Origin: Clostridiales bacterium
GTDB taxonomy: Bacteria; Bacillota; Clostridia; Christensenellales; JAISNN01
DNA: 46,270 bases
Assembly (NCBI GenBank): GCA_031275485.1
Contig: JAISOS010000044.1
Coordinates: 1 to 46,270 of the forward strand
Direction: 5' to 3'
Shown piece after piece: positions 1 through 46,270 of this stretch. Positions within the stretch are counted from its first letter, which is position 1; every line of letters starts with the position of its first letter. The translations under genes were made by a program, and so were the position numbers. The notes below the pieces were generated by a model, which was given only the letters and a program-made list of their open reading frames with translations, was not told the DNA's origin and searched no databases.

Positions 1-108
1 TCACCTCGCACCTCACGGTGCGTAGCTTGGGTTTCACTATGCGGTTGACTATGAGTGCCTCCGCTACGGTCCTTTCATCGCTTAGATTTATGCCTTACTC
101 GGCGTACT
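1..108 (-). ncRNA. possible structured RNA, cut by left edge
   Basis: No open frame is evident here. On the minus strand the sequence can form a hairpin with 5-bp arms GCACC/GGTGC closed by a GTGA loop (about positions 8-21), a longer-range GTAGC/GCTAC pairing that brackets a purine-rich stretch, and a GCC/GGC hairpin near 90-104. Purine-rich single-stranded patches between short GC helices are typical of a folded RNA. It begins directly after a terminator on the same strand and leaves the window at position 1, so it is incomplete. I could not assign it to tmRNA, RNase P, SRP RNA, 6S RNA or a riboswitch I know. Strand and identity are inference. Confidence 0.3.
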
Positions 109-137
109 AAAAAAAGGACAGCCTCGCGGCTGCCCGG
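109..137 (-). terminator. intrinsic terminator
   Basis: On the minus strand an 8-bp stem (one mismatch) with a four-base loop is followed by seven T residues (109-115). It sits 145 bp downstream of the DUF1292 gene and probably ends its transcript. Confidence 0.7.
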
Positions 138-281
138 ATTCCCGTCCGTCTTTCGAGCGTTTATGTTACAATCGTTTCCGGCGGATTTTTTTTAAAACCG
201 TACCGTTTTTTCACTAAAATTTACGAACCTCCGATTCTAATACGGCAACGTATATTCGGGCTTTTTTGTATCCTTCGACCG

Positions 282-662
282 TTATTCACCGCATCCGCAA
301 TCGCAATTGCGGTGCGTATGACATTCGCCGCAGTCCTGTCCGCCACATTCTCCGCCGCCGTCTTCGTCCAGCTCGCTTTGGAACTTGTCGAACAACTCGC
401 CGAGCAACGCCTCGTCGTTAACGTAAAGCAGAGTTTCCTCGCCGTTTTCGTCCTCGGCGGCCTCCATAATTATGACCTCGGCTTCGTCTTCGTCTTCGGC
501 GTCTACGGGCGTAAGCACGACGTAGAGCTTGTCGTTATGAATGAGCGAATAGATTTGCTCGCAGTCTATTTCCTCGCCTTTGATCTCGTCGTAAAGCGTA
601 ACGATTTCCGTTTCCTCGAGGTCGTCCTCGTTTTCGATGTCGAATTTATCTTTTTCTTCCAT
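282..662 (-). CDS. DUF1292 family protein with cysteine-rich tail
   Basis: This 126-residue acidic protein has the DUF1292 (YrzB-like) pattern: an acidic N-terminus, then a core of alternating hydrophobic strands around residues 20-95 (VTLYDEIKGEE, YVVLTPVDAEDEDE, LLYVNDEALLGELFDKF). The family is small, cytoplasmic and of unknown function. In Firmicutes it usually follows ruvX, and here ruvX is the next gene upstream on the same strand, 553 bp away. Residues about 105-126 are unusual: six Cys and two His in 22 residues, which could bind a metal. Start ATG has a CGGAG-like ribosome site about 10 bases upstream. Family call is confident; the metal-site idea is inference. Confidence 0.85.
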   Translation of the reverse strand: MEEKDKFDIENEDDLEETEIVTLYDEIKGEEIDCEQIYSLIHNDKLYVVLTPVDAEDEDEAEVIIMEAAEDENGEETLLYVNDEALLGELFDKFQSELDEDGGGECGGQDCGECHTHRNCDCGCGE

Positions 663-727
663 ATTTTTTACTCCGTTTATATATTTATTTTGCAGAATTT
701 GTCTTCGTAGATAAGAACGGCGGATTC

Positions 728-850
728 GCGGAGAATTTTCGCGGCTTTCAAGACGTTTTCCGTATGAGAGCGGCTGAGCCGCCGATAGGAAAAAGAGCGT
801 GAAACCGCGAAGAACACCCGCAAAGACGTTCGTCCGATTTATAAAAACAG
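728..850 (+). repeat. dispersed repeat R5, copy 1
   Basis: Shares a pattern with copies near 10245-10375 and 32932-33035: a GCGGCTTTCAAGACGTTTTCC-like start, an A-rich middle and an ACCCGCAAAGACG-like end. Copies are diverged. Confidence 0.5.
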
Positions 851-950
851 GTTTTTATTTTAATTATTTTACCGCTTTATTATTTGAGCCGTTTATTGGA
901 CGTCTCATCCGGCAGATTTTCGCGTTCACAGTTTTATAATTTCGCAATTA

Positions 951-1175
951 TACCGGTTAACCCTTTAAATTACGCGCCGTATAATTTAAAAGAAATTTGA
1001 AGTAAGCTTCAAATTCGACCCGTATACGCGTCTTCGTAACGCCTCCGCCGTGAAAAACCGCAAAATGCCGCGTCTTGAAAGTTCGGATGTTCTAAATTTT
1101 AGCGATAAAAAATAATATCCGGCAGGTTTGTTCGCCGCGAAAATTTAGAATCCTTAAAAGTTTACTCACCGCGCT
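951..1175 (+). repeat. dispersed repeat R3, copy 1
   Basis: The core (951-1018) contains two inverted repeats: TTTAAATTA/TAATTTAAA around a GC-rich loop, then GAAATTTGAAG/CTTCAAATTC. The same core recurs at 5581-5647 and 42925-42990. Copies 1 and 2 also share distal pieces, a GTGAAAAA-CG-AAAA block and TAAAAGTTTACTCAC, so the full unit may be about 200 bp. Confidence 0.6.
1090..1151 (+). repeat. dispersed inverted repeat R2, copy 1
   Basis: Outer arms TTCTAAATTTT and AAAATTTAGAA flank about 40 bp. It belongs to the family at 13415, 21173, 22026, 28889 and 29964. Confidence 0.55.
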
Positions 1176-1215
1176 ACCGTTCGATTTATCTCCGCTCCGC
1201 GATTCTTATCCGCAT

Positions 1216-1635
1216 CTATCGCAATCTTCTTATTTTATCCAGATACGCTTGCAGAATTATACTCGCCGCAACCTTGTCTATGACCAGCTTGCGCTTATCG
1301 CGCCGCATATCCGACGCGATCAACGCCTTTTCCGCCTGCACCGTCGTAAGCCGCTCGTCTATGTAGACGACGGCGACGCCCGTTTCCGACCTCAGCATTT
1401 CGCCGTATTCGGCTACCGACGCCGCTCTCGCGCCCTTTGTGCCGTCCATATTGACGGGCAATCCGAGAACGATTTCGTCGGCGTTTTCCGTTTCGGCAAG
1501 ATTTTTGAAATACGCGGCGTCCTTTTTCGGATTTTGCCTCGAATAGGTTTCGCGCGGACTCGCTATAATACCGCTTACGTCGCTGACCGCGACGCCTATG
1601 CGCGCGTCGCCTATATCCAGACCTATTTTTCTCAT
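1216..1635 (-). CDS. ruvX: RuvX/YqgF, RNase H-like Holliday junction resolvase homologue
   Basis: A 139-residue full-length member of the YqgF/RuvX family. The N-terminal strand GLDIGDARIGVAVSD (residues 5-19) carries the first catalytic Asp. VLGLPVNMDGT (about 56-66) and DERLTTVQAE (about 92-101) are family signatures, and the Asp in VIDKVAASIILQAYL near 118 completes the acidic site. The family has an RNase H fold and is linked to pre-16S rRNA 5'-end maturation and possibly junction resolution. The order ruvX then DUF1292 fits Firmicutes. The ATG start has only a weak GGGG-like ribosome site. A good promoter lies 100 bp upstream. Confidence 0.95.
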   Translation of the reverse strand: MRKIGLDIGDARIGVAVSDVSGIIASPRETYSRQNPKKDAAYFKNLAETENADEIVLGLPVNMDGTKGARAASVAEYGEMLRSETGVAVVYIDERLTTVQAEKALIASDMRRDKRKLVIDKVAASIILQAYLDKIRRLR

Positions 1636-1734
1636 ACAAGCAAGCCCCGTATTTTCATTTCCGCGCCCGGCTTATCGGCGGCTTATTACGTTCCGTTTTA
1701 TTTTATTCCCCGCCGAGCGTTATTAAGTTTATTT

Positions 1735-1763
1735 ATTATACTTTATATTCAAATATAAAACAA
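1735..1763 (-). promoter_or_regulatory. sigma-A type promoter for ruvX
   Basis: Minus strand: -35 TTGTTT (1758-1763), a 17-bp spacer, and -10 TATAAT (1735-1740). The predicted start near 1728 leaves a leader of about 92 nt before the ruvX ATG. Confidence 0.65.
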
Positions 1764-1778
1764 GCATTATACGGGGGA

Positions 1779-1860
1779 TTTTTTATTTTTTTAAAAGATT
1801 ATGGGGGGGGAAAACCTTTTGTTAGCAAAAGGTTTCCTTCCGCCCCTTTCCAAAAAACTT
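1779..1860 (+). repeat. palindromic repeat R1, copy A
   Basis: Arms GGAAAACCTTTTG/CAAAAGGTTTCC, then the conserved right tail CCCCTTTCCAAAAAACTT. The left flank TTTATTTTTTTAAAAGATTA recurs next to the R1 copies at 10149 and 13288. It lies in the ruvX-mazF spacer; I see nothing else at 1861-2138. Confidence 0.8.
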
Positions 1861-2138
1861 TCCTTTTTAATAATAGAACCTCTGACGAAGGTTGACGGCG
1901 AATAGCTTTCAAGCGGTCTTCGCACGCCGCCGCGGTGCGTTTGACGGCGCGTGCTCCCGCAGTATTTTTAGAAAAAAAGCAACGCTACGCCGCGCCGAAA
2001 GCGGCAAAAGTTACCGCCGGCGCGGTTCCGAAAGAGGTCCGACGCTCGAAACGCGTTTTCTTTCTTTTTGTCGTAAAAAAATACGCGTCCGTATCTCGAA
2101 AAATCCCCCTTTGTTAAAAACCTCGCGATCCTATCTTT

Positions 2139-2486
2139 TCACATCTCGTAAAAGCCCAAGCTCACAAGCAGACTCTCGTTCACCCTCGCCATTATTCCGT
2201 CCGAAAGCTCGCCGATTTTTTCCTTTAATCTTTTCTTGTCCAGCGTTCTAATCTGCTCCAAAAGCACCACCGAATTTTTTGGCAAACCGCAAACCTGCCC
2301 CTCCAAATCCACATGCGTCGGGAGCTTCGTCTTGTTCATCTGACTCGTAACGGCGGCGGCGATAACCGTCGGACTGTACTTATTGCCCACGTCGTTCTGC
2401 ACGACCAACACGGGACGTATTCCGCCCTGCTCGCTTCCGACGACCGGACTCAAATCGGCATAATATAAATCCCCTCTTTTCACCAT
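2139..2486 (-). CDS. mazF: MazF/PemK-type endoribonuclease (EndoA-like)
   Basis: A 115-residue protein that matches the chromosomal EndoA/NdoA branch of MazF. It starts [20 protein letters not shown], and [10 protein letters not shown] (about 24-33) carries the conserved Arg. [16 protein letters not shown] (about 44-59) is the active-site loop, and the C-terminal half ends in [15 protein letters not shown] and a helix. The family cleaves single-stranded RNA at short motifs and is normally held in check by an antitoxin encoded just upstream. No ribbon-helix-helix or AbrB-like antitoxin is visible upstream (2487-3408 is non-coding), so it is an orphan here. ATG start with AGAGGA eight bases upstream. 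Confidence 0.9.
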
Positions 2487-2969
2487 AAGGTAATCCTCTT
2501 AAATTTTTTTATTAGACACGCTTCTTAACCGGCGCGTATAATTTGCCGAAAGATTTTTCGGACAGAAAAATGATTGTCAAAACGCGGAAAATTAAACGCC
2601 GCGCGTCCCAAAAAAATCGCCGAAACGAACGAATTTTTTCCGAAATATGTTTCTTTCGGCGTCGGCCCATATTTTATATATTTCATTACCCGTTTTTCAT
2701 ATGTTTTTCCCAATATCTTTTATAATTTTATTCGACGTTTTTCACATATTTTATTCGGCGTTTTTCATATGTTTTTTAATATTTCAAACGCGCTTTTCCC
2801 GCGCTTTTAATATACTTTTCCAATGCTTTTCACATGTTTTTTATGCGTTTTTATACGTTTTATTCTTCATTTTTTATATATTTTTCACGCGCTTCGCTTT
2901 TCATTTTTCGTACATTTTTATTCGCCGTATACCGTACATATTATAGCGTCGTTTTTAGCGAAAACGCAA

Positions 2970-2997
2970 GAAAGACTGCCAAAAAAAGCAGTCTTTC
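2970..2997 (-). terminator. hairpin, possible terminator
   Basis: A perfect 10-bp stem GAAAGACTGC/GCAGTCTTTC with an 8-nt loop that reads as T-rich on the minus strand. It is downstream of the cysteine-rich gene. It lacks a clean T tract after the stem, so terminator function is uncertain. Confidence 0.45.
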
Positions 2998-3181
2998 AGT
3001 AATTTTATAACATATGAAAATATTGAGTTTTCCGCTTTCCTTTGTGCTTCGCGCATTTTACGTTCGAATTCTTTCGCTGTTTTTAACGCCGCGATACCGC
3101 GCACCGCCGGCTATGTTTGAATCAATATTTTTGTCGGTACGGCGAATTCGCGCGGCTCGTGTTATTTTTGTATCGGTTTAA

Positions 3182-3375
3182 TTAACGACCGTTTTTTCCG
3201 TCGTTTTTCGTTCGTATTATCTTAGTTTTTCCGTCGCGTTACCGTAGTTAACGACCGTTTTTTCTACCGTTTTTCATTCGCGTTATCTTAGTCTTTTCTA
3301 TTGTTTTTCATTAGAATTATTTTAATTAACGACCGTTTTCCCCGCCGTTTCTCATCCGTGTCGGCATAATTAACG
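3182..3375 (+). repeat. degenerate tandem repeat
   Basis: TTAACGACCG or TTAACGCCCG begins at 3182, 3248, 3326 and 3370. The text between copies (CCGTTTTTCATTCG, TTATCTTAG) is also shared, so these are diverged tandem units. Confidence 0.55.
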
Positions 3376-3408
3376 CCCGTATTTTTATATTCGTTATTCG
3401 CGCGGCTT

Positions 3409-3813
3409 TCAAGAGCCGTATTTTCCGCAACCGGCGCAGTGTCCGAAGCCGCCGATAAATTCTTCGCCGCCGCATTGAATTCCGTAACCGTCGTTCTTTT
3501 CCTCGCCGCATATCGGATACGGAGTTTTACCGCAACCGCCGAACGGCGGGAACGGAACCTTATTGTAGCCGCAGACGGGGTATTGCGGCTCCGCGCAACC
3601 GTCCGACCCGCCGCACTGCACGGCGGCGTTCTCGTAATCGATCTTACACTCGTCCCTGCAAAGGCAATGCTCCTTTATCTCGTACAATTTTTTGCATTTC
3701 CTTTCGCAACAGACCTTAGGTACGGTAATATAACAAAACTTCCTTTCGCCGCACCCGCAACTGCCGCGGTTGTTCCACAAAAATCCAAACATATCTTTTG
3801 TATCCCGATTCAT
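3409..3813 (-). CDS. cysteine-rich protein of unknown function
   Basis: I do not recognise this 134-residue protein. It has 17 Cys, many as CGC, CCERKC, CLCRDEC, CAGC and repeated (Y/F)PxCG or QCGG turns, and it is rich in Gly, Tyr and Pro in its second half. Short near-repeats are visible, such as PQYPVCG, TPYPICG and GIQCGG. There is no signal peptide or membrane segment. Metal binding, or a disulfide-rich coat-like structural protein, are both possible. No strong ribosome site precedes the ATG, but the frame is open, its codon use resembles neighbours, and the overlapping opposite-strand frame is less protein-like. It is isolated, with 921 bp to mazF and 594 bp to leuB. Confidence 0.6.
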   Translation of the reverse strand: MNRDTKDMFGFLWNNRGSCGCGERKFCYITVPKVCCERKCKKLYEIKEHCLCRDECKIDYENAAVQCGGSDGCAEPQYPVCGYNKVPFPPFGGCGKTPYPICGEEKNDGYGIQCGGEEFIGGFGHCAGCGKYGS

Positions 3814-3912
3814 CTAAATTTACAGCGATATTCCGCTGCATTAACATAATATGCCCGCGCCGAAAAAAAATGTCATTTTAAAATTTTTTTACTTTTTTAC
3901 TTTTTTAAAATT

Positions 3913-3976
3913 TACGACGGGGAAACCTTTTGTGAACGAAAAGGTCTCCCCCCCCCCGTCTTTTCCCAAAAAGCTT
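3913..3976 (+). repeat. palindromic repeat R1, copy B
   Basis: Arms GACGGGGAAACCTTTTGT and AAAAGGTCTCC-CCCCCGTC, followed by the tail CTTTTCCCAAAAAGCTT. The outer base pairs differ from the consensus GCG/CGC but still pair (GACG/CGTC). Confidence 0.75.
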
Positions 3977-4171
3977 GTCTTTTTTATAAAAAATACGCGG
4001 CGGGAATCTTATTTAAAAAAGCGGCGCTCAGATTGCGCAATTCCCATTTATAACGCTACAAAAAGCGGCGGCGCTACTTTAAAGAAAAACGCGACGCGGC
4101 ATTTTCTCGCTTTCGCAAAAAATACAACTGCGGCGCTCCGTCGGTACGAAACCGCCAAAATACCGTAATTT

Positions 4172-4350
4172 TTGGGAAAGAGGCGCGGCGGCAAAAGGGC
4201 GCGAACGGAAAGGCGGCGGTTTTTCGCGGAGACAAAGACAAAAAACGCGAATCGCAACCTAAAAGGACACGGTAAGACTTTTTGTCGAAATATCCGCGGA
4301 TAAAAACGCGGCGCCGCCGAGGACAGTTTGCCGCCGCATTCGATAAGTTA
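4172..4350 (+). repeat. dispersed repeat R4, copy 1
   Basis: Shares GGCGCGGCGGCAAAAGGGCG, AAAGACAAAAAACGC and GTCGAAATATCCGCG blocks, in the same order and spacing, with 30104-30330. A shorter relative is near 10510-10600. Confidence 0.5.
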
Positions 4351-4407
4351 ATAAAAGAATCCCTCTCGCATAAATTTTACAAAAAAAAAACGGAAAACTG
4401 AAAAACG

Positions 4408-5490
4408 CTACCGCCGAATCTCCTCGGCTATGAGCGCGCCCATTTCCTTGCAGCCCACGATTCTGCTGCCGTCTTCCTTTATATCGGCGGTTCTGATATT
4501 TCTTTCCAGAACGGCGTTGACGGCGCGTTCCGCCGCCGCGGCCTCCGCGCCGAGTCCGAACGAAATTTCAAGCATCATCGCGGCGGACAATATCGCCGCG
4601 ACGGGATTCGCTTTATCCTGTCCCGCTATGTCCGGCGCGCTGCCGTGGATCGGCTCGTAAAGCCCGCGTCCGCCACTGCCGAGACTTGCGGATGCGAGAA
4701 TTCCTATACTGCCCGTAATCATCGCCGCCTCGTCGCTCAAAATATCGCCGAACATATTGCTTGTCAGTATAACGTCGAACTGAGCGGGATTTTTGACGAG
4801 TTGCATGGCGGCGTTGTCCACCAGCATATCCGCAACCTCTATATCGGGATATTCCGCGCTCATTTCATGCACGGTCCGCCGCCAAAGTCTGCTACTGTCA
4901 AGAACGTTCGCCTTGTCCACGCTGACGATTTTCTTTTTCCGCTTTGCGGCGATCTCAAACGCTTTTTCGGCAATCCGCCTTATTTCGTTCACGCCGTATT
5001 TTTCGGTATCGTAAGCGTAGGTTTTACCGGCGGGGTTTCTTTGCACGGTATTCCGCTTGCCGAAATAAATGCCTCCCGTAAGCTCTCTGACGACGATCAT
5101 ATCGATACCCTTGTCCCGTATGTCCGCCCTCAGGGGACAGGTTTTTTTCAGCGCGTTAACGAGGCGCGCGGGACGTATATTGGCGTACAGCCCCAGCGCT
5201 TTTCTGATTCCGAGCAAGCCCGCCTCCGGTCTCGATTCGCCCGGCAAACCTTCCCACTTCGGACCGCCGACCGCGCCCAAAAGCACCGCGCCGCTCCTTT
5301 TGCAGACGTCCACGGTTTCCTCCGGCAAAGGCAACCCGCAGGCGTCTATCGCCGCGCCGCCCATAAGCGCGCGCGCGAAAGTGAAACCGCGCTTAAATTT
5401 TTCGCCGACCGCTTTCAAAACCTCCACCGCCGCCGCGCAAACCTCGGGACCTATCCCGTCGCCCTCTATGACCGCTATTTTGTAATTCAT
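4408..5490 (-). CDS. leuB: 3-isopropylmalate dehydrogenase
   Basis: LeuB oxidatively decarboxylates 3-isopropylmalate with NAD+ in leucine synthesis. The 360-residue length is normal. Visible signatures: GDGIGPEV near the N-terminus, RELTGGIYFG in the middle, the Lys/Asp active-site stretch DMLVDNAAMQL, the metal-binding NMFGDILSDEAAMITGSIG, and the cofactor region EPIHGSAPDIAGQDKANP. The Asp-Lys-Ala-Asn NAD region and the GSIGIL stretch fit LeuB rather than isocitrate dehydrogenase. Start ATG follows GAGAGGGG. No leuA, leuC or leuD is adjacent, and about 390 bp of repeat DNA separates it from hisH, so it is probably transcribed alone. Confidence 0.96.
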   Translation of the reverse strand: MNYKIAVIEGDGIGPEVCAAAVEVLKAVGEKFKRGFTFARALMGGAAIDACGLPLPEETVDVCKRSGAVLLGAVGGPKWEGLPGESRPEAGLLGIRKALGLYANIRPARLVNALKKTCPLRADIRDKGIDMIVVRELTGGIYFGKRNTVQRNPAGKTYAYDTEKYGVNEIRRIAEKAFEIAAKRKKKIVSVDKANVLDSSRLWRRTVHEMSAEYPDIEVADMLVDNAAMQLVKNPAQFDVILTSNMFGDILSDEAAMITGSIGILASASLGSGGRGLYEPIHGSAPDIAGQDKANPVAAILSAAMMLEISFGLGAEAAAAERAVNAVLERNIRTADIKEDGSRIVGCKEMGALIAEEIRR

Positions 5491-5882
5491 TTCCCCTCTC
5501 CCACGACGTTTTTTATTCGTCGTTTACGCATTATTTTTCCACGCGCTTTTCATACCGTTTTCCGCGCGTTTTTATTTTATACCGATTAAATTTTTAAATC
5601 ACGCGCCGAGTAATTTATAAGAAATTTGAAGCGGGCTTCAAATTCGGCGGAGGAATCCCGCTTTTTAGCGCCGTCGCGGTGAAAAATCGTAAAACGCCTT
5701 GCGTTCTACGGCCGCGTTACCGCCGCCGTTTAAATTGCGCGAGACACAGTTTAAAAGTTTACTCACTAGACCCGTCCTGAAACTTGCGGGTTAACGCGAG
5801 ACGCGGCATAATAAAACGACGCGGATTACTCCGCTTATAACCGCAAGCGCGGGTTTTAGGGCGGATACGCTATGTATTCCTT
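5491..5882. other. spacer carrying repeat R3
   Basis: No gene is supported in these 392 bp. Most of the spacer is R3 copy 2 (core 5581-5647, similarity to about 5776). Confidence 0.55.
5581..5776 (+). repeat. dispersed repeat R3, copy 2
   Basis: The core has AAATTTGAAG/CTTCAAATT arms as in copy 1. The distal block TAAAAGTTTACTCAC (from about 5751) matches 1156-1170. Confidence 0.6.
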
Positions 5883-6533
5883 TTATCGCGGATTCCAGGA
5901 AATGAAATTCTCTAATATTTTCAACCCCGGCGCGCCGCTTTTTTCGGGGTGAAACTGAACGGCGAACATATTGCCGCGCCCGATGACCGCCGCGAACTCT
6001 ACGCCGTGGTCGGACAGCGCGACGGTATCCTCCGCGTTCGACGGTTCGGCGTAATAGGAATGCACGAAATAAAACTCGGAACGCGGCTCTATGCCGTCGA
6101 AAAGCTCGTGATCTTTGAGATATTTCAATCTGTCCCAACCCATATGCGGAATTTTGAGACTTACTTGTCCGTTGCGATCCGCGCGCGGAATTTTGAGGCC
6201 CTTATCGGGCTTCAAAAGACGTACGCCGCCCTCGAATAAATTCAAGCAATCGACGTTTCCCTCGTCCGAGTGCGAAAGCATTATCTGCATTCCCAAACAA
6301 ATCCCGAGAAACGGCGCGCCCCGAAAAACGGCGCGCCTCAAAGCGTCGGCTATACCGCTTTCGTTGAGATTTCGCATGGCCGATTCCGCGTTGCCCACAC
6401 CCGGAAAAATCACGCGCTCGGCGGCGGCGATTTTTTCCGGCTCGCCCGTTATCTCGCACTCCGCGCCAAGATACCCGAGCGCGCGCCGGACCGACGTCAA
6501 ATTCCCCGCGTTATAGTCGACTACCGTAACCAT
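5883..6533 (-). CDS. hisH: imidazole glycerol phosphate synthase, glutaminase subunit
   Basis: HisH hydrolyses glutamine and passes ammonia to HisF to form IGP and AICAR in histidine synthesis. The 216 residues are a class I glutamine amidotransferase. The N-terminal DYNAGNLTSVRRAL is typical of HisH. The nucleophile Cys is in GICLGMQ, the oxyanion region is FPGVGN, and the His-Glu pair is in VQFHPEKSG near residue 194. Start ATG with AGAGGT four bases upstream. No hisF or other his gene is present in the window. The stop is near an R3-rich spacer, and R1 copy C lies 35 bp upstream. Confidence 0.95.
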   Translation of the reverse strand: MVTVVDYNAGNLTSVRRALGYLGAECEITGEPEKIAAAERVIFPGVGNAESAMRNLNESGIADALRRAVFRGAPFLGICLGMQIMLSHSDEGNVDCLNLFEGGVRLLKPDKGLKIPRADRNGQVSLKIPHMGWDRLKYLKDHELFDGIEPRSEFYFVHSYYAEPSNAEDTVALSDHGVEFAAVIGRGNMFAVQFHPEKSGAPGLKILENFISWNPR

Positions 6534-7120
6534 TTTACCTCTTGTTTTTTTTGAAAAAGAGGAGATTTACGCGGTGGAAACCTTTTGTAAACAAAAAAGG
6601 TTTCCACCGCGCCCCTTTCCAAAAAACTTTAATGTTTTTATTGCAATTATATATGACGCGTTCAAGGAAACGGAAGTATTTTAGACGGTTCCCGCACCTT
6701 TCAAGGCTTTTGACGCCGCGCGGCGGCGTTACGCGGAAAAAAGTCAACGCCGAAATGAGCGAATAAGCGCAAAAAACGCGCCGTTTGCGCTTTTATGTAA
6801 ACACCTCTGAACGATAAGCTCCGTTTGGGGCCGTCTTTTATTGTTTTAACGTTATTTTATGCCGTTTTTACGCTACTTTTACGTCATTTTAACGTTATTG
6901 TTTTTATTTTACGTATGTTATTCTCGCGCCGTTCTACACGGTTTTTTACATTATTTTCACACCGTTTTGCACGGTTTTCCATGTTGTTTTTCGTATTGTT
7001 TTTACATTGTTTCAATATTTTTCGTATTGTTTTATGTCATTTTTTTCCGCATTAAGCTCGTTTTTCATATATATATAAATTCGCAAAAGGTTTCCCCCGT
7101 ACAATTCAAAAAAATAAAAA
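6534..7120. other. spacer with R1 and T-rich degenerate repeats
   Basis: No gene. R1 copy C is at 6568-6630. From about 6830 to 7070 the sequence is runs of TTTT broken by ACG, CGTA and CATT, the same texture as 2640-2945 and 38485-38715. A half-copy of R1 (CAAAAGGTTTCCCCCG) lies at 7083-7099. Confidence 0.6.
6568..6630 (+). repeat. palindromic repeat R1, copy C
   Basis: Arms GCGGTGGAAACCTTTTGT and ACAAAAAAGGTTTCCACCGC, with tail CCCCTTTCCAAAAAACTTT. The T-A pair in GGTGG/CCACC replaces the consensus G-C pair on both arms. Confidence 0.85.
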
Positions 7121-8551
7121 TTAAACCCCTATATTTCCTTTTAGATTCAGCTCGTCCTTTCGGCGGATCAGTATCGGTTCTATCTCGTCGTTTACGAATT
7201 CGAGAACCTGCTCGGCGGCTCTGCCCGTAAACCTTGCGGCGTCTAGGATTTTGTCCAACGACGAACGCACCGCCGCGAACGCCGCGTCGTTTCTTATCCG
7301 TTCGGCGAGATCGTTTTCGCCGCCCTCGGTCTTGACCTTTTTCGCGCTTTCCATAGAATGAGCGCGAATTTTTTCGTGCAATTCCTGTCTGTCGCCGCCC
7401 GCCTTTACGCATGCCATAAGAATTTCCTCCGTCGCCATAAAAGGGAGTTCGGCGTCGATATGCTTTTTTATAATTTTCTCATACACGCAAATATTCTCCG
7501 CGACGTTCAAGTAAAGCTCCAAAATACCGTCCGCCGCCAAAAACGCCTGCGCCATCGCGATGCGTCTGTTCGCGCTGTCGTCCAGCGTGCGTTCCAGCCA
7601 TTGCGTACCCGCCGTAAACGCGCCGTTCGCCGGCAGGGTCATAACGAACCGCGCAAGCGAAGTAATCCTCTCGCTACGCATAGGATTGCGCTTGTACGCC
7701 ATCGCGGAGCTGCCTATCTGCGCGCTCCCGAACGGCTCCTCCAATTCTTTCATATGCTGCAAAAGCCGTATATCGCAGCTGAATTTCGACGCGCTCTGCG
7801 CGATTCCCGATAGGAGCGCAAGTATTCCGTAGTCGAATTTACGCGAATAGGTCTGACCCGTTACCGAAAAAACCTTGTCGAAACCCATTTTTTCCGTAAC
7901 GGCGCGCTCCAAGTCCTTGACCTTGCCGTGATCGCCGTCGAACAGCGCCAAAAACGAAGCCTGCGTACCCGTCGCGCCCTTTACGCCGCGCAAACGGAAA
8001 TCCGCGAGCGCGCGCTCAACGCCGTAATAATCAAGCAACAGATCGTACAGCCAAAGACAGGCGCGCTTTCCCACGGTGGTCGGCTGCGCGGGCTGTAAAT
8101 GCGTGAAGCCCAGCGTCGGAACCAACCTGTATTTCAACGCGAAATTTTTCAGTCGGCTCATAACGTTCAGTATTTTTTTCGACACGATTTTCAGCGCGTC
8201 GCGGTAAATTATTATGTCGGCGTTGTCCGTCACGAAACAGCTCGTCGCTCCGAGATGAATTATCGGCGCCGCGCTCTTTGCCTGCTCGCCGAAAGCGCGG
8301 ACGTGCGCCATAACGTCGTGGCGAACCTCGCGCTCGATCTCGGCGGCGCGCCCGAAGTTTATGTCGTCCGCGTATTTTTTCATTTCGGCTATCTGCCCCT
8401 CCGTGACGTCCAGCCCAAGCTCCTTTTCGCTCTCCGCAAGCGCAATCCAAAGGTTGCGGAAAAGACCTATCCTCTTTCGCTCGGAAAACGCCGCCGACAT
8501 TTCTTTCGACGCGTAGCGCGTAATCAAAGGATTTTCGTAAAAATCGTTCAT
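7121..8551 (-). CDS. purB: adenylosuccinate lyase
   Basis: PurB splits fumarate from SAICAR and from adenylosuccinate in purine synthesis. At 476 residues it is the longer type that resembles eukaryotic ADSL, rather than the ~430-residue Bacillus type. Visible features: the N-terminal region PLITRYASKEM, the substrate loop LGATSCFVTDN, the catalytic-His region THLQPAQPTTVGKR near residue 155, and the fumarase/lyase signature GSSAMAYKRNPMRSE near 280 with the mobile Ser. Start ATG follows AGAAAGGA at good spacing. It follows clpX on the same strand (162 bp apart) but is probably separate. Confidence 0.96.
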   Translation of the reverse strand: MNDFYENPLITRYASKEMSAAFSERKRIGLFRNLWIALAESEKELGLDVTEGQIAEMKKYADDINFGRAAEIEREVRHDVMAHVRAFGEQAKSAAPIIHLGATSCFVTDNADIIIYRDALKIVSKKILNVMSRLKNFALKYRLVPTLGFTHLQPAQPTTVGKRACLWLYDLLLDYYGVERALADFRLRGVKGATGTQASFLALFDGDHGKVKDLERAVTEKMGFDKVFSVTGQTYSRKFDYGILALLSGIAQSASKFSCDIRLLQHMKELEEPFGSAQIGSSAMAYKRNPMRSERITSLARFVMTLPANGAFTAGTQWLERTLDDSANRRIAMAQAFLAADGILELYLNVAENICVYEKIIKKHIDAELPFMATEEILMACVKAGGDRQELHEKIRAHSMESAKKVKTEGGENDLAERIRNDAAFAAVRSSLDKILDAARFTGRAAEQVLEFVNDEIEPILIRRKDELNLKGNIGV

Positions 8552-8713
8552 CGTTCGGCTTCCTTTCTTTTTTTAATTATACGGAAAAAACTTTTTTTAA
8601 TAAAAGATTTCTCCGCGTCCTTTCCGAAAAACCTTAATATTTTTACGGCTCTATAACAAGCAAAGCACCGCAGTCGTATTTTTCACAAAATAAAAAGCTT
8701 CTCCCGTACCCGT

Positions 8714-10036
8714 TTACGCGCCGGCCTCGGTTATATCGATTTTCATCTTCATTTGCAGCTCCGTATCCTTTTGTTTTTTGAGCGTTTCGGCTTTTTTGAC
8801 CTCGGCTTTTTTTCTTACGATTTCGGGCGGACGTTTTTCGTTTATGCAACGTTCGCCGATAACGACTTTATCGATAGTTTTATCGTCCGGAATTTCAAAC
8901 ATAATATCCAGCATAACGTCTTCGAGAATTGCGCGCAAGCCTCTCGCTCCGGTTTTAAGTTCCTTGGCTTTTTTCGCGACGGCGGAGACCGCGTCCGCCT
9001 CGAACTCCAGCTTGACGCCGTCTATACCGAACAGCTTTCCGTACTGCTTTGTCAGCGCGTTTTTCGGTTCGGTCAATATTTTGACGAGCGCGGTTTCGTC
9101 GAGCGCGTTCAATCCCACGACGATAGGTAGCCTGCCCACGAATTCGGGAATAAGCCCGAATTTAATGAGGTCGTCGGGCTGTATATTTTTTATCAAACCC
9201 GCGTAATCCGCGTCGGTCGAATCCCCCGCGACGTGCGCTCCGAAGCCCAGCCCCGCGTTTGCCGTCCGCTTGTTTATTATTTTGTCTACGCCTACAAACG
9301 CGCCTCCGCAGATAAACAGAATATTAGTCGTGTCGATAGGTATGCACTCCTGCTGCGGATGCTTGCGCCCGCCCTGAGGCGGCACGTTCGCGACGGTGCT
9401 TTCTATGATTTTGAGCAACGCCTGCTGAACGCCCTCGCCCGACACGTCGCGCGTAATAGAAACATTCTCGGTCTTTTTTGCGATTTTGTCTATTTCGTCG
9501 ATATAGACTATACCTAATTCCGCCCTTTTCGTATCAAAGTCCGCGTTTTGCAACAACTTCAAAAGTATATTCTCGACGTCCTCGCCCACATATCCCGCCT
9601 CGGTCAGCGTCGTCGCGTCCGCGACCGCGAACGGAACGTTTATGATTTCGGCGAGCGTGCGCGCTAAAAGCGTCTTGCCGCAACCCGTCGGGCCCAGCAT
9701 CAAGACGTTGCTCTTTTCCAGCCGAACGTCACCCGAATCGCCCTCGTGCTTGATTCTCTTGTAATGATTATATACGGCGACCGCAAGCACGCGCTTGGCG
9801 TTCTCCTGACCCACTATATACTCGTCGAGCTTGGAGTTTATCTCTCTCGGCGTAGGTAGCTTGTCAAGTACGCTCATAGGCGTTTTTTTGTGATACCCGC
9901 CGATTACGGAATTGCAAAGTCTTATGCAATCCGTGCATATATTGTGCCCGTTCGGACCCGTAACGAGCATCTCAACCTCGCTGTCCGGCTTGCCGCAAAA
10001 AGCGCAATAGCCCTTTTTTATATTATTATTCGCCAC
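8714..10036 (-). CDS. clpX: ATP-dependent Clp protease ATPase subunit ClpX
   Basis: ClpX is the AAA+ unfoldase that feeds substrates to ClpP. Start is the GTG at 10034-10036, which has AAGGAG eight bases upstream; the frame is open further upstream only because it crosses R1 copies D and E. From this start it is 440 residues. The N-terminal zinc domain has CAFCG and CTDCIRLC. Walker A is GPTGCGKT, then the GYVGEDVEN loop, Walker [10 protein letters not shown], and sensor 2 in [10 protein letters not shown] near residue 375. A charged tail ([16 protein letters not shown]...) extends beyond the usual end. tig and clpP lie upstream on the same strand, the standard order. Confidence 0.96.
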
Positions 10037-10080
10037 TCTGAAATCTCCTTGTTTTCTTTCCCGTTTGAAGGGAGAGTTTT

Positions 10081-10141
10081 TACGCGGGAGGGAAGCCTCT
10101 TGTTCATAAAAGGCTTCCCTCCCGCGCCCTTTTATTTTTTT
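10081..10141 (+). repeat. palindromic repeat R1, copy D
   Basis: Arms GCGGGAGGGAAGCC and GGCTTCCCTCCCGC match perfectly, with several substitutions from the consensus mirrored in the opposite arm. The tail is replaced by a T-rich CCCTTTTATTTTTTTAG joint leading into copy E. Confidence 0.85.
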
Positions 10142-10148
10142 AGAGATT

Positions 10149-10208
10149 ATGCGGCGGAAACCTTTCGTAAACAAAAGGCTTTCCCCCGCGCCTCTTTCTA
10201 AAAAACTT
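10149..10208 (+). repeat. palindromic repeat R1, copy E
   Basis: Arms GCGGCGGAAACCTTTCGT and ACAAAAGGCTTTCCCCCGC are imperfect; tail CCTCTTTCTAAAAAACTTC. Confidence 0.8.
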
Positions 10209-10244
10209 CTAATGATTTTAAAATCCGCGCGCATAGAAAACGTC

Positions 10245-10375
10245 GGATTTACGAGAGACTTTTGCGGCTTTCGAGACGTTTCCCGGAAGTTTACGGCGAA
10301 ACCGATAACAAAAAAAACGATAAAAGCTATGAAAAGACCCGCAAAGACGTGTTATATTCGTTTACGCGCGCGGAT
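10245..10375 (+). repeat. dispersed repeat R5, copy 2
   Basis: Contains GCGGCTTTCGAGACGTTTCC, CGATAACAAAAAAAACG and GACCCGCAAAGACGTG blocks shared with 728-850 and 32932-33035. Confidence 0.5.
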
Positions 10376-10790
10376 TTTTAAATGTTTTTATAATTTTGCG
10401 CAAAGGTTTTCTTATGTCTATTGAGGATCGGCCGCGTTTAAACGGGTTAAAGCGCCGCGCGCCGAACGTAAACGCCGTCCGGTTTACACACCTCTCCCCG
10501 TCTTTGCCGTAAAAAGTCGCGGCAGCTTAAAGACGCGGCTTCCGCCGCCGCAGACGGTTTACCGCCGCGTCCGATAACCCGCAAAAGGTTCCCCTCCGCA
10601 TACGGTCGCTATGAATCGGAATCGCGTTTTAAAGATAATATCGAATTTTTGCCGTAAGCGGCTAAACGGGTCTTTTCCTTATGCGCGTAATACGGAAAAC
10701 CGTTCTTTTCGCCGCAAGCGGCGAAAAGGCGGCGTTTAACCCCGTTTGTTATATTCTATAACGGCTATAATTTAAAAAAAATTAAAAAGC

Positions 10791-11411
10791 CTATTCCTGT
10801 TTAGACGGCTTCGCGTCGTCACCGCCGTTACGTTTATAGAATATTTTGTCTATAACGCCGTATTCGAGCGCTTCTTCCGCGCTCATATAGAAATCCCTGT
10901 CGGTATCCCGCATGATTTTATCGAAATTTTGTCCGGTATTTTCGGCGAGGATTTTATTGATCTTTTCCTTGTGCTTGATAATTTGCTTCGCCTGGATTTC
11001 GATATCGCTCGCCTGTCCCTGCGCGCCGCCGAGAGGCTGATGAATCATAATCACGCTGTTCGGAAGGGCGTATCTTTTGCCTTTCGCGCCGGAGCTCAAA
11101 AGGAACGCGCCCATAGAGGCTGCCATACCCGTGCAAATAGTCGAAACGTCGCATCTTAAGTATTGCATCGTGTCGTAAATCGCCATGCCGGCGGACACGC
11201 TTCCGCCCGGGCTGTTTATATAAAGGCTTATGTCCTTTTTGGGGTCTTTTCCCTCAAGGTATATAAGCTGGGCTACGATAACGTCGGCGGAGACATCGGT
11301 CAGCTCGCCCGTCATAAAAATTATTCGGTCTTCGAGCAATCTGGAATAGATGTCGTAAGACCTCTCGCCCTTGCCGCTCTGCTCGATTACCATAGGAACT
11401 AAATAAGACAT
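10791..11411 (-). CDS. clpP: ATP-dependent Clp protease proteolytic subunit ClpP
   Basis: ClpP is the serine protease chamber that works with ClpX. The 206-residue protein begins [26 protein letters not shown], as most Firmicute ClpP do. The oxyanion region SPGGSVSAG, the nucleophile Ser in GMAASMGAF (about 98), the His in MIHQPLGG (about 123) and the Asp in [11 protein letters not shown] (about 172) are all present. The tail after KIFYKRN is short and hydrophilic. ATG start with GAGGTG five bases upstream. It lies between tig and clpX, all on the minus strand. No CIRCE or CtsR-like box was seen nearby. Confidence 0.97.
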
Positions 11412-11729
11412 AACCGCACCTCGCTGTGAATACTAAAATTTTATACGAAAATCCCGCGTTTATTACCCGGAAAAAGCCGGGACGGGCATATTTCCATCGG
11501 AATTAAAGGTCGTTTTTCGTCGAATATCAATTAGAACCCGCCGTTTTCATCATTTGAGTTCAGTGTTTTATCAATTCAAAAATTGCCGTTTTTCTCGTTC
11601 GAATCCGTTCGTTTATTAACGCGGATCCGCCGTTTTATCAACTCAATCCGGTCTTTTAATCGATCCGTAATTCGGTTTTCGATAAATCCAAAATCCGCCG
11701 TTTTATCAATACTTTCGCAGCTCGGATTC
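11412..11729. other. tig-clpP spacer
   Basis: 318 bp without a gene. CCGCCGTTTT-ATCA motifs recur near 11541, 11628 and 11693 with AT-rich text between, another example of degenerate T-rich spacer repeats. Confidence 0.45.
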
Positions 11730-13019
11730 CTATTCGAATTTATTATTCGCCTTCAAAAATTCAAACAGCTGCTCCGTCAAAATTTCATTGGCGAAATAGT
11801 CGTATTCCCGCTCGCCGATTTTCGATTTATACTCCCCGACGGTTTTTTTCGCGCGTTCGGCAAGCTCGCCGAATTTCTTTTCGAGTCTGTCCGTGTCGAG
11901 CGCGATATTCTCCGCCTTTATAAGTTCCTCCATAACGAGACGCGTTTTGACGTTCTTTTCCGCCGTCTCCTTGTACGACGACCGCAATTCCTCCGCGTTC
12001 TGCCCCGAATATTTAAAATAATCCTCGATTTTCAAGCCCTGATGCATAAGCCTGTACTCGAATTGTCCGACAAGCGACTCCGTTTCGTTTTCGATAAACG
12101 ACGAGGGCGCCTCGACGTCGGACGCGCTTACGATTTTCTCTATGAGCGCCTTTTCTTCCGCGTCCGCGTTTTTTTGTTCTGCGGTCTTTTGCAAATCCGC
12201 TCTTACGCTCTCTTTGTACGCCGCGAGAGTGTCGAACTCGCTCACGTCCTTCGCGAACTCGTCGTCGAGAGGAGGAACCTCCTTATGTTTTATCTCGCGC
12301 AGCCTGACAGCGAACACGGCGTCCCTGCCTCTCAAATTTTCGGCGTGATAATCGTCGGGAAATTTGACCTTAATATCTCTTTCGCCGTCTATTTCCATAC
12401 CCTCGACCTGCTCCTCGAAGCCGGGAATAAACGCTCCCGAACCCAATTCCAGCTCAAATTTTTCAGCCGTGCCGCCCTCGAACCTCGCGCCGTCCGCCGT
12501 GCCGCTGAAATCTATGACGGCTATATCGCCCTTTTTCGCGGGTCTGCCGTCCACCGAAACCAACCGCGAGGCATGCTCAAGCTCATGCTCGAGCACTCGC
12601 TCCACATCCGCGTCGGACACCTTTATATCGGATTTTTTCAGCGTCAAACCCTTGTACTGCCCAAGCTTGACGGGTTTTAAAACCGTTACCGTAATTTTGA
12701 ACCGCGCGCCGCCGTCGTCAATTTTCACCAGCTCCGCCTCCGGTCTTTCAACGGGGTCAAGCTTTTCGGCGGTCAACGCCTCCCCGTAACATTCGGGCAT
12801 AATTATATCGAGCGCGTCGTCGTAGAATATTTCCTTGCCGTATATTTTTTCAAGATACCTTTTCGGAACCTTGCCTTTGCGGAAACCCTGGACCGCGTAT
12901 TTTCCCTTGGTTTTCTCGTAGGCTCTGTCCGCCGCTTTTTCAAATTCCTCCGGGGAAACGTCGAACGTCAGTATAAATACGTTTTCCTTGCCCTCGGCGT
13001 TGGTTTTGGTATAGGTCAT
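11730..13019 (-). CDS. tig: trigger factor, ribosome-associated chaperone
   Basis: Trigger factor binds ribosomal protein uL23 at the exit tunnel and has peptidyl-prolyl isomerase activity. I place the start at the ATG 13017-13019, preceded by AAGGAG nine bases upstream, rather than the upstream in-frame TTG. That gives 429 residues, the usual size. The N-terminal ribosome-binding signature is GFRKGKVPKRYLEKIYG (about 47-63). The FKBP-like domain spans about 155-245 (KKGDIAVIDFSGTADGARFEGG). A long helical C-terminal part follows. A consensus promoter is 42 bp upstream. The order tig, clpP, clpX is conserved in Firmicutes. Confidence 0.96.
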   Translation of the reverse strand: MTYTKTNAEGKENVFILTFDVSPEEFEKAADRAYEKTKGKYAVQGFRKGKVPKRYLEKIYGKEIFYDDALDIIMPECYGEALTAEKLDPVERPEAELVKIDDGGARFKITVTVLKPVKLGQYKGLTLKKSDIKVSDADVERVLEHELEHASRLVSVDGRPAKKGDIAVIDFSGTADGARFEGGTAEKFELELGSGAFIPGFEEQVEGMEIDGERDIKVKFPDDYHAENLRGRDAVFAVRLREIKHKEVPPLDDEFAKDVSEFDTLAAYKESVRADLQKTAEQKNADAEEKALIEKIVSASDVEAPSSFIENETESLVGQFEYRLMHQGLKIEDYFKYSGQNAEELRSSYKETAEKNVKTRLVMEELIKAENIALDTDRLEKKFGELAERAKKTVGEYKSKIGEREYDYFANEILTEQLFEFLKANNKFE

Positions 13020-13060
13020 TAATTTCCGCTCCTTAGAAAAATAAATCAAACTTTCAAATT

Positions 13061-13089
13061 ATTTTATCATATTTATTGATTTTCCGCAA
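13061..13089 (-). promoter_or_regulatory. promoter for tig
   Basis: Minus strand: -35 TTGCGG (13084-13089), a 17-bp spacer, and extended -10 TGATAAAAT with the hexamer at 13061-13066. Confidence 0.6.
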
Positions 13090-13105
13090 ACAAATATGGT
13101 ATAAT
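13076..13105 (+). promoter_or_regulatory. divergent plus-strand promoter candidate
   Basis: Plus strand: TTGATT (13076-13081), an 18-bp spacer, and TATAAT (13100-13105). It overlaps the tig promoter and points toward the M20 peptidase gene 430 bp away. Confidence 0.45.
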
Positions 13106-13144
13106 AAAATATATTTTAAAAAAAATTTTTAATTTTAAAAAAAT

Positions 13145-13346
13145 TTACGCGGAGGAAACCTTTTTGTGAACCTATCGGGCGCGCGCCTTTATCTTACGGA
13201 TATTTCGGTAAAAAACCGGGACCGCGTCTTTTGTTTTTATCTCCGTGAAAAATCCGCCGCCCCTCCCCTTTTATTTTTTTAAAGATTGTGCGGAGGGACC
13301 CCTTGTTTGAACAAAAAAAAACGCCCGCGCGCCTTTCTAAAAAACT
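13145..13346 (+). repeat. two R1 palindromes in tandem, degenerate (copy F)
   Basis: A half-copy (13145-13171, GCGGAGGAAACCTTTTTGTG) and a degenerate full copy (13288-13346) ending in CCTTTCTAAAAAACTTC. The joint before the second one (CCCTTTTATTTTTTTAAAG) is nearly identical to the D-E joint at 10125-10145, so the composite recurs. Confidence 0.65.
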
Positions 13347-13414
13347 TCGGCGGCTTTGGATAAAGCGGACTCCCGGCAAAACTCAACGCGGTATACGCGT
13401 TAAAAATAATGGAT

Positions 13415-13477
13415 CTCTAAAAATTCGTGACGATTCCACCATACCGGCGTCTACTTTTTATCACGAAAATTTAGAAT
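13415..13477 (+). repeat. dispersed inverted repeat R2, copy 2
   Basis: Arms TCTAAAAATTCGTGA and TCACGAAAATTTAGA around a 30-bp centre. Located 55 bp upstream of the M20 peptidase gene. Confidence 0.7.
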
Positions 13478-13532
13478 CGTCAAGAATAAATTAACGTTAA
13501 ACTATAAATTATTTATACAAGGAGAAAAATTT

Positions 13533-14990
13533 ATGCCGGTACCCGTATTGATACTCGTAATAATACTCGGCGCGCCGACCGCGCTTATAGCCTTTATGGC
13601 GGTCCGCGCCGCGCTCGTAAAACCCCACGCTCCGCCCGAGCGCGAGGTTTCGGACCTCGGAATTGACAAGAACGCGCTCGCCGCGCATTTAGCCGGAGCG
13701 GTTCAAATCCCAACCGTTTCCATGGCGGACGAAACCTATCCCGAAAAGCCCTTTTTCGACTACAAAGAATACATAGAAAAAACCTATCCGCTGTTCGCGA
13801 AAGCGGCGGAATGTACGGTAGTTAACAAATACAGCCTGGTATACCGCATAGACGGCTCCGACGCGAATCTCAAACCCGCGTGCTTCTTAGCGCATATCGA
13901 CGTCGTACCCGCTCCCCCCGAGGGTTGGGACTATCCGCCGTTCGGCGGCGAAATCCATGACGGCTTCGTCTACGGCAGAGGCGCGCAGGATATGAAATGT
14001 CAGATGATAGCCGTACTCGACGCGCTCGAATTCACGCTCGCGAACGGCGGCGGCTTAAAGCGCGCGGCGTACTGTTGCTTCGGTCACGACGAGGAGCTGT
14101 CCACGCTCGACGGCGCGCCCGAAATCGTCAAGTATCTCGACTCTCTGAACGTGCGTCCAGAGTACGTGCTCGACGAGGGCGGCGTTATGCTCGACGGCGG
14201 ACCGCTCGGCGTAGACGGAACCCTCGCGCTAATAGGCGTCTGCGAAAAGGGTTATATGGACGTGCGCCTCTCCCGCAAAAAAGCGGGCGGACACGCAAGC
14301 ACTCCCGCAAAGCCCACCGCGCTCGCTAGTGTGGCAAAGGCGGTCTGCAACGTCGAACGCAAACAGCTCCCTCCCGTATGGACCGCTCCGACAATAGAAT
14401 TGATACGCGAACTCGCGCCCTATATGAAACCGCTCTTTAAATTCGTTATGGTCAACCGCGACGTCCTCTCGCCGTTCATAAAATTCGCGCTTTCAAAGCT
14501 TCACCCCATATCCGCAGCGCTCGTGAAAACCACTTTCGCGCCGACTATGGCAAAGGGCAGCGACGCCGCGAACGTTCTCCCGCCTTACGCGGAGGCGGTC
14601 GTAAACTGCCGCCTTATCGCGGGCAACTCTCCCGAAACCGTCCTCGCCCATATCAAAAAGGTCGCGGGGCGCGGCATAGACGTCGAGGTCATAAACCGCG
14701 CCGTGCCCGCGTCGAAAATTTCGCCCGCCGATACGCCGTCGTACGTAAAAATCGCGGACGCGGTTCGGACGGCGTTCCCCGGCGTTAAGGTCGCCCCGTA
14801 TATGTTCATTGCCGCGACCGATTCGCGTTTCTATTATCCGATATGCGACAACGTCTACAGATTTTCGCCTTTCGCCTACACCGAGGACGACCAAAGACGC
14901 ATACATGCGGTAAACGAAAGATGCAATATCGACGACCTTAAAAAAGCAACCGAATTCTTCGTGAGAATTATCGGGGATACTTGTCTGTAA
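13533..14990 (+). CDS. M20 family metallopeptidase, membrane-anchored
   Basis: A 485-residue zinc peptidase of the M20 family (carboxypeptidase PM20D1/CPS1-like branch, to judge by length and motifs). Residues 4-26 form one hydrophobic anchor. Metal-site motifs are present: AHIDVVPAPPEGW (first His), YGRGAQDMK (bridging Asp), GHDEELS (catalytic and metal Glu), DEGG further on, and the C-terminal ligand in RIHAVNER. The dimerisation insert lies at about 250-400. It probably hydrolyses a peptide or N-acyl amino acid; the substrate cannot be read from sequence. ATG start with AAGGAG nine bases upstream. It is one of only three well-supported plus-strand genes. Confidence 0.9.
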   Translation: MPVPVLILVIILGAPTALIAFMAVRAALVKPHAPPEREVSDLGIDKNALAAHLAGAVQIPTVSMADETYPEKPFFDYKEYIEKTYPLFAKAAECTVVNKYSLVYRIDGSDANLKPACFLAHIDVVPAPPEGWDYPPFGGEIHDGFVYGRGAQDMKCQMIAVLDALEFTLANGGGLKRAAYCCFGHDEELSTLDGAPEIVKYLDSLNVRPEYVLDEGGVMLDGGPLGVDGTLALIGVCEKGYMDVRLSRKKAGGHASTPAKPTALASVAKAVCNVERKQLPPVWTAPTIELIRELAPYMKPLFKFVMVNRDVLSPFIKFALSKLHPISAALVKTTFAPTMAKGSDAANVLPPYAEAVVNCRLIAGNSPETVLAHIKKVAGRGIDVEVINRAVPASKISPADTPSYVKIADAVRTAFPGVKVAPYMFIAATDSRFYYPICDNVYRFSPFAYTEDDQRRIHAVNERCNIDDLKKATEFFVRIIGDTCL

Positions 14991-15330
14991 TAATGGATTT
15001 TTATTTTAAAAAATTACGCGGGGGGAACCCTTTTGCGCGCAAAAGGGTTCCCCCCGCATTTCTTTCCAAAAAAAACGTTAGCGCGTTTGTTCTCGCGGCG
15101 ACCTTCGAACAAGGCTGGCTTCAACGACGGACACGAAAACAAGCATCATTTCGGCGTCTTTTTTTCTGCGCGGCTCAGCTACTTTGCGCGCCGTCGAAAA
15201 CGCCTTGAAAAGCACGGATGTCGCCAAAAGCCCCCCGTTTCCGTTTAAGTGAACAAGTCCTAATTTGAAACGCGGCGATACTCGGAAAGGTTGTTCGCAT
15301 CGCAAAGATCCGCGCCGCTCGGGTCTTTAC
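14991..15330. other. convergent spacer with R1
   Basis: 340 bp between the M20 gene and the convergent lipoprotein gene. Apart from R1 copy G no feature is evident. Confidence 0.5.
15014..15070 (+). repeat. palindromic repeat R1, copy G
   Basis: Positions 15018-15057 are a perfect 40-bp palindrome. Relative to copy K the arms read GGGAACCC instead of GGAAACC, and the loop is GCGCGC, with both arms changed in step. It starts 28 bp after the M20 stop and could act as a terminator there. Confidence 0.9.
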
Positions 15331-15783
15331 TTAATATGTAGCCTCTCGCAGACTTTTCACCGAAACCGCATATAAGGAATCCGCGTCAAAGCCGCGTTCG
15401 GCGGGTCTCAGCCAAACCGAAACCGTCCGCCCCGTCTCAAAGTTAACGTAAATTCCCGCGTCGTATTCAAAAATTTCCGTTCCCGCGCCGTCCGAAAAGC
15501 TCAACGTAAGGAGCAAATTGCGGTAATTCCTTCCCGAATTGTTTGTGATTTCAACGGTCAAAAACTCCGTTTCATTACTCGAATACGTGTAAAATCCGAC
15601 GTCGAAACCCTGCGCCGCGTAACCCGCGCCGCCGTCGGTTGTTCCGTCGTTCGCGCCGTCCCCGGTTATTCCGACGCGCTCGCCGTTTTCCCCGCGGTTC
15701 TTGAAATTTGCGCAACCTCCGAGAGCCGCGACGAAAAAACACAGCGCCGTCGCAATCAAAAGCGTATTTCTCATTTTTTTCAT
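15331..15783 (-). CDS. small lipoprotein with FxLYD-like fold
   Basis: The 150-residue protein has a lipoprotein signal: MKKMRNT, a hydrophobic stretch, and the lipobox LGGC with Cys at about residue 24. A Gly/Asp-rich linker follows (about 30-55). The rest is beta-rich, VEITNNSGRNYRNLLLTLSF and GRTVSVWLRPAE, which resembles small extracellular immunoglobulin-like (FxLYD/DUF-type) domains that tolerate unstructured termini. It should be anchored on the outer face of the membrane. It is 68 bp downstream of the ABC exporter operon on the same strand and may be co-transcribed. Function unknown. Confidence 0.75.
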   Translation of the reverse strand: MKKMRNTLLIATALCFFVAALGGCANFKNRGENGERVGITGDGANDGTTDGGAGYAAQGFDVGFYTYSSNETEFLTVEITNNSGRNYRNLLLTLSFSDGAGTEIFEYDAGIYVNFETGRTVSVWLRPAERGFDADSLYAVSVKSLREATY

Positions 15784-15830
15784 AAACTCCGTTCCCCGTT
15801 TTTAGTTTATGAAAATATATACGCCCTATA

Positions 15831-15850
15831 CGCCGCGCCGCGGCGCGGCG
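15831..15850 (-). terminator. GC-rich palindrome at exporter operon end
   Basis: A perfect 20-bp GC-only palindrome begins one base after the exporter stop codon. It would form a 9-bp hairpin in the minus-strand RNA. There is no clean T tract, so it may be a partial terminator or stabiliser. Confidence 0.4.
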
Positions 15851-15851
15851 A

Positions 15852-17759
15852 CTATTTCGCGAACTGCGTATCGTACATCGCGGCATAAATGCCGTTCTTT
15901 TTTAATAATTCGCCGTGCGAACCGCTCTCCGTCAATTCTCCGTCCCGCATAACGAGAATCAAATCCGCGTTCACGATTGTAGACAGGCGGTGCGCGATAA
16001 TAAAGCAGGTCTTATCCTTCGTGATCTTGTCCAAAGCGTCCTGAACGATGCGCTCGGTCAGCGTGTCTACGGACGAGGTCGCCTCGTCTAAAATGACGAT
16101 GCGGCTACGCCTCACGACGGCGCGGGCGACGGAAAGCAACTGCTTTTCACCCTCCGAAAAGTTGCTCGTCTCTTCGTTTATTACGGCATCGTATCCGTCC
16201 TTTAAGGATGTTATAAATTTGTCCGCGCCGGCCATAACCGCCGCCGCCTTCACCTCGTCGTCCGTCGCGTCAAGTCTGCCGTAACGGATATTCTCCCTTA
16301 TCGTGCCGTTAAAAAGCCATATGTCCTGCAAAACCATAGAAACAAGCCGCCGGTATTCGCTTTTGTCGTACAGCGATATATCCGTGCCGTCCAGCAAAAT
16401 TCTGCCCCCGTCCGCGTCGTAGAACCGCATCAAAAGTTTGACTATCGTCGTCTTGCCCGAGCCCGTCTGTCCGACTATCGCGACGCGGCTTCCGGGTTTT
16501 ATGTCGAAGCTGAGATTTTTTAATACGGGCAGATTTTCGTCATAGCCAAACGTAACGTTTTCAAAGACGACGCCGCCCTTAATTCCGCCGTATTCGGGTA
16601 GCTTTTCGGGTTTGTCCTCCTTCCGCTCTTCCTCGTTGTCAAGGAACGCATATATGCGCTCGGCGGCGGCGACTGTCGATTGGAGCACATTGGATATTTG
16701 CGCGATTTGGTTTATCGGAATCGTGAATTCCTTGACGTATTGCACAAAAGCGTACATCAGACCGAGTGTCGTTCCCGTCGGGTCGGCTATCGCGAGATAC
16801 GCGCCCAAGACTATAACGGCGACGTAAGCCAGATTGCCGACAAAGACGATGAGCGGATAAATAAGCCCTGAAACCGCTTGCGACTTCCAGCCTATGTCGA
16901 ACAATTTTTCGTTGAACACGCCGAATTTACGCTCGTTACGCTCCTCTAAGCCGAACGCCTTGACGACGGCGTGCCCTCCGTAGCTCTCCTCTATGCAACC
17001 GTTGACCGCTCCGAGATAATTCTGCCGCTCTCTGAAATAGTTCTGAGACCTCTTGGCTATAATTCTCACGATGATAAAGGACAGCGGCAGTGAAATCAGC
17101 ACGGCGAATGTCAGCGGCACGTTCATCGTGAACATCATAACCGTCATTCCCAAAACAGTCGAAACCGACCTCACTATCGCGGACAGATTGCTGTTTAAAG
17201 CGTTGCTTACGGTATCGACATCGTTGGTTATGCGCGAGAGTATGTCGCCGTATGAGTGCCTGTCAAAATACCCTGCGGGCAGGCGGCTGATTTTGAGATT
17301 TATGTCGCCGCGCATTTTCAGCGCGACGCGCTGGGCGACTGTCGCCGTTATGTAGCTCTGCGCGTATAAAAATCCGCCGCCCAAAATATAAAATGACAGA
17401 ATAAGCAAAAGCATACCGTATATGCCTTCCTTGTACGACGGGTCGCGAAGTCCCGCGCCCGCGCCCTCGTATACCATTTTTGTCACGCCGTTTACCAGCA
17501 TATTGACAATATCCGCCATAAGCTTGGGTGCGAAAACGACGAACACGGTGGACGCGGCGGAAAATACCGCCGCTAACAAAAAGAGGTATTTATACGGCGA
17601 AAAGCTTTTTACGAGCTTGAAAAACGTCTTTTTGAATTCGGTCGGTTTGTCGAGGGTATTGATAACGTCGGCTATGCTTTTGCCGTAGCCGCCGCCTAAA
17701 TCCGTGCCCTGACCGGCGTCGTCTTTCGCCGCGCGCTTTAAGCTATCCCTTCCGGCCAT
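15852..17759 (-). CDS. ABC exporter half-transporter, subunit 2
   Basis: A 635-residue type IV ABC exporter half: six transmembrane helices (about 45-350), then a nucleotide-binding domain. Walker A is GQTGSGKTT, the Q-loop is VLQDIWLF, Walker B VILDEATSSVD retains the catalytic Glu, and the H-loop is IIAHRLSTI. The ABC signature is NFSEGEKQL instead of LSGGQ, which is what one expects on the partner that closes the degenerate site of a heterodimer. Its ATG overlaps the upstream exporter gene by 17 bp and has AAGGAGG at good spacing, so the two are translated from one mRNA. Substrate unknown; drug or lipid export is typical. Confidence 0.92.
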   Translation of the reverse strand: MAGRDSLKRAAKDDAGQGTDLGGGYGKSIADVINTLDKPTEFKKTFFKLVKSFSPYKYLFLLAAVFSAASTVFVVFAPKLMADIVNMLVNGVTKMVYEGAGAGLRDPSYKEGIYGMLLLILSFYILGGGFLYAQSYITATVAQRVALKMRGDINLKISRLPAGYFDRHSYGDILSRITNDVDTVSNALNSNLSAIVRSVSTVLGMTVMMFTMNVPLTFAVLISLPLSFIIVRIIAKRSQNYFRERQNYLGAVNGCIEESYGGHAVVKAFGLEERNERKFGVFNEKLFDIGWKSQAVSGLIYPLIVFVGNLAYVAVIVLGAYLAIADPTGTTLGLMYAFVQYVKEFTIPINQIAQISNVLQSTVAAAERIYAFLDNEEERKEDKPEKLPEYGGIKGGVVFENVTFGYDENLPVLKNLSFDIKPGSRVAIVGQTGSGKTTIVKLLMRFYDADGGRILLDGTDISLYDKSEYRRLVSMVLQDIWLFNGTIRENIRYGRLDATDDEVKAAAVMAGADKFITSLKDGYDAVINEETSNFSEGEKQLLSVARAVVRRSRIVILDEATSSVDTLTERIVQDALDKITKDKTCFIIAHRLSTIVNADLILVMRDGELTESGSHGELLKKNGIYAAMYDTQFAK

Positions 17760-20697
17760 TGTCCGCGTCCTCCTTTTCGAGTTTTTCCGATCGGTTATTC
17801 CGAGGCTCCGGAGCCGCGTCCGCGCCGGTTGTTTCGGCTTTTTCGGACCTACTTTCCGGGGAACTTACAGCGCCGTTTAGCGCCGCGTTTCCGTCCGGCT
17901 TTCCGCCGCCCGTCAAGGCGTTTTTCGATCCGCTTTTTTTCGGCTTTCCGCCGCCGATTAAAGCGTCTTCGCGTCCGTTTTTTTTCGGATTTATAACGCC
18001 GTTCCGCGCGTTATTTTTCCGTACGCGCTCCGCCGCGTTTCCTTTCGGCTCCGCTCCGCCGTTTAACGCTTTTTCCAATTCGTCCACGGGTAGCTGAGAC
18101 CTTGCTATCGCCAAATATTCCGGCGAGCTTCTCAGCAATTCCGCGTGCGTTCCCTGCCCGACGATTTTACCGCCGTCGAGGACGATTATATTGTCGGCGT
18201 TGAGCACGGAGGCTATCCTCTGCGAGATTATGACTACGCCGGCGCGGCTCTCTCTCGTTTCCTCGACAAGCTCGGCCCGCAAATTCGCCTCCGTCGTATA
18301 GTCGAGTGCGGAAAACGAATCGTCGAAAAGATACAGCTTCGGTTTTTTTACGACGGCGCGCGCTATGGACAGCCGCTGTTTCTGACCGCCCGAAAGATTT
18401 TTTCCGCCGCGGCTTACGGGCATGTCGAATTTATTCGCCGCCGCGCCCTCGGCGCTTCCGCTTTCTGCGCGCTTTTCGGACACGAAGTCGTCCGCCTTTG
18501 CCACGGCTATCGCCCTCTCCATTTCTTCCTCCGACGCGTTCTCCTTTCCCGCCGAGAGATTTTCGCCCACCGTTCCCGAAAACAGCACGGGCTGCTGGGA
18601 CACGAGACCTATGTTTTTACGCAACACGCTCTGTTTCAGTCCCCTTATATCCCTGCCGCCTATGCGTATTACGCCCTCCGTAGGGTCGTATAGGCGCAGA
18701 ATCAGGTTTATGAGCGTCGTCTTGCCGCTGCCCGTAGCGCCGACTACGGCGGTCATTTTGCCCGATTTAACCGTAAACGAGAGGTCTTTCAGCGCGTAAT
18801 CCGGCGCGCCGCCGTATTTGAAACTCACGTTCTCGAAGCTCAAATCGAAATTCGCGTCCTCGGGGTCTAACTCCACGGCGTTTTCCGCGTCGGCGATCGT
18901 CGGTTTTACGGCAAGAACTTCCTTTATGCGGCGTACCGCGACGACGGCACGCGGCAGGAACACGAAAGTTCCCGCGAACAGCAAAAACGCGTAAATTATC
19001 TGCACCGCGTACTGTAAAAACGCGAGCAGACTGCCGGGAAGAACGGAGCCGTCGATAAGAAACTCGCGGTCTACGGCAAGCCATATGCCGAGCGCTCCCC
19101 ACACGTTCAAAATCAGCATAAAAAGAGGGATGAGCAGAGCCGAAACGCGGCTTATAAAAAGGTTTACGACCGTAATTTTTTTGTTGACCTTTTCGTAGCG
19201 TGCCTCCTCGTGCGGTTCGTTGCCATTCGCGCGGATTACGAAAATGCCGCCCAGTCTCTCCCGCATCACCAAATTAATTTTATCGAGCAGCTTCTGTCCG
19301 AGCACGAATTTCGGCATTACGAACGCGTAGACTATCGCCATAATCACCGCGATAACCGCTATCATCGCGACTATTATCAGCAGCATATACGGGTTGATTT
19401 TCAGCAGATAACGCAGATACAGAATCCCGCCCGTTACCGTGAAAAACGCCGCGAACGCGTTTTTTATGAGCAGAAAAAACAGGCTTTGAAATTGATCTAT
19501 ATCGTTCGAACTTCTCGTTATCAGCGACGAGGCGGAAAAGACGTCGAATTCGGCGTTGGAAAAGCTTAAAACCTTTGAGAACACGTCGCGCCGTATGTCG
19601 CGCGACACGGCGGACGATACGCGCGCCGCGAGGAAAACGATAGCGGCGACGGACAATATACTCCCCAAAGTGTAGAGCAGCATAAACGCGCCGTTTTTCA
19701 GCACGTACTCTATCTGTAGCCTGCGCGTGTCCAAGCCCGCCCTCTCGTACTCGTATTTCAAATAGTCGATATTGCCGAGTTCGATTATGTAATCGGTAAT
19801 CTCGCGGCTCATTCCCGCCGCTACGCCGCCCGTTATATAACCCGCGTATGTTCTCGCCTCATCCTCGCTGTAGCCGTATTCCGTCAGTTGTTCCACAATC
19901 TGCTCGAACGTTACGCCGTCCGCAAGTCCGCCGTAACCGCTCGTATCGAGACCGTTTATAAGGCTTTTCAGCAACATATTGACGAGTTTTTTGTCGCCGT
20001 CGTCGTATATTATCACACCGTTTTCGTCGGGAACGCTTTTTTCTTTCATCTCCTCGAAATACTGCCGCATCGTGTAGTCCTTGTGTGATTCGATATAGAC
20101 GCCGTATTCTTCGGAGCCTATATTATACCCGTGAATCATCGCGCCTATCGAAGAAAGCAGTGTGTTGTCCTCCAAAAAGCCGAGTACGGAAATATTCGAC
20201 GAGGCGCCGAACATTCCGTTGAACGCCGCGTATACTATCACGGGGATCTTCAATTCCTCTTTAAGCCGCGACATATCCTCGTCGGAAAAATCTCCGCCGT
20301 AAAAATCCGCGATATTTTTTTTGAGCAGATACACCTCCTCGCCCTCGTTTAATTTAGCATATTTTTTTTCGTAAGCGCCGTACTCTTTTCGCGTAAGCTG
20401 CTTCCTTGCGTAAGCCTCCTTTATGCCTATGTAATAATCTCTTACGCCCTTCACTCCGTTCTCCGCGTCGCCTATCCAAATCTCGTCGGGGAAAAGCAGA
20501 CTGATCTCGCCGTATGTCTCTTGGCTAAACACCTCGGGAACGGAAGATTCTATTCCGTTTTGCTCTAAGCCTACGTTTATCATATTGGACATATATTTCG
20601 GCAGCTCCAAATCGCAATACGACTGAACCGCCGCAAGACATACCGCGAGCGCCAGCAATTTCCAATATTTTTTCGCGTAACCCAATATTCTAAGCAT
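17743..20697 (-). CDS. ABC exporter half-transporter, subunit 1, with large external insertion
   Basis: At 984 residues this half-transporter is far longer than the usual ~600. After a first membrane helix (about 12-30) comes an insertion of roughly 300 mostly hydrophilic residues (about 35-335) before helix 2, which should face outside. The nucleotide domain has Walker A GATGSGKTT, signature LSGGQKQRLS, and Walker B LYLFDDSFSALD in which Asp replaces the catalytic Glu, so its own site is probably degenerate. The H-loop is also altered: IISQRIASV has Gln in place of His. The last ~115 residues are a Gly/Asn/Lys-rich tail with repeats such as ALIGGGKPKKSGS and ALTGGGKPDGN. First gene of a two-gene operon; promoter and leader ORF lie just upstream. 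Confidence 0.92.
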   Translation of the reverse strand: MLRILGYAKKYWKLLALAVCLAAVQSYCDLELPKYMSNMINVGLEQNGIESSVPEVFSQETYGEISLLFPDEIWIGDAENGVKGVRDYYIGIKEAYARKQLTRKEYGAYEKKYAKLNEGEEVYLLKKNIADFYGGDFSDEDMSRLKEELKIPVIVYAAFNGMFGASSNISVLGFLEDNTLLSSIGAMIHGYNIGSEEYGVYIESHKDYTMRQYFEEMKEKSVPDENGVIIYDDGDKKLVNMLLKSLINGLDTSGYGGLADGVTFEQIVEQLTEYGYSEDEARTYAGYITGGVAAGMSREITDYIIELGNIDYLKYEYERAGLDTRRLQIEYVLKNGAFMLLYTLGSILSVAAIVFLAARVSSAVSRDIRRDVFSKVLSFSNAEFDVFSASSLITRSSNDIDQFQSLFFLLIKNAFAAFFTVTGGILYLRYLLKINPYMLLIIVAMIAVIAVIMAIVYAFVMPKFVLGQKLLDKINLVMRERLGGIFVIRANGNEPHEEARYEKVNKKITVVNLFISRVSALLIPLFMLILNVWGALGIWLAVDREFLIDGSVLPGSLLAFLQYAVQIIYAFLLFAGTFVFLPRAVVAVRRIKEVLAVKPTIADAENAVELDPEDANFDLSFENVSFKYGGAPDYALKDLSFTVKSGKMTAVVGATGSGKTTLINLILRLYDPTEGVIRIGGRDIRGLKQSVLRKNIGLVSQQPVLFSGTVGENLSAGKENASEEEMERAIAVAKADDFVSEKRAESGSAEGAAANKFDMPVSRGGKNLSGGQKQRLSIARAVVKKPKLYLFDDSFSALDYTTEANLRAELVEETRESRAGVVIISQRIASVLNADNIIVLDGGKIVGQGTHAELLRSSPEYLAIARSQLPVDELEKALNGGAEPKGNAAERVRKNNARNGVINPKKNGREDALIGGGKPKKSGSKNALTGGGKPDGNAALNGAVSSPESRSEKAETTGADAAPEPRNNRSEKLEKEDADNGRKG

Positions 20698-20716
20698 AAT
20701 AAAGTACCGTCGGCAT
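20690..20716 (-). CDS. leader ORF MPTVLYYA overlapping exporter start
   Basis: The exporter promoter predicts a transcript start near 20733. The first ATG on that RNA (20714-20716) has the only good ribosome site, AAAGGAAGAG, and opens an 8-residue peptide, MPTVLYYA, ending in TAG at 20690-20692. The exporter ATG (20695-20697) lies inside its last codons, in another frame and 19 nt downstream. Translation of the exporter therefore probably depends on reinitiation or coupling from this leader. The peptide may have no function itself. Confidence 0.45.
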   Translation of the reverse strand: MPTVLYYA

Positions 20717-20739
20717 AAGCTCTCTTCCTTTCGACTTAT

Positions 20740-20768
20740 ATTATATCACAATTGAAAAATAATCTCAA
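20740..20768 (-). promoter_or_regulatory. promoter of the ABC exporter operon
   Basis: Minus strand: -35 TTGAGA (20763-20768), a 17-bp spacer, and extended -10 TGATATAAT (hexamer 20740-20745). It lies 43 bp upstream of the exporter ATG. Confidence 0.7.
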
Positions 20769-20879
20769 TACTTTTTTTCAAAAATTTCCCCGCCGCTGTC
20801 GGAAATAAAGATTATGGTAAACGACGGAGCCGCCGCCTCCCGTTTCACGCCGGCGGCGGTATCTTCCGTAACTCCGCTG

Positions 20880-21099
20880 AAATCCGCGTGAAAGACGTTA
20901 TGTAACTTTCGTCTAAATATCATATGCCGCCCGTGAAGTCATAGCCGTTTTTTACCGGCTTGCGGGGAAATTCCGCGTATCCGCCCGCCTCCGCTTTCAT
21001 GCGGATTTCTCCGTCAGGTACGAATGCCGCCGCCCCGTTCCCGTCCGGCTTTATAAATTTATAAATAAAATCGCGGGACGAAAAAACCGCCGCCGGCAT
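20880..21099 (-). pseudogene. remnant of a surface protein with Listeria-Bacteroides repeat
   Basis: On the minus strand a 59-codon frame (20920-21099) ends with YAEFPRKPVKNGYDFTGG, then a stop, after which YLDESYIT continues. This matches the Flg_new (Listeria-Bacteroides) repeat pattern PxKxGYxFxGWYLDxxYxT with the GWYLDE junction mutated by a small indel. Such repeats occur in large cell-wall proteins. No signal peptide or anchor remains. The rest of the 650-bp exporter-PAP2 spacer holds only R2 copy 3. Confidence 0.35.
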
Positions 21100-21172
21100 A
21101 GCGCGGACGGCGGTTACAATCGAAATACCGCGCCGTTTCTTTATAATAAAATCCTATTAAAAAATAAGCGGG

Positions 21173-21234
21173 TTCTAAAAGTCCGCGATGATTTTGCCTA
21201 GCCCGTATCCCGTTTTTATAACGAAAATTTAGAC
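21173..21234 (+). repeat. dispersed inverted repeat R2, copy 3
   Basis: Arms TTCTAAAAGTCCGCGATGA and TAACGAAAATTTAGA; centre similar to 22026-22087 (CCGTTTTTAT). Confidence 0.65.
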
Positions 21235-21349
21235 TCCCCTAAAAATAAAATAAAAAATCAAACAAATATGTGTGCGGAATAAATATATACCAAGCCCGCG
21301 GCGTTGCGCACGGCGAACGTATACCGAACTTTGCGGCGGCGTTTTCCGC

Positions 21350-21985
21350 TTACGGCAATTCTTTTCTCACGATAACGGGCGCGCGGCTCCGTTTTCCCGT
21401 GCGCTTGCGCGGCGTCTTTTTATTGCCCCCGCCTAATTTTTTTAAAAATACGCGCTTGACCGCCGCCGCGGAACACGCGCCGATAAGCGCGCCGACGGCG
21501 ATTCCCGCGAGAATATCGGTCGGATAATGCACGTACAGATACGCTCTTGAAAAGGCGACGAGCGCGGCTATGACCAACGCGGGAATTCCGAGTTTTTTAT
21601 AGAACTGAAATATTGGAACCGCGAACGCAAACACGGACGCGGAATGTCCGGACGGGAAGGAAAAATTCGACGGCGGATCGACTAAGAGCGCGGCGGACGG
21701 ATTGACCGCGAAAGGACGCGCTCGCATAAAAAGCGGTTTCAGCGCAAAATCGACGATTAAAAACTCCGCGATAAGCGCGGCGGCGGCGGCGACGCCGGTC
21801 GCTCTCGTCTTTTTGAAGCAAAGGAGAAGCGCGGTGCAAATTATCGCGAAAATGCCGCCGTCGCCCAATTTCGTGACGTACGGCATAACGGTATCCAAAA
21901 AGCCGCTTTGCAGAGCGTTTTGCAGAGCGTCGAGCAATCCTATTTCAAATTCGTTCAGTCCGTCGAAAATATTAGCGAAAATCAC
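21350..21985 (-). CDS. PAP2-family membrane phosphatase
   Basis: A 211-residue polytopic protein with the three phosphatase motifs of the PAP2 superfamily: KPLFMRARP (motif 1, about 84-92), FPSGHS (motif 2, about 110-115) and SRAYLYVHYPTD (motif 3, about 146-157). Such enzymes dephosphorylate undecaprenyl pyrophosphate or phosphatidate-like lipids at the outer membrane face. The last ~25 residues are very basic. The start is a GTG with AGGAGG nine bases upstream. R2 copy 4 is directly upstream. The exact lipid substrate is not deducible. Confidence 0.9.
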   Translation of the reverse strand: MIFANIFDGLNEFEIGLLDALQNALQSGFLDTVMPYVTKLGDGGIFAIICTALLLCFKKTRATGVAAAAALIAEFLIVDFALKPLFMRARPFAVNPSAALLVDPPSNFSFPSGHSASVFAFAVPIFQFYKKLGIPALVIAALVAFSRAYLYVHYPTDILAGIAVGALIGACSAAAVKRVFLKKLGGGNKKTPRKRTGKRSRAPVIVRKELP

Positions 21986-22025
21986 GGCTCTCAGCCTCCT
22001 GAAAGGTTTAAAATTTTTGGCGGCG

Positions 22026-22087
22026 CTAAAAATTCGTGATGACTTTACCCCGCCTGCATCCCGTTTTTATCACGAAAATTTAGAACC
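22026..22087 (+). repeat. dispersed inverted repeat R2, copy 4
   Basis: The best-preserved copy: arms CTAAAAATTCGTGATGA and TATCACGAAAATTTAG. It lies just upstream of the PAP2 gene. Confidence 0.75.
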
Positions 22088-22342
22088 CCATAATTTTTTA
22101 TTAATAACAAATCGTAAGTCCGGTAAAATCACTGCCGTTTACCGCAAGAAAAAACCATCGGATTCTCCCGCCGTGCGAGATCCCCGCCGCGCCGATAACT
22201 TAGACAATATTCGCATCGGAACCGTATGCCGTTTGCCGGACACGCCCGATCGAGTGTTCGGTCAAAACGCTTTTCGATCGTTAATAACCTTTAACTTAGA
22301 AAAATCTCCGTACAATCCGCCGTATGTAATTTGAGCGCATAT

Positions 22343-23002
22343 TTAAAGCACGAACGCGAGATAAACGAGCATATATGAAATCGGCGCGTTTTTCCCAGCC
22401 GCCAGATATATCGCGCCGTAGACGGCGCCGGCTAGACAGGAAAGCAAGCCCGCAATCAAACTTCCTTTCGTCGCGGCATGGACGAGTCCCCATGTAAATC
22501 CGACCAGCGCGCCGCCCCACGGAAATTTTTTGACGTTAAAAAGCCGTTCTCCCGCGCTTTGCCCGAAAGCGATTATAAGGAAAACGAGCGCGGCTTCAAA
22601 GGCATAGTAAATATATTGGAAAATAAATTTTAATAATCCGAGCGTTTGAAATTCAATCGCGGGCTTAAAGCCCTTCCAATCGATCAGGCTTATTATTACG
22701 CACGCCGCGGTTAAAGCGAGGCATACCGCCCAATTCCCAATCCTTAGCGGCTTCTTTTGTTTAAATACGGACTCGCCCGATTTTTTTGCCGCGAATGCGC
22801 AAAGCGACGCGGTAAATATTCCCCATATGACGCATGTAACCGACCAATGAATCAGGATTTCAGCCGTGTTCCAATCCGCCGCTTGTCCGCCGTATATAAC
22901 CGGCTCGATTAAATACGCGGGAATCATCTCCAATCCCAAGCCCAAAAAGGCCGCCAAAGCCAGACCTAAAAACAAAAAACCGCATCTTTCGGATTTTTCC
23001 AT
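22343..23002 (-). CDS. polytopic membrane protein, CPBP-like without catalytic motif
   Basis: A 219-residue protein with about six hydrophobic segments. The C-terminal half (VFLIIAFGQSAGERLF, then FTWGLVHAAT, then LAGAVYGAIYLAAG) has the layout of CPBP/ABI intramembrane proteases: a helix with the EExxR position, a helix with a His, and a later GxxxG helix. The EE pair is absent (GQSAGER), so if related it is probably not an active protease. ATG start follows AAGGTGAG. The flanking genes are membrane proteins on the same strand, but gaps of 330-360 bp argue against a tight operon. Confidence 0.65.
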   Translation of the reverse strand: MEKSERCGFLFLGLALAAFLGLGLEMIPAYLIEPVIYGGQAADWNTAEILIHWSVTCVIWGIFTASLCAFAAKKSGESVFKQKKPLRIGNWAVCLALTAACVIISLIDWKGFKPAIEFQTLGLLKFIFQYIYYAFEAALVFLIIAFGQSAGERLFNVKKFPWGGALVGFTWGLVHAATKGSLIAGLLSCLAGAVYGAIYLAAGKNAPISYMLVYLAFVL

Positions 23003-23332
23003 CTTAAGCTCACCTTTTGTTTTTTGATTTTTTATTAGAACGTGTTTACATAAACGAAAACGAGAGGACTTCGGGCGATTTTTGCTCCGCGCAAGGCATT
23101 TTAGACGGCGCGCGGTATAAACCTGCGCGTTGAAAAAATAAAGCCGCGCGGCGCGAATAAACGTTAAAAATCCCCGTTTTTTTTATGCAGTGCCGACACA
23201 AATCCGTAATATTTTTCGACAGTTTAGAACGTTAAAAGCCCCCGTTTTTACGCGACGCCGACACGCCGTAAATTCCCCGCTTTTTAAAATTCGCGTACCC
23301 CGAATTCTTTGCCGCCGCATTTTATTCCGTTA
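23003..23332. other. spacer, nothing recognised
   Basis: 330 bp without a gene. AT-rich, with repeated CCCCGTTTTT-ACG-CGACAC-like short blocks near 23171-23190 and 23235-23262; no other structure seen. Confidence 0.4.
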
Positions 23333-23824
23333 TTAATTATGCCGCGAAATATTCTCTGCCGCCGGCTGTTTTCCGCCCCTTTCCTTTCTTAGCGATACCG
23401 CTAAGAACGCGACCGACGCGGTCGCGGCCGCCAAAATCAGCAAATCCAAAACGATATGATAAGCGTCCTTAATCAAAAACGCCTCCGACGCGGGAAAAAT
23501 TCTGCACGTTCCATCGCGGGCAAAAAAGTCGTTATAGCCCTTTATATTTCCGCCGAAATACATCGAATATTGAATTCCCGCCCAAGTAAGGACAAACGCT
23601 GGCAACGTCCATCTTCCTATTTTCTCCGAAAAAGCGAATACAAGCAACGCGGCGCACGCGAGCGCGAACCAAAGAACGTCTATCGGTTCGTCGGTAAAAG
23701 CCGAAACGACGATTTTCGCCGAGCCTAACGACAGTCCCGTTAAATCGAATAAAAACCAAAATAAAAGTATTGCGGCGGTCAAAAACGCCGCCGTTCTCAA
23801 TTTTGTTATTTTCGCAAAACGCAT
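23333..23824 (-). CDS. hypothetical polytopic membrane protein
   Basis: I do not recognise this protein. From the ATG at 23822-23824 it has 163 residues with four hydrophobic segments (about 12-30, 52-70, 76-95 and 125-145). An in-frame GTG 21 bases upstream would add MRGGSRR; I prefer the ATG because a GAGGGGGG tract lies about nine bases before it. Between segments 3 and 4 is a polar loop (GNIKGYNDFFARDGTCRIFP) probably exposed outside. It is followed by the NYN gene upstream on the same strand, 55 bp away. Confidence 0.6.
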   Translation of the reverse strand: MRFAKITKLRTAAFLTAAILLFWFLFDLTGLSLGSAKIVVSAFTDEPIDVLWFALACAALLVFAFSEKIGRWTLPAFVLTWAGIQYSMYFGGNIKGYNDFFARDGTCRIFPASEAFLIKDAYHIVLDLLILAAATASVAFLAVSLRKERGGKQPAAENISRHN

Positions 23825-23879
23825 ACGGCGGCTACCCCCCCTCACCCTGCGTGTAATTTACTCCGTAAATCAATCTATA

Positions 23880-24698
23880 TTATTTCGCAATTTTAATACG
23901 TTCTATAGTTTTTTTACTATCATCAATTATAAACTGTTTTTTTTCGTAAATTTCAAGTTCTTTAAAAAACACAATAGGTTTGCGCGCTTGTCCGCTATCA
24001 TAGTTTCTAGGATTAAAAGCAGGGTCTCTTTTATAGAGAGATTGAACAAACGACGCAAACAACATACCTTTGTCGTCACCATCACCCTCTTCCTTAATTA
24101 TTTTCTTTGATAACTCAATCAACTGTTTTTTCGTTTGTAATTTATTTCCGCTTGTTTGCTCTTTTTGTTCAACACTATTACCGTTCGTTTTATTTTTTGT
24201 TTCGCATATCGGTTCAATCGCTTTCATAGATTTTTTCTCTGCCTCTACCTCTGCTTTGTCATTCGCCAATACATCAAGTAATAAAAACCGATGACAAGCA
24301 GCTATAAACTCCTTTGAAGCGCTTGTATTTCCCGCACCGATGACAACCATTTTTGCATTCTTGAAACGTTTAGCAAGCCGTGTAAAATCACTATCATTTG
24401 TTGCTAAACAAACTGCATCAATTGTACCGGAGTGCAAAATATCCATTGCGTCAATAACCATCGCCGCGTCGGTAACATTTTTCTTTCCATTAACGGCATA
24501 TTGTTGAATGGGTTCTAACGCAAAGTCTAACGTTAACTGTTTCCATTTTTGTAAATTTTGCGATGTAAAATCTCCGTAAATACGCTTGTATGTAATATCG
24601 CCTATTTTATTGAGTTCCTCAATTAATACTTCAAGATGTTTTTTATCCATATTATCGGCGTCAATCAGCAACGCAATAGTTTTATTTTCCATCTCCAT
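23880..24698 (-). CDS. NYN-domain (LabA-like) putative ribonuclease with OST-HTH region
   Basis: A 272-residue protein. The N-terminal ~150 residues are a NYN/PIN-like nuclease domain: IALLIDADNMD (8-18), VTDAAMVIDAMDI (about 74-86) and CLATNDSDFTRLAKRF (about 97-112) supply the acidic metal-binding residues. A charged linker (about 150-190) leads to a C-terminal winged-helix OST-HTH/LOTUS-like region. The family cleaves RNA or acts in regulation, and some members occur in defence contexts. The gene is clearly more AT-rich than its neighbours, using AAA, ATT and TTA freely, which suggests later acquisition. ATG start with GGAGG eleven bases upstream. Confidence 0.85.
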   Translation of the reverse strand: MEMENKTIALLIDADNMDKKHLEVLIEELNKIGDITYKRIYGDFTSQNLQKWKQLTLDFALEPIQQYAVNGKKNVTDAAMVIDAMDILHSGTIDAVCLATNDSDFTRLAKRFKNAKMVVIGAGNTSASKEFIAACHRFLLLDVLANDKAEVEAEKKSMKAIEPICETKNKTNGNSVEQKEQTSGNKLQTKKQLIELSKKIIKEEGDGDDKGMLFASFVQSLYKRDPAFNPRNYDSGQARKPIVFFKELEIYEKKQFIIDDSKKTIERIKIAK

Positions 24699-24773
24699 TT
24701 ATAATTATTCCTCCGCATAATCCCTAAACGCTATCATAAATGTCTATTGCCAAAGTATCTCCAAACAGACTTT

Positions 24774-24809
24774 AAGCGTTATCCGCAATAACTCTGCGGA
24801 ACAACGCTT
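24774..24809. terminator. stem-loop between ppx and NYN genes
   Basis: Arms AAGCGTT-TCCGCA and TGCGGA-AACGCTT with a 7-nt loop and small internal bulge. No T tract follows on either strand, so it may be a terminator or an operator. Confidence 0.4.
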
Positions 24810-24875
24810 CTTAAGGTTTACGGTAAAGTGCGACACATAAACATTCGTACTTTGCAAACAAACCGAAAACGCTAG

Positions 24876-26390
24876 CTATAATATTTCCAAATTCTTTTTG
24901 TACGCCTTGCGGAATTCCGCCGACGCGGTCAGCGCGTCCTTTATTTCGAGCGAGCAATCGCTGTCCGACTCGGTTTTCATAATCACGCTGTCGCCGAGTA
25001 CGTCGCAGTTTACGCCTACGATAAGCCCGCTCATCGTTCTGTCGAAACTCTCGGCGATTCTCAAAATCACGCCGAGTTTTTTGACTGCGTCGACGTCCTC
25101 GTCGGTCAAAAGCTCTTTATATTTCTCAAAATTCGGCTCGATATTGTCGGCCTTTCTGTGAAGGGCGGCGACATATGCCGCCATGACCAAATCCTTGTGC
25201 GAAATACCGTTCAGACCGCTGTGGAGAATCACATATTCCGAATGAACGTGGTGATCGTAGTACTTTATAATCGAGCCCGTATCGTGCAACAGGGCGGCGG
25301 TTCTAAGCACCTTGACGTAGAGCCTCGGCAATTTGTGCAGAACCTTGAGCTGCTTAAACAGCTGAACGGAGAGGTTATAGACGTGTTCGGCGTGCTGAAT
25401 ATTCATATTGAAATTATGGAGCAACGTGTTTATGCTGTGCCCTAAAATATCAGAAATAGGCTTTTCGGCCGTAGACGGAACGGTATAGCGGAACATCGCG
25501 CCCTCTCTCAGACCCCTGCCGCTGATTATGATTTGATTAAATTTTACATAATCCATAACCGCCTTAACCGCCGCCAGCGCACTCGGAAAAATATCGGCGC
25601 GCGAGCCGGACAACCCGTTGATTTTCATCGTTTTATCTATTTCGAGGGTTTTAATCGTATCGTAAATACCCTCGAATTCGCTTACGGCTATGCGGTAGTT
25701 ATGCGAGGTCATAAGCGGATATTTTTTTATACGGCGGCTTATCCTGCCCAAATTTCTAAACGAGCCGCCCACGCCTATCAGTTGCGTGTCCGGGTCAAGC
25801 TCTTTCAGCCATTCCGCTTTTTCAAGATACTCGTAGACGAGCCGCTCTATTTTGAGGGCGCGCTCCTCCGCTATAAGCCCGTTGTTTTTAAACATATCCG
25901 TCAGCGTTATCGTGCCGAACGGCAACGTCAGTTGCTGTAAAAGATGCTTCCTGCTGTAATAAATCAGCTGTATGCTCCCGCCGCCGACATCCATAATAAG
26001 CCCCTTAGGCGCCTCGAGCGTATTGATTACGCCGCTGTAAATCAAAATAGCCTCCTCATCCTCGGAGAGAACCTTAATTTTTATTCCGCACGTAACGGCT
26101 ATTTCGTCGATGAAGCTTCTTTGATTCTTCGCCCGCCTGACTGCGGCGGTGGCGTAAGCGAATATTTTCGAGATCTTGTTCGCGTCGCAGAGACGCTTAA
26201 ACATCTTCAGCGTTTTTATAGTGGCGGCAATGCGCGACGGCTTCAAAAAACCGTCCGTCTCCATGTCCTGAGCCAGCCGCACCGATTCCTTTAACTCGTC
26301 AAAAACCACAAAATAGCCGCCGTCCAAAATGCTGACAAGCAAAAGACGCGCCGTGTTTGAACCGAGATCGATTATCGCAATTTTTTCCAT
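24876..26390 (-). CDS. ppx: Ppx/GppA family phosphatase with HD domain
   Basis: This 504-residue protein joins an exopolyphosphatase/guanosine pentaphosphatase core to an HD domain, the usual long architecture. The actin-like nucleotide motifs are IIDLGSNTARLLL (5-17), YATAAVRRAKN (about 103), the Glu-containing LSEDEEAILIY (about 128) and MDVGGGSIQLI (about 152). In the C-terminal part TAALLHDTGSIIKYYDHHVHSEYVI (about 363-387) has the HD metal-binding signature. It should hydrolyse polyphosphate or (p)ppGpp-type substrates in the stringent response. ATG start follows GGGAAG. A hairpin and promoter lie upstream. Confidence 0.9.
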   Translation of the reverse strand: MEKIAIIDLGSNTARLLLVSILDGGYFVVFDELKESVRLAQDMETDGFLKPSRIAATIKTLKMFKRLCDANKISKIFAYATAAVRRAKNQRSFIDEIAVTCGIKIKVLSEDEEAILIYSGVINTLEAPKGLIMDVGGGSIQLIYYSRKHLLQQLTLPFGTITLTDMFKNNGLIAEERALKIERLVYEYLEKAEWLKELDPDTQLIGVGGSFRNLGRISRRIKKYPLMTSHNYRIAVSEFEGIYDTIKTLEIDKTMKINGLSGSRADIFPSALAAVKAVMDYVKFNQIIISGRGLREGAMFRYTVPSTAEKPISDILGHSINTLLHNFNMNIQHAEHVYNLSVQLFKQLKVLHKLPRLYVKVLRTAALLHDTGSIIKYYDHHVHSEYVILHSGLNGISHKDLVMAAYVAALHRKADNIEPNFEKYKELLTDEDVDAVKKLGVILRIAESFDRTMSGLIVGVNCDVLGDSVIMKTESDSDCSLEIKDALTASAEFRKAYKKNLEIL

Positions 26391-26434
26391 GTAAAATATT
26401 CTTCCCGTTTAGTAAATTTCAGGTACTAAAATAC

Positions 26435-26480
26435 AAGTCCGATTCTGTCGAAAACCCACCCCCGACGGAGTATCGGACTT
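26435..26480 (-). promoter_or_regulatory. leader stem-loop upstream of ppx
   Basis: Perfect 9-bp outer arms AAGTCCGAT/ATCGGACTT enclose further short pairing and a C-rich (G-rich on the minus strand) loop. It lies in the predicted 5' leader of ppx; on the minus strand GTATTTTAG follows. Attenuator or RNA stabiliser are both possible. Confidence 0.45.
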
Positions 26481-26523
26481 ATGTCTGTATAATAATTCCC
26501 CATTATCGATTTTAATATGTAGT

Positions 26524-26551
26524 ATTATATCATAAAAAAACGGTTTTGCAT
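26524..26551 (-). promoter_or_regulatory. promoter candidate for ppx
   Basis: Minus strand extended -10 TGATATAAT (hexamer 26524-26529) with a weak -35 ATGCAA 16 bp upstream. It predicts a leader of about 127 nt that includes the hairpin. Confidence 0.45.
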
Positions 26552-26677
26552 AGGACTTTTTGACAAAAAAAGTTGCTTTTTTTTATTTTTTTCCACGACG
26601 AAACGGCAAAATATCGTTTATAATAAAAACGTTTCCGCCGAAATCCTTTATTTTTGGAGAGAAATTTTTTGTTAAGG

Positions 26678-26747
26678 ATCCGCGGGGAAAACCTTTTGTA
26701 AATTTGCGAATAAAAGGCTTACCTCCCGCCTCTTTCCAAAAAAGCTT
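26678..26747 (+). repeat. palindromic repeat R1, copy H
   Basis: Arms GCGGGGAAAACCTTTTGT and AAAAGGCTTACCTCCCGC with an enlarged loop; tail CTCTTTCCAAAAAAGCTTC. Confidence 0.75.
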
Positions 26748-26996
26748 CGACGGTTATATTCAGTTCGAGCCCGGCGCCGGCATTAGGTTTTTTTGTGAAA
26801 TATGAGCTACGCGAATCCGTATCGATCGAACTAAGAAATACCGAATTTCAGAGGTTTTTTATCCGTCAAGGCGTTTGAGAACTTGTACAGCGATTATAAA
26901 TCGGATTTGCGCAAATACGGTCGTCGATTTTTTGCCGTATCGTTCATAAAAAGCTTCCGCAAAGATTTTCGCCGTGCATTTTCGTATAAAAACGAT

Positions 26997-27060
26997 AAAG
27001 TGTTTTGGAAAGGAGCACGCTGGGAACCTTTCGTGAACAAAAGGTTCCCCATGCATAAAT
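26997..27060 (-). repeat. palindromic repeat R1, copy I
   Basis: Inverted copy: the AAAGTGTTTTGGAAAGG tail comes first, then arms GGGAACCTTTCGTG and AACAAAAGGTTCCCC. Located 40 bp upstream of the secreted-protein gene. Confidence 0.75.
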
Positions 27061-27098
27061 CCCCACCCCTTCAAAAAAAAACAAAAAGAGGTTCTCTT

Positions 27099-28517
27099 AT
27101 GAAAACAAATTCCGCCGTTACGTTTTTTTCGCTTATCGCCGCCGCCGTAATTTTGGTTTCCGGCATATTTTTGTCGGTACTCGGCACGGGCGGTCCCGCC
27201 GGTTCGGCGTCACCGGGTATAATAGAGGATCAGGAGAAAAACGGCGGTGAAAACGAGGAAGAACAAGCCGACGCCGTCCGCAATGTCTATCCTCTCGCCG
27301 CGTTGGGAACGCCCTACGGCTATATCCAAAGATTTGGAAGTTCGGGCGGCGACGCGGCGTTGGACGTCTATTTTATAGGCGGTTGCATCTACGCGTTTTT
27401 TTATGCCGGAAGCGGCGATTACGACTCGCGGGAGAAAGCGTCGGTCAACCTCGCTAAGCTCGACGGAAACGGAACGGTTTTAAAAACTCTCTCGCTCGGC
27501 AAAGGAACCTACGCGGCGTCCAAACCCGTGTGGAACGGCATAGCGGTGTGTCTGTCCGAAAAGGGCGAAAAGGACGGCAAAACCGACAGGAACACGCTCG
27601 CGCTTATCGACCTCGATCTGAACGCCGTATTCTCGCGGCACGAACCGTTCGACGCGTCCGTCCGTCTTTACTTTTTCAACGAAAAACTTCTGTATATCAC
27701 GTCGTCGGACGCGGCGCTTTCGGTGAAAGCGTTCGACGAATCGCTTCTGTCTTCCGTATCGGCCGCCGTGCCGATACCGACCGGCTGCACGGTAATCGAC
27801 GCGTTCGCCTTCCGCTCGCTGAAAATCCTGCTCGGCTCGGTATCGGAATTCTGCGTCTATTCGTACTCTCCGTCAGACGCCGCTTTGACGCGCATAACGC
27901 GGGGCGCGGGCGGCGTAAAGCGCGCCGTTCCTAAAAGCGGCGGCTACCTTTTCATAGCGGACAGCGGTGCGGTCGGACTGTACGACGCGGATTTTAATAA
28001 AATCGGGGAGCGGAGCTTCGACGGCGAAATAAGCGGAGTCGAAGCGACGTTTTTCGGCTACGCGCTAACGACGGCGGCGAACGGCGGCTCGACCGCGTAC
28101 TTCCTCTGCCCGCACTTCGACGTACTCCAAAAAAAGCCTATGAGCGCGGACGTCCGCGTCGTGAACGTCGGCGGCACGGTCTGCTTTCACTCCGTCTCCG
28201 ACGGCTTTTTAAACTTATACAAGCTGTCCGACTTCGACCTAATCCCATTTCTTACCGCATCCGTCAACATTATTCTTTCCGGCAATCCTCTCTCCGTCAA
28301 TTCTTTCCTGTCCGGCTTCGTTTCGACTGATTCGCGCGCGGCTTACGACTCTCTTTCGGGCAATTCATACGACTCCGGTGGCGCCTTTTTTACCGTCGTT
28401 TCAAACGATTCGCGCGTCGCCGTCATTCTAAATTCGCGCGGCGTTTCCTCGCTCGGCTCCTACGGCGGCAACGACATATTCGTCATTTTGTTCGGACGTT
28501 CCTTTTTCGGCTTATAG
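27099..28517 (+). CDS. secreted or membrane-anchored propeller-like protein, unknown function
   Basis: From the ATG at 27099-27101 (AGAGG about eight bases upstream) the protein has 472 residues. I reject the longer frame because its first 72 codons translate an R1 repeat. Residues 7-30 form an N-terminal signal or anchor, followed by an acidic linker (EDQEKNGGENEEEQADA). The rest consists of short beta-strand blocks, for example VYFIGGCIYAFFYAGSGDYD, VNLAKLDGNGTVLKTLSLG and YLFIADSGAVGLYDADFNKIG, repeating at about 45-60 residues, which suggests a beta-propeller. The last ~80 residues are Ser-rich. Family not recognised. Its stop codon lies inside a palindrome. Confidence 0.7.
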   Translation: MKTNSAVTFFSLIAAAVILVSGIFLSVLGTGGPAGSASPGIIEDQEKNGGENEEEQADAVRNVYPLAALGTPYGYIQRFGSSGGDAALDVYFIGGCIYAFFYAGSGDYDSREKASVNLAKLDGNGTVLKTLSLGKGTYAASKPVWNGIAVCLSEKGEKDGKTDRNTLALIDLDLNAVFSRHEPFDASVRLYFFNEKLLYITSSDAALSVKAFDESLLSSVSAAVPIPTGCTVIDAFAFRSLKILLGSVSEFCVYSYSPSDAALTRITRGAGGVKRAVPKSGGYLFIADSGAVGLYDADFNKIGERSFDGEISGVEATFFGYALTTAANGGSTAYFLCPHFDVLQKKPMSADVRVVNVGGTVCFHSVSDGFLNLYKLSDFDLIPFLTASVNIILSGNPLSVNSFLSGFVSTDSRAAYDSLSGNSYDSGGAFFTVVSNDSRVAVILNSRGVSSLGSYGGNDIFVILFGRSFFGL

Positions 28518-28527
28518 CCGAAAAAGG
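28501..28527. terminator. palindrome between convergent genes
   Basis: Arms CCTTTTTCGGC and GCCGAAAAAGG (11 bp, perfect) around TTATA. The plus-strand stop codon TAG (28515-28517) is in the palindrome, and the minus-strand TSCPD gene ends 26 bp away. A bidirectional terminator is likely. Confidence 0.55.
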
Positions 28528-28552
28528 CGAAAGCGGGCGATAAAGCCGACGG

Positions 28553-28812
28553 CTATCCGTCTTTTTCCGCCTCCGCCGCCTGCCTGACCGCCGCCGCGAG
28601 CTGGTCGGCACACGAGGTTTTTCTGAATCCGCAAGTAATTCCCTTGCATTTTCCTCGATTTGTTCGGGCGTCAATCCCTCCGCGAAACGCGCCAAAGCTT
28701 TCAAATTGCCGTCGCAACCGTCCTTAAAGCCGATATTCCTAACGACTCCGTTCTCAAAATCGAAATCGATTCTTCTCGAACACGTCCCCTGCGTTTTATA
28801 AGCATATTTCAT
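28553..28812 (-). pseudogene. TSCPD-domain protein, single-base frameshift
   Basis: Starting at the ATG 28810-28812 with GGAGG five bases upstream, the frame reads MKYAYKTQGTCSRRIDFDFE, continues to LTPEQIEENAR, and then goes out of frame at a GGG run near 28640. In the +2 frame the expected end follows: GITCGFRKTSCADQLAAAVR and a stop at 28553-28555. The restored ~86-residue protein would be a complete small TSCPD-domain protein (TIGR03905-like), with KTSCADQL as the signature. The domain is related to a region of B12-dependent ribonucleotide reductases; its role is unknown. One missing G explains it: true inactivation or an assembly error. Confidence 0.75.
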
Positions 28813-28888
28813 AGCCGCCTCCAAAAAAATGCAACGTATCTCTTTTGAAACCGTGCCGGCGGCGTTCTTTGCCGCCAAGCTTTGTGAG

Positions 28889-28950
28889 TTTTCGAATTTT
28901 TGTGATAAAAAGCGATGCGGGCAGAGCAAAGTTATCACGGATTTTCAGAG
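28889..28950 (-). repeat. dispersed inverted repeat R2, copy 5 (inverted)
   Basis: Reverse orientation: TTCGAATTTTTGTGATAAAAA first, then a centre GCGATGCGGGCAGAGCAAAG that is the reverse complement of the copy-4 centre, then TTATCACGGATTTTCAGA. Confidence 0.65.
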
Positions 28951-29211
28951 CCTCCGAGTTTTGAAAAAGATCTTAACGATTACGCTTTAAAACTGCGGCG
29001 CAACCGCTTTCCCACTATGTAAAGCGCGGCGGGAAAAGCTCCGTTTTTTCGCGCAATTACCGCGAACGGCATTTTACGCGGACGCGCGCCGACGCGATTC
29101 GCTTCCGTAAATACGTGAAATTCAAAGCCGTCCGCAGCGTATATTTCCCCGCGGTATTTATTCGGCGGCGTTTTTCATTTTTTCGCTTTAACCGGTGAAA
29201 TCATCGCGCGT

Positions 29212-29550
29212 CTATGGACTTCCGCAATATTCATATGCCGAAACTCCGCCTGAGACCGAAACGTTGCCCGAGCTACGGCGCGGGCAACAGACAGCGACCG
29301 TCCGCGCGCCGTCGGGCGAGCGGAACATATGCGGAAACCTCGGTTTCATTCCGTTTTGAACGATTTCACGGCTACCTCCGCGCATATAAACGTCTTTCAG
29401 CAGACCGGAGATATCATTATCCCGCAAATCTTTTACCGCGTCGCCGGATGACAGACAGACTGCGGAAACGATATCACCTATGCTTCGGACGTTTTGGCCA
29501 ACGACCGTATCCGTGTATTTTTTATACCTAACCGCAGTTTTCTTTGTCAT
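29212..29550 (-). CDS. uncertain hypothetical protein
   Basis: A 112-codon frame whose codon choice resembles the genes here and which has an AAGGG-like ribosome site before its ATG. The middle part (VVGQNVRSIGDIVSAVCLSS, DAVKDLRDNDISGLLKDVYM) looks like soluble helices. I recognise no family. It may be a genuine small gene, a fragment, or chance. Confidence 0.3.
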   Translation of the reverse strand: MTKKTAVRYKKYTDTVVGQNVRSIGDIVSAVCLSSGDAVKDLRDNDISGLLKDVYMRGGSREIVQNGMKPRFPHMFRSPDGARTVAVCCPRRSSGNVSVSGGVSAYEYCGSP

Positions 29551-29963
29551 TGAGACCCTTTTTCGCCCCGCTTAACAAACCGGGGAGTCTTAAACCTCCG
29601 CAAACGGTTAATATCCAACCGATAACCGAAAACGCGATTATTTTTCAGCCCTTTAACGCGGGCTTTTCGACCGAGGGCCTATTAACTAACAAGAACAAAC
29701 CTATCTGTAAAAAAATGACGAGCCAAGAACAATCCAACCACAACCCGTTTCCTTCTTCTCCATTGGTGAAATTCCTTTCTTTCCGGTTAATTATACTCAA
29801 TCAAACCTTCAGACCAAACGCCGTCAAATTTGAAAAAACGCCGTCTTTTAAAGACGGCGCGGACGGGCTTTCCCGTCGGTTTAATACCGTTTTAACAAGC
29901 GGACCGCGCGAAAAACAAGGCTTTTCGCGCATAACCGCCGCATAGCCGCTATCCGTTGGACAT

Positions 29964-30023
29964 TCCGAATTTTCATGATAAAAAGCGGCAACGACGGAGC
30001 GGAATCATAGCGAATTTATAGCG
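29964..30023 (-). repeat. dispersed inverted repeat R2, copy 6 (inverted)
   Basis: CCGAATTTTCATGATAAAAA opens the unit and ATCATAGCGAATTTATAGCG closes it. More diverged than copies 2-5. Confidence 0.5.
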
Positions 30024-30103
30024 GAAAACACCGCGCGGCGACGCAATTCAGCTTTTTTAAAACACGCCCTAATAAAGTTTTTTTGGAAAGAGTTGCGGGA
30101 AGA

Positions 30104-30330
30104 AACCTCGGGGCGCGGCGGCAAAAGGGCGAGAGAGACAGAGTATATGGATTTTTTGCGGAAATAAAGACAAAAAACGCCGACGCGGATTAGCCGCGGT
30201 GAAATTTTCTGTCGAAATATCCGCGAATAAAGACGCGCTCCCGCCCTCGCAAGATAAGCCCGCGAGCGAAAGGTTTTTTCCGAGTAATTTAAAAAACAGG
30301 AAAAGTCTTACCGTCGCGGATAGCTTGCCG
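30104..30330 (+). repeat. dispersed repeat R4, copy 2
   Basis: Shares GGCGCGGCGGCAAAAGGGCG, AAAGACAAAAAACGC and GTCGAAATATCCGCG blocks with 4172-4350 in the same order. Confidence 0.5.
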
Positions 30331-30380
30331 ACGCGCCCGGCAAATTCAAAAAAAGGTTTTTCCCCGCGCCGTATTCCGCA

Positions 30381-31793
30381 TTACTTCACGCTTGCGCTTC
30401 CCGCCGCATTCTCGCCGTCGTCGATTTTACCGAGATATTCCGGTAGCTTCATTCCCGACAACTTAAACACGTCGTTGAGCGGCGGCACCGCCTTGAAAAG
30501 CGAGGATAAAAAGCCCGCCGTCGTCGATTCGCCGTCCTTGCCGTTCATACCGTCCCAAACGGTGACCTTATCGATTTTGAGATTCTTAATCGCCTCGACC
30601 TGCGTTTTAACCAGCGTTTCGATTTTATCGGCAATCATAAGCTTCACGGCGTCGTCCGCGTCGCCGCCCGACTGGGCGATGATTTCGCCGAAGCCCTTCG
30701 CCTGGCTCTTCAACAGCTCTACGGTACCGCGCGCCTCCGCCTCGAGCTTAGCGTAAATCGCGTCCGCCTCGCCTTTTGCTTTTCTTCTGATTTGCTCGGC
30801 TTCCGCCTCGGCTTGGAGCGTCAATTTTTCCTTTTCGATTTCGGTCCTTATGATTACGTCGGCTTTCAGCGTAGCGTTTTCTCGCGCCGCGCGCTTCAAT
30901 TCGGCCTCTTCCTCGGCGGTATACGCCTCTTGGAGCGCCTTGGCGGCGGCGATTTTTTCGGCGACGGTTGCGCGTCTTAGGGATTCGGCCTCGACCTCGC
31001 GTCTCGCGGCGTTGGACTGCGACATAGACGCGTAGGAGAGGTTTTCGCCCTCTACGGCTTTGAGGTTTGCCGTCGCGACCTGAATTCTCTGATCGGACTG
31101 CGCGTTCGCCTCGCCTACGGAGCCGTCCCTGTTTTTTTCGGCGACGGACTTTCTCGCGTCGTTGATGGCTTTCGCGGCGGCTTCCTTTCCCAAAGCGTTG
31201 ATATAGCCCGATTCGTCGTTGATATCGGTAACGTTAACGTTGATAAGCTTGAGCCCGATTTTTTTCAGCTCGCCCTCCACGTTTTTGGACACCGCTTCGA
31301 GGAATTTATCTCTGTCCGCGTTGATTTCCTCGATGTCCATAGTCGCGATGACCAGACGCAACTGACCCAAAATAATGTCCTTCGCAAGGTTTTGAATATC
31401 CTGCATTTTGAGACCCAGCAACCTTTCGGCGGCGTTCTGCATAATCCCGGGCTCGTTGGAAATCGCGACGGTGAAGATGGACGGCACGTCGATACGGATA
31501 TTCTGGCGGCTTAACGCCTGCCGTAAATCGACGTTTATCGATATCGGCGTGAGATCGAGGAATTGATAGGCCTGAAAGAACGGCCAAATAAATTTCGTGC
31601 CGCCGTGCAGGCAAAGGGACGAGCCGTCCGAATTGATTTTTCCGTAGACGACCATAATTTTGTCCGACGGACACTTTTTCAGCCTTGCGGGAACGAGAAA
31701 CAGCACGCCCAAGCCGGCGACTAAAATCACCAGACCGACGACGAGAGCGATCGCTCCTCCCGTGCTAAGAGCAAAAATGAGATTTGGAAACAT
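30381..31793 (-). CDS. floT: flotillin (FloT-type SPFH protein)
   Basis: A 470-residue SPFH protein. The N-terminal hydrophobic anchor spans about 10-35. The SPFH domain (about 38-220) has KIMVVYGK, GTKFIWPFFQ and the family text NVNVTDINDESGYINALGKEAAAKA. A long coiled-coil rich in Ala/Glu/Arg (EAEAEQIRRKAKGEADAIYA, about 215-370) is the flotillin repeat region. Flotillins scaffold ordered membrane microdomains. An NfeD protein, the usual operon partner (YuaF-FloT in Bacillus), is encoded upstream on the same strand 288 bp away. ATG start follows GGAGGT eight bases upstream. Confidence 0.93.
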   Translation of the reverse strand: MFPNLIFALSTGGAIALVVGLVILVAGLGVLFLVPARLKKCPSDKIMVVYGKINSDGSSLCLHGGTKFIWPFFQAYQFLDLTPISINVDLRQALSRQNIRIDVPSIFTVAISNEPGIMQNAAERLLGLKMQDIQNLAKDIILGQLRLVIATMDIEEINADRDKFLEAVSKNVEGELKKIGLKLINVNVTDINDESGYINALGKEAAAKAINDARKSVAEKNRDGSVGEANAQSDQRIQVATANLKAVEGENLSYASMSQSNAARREVEAESLRRATVAEKIAAAKALQEAYTAEEEAELKRAARENATLKADVIIRTEIEKEKLTLQAEAEAEQIRRKAKGEADAIYAKLEAEARGTVELLKSQAKGFGEIIAQSGGDADDAVKLMIADKIETLVKTQVEAIKNLKIDKVTVWDGMNGKDGESTTAGFLSSLFKAVPPLNDVFKLSGMKLPEYLGKIDDGENAAGSASVK

Positions 31794-31985
31794 AAGAGGA
31801 TACCTCCGATTTTTATTTTATTAATAATTCGTGATTTTTCTAAAACTCCCAAATATGCGGGTTCTTAATTATCCGGCCGCCCGTAAACGGACGCTTATTC
31901 GTTGCGAATATCCGCCCGAATTTCCTCCGGTTCAACTCGGGTATTTATCCCGTTAATTATCGCGGATTCACGCGGTTATCGCTTA

Positions 31986-32049
31986 AAGTTTTTTAGAATA
32001 GGGGCGCGAGGGAAACTTTTTTTGTTTACAAAAGGTTTCCCACGCATAA
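31986..32049 (-). repeat. palindromic repeat R1, copy J
   Basis: Inverted: AAAGTTTTTTAGAATAGGGGCGCG, arms GAGGGAAACTTTTTTTGT and ACAAAAGGTTTCCCACGC. Located between nfeD and floT. Confidence 0.7.
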
Positions 32050-32081
32050 TTTTTTAAGAAGCGTAAGTTTAAAATTTTTTT

Positions 32082-32723
32082 CTAAATCCTCTCCACAAGA
32101 AAGGTATTCGTATCCGCGAGCGCGACGATTTTTATTATCGCGCCGTCCTCGATTTTTTCCTCCGCGTCGGTCATCGCCGAACATTCGACAAGCCGCTCCT
32201 GAATCATAACGGTAATTTTGCCCGCGCCGGTTCTTTTTTGGGGAATGCTTAAATATACGACGCCGGTCGCCCCCACCGCCCTGTTGAAGCTGATATTCCC
32301 GCGTCCCTCGAGGCGCAGGATTGCGCGCATCAGAACCGCGAGCAGAAGAGCGGTCAGCGCGCCCGCGGCCGCGCCGATAAGCAACGACCAATAGGATACC
32401 GCGCCGAACAGCCCGAAAGCCGTCCAGCCGCCCACCGCCAAAAAGGCGACCGCGCCGCGAATTGTCAAAACTTTCAGCCCGCTCGCCTCGACTACCGAGG
32501 TGCTGTTTGACTGAATATCGCCGATTCCGTCATATCCCGCGTCCGTTCCGTCCGCGCAAGCGTCGCCGTCGAAGTGCGCGTCCGAGCCGCCGTCAAAGGC
32601 GTCGGAGCCGTTCGACATACCGATAAGGAGCAACGCGAACTGCACGACAAGAAACGCCGACGCTATGACCGCGATGACAAACAAGATCTGCTCCGCCGCC
32701 TGTAATCCGTTAAACCATTCCAT
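32082..32723 (-). CDS. nfeD: NfeD-family membrane protein
   Basis: A 213-residue protein of the short NfeD class that lacks the ClpP-like protease domain. It begins with a membrane helix (about 12-35), has an Asp/Gly/Ala-rich linker (SDAFDGGSDAHFDGDA), two or three further helices (about 85-140) and a C-terminal OB-fold (GATGVVYLSIPQKRTGAGKI, ... IKIVALADTNTFLVERI). NfeD proteins partner with flotillins, matching the floT gene downstream. ATG start follows GAGGG. The linker resembles that of Bacillus YuaF in position but not in detail. Confidence 0.88.
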   Translation of the reverse strand: MEWFNGLQAAEQILFVIAVIASAFLVVQFALLLIGMSNGSDAFDGGSDAHFDGDACADGTDAGYDGIGDIQSNSTSVVEASGLKVLTIRGAVAFLAVGGWTAFGLFGAVSYWSLLIGAAAGALTALLLAVLMRAILRLEGRGNISFNRAVGATGVVYLSIPQKRTGAGKITVMIQERLVECSAMTDAEEKIEDGAIIKIVALADTNTFLVERI

Positions 32724-33261
32724 TATCCCGCCCTCTTAAAAATAAAATCCGTTATAAACGGCAACTTAAAAATACCCGATTCAAAGCCGCGCCGCGCTAA
32801 AACGGTCCGCAACCTTATTAAAAAATACGATCTTCCGCAAGTATATTATCACACTTTTCCTCATATGTCAAGAAATTTTTCGATTTTAAGAACCCGTCCT
32901 TATGAATTAACACCGTATTTGAAAAGGATTGTTTGCGGTTTTAAAGGCGTTTTCCAAAAATTTCAGGCAAAGCTGTAACAAAAAAACGGGGAAAAAGCGG
33001 GAAAACCCGTAAAGACGCGCTTTTAAATTTATGAAAACTGGCTCTAAGTTTTACGTGCGCAATTCGCTCGCGCGTATCGCATATAAAATAATACGGCATT
33101 CAGTCGCGGCAACGGACAATTCCGCTTTAAAAAACCGCAGTCTTTCCGGGCGTATTTTTACGCGACGCGAAAGCGCGGACGGAATGACTCTTCGCGATAA
33201 ACGGGCGGTTGCGCGACCTTCCGTCGTGATATACGTAATATGCGCGATTAGATCCGTCTCC
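32724..33261. other. spacer with R5 copy
   Basis: No gene. An R5 copy occupies about 32932-33035. The rest is unassigned and leads into a duplicated piece of the ANTAR gene. Confidence 0.5.
32932..33035 (+). repeat. dispersed repeat R5, copy 3
   Basis: Shares TTTGCGGTTTTAAAGGCGTT, GTAACAAAAAAACGG and AACCCGTAAAGACGCG blocks with copies 1 and 2. Confidence 0.5.
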
Positions 33262-33426
33262 GGCGACAAGCTCGCCTCTTCCTGTCCGTCTGTCCGGCGC
33301 GCGGCGCTCGATATACTTATGCGCCTCGCCCCCGCTCATATTTTAGTATCGAACCGGCACGGTTTTCGCGCGTTCCACCGCGCGCGTCTCGGAAACTTTT
33401 TTCCGCAGTTTTTCGGTTGCGGCGCA
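33262..33426 (-). pseudogene. partial tandem duplicate of the ANTAR gene 3' half
   Basis: These ~165 bp match 33466-33630 inside the ANTAR gene at an offset of 204 bp, at roughly 85-90% identity by eye. The translated piece keeps EAHKYIERRAPDRRTGRGEL but has a stop just before it (the reading of ATTTTAGTATCG), and no start. It is a decayed tandem copy of the RNA-binding domain end. Confidence 0.75.
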
Positions 33427-33438
33427 TTATTCGCCCCT

Positions 33439-34005
33439 TCAGTCGCCGTACCTCCTTAAAATTTCGGCGGCAAGCTCGCCTTTTCCTATCCGTCTGTCCA
33501 TCGCGCGGCGCTCGATATACTTATGCGCCTCGTCCTCGCTCATATTTTCGTATTGAATCAGCGCGGTTTTCGCGCGTTCCACCGCGCGCGTCTCGGAAAT
33601 TTTTTTCTGCAATTTTTCGGTTTCGGCGCGGACGGTATTCAATCGAAACGATATAGCGCGCGTAATTCTTACCGCCTCGTTCATAGGAATCGACAGCGGT
33701 TTTTCCAACACAAAAACTCCGCGGCTCTCGGCTTTTTCAAGGGTCGCGACAAACAGGTCGGCTTTGACGAACAGTAGCACGCCCGCAAAAGTTTTCTCGG
33801 CGGCGTTGACGGCAAAATCCGTGCCGAACTCGTCGGACAACGGCGTATTGACGACAATCATACTGAACTCGTTTTCCAAAAGCGCGCGCCGCGCCTTACT
33901 CGCGTAAGCCACGGTTAAGGTTTCGATATTGAAAGAACGGAAGAGGCGCGCAAGCCGTTCCGTATCCTTTTCTATCGAGGATACAACAAGGACTTTTTCT
34001 TTCAA
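33439..34005 (-). CDS. ANTAR-domain antiterminator with degenerate receiver (NitR-like)
   Basis: A 188-residue protein: receiver-like domain (1-120), a coiled linker (RAETEKLQKKISETRAVERA) and a C-terminal ANTAR domain (about 130-185) with ERAKTALIQYENMSEDEAHKYIERRAMDRR, the RNA-binding three-helix signature. ANTAR proteins bind paired hexaloop hairpins and prevent termination. The receiver lacks the acidic pocket (VVSSIEKD in place of DD) and has Asn at the phospho-acceptor site (VVNTPLSD), so phosphorylation is unlikely. It sits directly downstream of glutamine synthetase, as in clostridial NitR loci. The start appears to be TTG with GGGAG eight bases upstream. Confidence 0.88.
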   Translation of the reverse strand: MKEKVLVVSSIEKDTERLARLFRSFNIETLTVAYASKARRALLENEFSMIVVNTPLSDEFGTDFAVNAAEKTFAGVLLFVKADLFVATLEKAESRGVFVLEKPLSIPMNEAVRITRAISFRLNTVRAETEKLQKKISETRAVERAKTALIQYENMSEDEAHKYIERRAMDRRIGKGELAAEILRRYGD

Positions 34006-34466
34006 AGATTTTTCTCCCGAGCTTAGCCGAAAGGCGTTTGTTTTTCCGTATTTTTCCGCGCATATTACGCGGCGTAATCCGCGCGTTTTTATGCGTTTAC
34101 GAAATAAATATTTTTCGGCTTTTTATATCTTTTCAACCTTTCCGCAATTCACGTTGCAACGCGTTTACGGAACAAATATTTAGCGGTTCTTTATTCCTTC
34201 GTTTACACGCGCCGCGCATTGCCGTATTTGAAAACTTAACGAATACAGTTTATCACATTTTTTTTATTATGTCCAACCTTTTTAGCGCCGCGAAAACGCC
34301 GCGACGAAAAAACGGACTCGCGTTTTTTGACGTTTCCGCTTAATTCCGTAACGTTTTCGGAAATCCCGCGTTTATTCCCCGTTTCCGCGCGTCTCCGCAT
34401 ATAATAATCTAAAATCACGTATTCCGTAATTTCTCCGTAAATTTCAACGAACGCGCCGGTTTACGC
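34006..34466. other. glnA-ANTAR spacer, T-rich
   Basis: 461 bp without a gene. 34060-34180 has the degenerate T-rich texture (CGCGTTTTTATGCGTTTACG) seen at 2640, 6830 and 38485. Confidence 0.45.
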
Positions 34467-35705
34467 CTATACGATCGTCTTTTTGACCTCTATATATTTT
34501 TTCAACACCTTTTCTGGAATAACACTCGCTATAAACGGGCTGTTTTCGGCGAGGATTACGGCCTCATTCAGCGAACCCGGCAGTCTTCGCGTATTTTTTC
34601 GGTTATCCGGACTGTCGTCGTAAGGCGGACACAGCTCCGTCTCTTTCTCCACGCCCTCCAAACCCGCCGCCAGCACTAACGCGAACGCTAGGTAGATATT
34701 GCACACGGGATCGGGCGATCGCAGCTCCATATGGCAGAAATCCTTTTCGGATATGATTCTGACCAAACGGCTCTTATTATAATACGACCACGATATACGC
34801 TCCGGCGCGGTGTATTTGCCCAGCCGCGTATACGACTCTTCGACGGAATTCAAAAACAGCGACATTTCGGCGGTTCGCTCGAGTATGCCCGCTATAAAAT
34901 GCTTGGCGGTCTCGCCAGGCGCGCCGTCATTCAGCTTGAACAAATTTTCGCCGTCCTTAACTAATGTGATTTTTATGTGCATACCGTTGCCACTCAGCCC
35001 GTCCAAAGGCTTCGGGTCGAAAACCGCCGTTGCGCCGTTTCTCGCGGCGATTGTGGAAACCACCCACTTAAAGGTCATAAAATTATCGGCGGTGGTCAGT
35101 ATGTCGGAATATCTGAAATCGATTTCGTTCTGACCCGGTCCTTGCTCGTGGTGCGAGCTTTCCGGTCTTATACCCATCTTGTCGAGAGTCAAGCAAATTT
35201 CGCGCCGTATGTCCTCGCCCTTATCGAGCGGCGAAATGTCAAAATATCCGGCGTTATCGAAAGGCGTTTTCGTCGGATAGCCGTTCGCGTCGTTCTCGAA
35301 CAGATAGAACTCGCATTTGACACCCATATTGCACGAAAAGCCCATATTTTTAGCCTTCTCCCTGACGCTTTTCAAAATATTGCGGCTACTGCCCTCGAAC
35401 GCCGAGCCGTCGAATCTGAATATGTCGGAAATGAACCTTATTACCATATCGTTGTGCGAGCGCCACGGCACAAGCGAAAAGGTTTTCAAATCGGGTTTAA
35501 GATACAAATCGGCTTTTTCTATATCCAAAAAACCGTCGACCGCCGCCGTGTCGAAGGGAATCCCCTCCTCTATAGCCTTAAAAAACATGCCCGGCATAAT
35601 CGATATGTTTTTCTGAACGCCGAAAATATCGCAAAACCCTAAACGAATGAATTTTACGTCGTTTGAATTTATAAAATCGTAAAGCGACGCCTCCGTGAAT
35701 TCCAT
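34467..35705 (-). CDS. glnA: glutamine synthetase, short GSI type
   Basis: Makes glutamine from glutamate, ammonia and ATP. At 412 residues it is the compact GSI form. Motifs: DGFLDIEKADLYLKPD near 58, the metal-binding Glu in KCEFYLFEN (about 130), the ammonia/glutamate region EQGPGQNEIDFRY (about 187-199), the ATP/glutamate motif GNGMHIKITL (about 237), the Arg-containing SWSYYNKSRLVRI, and FCHMELRSPDP (about 320). The adenylylation Tyr loop of enterobacterial GSI is not evident. Start ATG has a perfect AAGGAGGT. It belongs to the split glutamate synthase locus and precedes the ANTAR regulator gene. Confidence 0.94.
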   Translation of the reverse strand: MEFTEASLYDFINSNDVKFIRLGFCDIFGVQKNISIMPGMFFKAIEEGIPFDTAAVDGFLDIEKADLYLKPDLKTFSLVPWRSHNDMVIRFISDIFRFDGSAFEGSSRNILKSVREKAKNMGFSCNMGVKCEFYLFENDANGYPTKTPFDNAGYFDISPLDKGEDIRREICLTLDKMGIRPESSHHEQGPGQNEIDFRYSDILTTADNFMTFKWVVSTIAARNGATAVFDPKPLDGLSGNGMHIKITLVKDGENLFKLNDGAPGETAKHFIAGILERTAEMSLFLNSVEESYTRLGKYTAPERISWSYYNKSRLVRIISEKDFCHMELRSPDPVCNIYLAFALVLAAGLEGVEKETELCPPYDDSPDNRKNTRRLPGSLNEAVILAENSPFIASVIPEKVLKKYIEVKKTIV

Positions 35706-35739
35706 TGTGAAACCTCCTTAGATTTTATTATTGTTTTTT

Positions 35740-35803
35740 TACTTCGCGGGGGAAACCTTTTGTAAACAAAAGGTTTCCCCCGCGCCCCTTTCCAAAAAAC
35801 TTT
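35740..35803 (+). repeat. palindromic repeat R1, copy K (reference)
   Basis: The most regular copy: a perfect 38-bp palindrome (35746-35783) made of 18-bp arms GCGGGGGAAACCTTTTGT around AA, followed by the tail CCCCTTTCCAAAAAACTTT. I used it as the consensus. Confidence 0.92.
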
Positions 35804-36060
35804 AATTTTTTTTATAATTCTATTCCGTTAGATGCCGCGCCGTCATTTTTTGCCGCAAACGCGTTTCTTGCTACTCCGCGCTTTTTGCCGGTTTCCGCGC
35901 TTCAAACTCCTTTCCCCAAAAAAATTCCGATAATTTATATCATAAAATATAACAACGCCCCGCGGCGTTTTACGCTTATGCCGATACGGCGTTTTTTTGC
36001 ATAAGAGCTCCTTTTTACAAAGCGGGCGCCGCCGGAATAAACATAAAAAAGCCGAATTTT

Positions 36061-36116
36061 TTTGAAAAGGGGAGCGGGGAAAGTTCTTTGCTCACAACAA
36101 GGATTTCCCCCGCGTA
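36061..36116 (-). repeat. palindromic repeat R1, copy L
   Basis: Inverted and decayed: GAAAAGGGGAGCGGGGAAAG, arms broken around TTCTTTGCTCACAACAAGG, ending TTTCCCCCGCGTA. Confidence 0.65.
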
Positions 36117-36141
36117 CTGACAAATAAAATTAATTAATAAA

Positions 36142-36873
36142 TCAATTATTCACATACAATTGCTTATACGGATTGCGCGTATTCGGCGTTATGCGCAAAA
36201 ATTTGCTTTCCATAATTTTGTTAAAATCGAACCCGAAAACCCTCGCGAACTCCTCTATATGCTTGGAAACTCCGGCGAGGGCGACGGCGTCCGCGCCGAC
36301 GTTTTCGGCGACAAGCCGCGGCGAAAGTCCCAGGGCGGAAGCTTTGACGCCTCTTATAAATATTTCGCCGCCGTGCATACCGTTGGCGATAGAATCGCCC
36401 GCGGGATTTTCGCGGTTTTCAAGATTTAAGAGGATTATCACGCCGCCGGCCTGGTACTCGCCCAAAAAGTTCCCCGACCCGCCGCCCGCGACTATGACGG
36501 GCCTTAATTCCTTATACGATTTTATATGCACGCCCGCGCGGTAGCCGACGCCGCCTTTGATATATATCGCGCCGCCGCGCATAGCGTAGCCCGTCGCGTC
36601 GCCCGAATTGCCGTAGATATATATCCTTCCGCCGTTCATCGTATCGCCCGTCGCGTCCTGCGCGTTGCCGTTGACGTAGAGGTCGCAATTATTGAGATAC
36701 GCTCCGAGCGCGTTGCCCGGCACGCCGTTTATCCTCAAAATTTTGTTTTCCAAACCGCTCCCGATATACCGCTGCCCGTTGCAGTTGTCCACGACTATCT
36801 CACCGTCGCCGCAATTCTTTATCTCCGCGTTCAAATCGCTGAAATATTTACCCTTAGCGTCTATAACCGTCAT
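36142..36873 (-). CDS. glutamate synthase GXGXG (beta-helix) subunit
   Basis: A stand-alone version of the C-terminal GltB alpha-subunit domain. The 243 residues form a right-handed beta helix with repeating G-x-x-G-x-x-x-G turns: LNNCDLYVNGNAQDATGDTM, GGRIYIYGNSGDATGYAMRG, GAIYIKGGVGYRAGVHI. In the holoenzyme this domain holds the amidotransferase and FMN domains apart. I prefer the ATG at 36871-36873, ten bases after AGAGGT, over a TTG nine bases upstream. It lies between the FAD oxidoreductase and glnA, all on the same strand. Confidence 0.92.
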   Translation of the reverse strand: MTVIDAKGKYFSDLNAEIKNCGDGEIVVDNCNGQRYIGSGLENKILRINGVPGNALGAYLNNCDLYVNGNAQDATGDTMNGGRIYIYGNSGDATGYAMRGGAIYIKGGVGYRAGVHIKSYKELRPVIVAGGGSGNFLGEYQAGGVIILLNLENRENPAGDSIANGMHGGEIFIRGVKASALGLSPRLVAENVGADAVALAGVSKHIEEFARVFGFDFNKIMESKFLRITPNTRNPYKQLYVNN

Positions 36874-36920
36874 TTTTTTCAATACCTCTTTTTCCTTGCT
36901 CTTGTTTAGGAAAGAATAGA

Positions 36921-36952
36921 TTTACGCGGGGAAGCCTTTCCCGAAACACTTA
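36921..36952 (+). repeat. R1 fragment, copy M
   Basis: TTTACGCGGGGAAGCC joined directly to TTTCCCGAAACACTTAA: the palindrome centre and right arm are deleted, leaving outer parts. Confidence 0.5.
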
Positions 36953-37162
36953 ATTTAATAACTACCGCATAAATAATAACGCCGCCTTAAAAAAGAACGA
37001 AAAGCCCGCGCTTTAAGCGGACGCGGCCGCGAATAAACTTTTCAAGCCGGGCGGAGATTTTTTTTCGCGTATAAAGGCAAAAGGGCGCGGAACGCGGCGT
37101 TTAATTTATATTTCGCAAAAAAACTTACCCTCGGCGCTCGACTTGAACGAAGCCGCAAAAAA

Positions 37163-37210
37163 AGCGGGGAGGATGAGACCTTTAGTTCACAAAAGGTTTT
37201 CCCCCGCGTA
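37163..37210 (-). repeat. palindromic repeat R1, copy N, overlapping a gene end
   Basis: Arms GCGGGGAGGATGAGACCTTT and AAAAGGTTTTCCCCCGC. It overlaps the last codons and stop of the FAD oxidoreductase gene (stop at 37187-37189). Confidence 0.7.
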
Positions 37211-38461
37211 AATCCCCTGTCGCGATTCCCTTCTTTTGAGGACTTCGTCGCGGAATTCCTTCGGGTAAAAATTCAGTCCCGCGTTTTCAATCAGCGCGTC
37301 GGCGTCCAAGCCGGATATATCCCGCCTTTCTCTGACGAGCGCGGTATATATGCCGGCTCTTTTGAAATCGTCTATAAAAATAAATCCTTTCAAACCGCCG
37401 TCCTTTACGAACAGTTTTTTCAGAGTGCAAGCGGAAACGGAAGATAAATCGGAAGCGGAAGCCGCCGCGAAAGAGCCTCTTTTTATTTCCTCGCCCTCGT
37501 AAATTCCGGCGGTCAGAATATGCTTGCCGAAAAAACCTATCGCGTTCATAGGCATCGCGCCGTCGTACTCCGCGCTTCCGCCCGCCATATTTATGCCCGC
37601 GGTTTCACCCTGAATATAGGCGTTGGGCAAAATCGGCGTCACGCCGCGCCTGCCCGTAACCGCGCTGAAGCTCTCCGTGCAATCGCCGGCGGCGTAGATA
37701 TACGGGTCGCCGGTACGGGAATTTTTGTCTATGAATATTCCGCGTCCGATCTCAAGACCCGCATCCTTCGCGACGGCGGTTTCGGGGGTAACGCCCGTGC
37801 AGACGCAGAGTATATCGAATTGAAAATCGTCGGGGCTTACGTCCGCCGAGAGCAGAAACTTTATGCCGCGGCTCTCCAAATGCGCCTTTATGAGCGCGGA
37901 GCTTTCGGCGTCGAGAATACTCGGCAGAACTCTGTCCGCCATGTCTACGACGGTGATTTCCGAAACCCTTTTATATATCGCCTCGGCGCATTTCAGCCCG
38001 ATTAGCCCCGCGCCGAAAATCAGAACTTTCGCGTTCTTCACGGCGTCGGTTTTCGCCTTTAATTTGAGCGCGTCGCCGAGAGTCATAAACGTATGGTACT
38101 CATATTTTTCCAGCCCGCGTATGCGCGGCACAAACGGACGCGCGCCCGTCGCGATAAGTAGCCTGCCGTAAGGCATAACCTCGCCGTTTTCCAACGCGAC
38201 GGTCTTTTTTTTCGCGTCTATTTTCACGGCGGCGACGCCTTTTTTGAGCTCGCAACCGTTTTTCTCATAGAAATCGCCGGGGCGGTATTTCATACGCTCG
38301 GCGTCGGTTTTCCCCTCCAAAAGATAAGATATAAGCGGTCGCCCGTAAACGTGATAAGGCTCTTCGCCGACTATGGTTATAAGCCCCTCCCGGTCTACCC
38401 GTCTTATTCCCTCTATACCGCCGACGGCCGCCGCCGAGTTACCTATTATGACATAATTCAT
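37187..38461 (-). CDS. FAD-dependent NAD(P)H oxidoreductase of the glutamate synthase locus
   Basis: A 424-residue pyridine nucleotide-disulfide-type flavoprotein. The FAD Rossmann motif is atypical but recognisable: VIIGNSAAAVGGIEGIRR at the N-terminus. LLIATGARPFVPRI (about 100-113), the NAD motif VLIFGAGLIGLKCAE (about 145) and IYAAGDCTESFS (about 265) follow. It resembles NADH-rubredoxin/nitrite reductase-like oxidoreductases more than GltD. It probably feeds electrons to the ferredoxin and FMN subunits. I use the ATG at 38459-38461 rather than an upstream TTG. The last residues (AGENLL) and stop are encoded by an R1 repeat. Confidence 0.88.
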   Translation of the reverse strand: MNYVIIGNSAAAVGGIEGIRRVDREGLITIVGEEPYHVYGRPLISYLLEGKTDAERMKYRPGDFYEKNGCELKKGVAAVKIDAKKKTVALENGEVMPYGRLLIATGARPFVPRIRGLEKYEYHTFMTLGDALKLKAKTDAVKNAKVLIFGAGLIGLKCAEAIYKRVSEITVVDMADRVLPSILDAESSALIKAHLESRGIKFLLSADVSPDDFQFDILCVCTGVTPETAVAKDAGLEIGRGIFIDKNSRTGDPYIYAAGDCTESFSAVTGRRGVTPILPNAYIQGETAGINMAGGSAEYDGAMPMNAIGFFGKHILTAGIYEGEEIKRGSFAAASASDLSSVSACTLKKLFVKDGGLKGFIFIDDFKRAGIYTALVRERRDISGLDADALIENAGLNFYPKEFRDEVLKRRESRQGIYAGENLL

Positions 38462-38750
38462 TCCGTAAGCTTCCCCCTGCAATTTTTTATTTTCCCGCGA
38501 ATTTTTTCGTCGTTTTTTTACGCTTCGTTACTTACATTTTTTCATTGTTCTTTAACGTTTTTCATTGTTTTTCTCCGCGTCCTTTACGCGTTTTTCAACG
38601 CCGTTCTCAGCGTTTCTTTACTCAAATTTCAGGCTCTTTTCTACGCGTTTTTTACGCTTTTTACCGACGATTTTCCGCATATTTTCCCATTGTTTTTTAC
38701 GCTTTTTATCATATAATTTTATCAGTTCCGCCGTTGAGGACTTTTATCGT
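38462..38750. other. T-rich degenerate spacer
   Basis: 289 bp between two co-oriented genes. 38485-38715 consists of TTTTT runs separated by ACG, CATTG and ACGC (for example CGTTTTTTACGCTTTTTA). No gene; no promoter recognised. Confidence 0.5.
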
Positions 38751-39173
38751 TTATTCCAAAATTATGGCTCTGTTCGGACAGTATTTGACGCACATCGGCG
38801 AGCCGCCCGAATTTTCAACGCAAAGCTCGCATTTCATAGCCGCGCCGTCTTCGCCTGCGGCTATCGCGCCGTAAGGACAAGCCAGAACGCATGTAAAACA
38901 GCCGACGCATTTGTCCTTATCGATTTTTACAACGCCGTCAACCTTTTCCAGCGCGCCGCTTATGCAGCTTTTCACGCAGGACGGCTCATCGCAATGACGG
39001 CACGAAACGGCGTATGAAATCCTGCCGCTCTCCTCGACCGTTATGCGCGTATTAATCGGCTTGTCTTTAAGCGCCGCCGCTATGTCCTTAAAACCCGAAT
39101 TAGCGTAGGCGCAAATATATTCGCACAGGCGGCATTTTAAACACCATTCCTCTTGAACGTAAATTTTCTTCAT
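38751..39173 (-). CDS. polyferredoxin electron-transfer subunit
   Basis: A 140-residue iron-sulfur protein like the HycB/DmsB electron-transfer subunits. Cysteine clusters: CLKCRLCEYIC (11-21), CRHCDEPSCVKSC (about 58-70), CVGCFTCVLACPYGA (about 89-103) and CELCVENSGGSPMCVKYCP (about 115-133). These could ligate up to four [4Fe-4S] centres. It lies between the FAD oxidoreductase and the FMN subunit and presumably relays electrons between them. ATG start with AAAGGAG about six bases upstream. Confidence 0.92.
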   Translation of the reverse strand: MKKIYVQEEWCLKCRLCEYICAYANSGFKDIAAALKDKPINTRITVEESGRISYAVSCRHCDEPSCVKSCISGALEKVDGVVKIDKDKCVGCFTCVLACPYGAIAAGEDGAAMKCELCVENSGGSPMCVKYCPNRAIILE

Positions 39174-39292
39174 CTCTTCTCCTTTTTGGAAACGGGGACG
39201 GGCGTTTTTCGCGCGTTTTATAACCGCCCAACAAACGCGGCGGCTTAACGCGCGCCGCTCCTTAAATAAAATAAATTACAAGGTTACCGTGA

Positions 39293-39352
39293 TCTTTTGG
39301 AAAGGGGCGCGGGAGAAAAGCCTTTTCTCCAAAGAAAAGGTTTCCCCCGCGC
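39293..39352 (-). repeat. palindromic repeat R1, copy O
   Basis: Inverted: CTTTTGGAAAGGGGCGCGGG, arms GGGAGAAAAGCCTTTTCT and AGAAAAGGTTTCCCCCGC. Sits between the FMN subunit and polyferredoxin genes. Confidence 0.8.
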
Positions 39353-39386
39353 AAATCCTATTTTTAAACAAAAATTTCCCGTCCGC

Positions 39387-40892
39387 CTATTCTCCCGCGT
39401 GTTTTACGCCCAGAATATCGAGTTCCTTTCGGTTCAATCCGATACCGCGCAGCATAAGTCTGTTACCTTTGAGGGCTTCTATCGAATTGATACCCATGCC
39501 GCCCATCATTTCCTCTATTTCGTGCTTCCAAGCGGTGACTAGATTGACGAGTCTTTCGCTTCCGACCTCGGGGTTAAGGCGTTTCACAAGCTCGGGGTTC
39601 TGGGTGGCTATACCCCAATTACATTTCCCCAAATGGCACGAACGGCAAAGATGGCATCCTAGTGCGAGGAGCGCGCCCGTCGCGACGTAAACGGCGTCCG
39701 CGCCAAGCGCTATCGCCTTGACGACGTCCGCGCTGTTTCTGATACTGCCGCCGACGACCAAGGAAACCTCGTTTCTTATGCCCTCTCCGCGCAGTCTTTC
39801 GTCTACGCAGGCGAGCGCAAGCTCTATGGGGATACCGACGTTATCTCTTATTCTGGTCGGCGCCGCGCCCGTTCCGCCTCGGAAACCGTCGATAGCGATG
39901 ACGTCCGCGCCGCTTCTGGCTATACCGCTCGCGATAGCCGCGACATTATGCACGGCCGCGATTTTGACTATGACGGGCTTGGAATAATTGACCGCCTCCT
40001 TTAAAGAAAACACAAGCTGTCTTAAATCCTCTATGGAATAGATATCATGGTGCGGCGCGGGCGAGATCGCGTCGGTGCCCATAGGTATCATACGCGTTCT
40101 AGACACGTCCTCGACGATTTTTTCTCCGGGCAGATGCCCGCCTATACCCGGCTTCGCGCCCTGCCCCATTTTGATTTCGATCGCCGCGCCCGCGTCGAGA
40201 TACTCCTTAAACACGCCGAACCTGCCCGACGCGACCTGCACTATCGTGTTTTTTCCGTAACGGTAAAAATCCTTATGCAGACCGCCCTCGCCCGTGTTGT
40301 AAAATATGCCCAATTTTTCCGCCGCCGCCGCGAGAGATTTATGCGCGTTATAGCTTATAGAGCCGTATGACATAGCCGAAAACATAATCGGCACGCTCAA
40401 AACCATAGGATTGCGTAGCGTATTAATCAATTCGCCACGCCCGTTCCGCTCCGCGTTTTGCGGCTTGACTCCGAGCGCGACGCGCGTCTCCATCGGTTCC
40501 CTCAACGGATCTATCGACGGATTAGTCACCTGCGAGGCGTTAACGAGAATCCTGTCCCAATAGACGGGATACGGCTCGGGCGTACCCATAGACGAGAGCA
40601 ACACCCCCCCCGAGCCCGCCTGTTTATAGACGCTCTTTATCGCCGCGTCGTTCCAGTTCGCGTTGTCGCGGTAGACGTTCGGATTTTTTATTATTTTCAG
40701 CGCGCGCGCGGGACACAGCGAAACGCACCTCTGACAGTCCACGCAGGACATACTGTCCGAGGTCATTCTCCCAAGCTCCGAGCTGTAGGCGTGCACAAGA
40801 TTGGCGCATTGCCTCTCGCATACGCGGCAGTCTATGCACCGCTCTCTGTCGCGCGTAACTTCGTATATATTATCATCGTAATTTATAGGCAT
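39387..40892 (-). CDS. glutamate synthase FMN/Fe-S core subunit
   Basis: The central GltB domain as a separate 501-residue protein with an N-terminal ferredoxin module. Residues ~15-75 have CIDCRVCERQC and CVDCQRCVSLCPARAL. The barrel carries FSAMSYGSIS, NTGEGG, KMGQGAKPGIGGHLPG (about 225-240), SPAPHHDIYSIEDL, GADVIAIDGFRGGTGAAP and the FMN phosphate site GGSIRNSADVVKAI. The 3Fe-4S motif is GCHLCRSCHLGKCNWGIATQ. It makes two glutamates from 2-oxoglutarate and channelled ammonia. Start chosen at the ATG 40890-40892 with AAGGA eight bases upstream; an earlier TTG is in frame. Confidence 0.94.
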   Translation of the reverse strand: MPINYDDNIYEVTRDRERCIDCRVCERQCANLVHAYSSELGRMTSDSMSCVDCQRCVSLCPARALKIIKNPNVYRDNANWNDAAIKSVYKQAGSGGVLLSSMGTPEPYPVYWDRILVNASQVTNPSIDPLREPMETRVALGVKPQNAERNGRGELINTLRNPMVLSVPIMFSAMSYGSISYNAHKSLAAAAEKLGIFYNTGEGGLHKDFYRYGKNTIVQVASGRFGVFKEYLDAGAAIEIKMGQGAKPGIGGHLPGEKIVEDVSRTRMIPMGTDAISPAPHHDIYSIEDLRQLVFSLKEAVNYSKPVIVKIAAVHNVAAIASGIARSGADVIAIDGFRGGTGAAPTRIRDNVGIPIELALACVDERLRGEGIRNEVSLVVGGSIRNSADVVKAIALGADAVYVATGALLALGCHLCRSCHLGKCNWGIATQNPELVKRLNPEVGSERLVNLVTAWKHEIEEMMGGMGINSIEALKGNRLMLRGIGLNRKELDILGVKHAGE

Positions 40893-40918
40893 ATTCTTTG
40901 TCCTTAATTTCAAAAGGG

Positions 40919-40979
40919 TTTATGCGGGGAAACCTTTTGTGAGCAAAAGGTTTCCCGCGCCCCTTTCCGAAAAGCTTCA
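40919..40979 (+). repeat. palindromic repeat R1, copy P
   Basis: Arms GCGGGGAAACCTTTTGTG and GCAAAAGGTTTCCCGC, tail CCCCTTTCCGAAAAGCTTC. Confidence 0.88.
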
Positions 40980-41298
40980 ATATTTTTATTTATAATCATA
41001 CGGGCTTTATCGCAGGTTGTCCGCTGTTTTTGTCCGTCGTTACCGGATTTTCTCCCGCCGCTCGGTAAGCCGGAGCGCAATTCCCACTAAAAGCCATCTG
41101 AACGCGCCCTCTTCGTCCGAAACGCTTTTCCTTAACTCTTTTGCTTGATAAAACGCGTTCAATAAACGCGTTCAGCTCCTTAACGGAACCGTTTACGGCG
41201 CGTTTTCCGCTAAGTCCGTTTGCGTTGCGGCGGGTTGCAAGCCGTTATATTCCGTTACCGCTCGGCGGCGTTCGCGCCGTTAAAACACCGGTACTTTC

Positions 41299-41358
41299 GG
41301 GAAAGGGGGGAACCGTAGAAAAGCCTTTTGTTCAAAAAAGGTTTCCTCACGTGTAAAT
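41299..41358 (-). repeat. palindromic repeat R1, copy Q
   Basis: Inverted: CGGGAAAGGGGGGAACC, arms GAAAAGCCTTTTGTTC and AAAAAAGGTTTCCTCACG. More decayed than O and P. Confidence 0.65.
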
Positions 41359-41387
41359 ACGCATTTATCAAAAAATCAGACTAATTC

Positions 41388-42566
41388 TCACACGACCGCG
41401 TTTTCTTTCAGCTTAATCAAAACGGCTTCGCCGCCCGAAGGCGCCCAAACGCGGTCGAGAGACGGCTCTATTTCGCGTATCGCGCATTCCTCGCTCGCGA
41501 TATAGACGGTATTTTTATTTTCGCCTACAACCATAGAGCGGAGTTTGAGCCGGTCGTTCAGGGCAAGCAATCCGCCTTTGAAGCCGACGATGATTGAGAA
41601 CGGTCCGGTTACGAGAAGGCTCGGGTACGCGGTTCTAAGATATGTGAGCCGGCTTTTGTCGGGCTCTTCGAGGGTTTTAATCTTTTCCCAAAAGGGCGCG
41701 GCTATTATTTCGGCGGTCTCGGTCAGGGTATGCTTTTTCCGTCTGACAAGATAGTCCCATATATAGGTTATGACCTCCGTATCGGTTTGGAGCGTACATT
41801 TATAGCCGAACATTTCGATGAAACGCCGGTTCGCGTCGTAGGATGAGATCTCGCCGTTGTGGACTACCGAAAAATCGAGTATGGCGAACGGGTGCGCGCC
41901 GCCCCACCAGCCGGGAGTGTTCGTGGGATATCTACCGTGCGCTATCCACGAATAGCCCGCGTACTCGTCGAGGCGGTAGAAACGCGCCACGTCCTCGGGA
42001 AAACCTACCGCCTTAAACACGCCCATGTTCTTTCCGGACGAAAAGACGAAAACGCCTTTGAATTTCGTGTTTATACTAAACACGCAACGTAGCGCGTACT
42101 CGTCCTCGTCGAGCTGGCTGTCGTTTAGCTTGGTGGGGAGCGGCGCGACGAAATACCGCCAAATCAACGGCTCGTCGGTTATTTCCGGAATTTTTTTCGT
42201 GGGAATTTTCGATAGATTGATTATATCAAAATGCGCTTCGAGAAAGCTCTCGCATTCGGACTTCGCTTCCGCGTCGGTATAAAAAATATGCAAAGCATAA
42301 AAATCCTTATATTCCGGATAGATACCGTAACCCGCGAAACCGCCGCCCAAGCCGTTCGACCTGTCGTGCATAACGGATATCGACCGTGCGACCGCGCCGC
42401 CGTCTATCCTATCGCCGTCTTTGTTTATTATGCCCGATACGGCGCAACCCGACGGAATTCTGACCTCGCCCTCTTTTTTTCCCGCAATCGGCGTCCGCGT
42501 CGGCGCGCCGTCGTCGACGCGGTTTACGGCAAACGGCGAAATTCTGATTTTACCTTCTGTTTTCAT
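41388..42566 (-). CDS. glutamate synthase amidotransferase (class II, Ntn) subunit
   Basis: A 392-residue class II glutamine amidotransferase corresponding to the N-terminal GltB domain. The probable nucleophile is Cys41 in SGCAVSGIINKDG. Because Ntn enzymes need an N-terminal Cys, the first 40 residues may be a cleaved propeptide, as in some GltB and PurF proteins. Other motifs: HDRSNGLGGGFAGYG, the glutamine-binding HGRYPTNTPGWWGGAHPF (about 210-228) and VVHNGEISS (about 233-241). First gene of the nitrogen locus. It has only a weak ribosome site (GGGAT). Promoter, hairpin and terminator are in its leader. Confidence 0.9.
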   Translation of the reverse strand: MKTEGKIRISPFAVNRVDDGAPTRTPIAGKKEGEVRIPSGCAVSGIINKDGDRIDGGAVARSISVMHDRSNGLGGGFAGYGIYPEYKDFYALHIFYTDAEAKSECESFLEAHFDIINLSKIPTKKIPEITDEPLIWRYFVAPLPTKLNDSQLDEDEYALRCVFSINTKFKGVFVFSSGKNMGVFKAVGFPEDVARFYRLDEYAGYSWIAHGRYPTNTPGWWGGAHPFAILDFSVVHNGEISSYDANRRFIEMFGYKCTLQTDTEVITYIWDYLVRRKKHTLTETAEIIAAPFWEKIKTLEEPDKSRLTYLRTAYPSLLVTGPFSIIVGFKGGLLALNDRLKLRSMVVGENKNTVYIASEECAIREIEPSLDRVWAPSGGEAVLIKLKENAVV

Positions 42567-42608
42567 TGAAAAATATCCCGTTTACTACGCGCCGCTTTAT
42601 TGTGTAGC

Positions 42609-42733
42609 TTTATATGCGGATATATCCCGCGGTTTATATGCGATATAATGCCGGTAATTCCGCGGTTTATATGCGGTTTATACGTAATTACCGAGCGGTT
42701 TATATGCGAACATATTCTGCAATTTATTATGCG
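42609..42733 (+). promoter_or_regulatory. phased array of 14-bp motifs in the glutamate synthase leader
   Basis: GCGGTTTATATGCG occurs at 42629-42642, 42662-42675 and 42695-42708, with a variant at 42673-42686 (GCGGTTTATACGTA) and partial TTTATATGCG or TTTATTATGCG copies at 42609 and 42723. Start-to-start steps of the full motifs are 33, 11 and 22 bp, all multiples of 11. It lies between the leader terminator and the amidotransferase ATG. Confidence 0.65.
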
Positions 42734-42768
42734 ATCGCGCAATAAAAATTAAAATTATACCGAATTAT

Positions 42769-42805
42769 AAAAAAAGTTCGCTATTTTTTTATCAAAACAG
42801 CGAAC
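42769..42805 (-). terminator. leader terminator (attenuator) of the glutamate synthase locus
   Basis: Minus strand: 7-bp arms GTTCGCT/AGCGAAC, extended by a G-T and four T-A pairs around a short loop, then seven T residues. It ends only about 50 nt after the predicted transcript start and about 200 nt before the first gene, so it must be bypassed for expression. Confidence 0.75.
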
Positions 42806-42816
42806 GCCTTTGTTCG
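42801..42816 (-). promoter_or_regulatory. hexaloop hairpin overlapping the terminator (ANTAR-type antiterminator candidate)
   Basis: Minus strand: 5-bp stem CGAAC/GTTCG with loop AAAGGC, that is A at loop position 1 and G at 4, the residues ANTAR proteins recognise. Its 3' arm is the first five bases of the terminator 5' arm, so the two structures exclude each other. Only one such hairpin was found; classical ANTAR sites have two. Confidence 0.5.
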
Positions 42817-42826
42817 ATTGGAATAA

Positions 42827-42855
42827 ATTATATCATATAAACGGCGGTTTGTAAA
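42827..42855 (-). promoter_or_regulatory. promoter of the glutamate synthase locus
   Basis: Minus strand: -35 TTTACA (42850-42855), a 17-bp spacer, and -10 TATAAT (42827-42832) preceded by TGA. Start predicted near 42820. Confidence 0.75.
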
Positions 42856-42924
42856 CGATAAAACGGCAAAAAAAACATAATCTCAATGAATAATATCTTA
42901 TAATTATATAAGCGTCCCTTATAC

Positions 42925-42990
42925 TTATTAAACTTTTAAATTACGCGGCGTACGATTTAAAAGAAATTTGAAGTCCGCTTAAAACTCGGC
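42925..42990 (+). repeat. dispersed repeat R3, copy 3
   Basis: CTTTTAAATTACGCGGCG, ATTTAAAAGAAATTTGAAG and CTTAAAACTCGGCGGG match the R3 core of 951-1018 and 5581-5647. Confidence 0.65.
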
Positions 42991-43046
42991 GGGAATTATC
43001 GGTATGTAGGCAATGCCGTCATACCGATCGCAAATATAATTAGTGC

Positions 43047-43454
43047 TTGTTTAAAAACCGAATTTATGATATACCGAGTATATGAAATGATATAAAATAT
43101 GCATGGAATTACGACAAATACTCCTATAAGAAACGTCTTTTAGGAAATGTTCCTTCCAAAAACTCAAACGATTTAGGCGTGTTGCCGCCCGCTTTGATAA
43201 GTCAAATAGCTCCTTTATTACTTTCGTACTTGTTGCTTCAATCGTCATTTTACTGAAATAACATTTGGACGTCTAAATTACAATTCAAAGGTATCGAAAT
43301 ATAAAGATTATAAACAGTTTTTTAATATGACAGCTCAAAAAGTAATAGGCTTCTATGAAGCGAACAATAAACAGCATCACATCGAAAATGGAACAATCAC
43401 AGAACTTAAAAATGAAAATAGCCGTGTTAAACATTAGGGTTTGTTTAAAAACCG
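43047..43454. repeat. 14-bp direct repeat flanking a rearranged segment
   Basis: TTGTTTAAAAACCG occurs at 43047-43060 and 43441-43454. Between them lies about 380 bp that contains the displaced 3' part of a radical-SAM gene and a minus-strand frame of 65 codons with no recognised family. Confidence 0.55.
43258..43437 (+). pseudogene. radical-SAM protein, C-terminal fragment (inverted part)
   Basis: Plus-strand reading ITFGRLNYNSKVSKYKDYKQ, then FFNMTAQKVIGFYEANNKQH, ending at TAG 43435-43437. The opening FGRLNYN is the natural continuation of VDKI at the end of the minus-strand fragment that starts 18 bp away. The two halves of one gene now lie head to head on opposite strands, so this piece has been inverted. 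Confidence 0.55.
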
Positions 43455-43663
43455 TTATCTTGTCAACAAAAGAAATTGCTTGTAAAATGTTGTCAAAATC
43501 TTGATCTATGAAATTGGGAGTAGGGTAAGGCTCTATACTAACCCATGTTTTACATCCGGTATCATGAAGCTGTTTAAGGGCAGCGATTCTTTCTAAATAA
43601 GGCGCAGATTGGGGGTTCCATTTCTTGACTAAACTTCTCGCTTAAGGATATGGAGATATTGCC
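43455..43663 (-). pseudogene. radical-SAM (SplB-like) protein, internal fragment
   Basis: Minus-strand reading ISISLSEKFSQEMEP, a frameshift, then QSAPYLERIAALKQLHD, KTWVSIEPYPTPNF and NILQAISFVDKI. The LxALKxLHDxGxKTWVSIEPYPTPN stretch is characteristic of a small radical-SAM family of the SplB type. The N-terminal part with the CxxxCxxC cluster is missing, the reading frame is broken, and the 3' part is inverted (43258-43437). Confidence 0.6.
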
Positions 43664-43930
43664 GTGCAAAGTTCAATCCGTCGTGAGCCGATGACAATTG
43701 AAGAAATAACGGAATATCTAAACTCATTCAAAGGTTTAGATTATACCGTTGAAAAGTACAAAAAACGGCTGATTTACCTTTTTATCCGCAAGATAATCCT
43801 TTGTAATGAAAATGCCTTGTGTATTTTAACTTTACAGACCGTGCCGAAGCCTTATTAACTTTGGACGACAGCTTGGGAAGCGAGAGGATTGCCCCAACTT
43901 CGGTTGGGGACGGTTCTTCTCCGTTTGCCG
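43664..43930 (+). pseudogene. large serine recombinase, C-terminal remnant
   Basis: QSSIRREPMTIEEITEYLNS, then FKGLDYTVEKYKKRLIYLFI and RKIILCNE resemble the C-terminal end of transposon-type serine recombinases, where a conserved VxxIxxYxD-like strand follows. The frame then shifts near 43815 and continues as YFNFTDRAEALLTLDD and SLGSERIAPTSVGDGSSP. The catalytic N-terminal domain is absent. It abuts the radical-SAM fragment and ends close to the tRNA-Leu terminator, so it marks a decayed integrated element. Confidence 0.55.
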
Positions 43931-43960
43931 TGGCATCTGATGTAGGTGTCAATAAAGCAA

Positions 43961-43997
43961 ACGAACCCGAACACACCGGCAATGTGTTCGAGTTCGT
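43961..43997 (-). terminator. terminator of the tRNA cluster
   Basis: Minus strand: 15-bp arms (ACGAAC-T-CGAACACA with TGTGTTCG-G-GTTCGT, one T-G wobble) around a 7-nt loop, followed by TTTGCTTTATT. It begins 6 nt after the 3' end of tRNA-Leu. Confidence 0.65.
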
Positions 43998-44003
43998 AAA
44001 TTT

Positions 44004-44089
44004 TGGTGCCGGAGACCGGACTCGAACCGGTACGGGGTTGCCCCCGAAGGATTTTAAGTCCTTTGCGTCTGCCATTCCGCCACTTCGGC
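44004..44089 (-). tRNA. tRNA-Leu (UAA)
   Basis: 86 nt including an encoded CCA. The acceptor arm starts GCCGAAG (44083-44089) and ends CTCCGGC-A-CCA, with one A-C mismatch in the stem. The anticodon arm is AAGGA-CTTAAAA-TCCTT, giving anticodon UAA. There is a long variable arm (CGGGGGCAACCCCG) and a T arm with GGTTCGAGTCC, as in class II tRNAs. Confidence 0.93.
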
Positions 44090-44096
44090 ATATTTT

Positions 44097-44170
<74 letters not shown>

Positions 44171-44279
44171 GTATATAACGAAAATAAGAAAAAGACGCGC
44201 AACGCCGCGCAAAAAGTTAATAGAGAAAATTCCGAAAACCGCGCGGATTCCGTCCGGGACTTACCGACGGCACGGTTTT

Positions 44280-44405
44280 CAATTTGCAAAGCGAATTTCG
44301 ACCGGCAAAACGAAGCTCGGATTTACTTAAAGAATCCCGATTGGCAAAACGAAGCCCGGATTTATAAAATAAGTTTAAATTTACAAAACGGCTTCCGAAT
44401 TTGAG
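44280..44405 (+). repeat. short degenerate repeats between tRNA genes
   Basis: GGCAAAACGAAGCTCGGATT (from 44304) and GGCAAAACGAAGCCCGGATT (from 44343) are nearly identical, 39 bp apart, with weaker relatives at 44283 and 44380. Confidence 0.5.
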
Positions 44406-44444
44406 AAAACAAATTCCGATTCACGGAACAAATTTTTAATTTTT

Positions 44445-44519
44445 TGGAGCGGGAAACGGGATTCGGACCCGCGACATTCGCCTTGGCAAGGCGACGCTCT
44501 ACCACTGAGCCATTCCCGC
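44445..44519 (-). tRNA. tRNA-Gly (GCC)
   Basis: 75 nt with CCA. Acceptor GCGGGAA pairs with TTCCCGC; discriminator T, then CCA. D arm GGCTCAGTGGTAGAGC, anticodon arm CGCCT-TGCCAAG-GCG region giving GCC, T arm GGTCCGAATCC. It lies 275 bp upstream of tRNA-Cys. Confidence 0.94.
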
Positions 44520-44638
44520 AGAAATGAGTGAGCGCGTTTTTTATTTCCGATATATTATATTAGATTTTTTTAAATTTTGCAAGCGTTTTGATACGGCTTT
44601 TCAAATAAATTCATCATGAGGAGTGGACATTTAGCAAT

Positions 44639-44896
44639 TCAAACAAAATTCATGATTCCGAACGGGACTTCTCTGAATTTATGCAAGCGTCGGTTTTCCA
44701 ACGGTTTTTTGCGTATTACCGGAACGCGGCGCCGCTCTTTATTCTCGCCGAATTTATTGTAGGCGTTTACAAATAAAGCTAACTCTGCGTTAAGAGCTTC
44801 AAGACTTCGGAAAAAGCAACGGACGACGCGACCGCAATCAATAATGTCAACGCCATAAAAATTTCCACATTCATTATTCTTCCGTTCCTTCCCCAT
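44639..44896 (-). pseudogene. possible transposase or integrase tail remnant
   Basis: An 85-codon frame whose C-terminal ~55 residues (SLEALNAELALFVNAYNKFG, ending FREVPFGIMNFV) resemble the end of a DDE-type integrase/transposase, where a helix and YN motif precede a basic tail. The first 30 residues do not fit and overlap a hydrophobic small frame. Family is a guess; no terminal repeats were found. Confidence 0.25.
44779..44874 (-). CDS. small hydrophobic peptide ORF
   Basis: A 31-codon frame, MNVEIFMALTLLIAVASSVA then FSEVLKLLTQS, with one membrane helix and GGAAG upstream. It resembles in shape the short holin-like or type I toxin peptides of Firmicutes. About 50 bp upstream another tiny frame (44927-44986, MDRPKSEVYLKLKMTTSKL) has a perfect AAGGAG site. 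Neither can be confirmed from sequence alone. Confidence 0.3.
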   Translation of the reverse strand: MNVEIFMALTLLIAVASSVAFSEVLKLLTQS

Positions 44897-45065
44897 CGCT
44901 CCTTTCCCGAGGTGTCGCTCCTTTTTTTATAACTTGCTTGTCGTCATTTTGAGTTTTAAATAAACTTCGCTTTTTGGTCGATCCATTCGATTCTCCTTAT
45001 ATAACGCAATTATTTTTTAATGCCGTTTGAATTTTTATTCATCGTTTTATGAAAAAGAAATCGCT

Positions 45066-45109
45066 AAAATTGCAAGTTGTTTTCCGTTTGAAAAAATACT
45101 TGCAATTTT
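45066..45109. promoter_or_regulatory. 12-bp inverted repeat at the ATPase promoter
   Basis: AAAATTGCAAGT (45066-45077) and ACTTGCAATTTT (45098-45109) are exact reverse complements, 20 bp apart. The right arm contains the -35 element. The centre-to-centre distance of 32 bp (about three helical turns) suits a dimeric or tetrameric repressor site. Confidence 0.5.
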
Positions 45110-45129
45110 AACAAAAAAAATATTATAAT
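45100..45129 (+). promoter_or_regulatory. promoter of the AAA/DUF4143 gene
   Basis: TTGCAA (45100-45105), an 18-bp A-rich spacer, and TATAAT (45124-45129); 52 bp before the ATG. Confidence 0.65.
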
Positions 45130-45181
45130 AATACTAAACCTTGGAAAGACATTCCTATCTGTTGAAAAGGAGCAACTAATT

Positions 45182-46270
45182 ATGGATTTAATACGTCGCA
45201 AACAATTCTTAGAAGAAATAAAAGCGTGGCGCGAAAAGGAAATCATCAAAGTCGTTACGGGCGTTCGCCGTAGCGGAAAATCTACGTTATTTAGTTTGTA
45301 TATCGACGAACTAAAATCCGACGGCGTAACCAACGAACAATTGGTTTTTGTCAATTTTGATGAAATTGAATTTGAGTCGCTGAAAAATTATAAAGCGCTT
45401 TATGAGTATGTCAAGAAACGAATCCTGCCCGACAAAATGACCTATATCTTTTTAGACGAGGCGCAAGATTGTACGGAATTTGAAAAAGCCGTGTCTAACC
45501 TGTATCTCAAAAAGAATGTAGATATTTATTTAACAGGCTCAAACGCTAATATGCTTTCCGGCGATTTGGCTACAAAGCTGACCGCACGCTATATTCAAAT
45601 CGATATGATGCCGCTGTCTTTTGCGGAATATACCGAAGCTGTGAACATTGCCGATAAACGGGAGCGGTTCAACCGCTTTATGAATTGGGGCGCGTTCCCT
45701 TATGCCGCACGTATGATCGACACCTTTCGTTCCAACAACCAATATCTGGAAGGCGTATATGACACCGTACTTGTGCGTGATATTTTGCAACGTAAAAAAA
45801 CGCAGGATGCGGCGTTACTCAAATCTATTGCCGCCTTTTTGGCAAGCAACATTGGCAATTCCGTGTCGTCTAAAAAAATCGCCGACACACTTACCAGCAA
45901 CGGTCGCCCTACGGGAGTTGCCACCGTAGAAAATTATCTTGAAGCCTTATGTGACGCTTATCTGTTTTACAAGGTTGCCCGCTACGATATCAAAGGCAAG
46001 CTACACCTGAAAACCGAGGGTAAATATTATATATGCGACACGGGTCTGCGCAATATGATACTTGGCACACAAGGTCAAGACATCGGACATCAAATTGAAA
46101 ATATCGCCTATTTAGAGTTGCTCCGCCGAGGCTATACCGTTAACATCGGTAAATCGGGACGCGACACAGAGATAGACTTTGTCGCCGTAGGAGATAACGG
46201 GACGGAATATTATCAAGTTTCGGCGTCGGTGTTGGATGAAAATACGCTAACGCGAGAGCTTACGCCTTTA
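45182..46270 (+). CDS. AAA family ATPase with DUF4143 domain (incomplete)
   Basis: The frame opens at ATG 45182-45184 (AAAGGAG upstream) and is still open at the window end after 363 codons; full-length members have about 380-430 residues. The N-terminal ATPase (AAA_14) has Walker A VTGVRRSGKST (about 24-34) and Walker B TYIFLDEAQ (about 92-100), then YLTGSNANML as sensor. WGAFPYAAR and VYDTVLVRDIL mark the middle. The C-terminal DUF4143 part (LEALCDAYLFYKVARYDIKG, ... ICDTGLRN, ENIAYLELLRRGYTV, DTEIDFVA) resembles a restriction-endonuclease-like fold with E...D-x-E-I-D. These proteins are common accessory genes of unknown role. Base use is AT-richer than the core genes. Confidence 0.92.
   Translation, partial: MDLIRRKQFLEEIKAWREKEIIKVVTGVRRSGKSTLFSLYIDELKSDGVTNEQLVFVNFDEIEFESLKNYKALYEYVKKRILPDKMTYIFLDEAQDCTEFEKAVSNLYLKKNVDIYLTGSNANMLSGDLATKLTARYIQIDMMPLSFAEYTEAVNIADKRERFNRFMNWGAFPYAARMIDTFRSNNQYLEGVYDTVLVRDILQRKKTQDAALLKSIAAFLASNIGNSVSSKKIADTLTSNGRPTGVATVENYLEALCDAYLFYKVARYDIKGKLHLKTEGKYYICDTGLRNMILGTQGQDIGHQIENIAYLELLRRGYTVNIGKSGRDTEIDFVAVGDNGTEYYQVSASVLDENTLTRELTPL

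Follow-up and report, generated by a model that had tools for sequence, protein, structure and literature searches.

The window, by which we mean the whole stretch of 46,270 nucleotides analysed here, carries on its minus strand a cluster of glutamate synthase (GOGAT) and glutamine synthetase genes that ends with a gene for an ANTAR protein and is preceded by a short leader. In the direction of transcription the features are:

42855-42850, minus strand: -35 box TTTACA
42832-42827, minus strand: -10 box TATAAT, with TG ahead of the box and a 17-bp spacer to the -35 box
42816-42801, minus strand: single putative antiterminator hairpin CGAAC[AAAGGC]GTTCG, loop at 42811-42806 with A1 and G4
42805-42776, minus strand: intrinsic terminator GTTCGCTGTTTT-GATAAA-AAAATAGCGAAC, 12-bp stem, z -6.2
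42775-42769, minus strand: U-tract of seven Ts, directly 3' of the terminator
41388-42566, minus strand: GltB1-like class-II glutamine amidotransferase (GOGAT amidotransferase subunit), first gene after the leader (Pfam GATase_2, 1.1e-8)
39387-40913, minus strand: glutamate synthase (FMN/Fe-S) domain protein GltB2 (Pfam Glu_synthase, 2.5e-138)
38751-39173, minus strand: 4Fe-4S ferredoxin-like electron carrier (Pfam Fer4_11, 1.1e-14)
37187-38482, minus strand: pyridine-nucleotide-disulphide oxidoreductase subunit (Pfam Pyr_redox_2, 1.9e-47)
36142-36882, minus strand: GltB3-like GXGXG-domain protein (Pfam GXGXG, 7e-25)
34467-35705, minus strand: type I glutamine synthetase GlnA (Pfam Gln-synt_C, 4.4e-88)
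33439-34005, minus strand: ANTAR protein with pseudo-receiver (Asn53) and ANTAR domain, candidate antiterminator protein (Pfam ANTAR, 4.5e-13)

A preliminary description of this DNA had proposed a promoter, an ANTAR-type hexaloop hairpin with the loop AAAGGC and an overlapping terminator with seven Ts, and all of these are present on the minus strand. The promoter matches the consensus at 11 of 12 positions. It does precede the hairpin as proposed, but the distance, given as about 5 nt, needed correction: the 5-bp stem begins 10 nt past the -10 box and, with the +1 expected about 7 nt past that box, about 3 nt into the RNA. The letters GTTCG belong to both structures, as the 3' arm of the hairpin and the 5' arm of the terminator, and the two folds are mutually exclusive. 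Folded alone, the hairpin reaches -4.0 kcal/mol (z -3.4) and the terminator -15.8 kcal/mol (z -6.2). When the whole leader is folded the terminator prevails and grows into the loop, where AAAGG pairs with UUUUU of the U-tract. The hexaloop has the features published for ANTAR targets, namely six nucleotides with A1 and G4 on a stem of at least 3 bp and a 3' arm that overlaps an intrinsic terminator. A covariance model of the element, R1, scores the window hairpin at 36.5 bits, its sole match in the window genome. Rfam searches of the window and the leader loci, at gathering and relaxed thresholds, returned only tRNAs and chance matches; an rli56 hit on L128 (E 1.4) lies far under the gathering score of that family and was rejected.

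Some further observations concern the surroundings of the leader. Between the terminator and the start codon (42613-42733) lie three to four copies of a unit of about 33 nt with the core CGCATATAAACCG, which occurs only once elsewhere in the window genome. Three tRNA genes (Leu-TAA, Cys-GCA and Gly-GCC) are found on the minus strand upstream of the cluster, at 44004-44519.

The downstream genes are likewise as the preliminary description had claimed, with a glutamate synthase locus and an ANTAR gene at its end. No other intact ANTAR gene was found in the window genome. Directly behind the cluster's own copy (33280-33414, minus strand) sits a decayed partial copy of its 3' end, which has an in-frame stop and still scores 27 bits to PF03861. 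At the other end of the cluster the amidotransferase bears an N-terminal extension of about 30 residues (42477-42566, minus strand) that is absent from relatives and looks as if part of the normal start had been repeated (EGKIRI / EGEVRIPSGCA). The genes from GOGAT through glnA to ANTAR (34006-41387, minus strand) are separated by gaps of 200-475 nt, and terminator-like sites occur between cluster genes at 37022-37004 and 35969-35954.

A compact version of the same cluster is found in G551, a genome with 29 cohesin domains and a 1853-codon scaffoldin frame that holds nine cohesins, which we take to be Clostridium thermocellum ATCC 27405. Its seven cluster genes are identical in kind and order to those of the window, with glnA adjoining the ANTAR gene; they nearly touch, in contrast to the wide gaps of the window, and the operon may have been loosened in the window's genus. 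A single-hexaloop leader (42 bits) precedes this cluster, and glnN is divergent. For strain DSM 1313, one report describes the cluster Clo1313_2030-2036 as co-expressed and suggests the ANTAR protein Clo1313_2030 as an antiterminator (PMC4676874). Deletion of the glnA that adjoins the ANTAR gene deregulates nitrogen metabolism, according to the title of a further study (Rydzak 2017, cited in PMC9888227).

Is the leader a peculiarity of one contig, or is it shared with relatives? Among 61 genomes examined, 26 have an orthologue of the amidotransferase, and the element lies upstream of the gene in 22 of these 26 relatives (order Christensenellales); in about 21 of the 26 an ANTAR gene closes the same cluster. 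When R1 was run over 247 genomes of the order, its top matches stood ahead of this gene in 11 more genomes. The amidotransferase alignment was then used to search GTDB genomes, which yielded 80 loci, from Clostridia and from a small number of Spirochaetes, Coriobacteriia and others. About 58 of the 78 loci not already seen carry the element, 54 by an automatic rule and four (L129, L176, L185 and L201) accepted by eye. Since the automatic rule required A1 and G4, these two letters are not independent evidence among the 54. Two other loci, L148 with G1 and L163 with a shorter loop, look like variants of the element.

The conservation was also assessed by a scan that made no demand on the loop letters and accepted any promoter followed by a 5'-end hairpin with a loop of 4-8 nt and an overlapping terminator. 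This rule-free scan found the arrangement at 67 of 104 orthologous loci, versus 16-32 in shuffled sequences. A1, A2 and G4 were present in 42 of the 43 six-nucleotide loops, and ten rounds of shuffling gave no A1/G4 hexaloop. A second covariance model, R2, applied class-wide, hit 52 of 293 genomes at E<=0.001, some of them already-seen genomes that were found again. Matches of the pattern within coding genes (L065, L067, L068, L071, L072 and L085) were set aside as chance, and four R1 or R2 matches (L176:16218 before a phosphofructokinase gene, L178:13069 in genes, L118 before a ROK-like gene, and L204:5369) as probable chance or plain terminators.

The leader is not found everywhere. Two of the six genomes of the window's genus (G001 and G005) have kept the ANTAR gene and lack the leader; in G001 (L007/L088) the promoter is preserved near letter for letter (TTTACA...TATAAT) while the hairpin and the terminator are gone. 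In another genome of the genus, G004, the leader is present and the ANTAR gene was undetected on a contig that stops just after glnA. About 18 of the GTDB amidotransferase loci have no leader, most of them with an ANTAR gene. In family f31 (L013 and L016) the amidotransferase leader is absent, and CAGC[AAAGGC]GCTG, overlapped by a terminator, is found instead at a divergent upstream gene that is probably glnN; as the hairpin stands on the divergent side only, ANTAR may control that side only. The absence of the leader in G001, G005 and f31 thus implies that the control can be lost. The same GOGAT cluster, mostly with the same leader, also appears in records assigned to Spirochaetes (L184, L191, L200, L202 and L180) and Coriobacteriia (L190), which points either to horizontal spread or to mis-binned contigs.

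Which parts of the leader are held constant? The preliminary description had named a terminator conserved without the hexaloop as the contrary case, and the relatives have the opposite: the hexaloop letters are conserved and the terminator drifts in length and sequence, with its overlap with the 3' arm of the hairpin maintained. Over 23 leaders the closing C-G pair, A1, A2, G4 and the next T are unchanged, and A1, A2, G4 and the closing pair are the best-conserved letters of the leader. The loops seen in relatives are AAAGGC, AAAGGA, AAAGGG, AAGGGA, AAGGGC, AATGAC, AAAGAC and AAAGAT. The pair next to the closing C-G is A-U or G.U, the latter in 30 of 87 leaders, and four pairs of the stem have been altered on both sides, a degree of covariation reached in 4 of 500 shuffles.

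Two simpler explanations of this conservation have to be considered. The loop also supplies the 5'-terminal part of the terminator arm, and pairing there could by itself keep the loop letters constant. Loop positions 5 (G or A) and 6 (any base) indeed covary with their partners in the terminator arm, and this accounts for both of them and perhaps for A1 and A2. It does not account for G4, which is G in all 86 leaders scored, including the 31 where the terminator partner is U and an A would pair better. The other explanation takes the inverted repeat at +1 as a DNA operator for a repressor or activator, with a terminator that is coincidental or an ordinary upstream one. GAAC-N6-GTTC is a near-perfect palindrome centred just past +1, the classic position of an operator, and its stem letters are strongly conserved. 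Yet a G.U pair keeps an RNA helix and breaks a DNA palindrome, so that the frequent G.U at the second pair fits an RNA hairpin; the segment between the arms is asymmetric with three invariant letters, the terminator arm covaries with the loop, and the 3' arm is always the terminator arm as well. We regard an operator as very improbable and dropped this reading because the stem admits G.U pairs and the loop is asymmetric with invariant letters.

The constrained letters are, in turn, those that ANTAR proteins are known to recognize. The determinants established for EutV (A1, G4 and the AC..GU closing pairs; PMC3369931) are matched by the conserved letters of the leader, and in the crystal structure of EutV the G4 base points out of the loop and stacks against the protein (PMC8934654), which the invariant G4 fits.

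The protein encoded at the end of the cluster scores 49.2 bits to the ANTAR domain (PF03861), versus a curated cut-off of 27.3. It matches EutV, Rv1626, AmiR and NasR, over its full length for EutV and Rv1626, with a profile match of 6e-36 to EutV. An AlphaFold2 model (pLDDT 92) predicts a receiver, a long helix forming a coiled coil and a three-helix ANTAR domain, the architecture of EutV, and Foldseek places the model closest to Rv1626 and RNA-bound EutV (6ww6, TM 0.78); for 1qo0 the TM is 0.67. The phospho-acceptor Asp of EutV and Rv1626 is replaced by Asn53, and Asn occupies this place in more than 90% of 31 cluster proteins. Judged by its sequence, the protein is a member of the ANTAR family in a pseudo-receiver branch, and would hence not be switchable by the usual Asp phosphorylation. 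Glu157, His161 and Met169 are invariant among the 31 proteins. The RNA-contact residues of EutV were mapped by alignment (the chain index is the number in the paper plus 2): Met169 takes the place of EutV Met172, with Met in all, His161 that of Tyr164, and EutV Arg142 and Arg168 have become Thr/Ile and Glu. Since Tyr164, Arg142 and Arg168 are not kept, the grip on the RNA must differ in detail from that of EutV. AmiR of Pseudomonas is likewise a pseudo-receiver protein without a phospho-acceptor and has His at the place of Tyr164; AmiR is held by the amide sensor AmiC, whereas no AmiC-like gene was seen in the window cluster.

The same leader stands in front of other genes, too. It was found before glmS (L128), guaA (L174), gdhA (L176, L181, L164, L173, L128 and L126), glnN (L160, L198, L183, L170, L166, L233 and L248), amtB (L127 and L222), asnB (L184 and L244), pyrG (L108), purB (L082), purC (L236 and L252) and glnA (L227, L238 and L251). 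HMMs called the families glmS, gdhA, glnN, guaA, amtB with P-II, asnB and pyrG, and the glnA, purC and purB targets were recognized by eye from translations. Going by these assignments, the genes behind the leader act in ammonia assimilation and purine synthesis or encode enzymes that use glutamine. Does the leader travel with ANTAR genes? In 49 nearly complete genomes, counted as if related genomes were independent, R1 matches of at least 28 bits occur in 17 of 29 with an ANTAR gene versus 1 of 20 without (Fisher p=1.8e-4). At E<=0.02, R2 found 1-3 sites in each of eight leader genomes and none in seven ANTAR-less control genomes of the order. Within genomes that bear the amidotransferase the comparison is uninformative, because nearly all of them carry ANTAR.

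This association bears on the possibility that the hairpin-terminator switch is real and the hairpin is stabilized by a factor other than ANTAR, such as another RNA-binding protein or a small molecule. The own-genus genomes that have ANTAR and no leader, a few leader genomes that show no ANTAR gene, and the changed EutV contacts would all be compatible with this. Against it, the published ANTAR determinants recur exactly in the loop and its closing pairs, leader matches track ANTAR genes, most genomes have the ANTAR gene within the cluster itself, 16 nt are too small for a known metabolite sensor, and no Rfam family matched the leader. We therefore consider such a factor unlikely. The suggestion in the preliminary description of an ANTAR-type hexaloop in competition with a terminator is strengthened by the conserved loop, the mutually exclusive folds and the co-occurrence with ANTAR genes.

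The leader departs from known systems in the number of its hairpins. The known ANTAR antiterminators, eutP/EutV of Enterococcus, nasF/NasR and amiE/AmiR, are dual-hexaloop sites. For EutV, deletion of either P1 or P2 abolishes induction, and both hairpins are needed in vivo (PMC3369931); antitermination is said to require both (Walshe 2022, PMC8934654), and NasR binds a lone P2 only at about 12 uM (PMC7496416). On the other hand, the crystal structure and SPR gave one EutV dimer per hexaloop, and the same authors redefined the binding unit as a single hexaloop and called for work on natural single sites, which they expected only where the timing of the polymerase is irrelevant, for example in sequestration or at an RBS (Walshe 2022, PMC8934654).

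The leader shares with the dual sites the A1/G4 hexaloop, the closing C-G and A-U pairs, the 3' arm in common with a terminator, a nearby ANTAR protein and nitrogen genes as targets. Where the dual sites have a pair of hairpins joined by a linker, of which the first is obligatory in the EutV model, the leader has one, placed at the 5' end of its RNA. Two stem-loops joined by a short linker, as published for dual-hexaloop sites, are found neither in the window nor in the leader family. The preliminary description had noted one hairpin where two are usual and suspected a minimal or variant site; the comparison bears this out, and a single hairpin is what the family as a whole has, rather than the outcome of a local loss.

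Could a first hairpin nevertheless be hidden, with a weak stem, another loop or a promoter farther upstream? All known ANTAR attenuators have two, a further promoter-like site lies upstream in the window (42931-42903), and in L014 and L027 the promoter is 30-55 nt from the hairpin. However, 77 of 87 leaders have a promoter scoring at least 8 of 12, with a TTGACA-like -35 box, directly ahead of the hairpin, and the gap between the -10 box and the stem has a median of 8 nt in relatives (10 nt in the window). With a +1 about 7 nt past the -10 box, most of the RNAs would start with the hairpin, which leaves no space for a first one. A second A1/G4 hexaloop was not above chance either upstream (5 seen versus 4.2 expected from shuffles) or downstream of the hairpin (6 versus 7.0). 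A canonical two-hairpin site with a cryptic first member is, in our view, most unlikely.

Individual leaders show other layouts. In the glnN leader of L063 (G039, bases 1460-1530) a hairpin GCGGATCG-CAAAGA-CGGTCCGC directly precedes GAACAAAGGCGTTC and a terminator; this may be a two-hairpin site whose first loop is displaced by a single base. L198 (about 7680-7531), L173 (about 821-677) and L164 (about 7830-7683), read on the minus strand, seemingly have two attenuator units in series, in which a further CAANGGCGTCTT hairpin stands downstream, before glnN or gdhA.

Taken together, the leader is very probably a transcription attenuator under the control of the ANTAR protein of the same cluster, in which one hexaloop hairpin replaces the usual two; that conclusion is drawn from comparative sequence analysis. 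In such a switch, RNA polymerase would start about 3 nt ahead of the hairpin, and a free, active ANTAR protein would grip the loop once the first 20 or so nucleotides have emerged, with G4 flipped onto the protein. The bound hairpin would sequester the 5' arm of the terminator, and the polymerase would continue into the GOGAT genes, glnA and the ANTAR gene, with a reach that is perhaps limited by the possible internal terminators in the 200-475-nt gaps. With the ANTAR gene inside its own read-through, this would form a positive loop. Without free, active ANTAR, the hairpin would open, and its 5-bp stem and loop would pair anew with the downstream arm; the much stronger terminator so formed would leave an RNA of about 50 nt.

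What would free the protein? We infer binding by ANTAR, an on-state under nitrogen or glutamine shortage, and the nature of the signal. As the receiver has no phospho-acceptor Asp, the protein probably takes its signal from a partner protein, in the manner of AmiR. The reported deregulation upon deletion of glnA in C. thermocellum makes the neighbouring type I GlnA a candidate sensor, and our first choice would be this protein, as a guess.

How much of this is new? ANTAR control of GOGAT genes has already been predicted in Desulfotomaculum (Ramesh 2012, PMC3369931). ANTAR-type regulators beside glnA/GOGAT have, as here, been proposed as antiterminators of nitrogen assimilation, namely NitR of solventogenic Clostridium and Clo1313_2030; the text consulted on them describes no one-hairpin RNA target, unlike the case in the window (PMC4676874, citing earlier work). 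A literature search, mainly of open-access papers, found no description of single-hexaloop attenuators. The novelty appears to be the single hairpin, ANTAR control of GOGAT genes being known as a prediction. Unlike the sequestration or RBS cases expected by Walshe 2022, the single sites described here appear to be transcription attenuators.

A broader reading is conceivable, although we rate it as somewhat short of probable: widespread one-hexaloop ANTAR attenuators, together with a dedicated pseudo-receiver subfamily, could constitute a main glutamine/nitrogen regulon of Clostridia, comprising GOGAT, both glutamine synthetases, GDH, AmtB and several glutamine amidotransferase enzymes. The recruitment hairpin that the EutV model calls for would then be replaced by placing the hexaloop at the very 5' end, and type I GlnA, encoded beside the ANTAR gene, would be the sensor that holds or frees the protein.

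All characterized ANTAR attenuators have two hexaloops, and the leader family apparently offers dozens of natural attenuators with one, at the same position of the RNA over many families of Clostridia from gut and soil. This makes two questions testable: does placement at the 5' end stand in for a recruitment hairpin, and can an ANTAR protein that is free of phosphorylation work on one loop? For the poorly studied gut Clostridia and for C. thermocellum, the family provides a candidate regulon and a candidate RNA element for the control of nitrogen metabolism.
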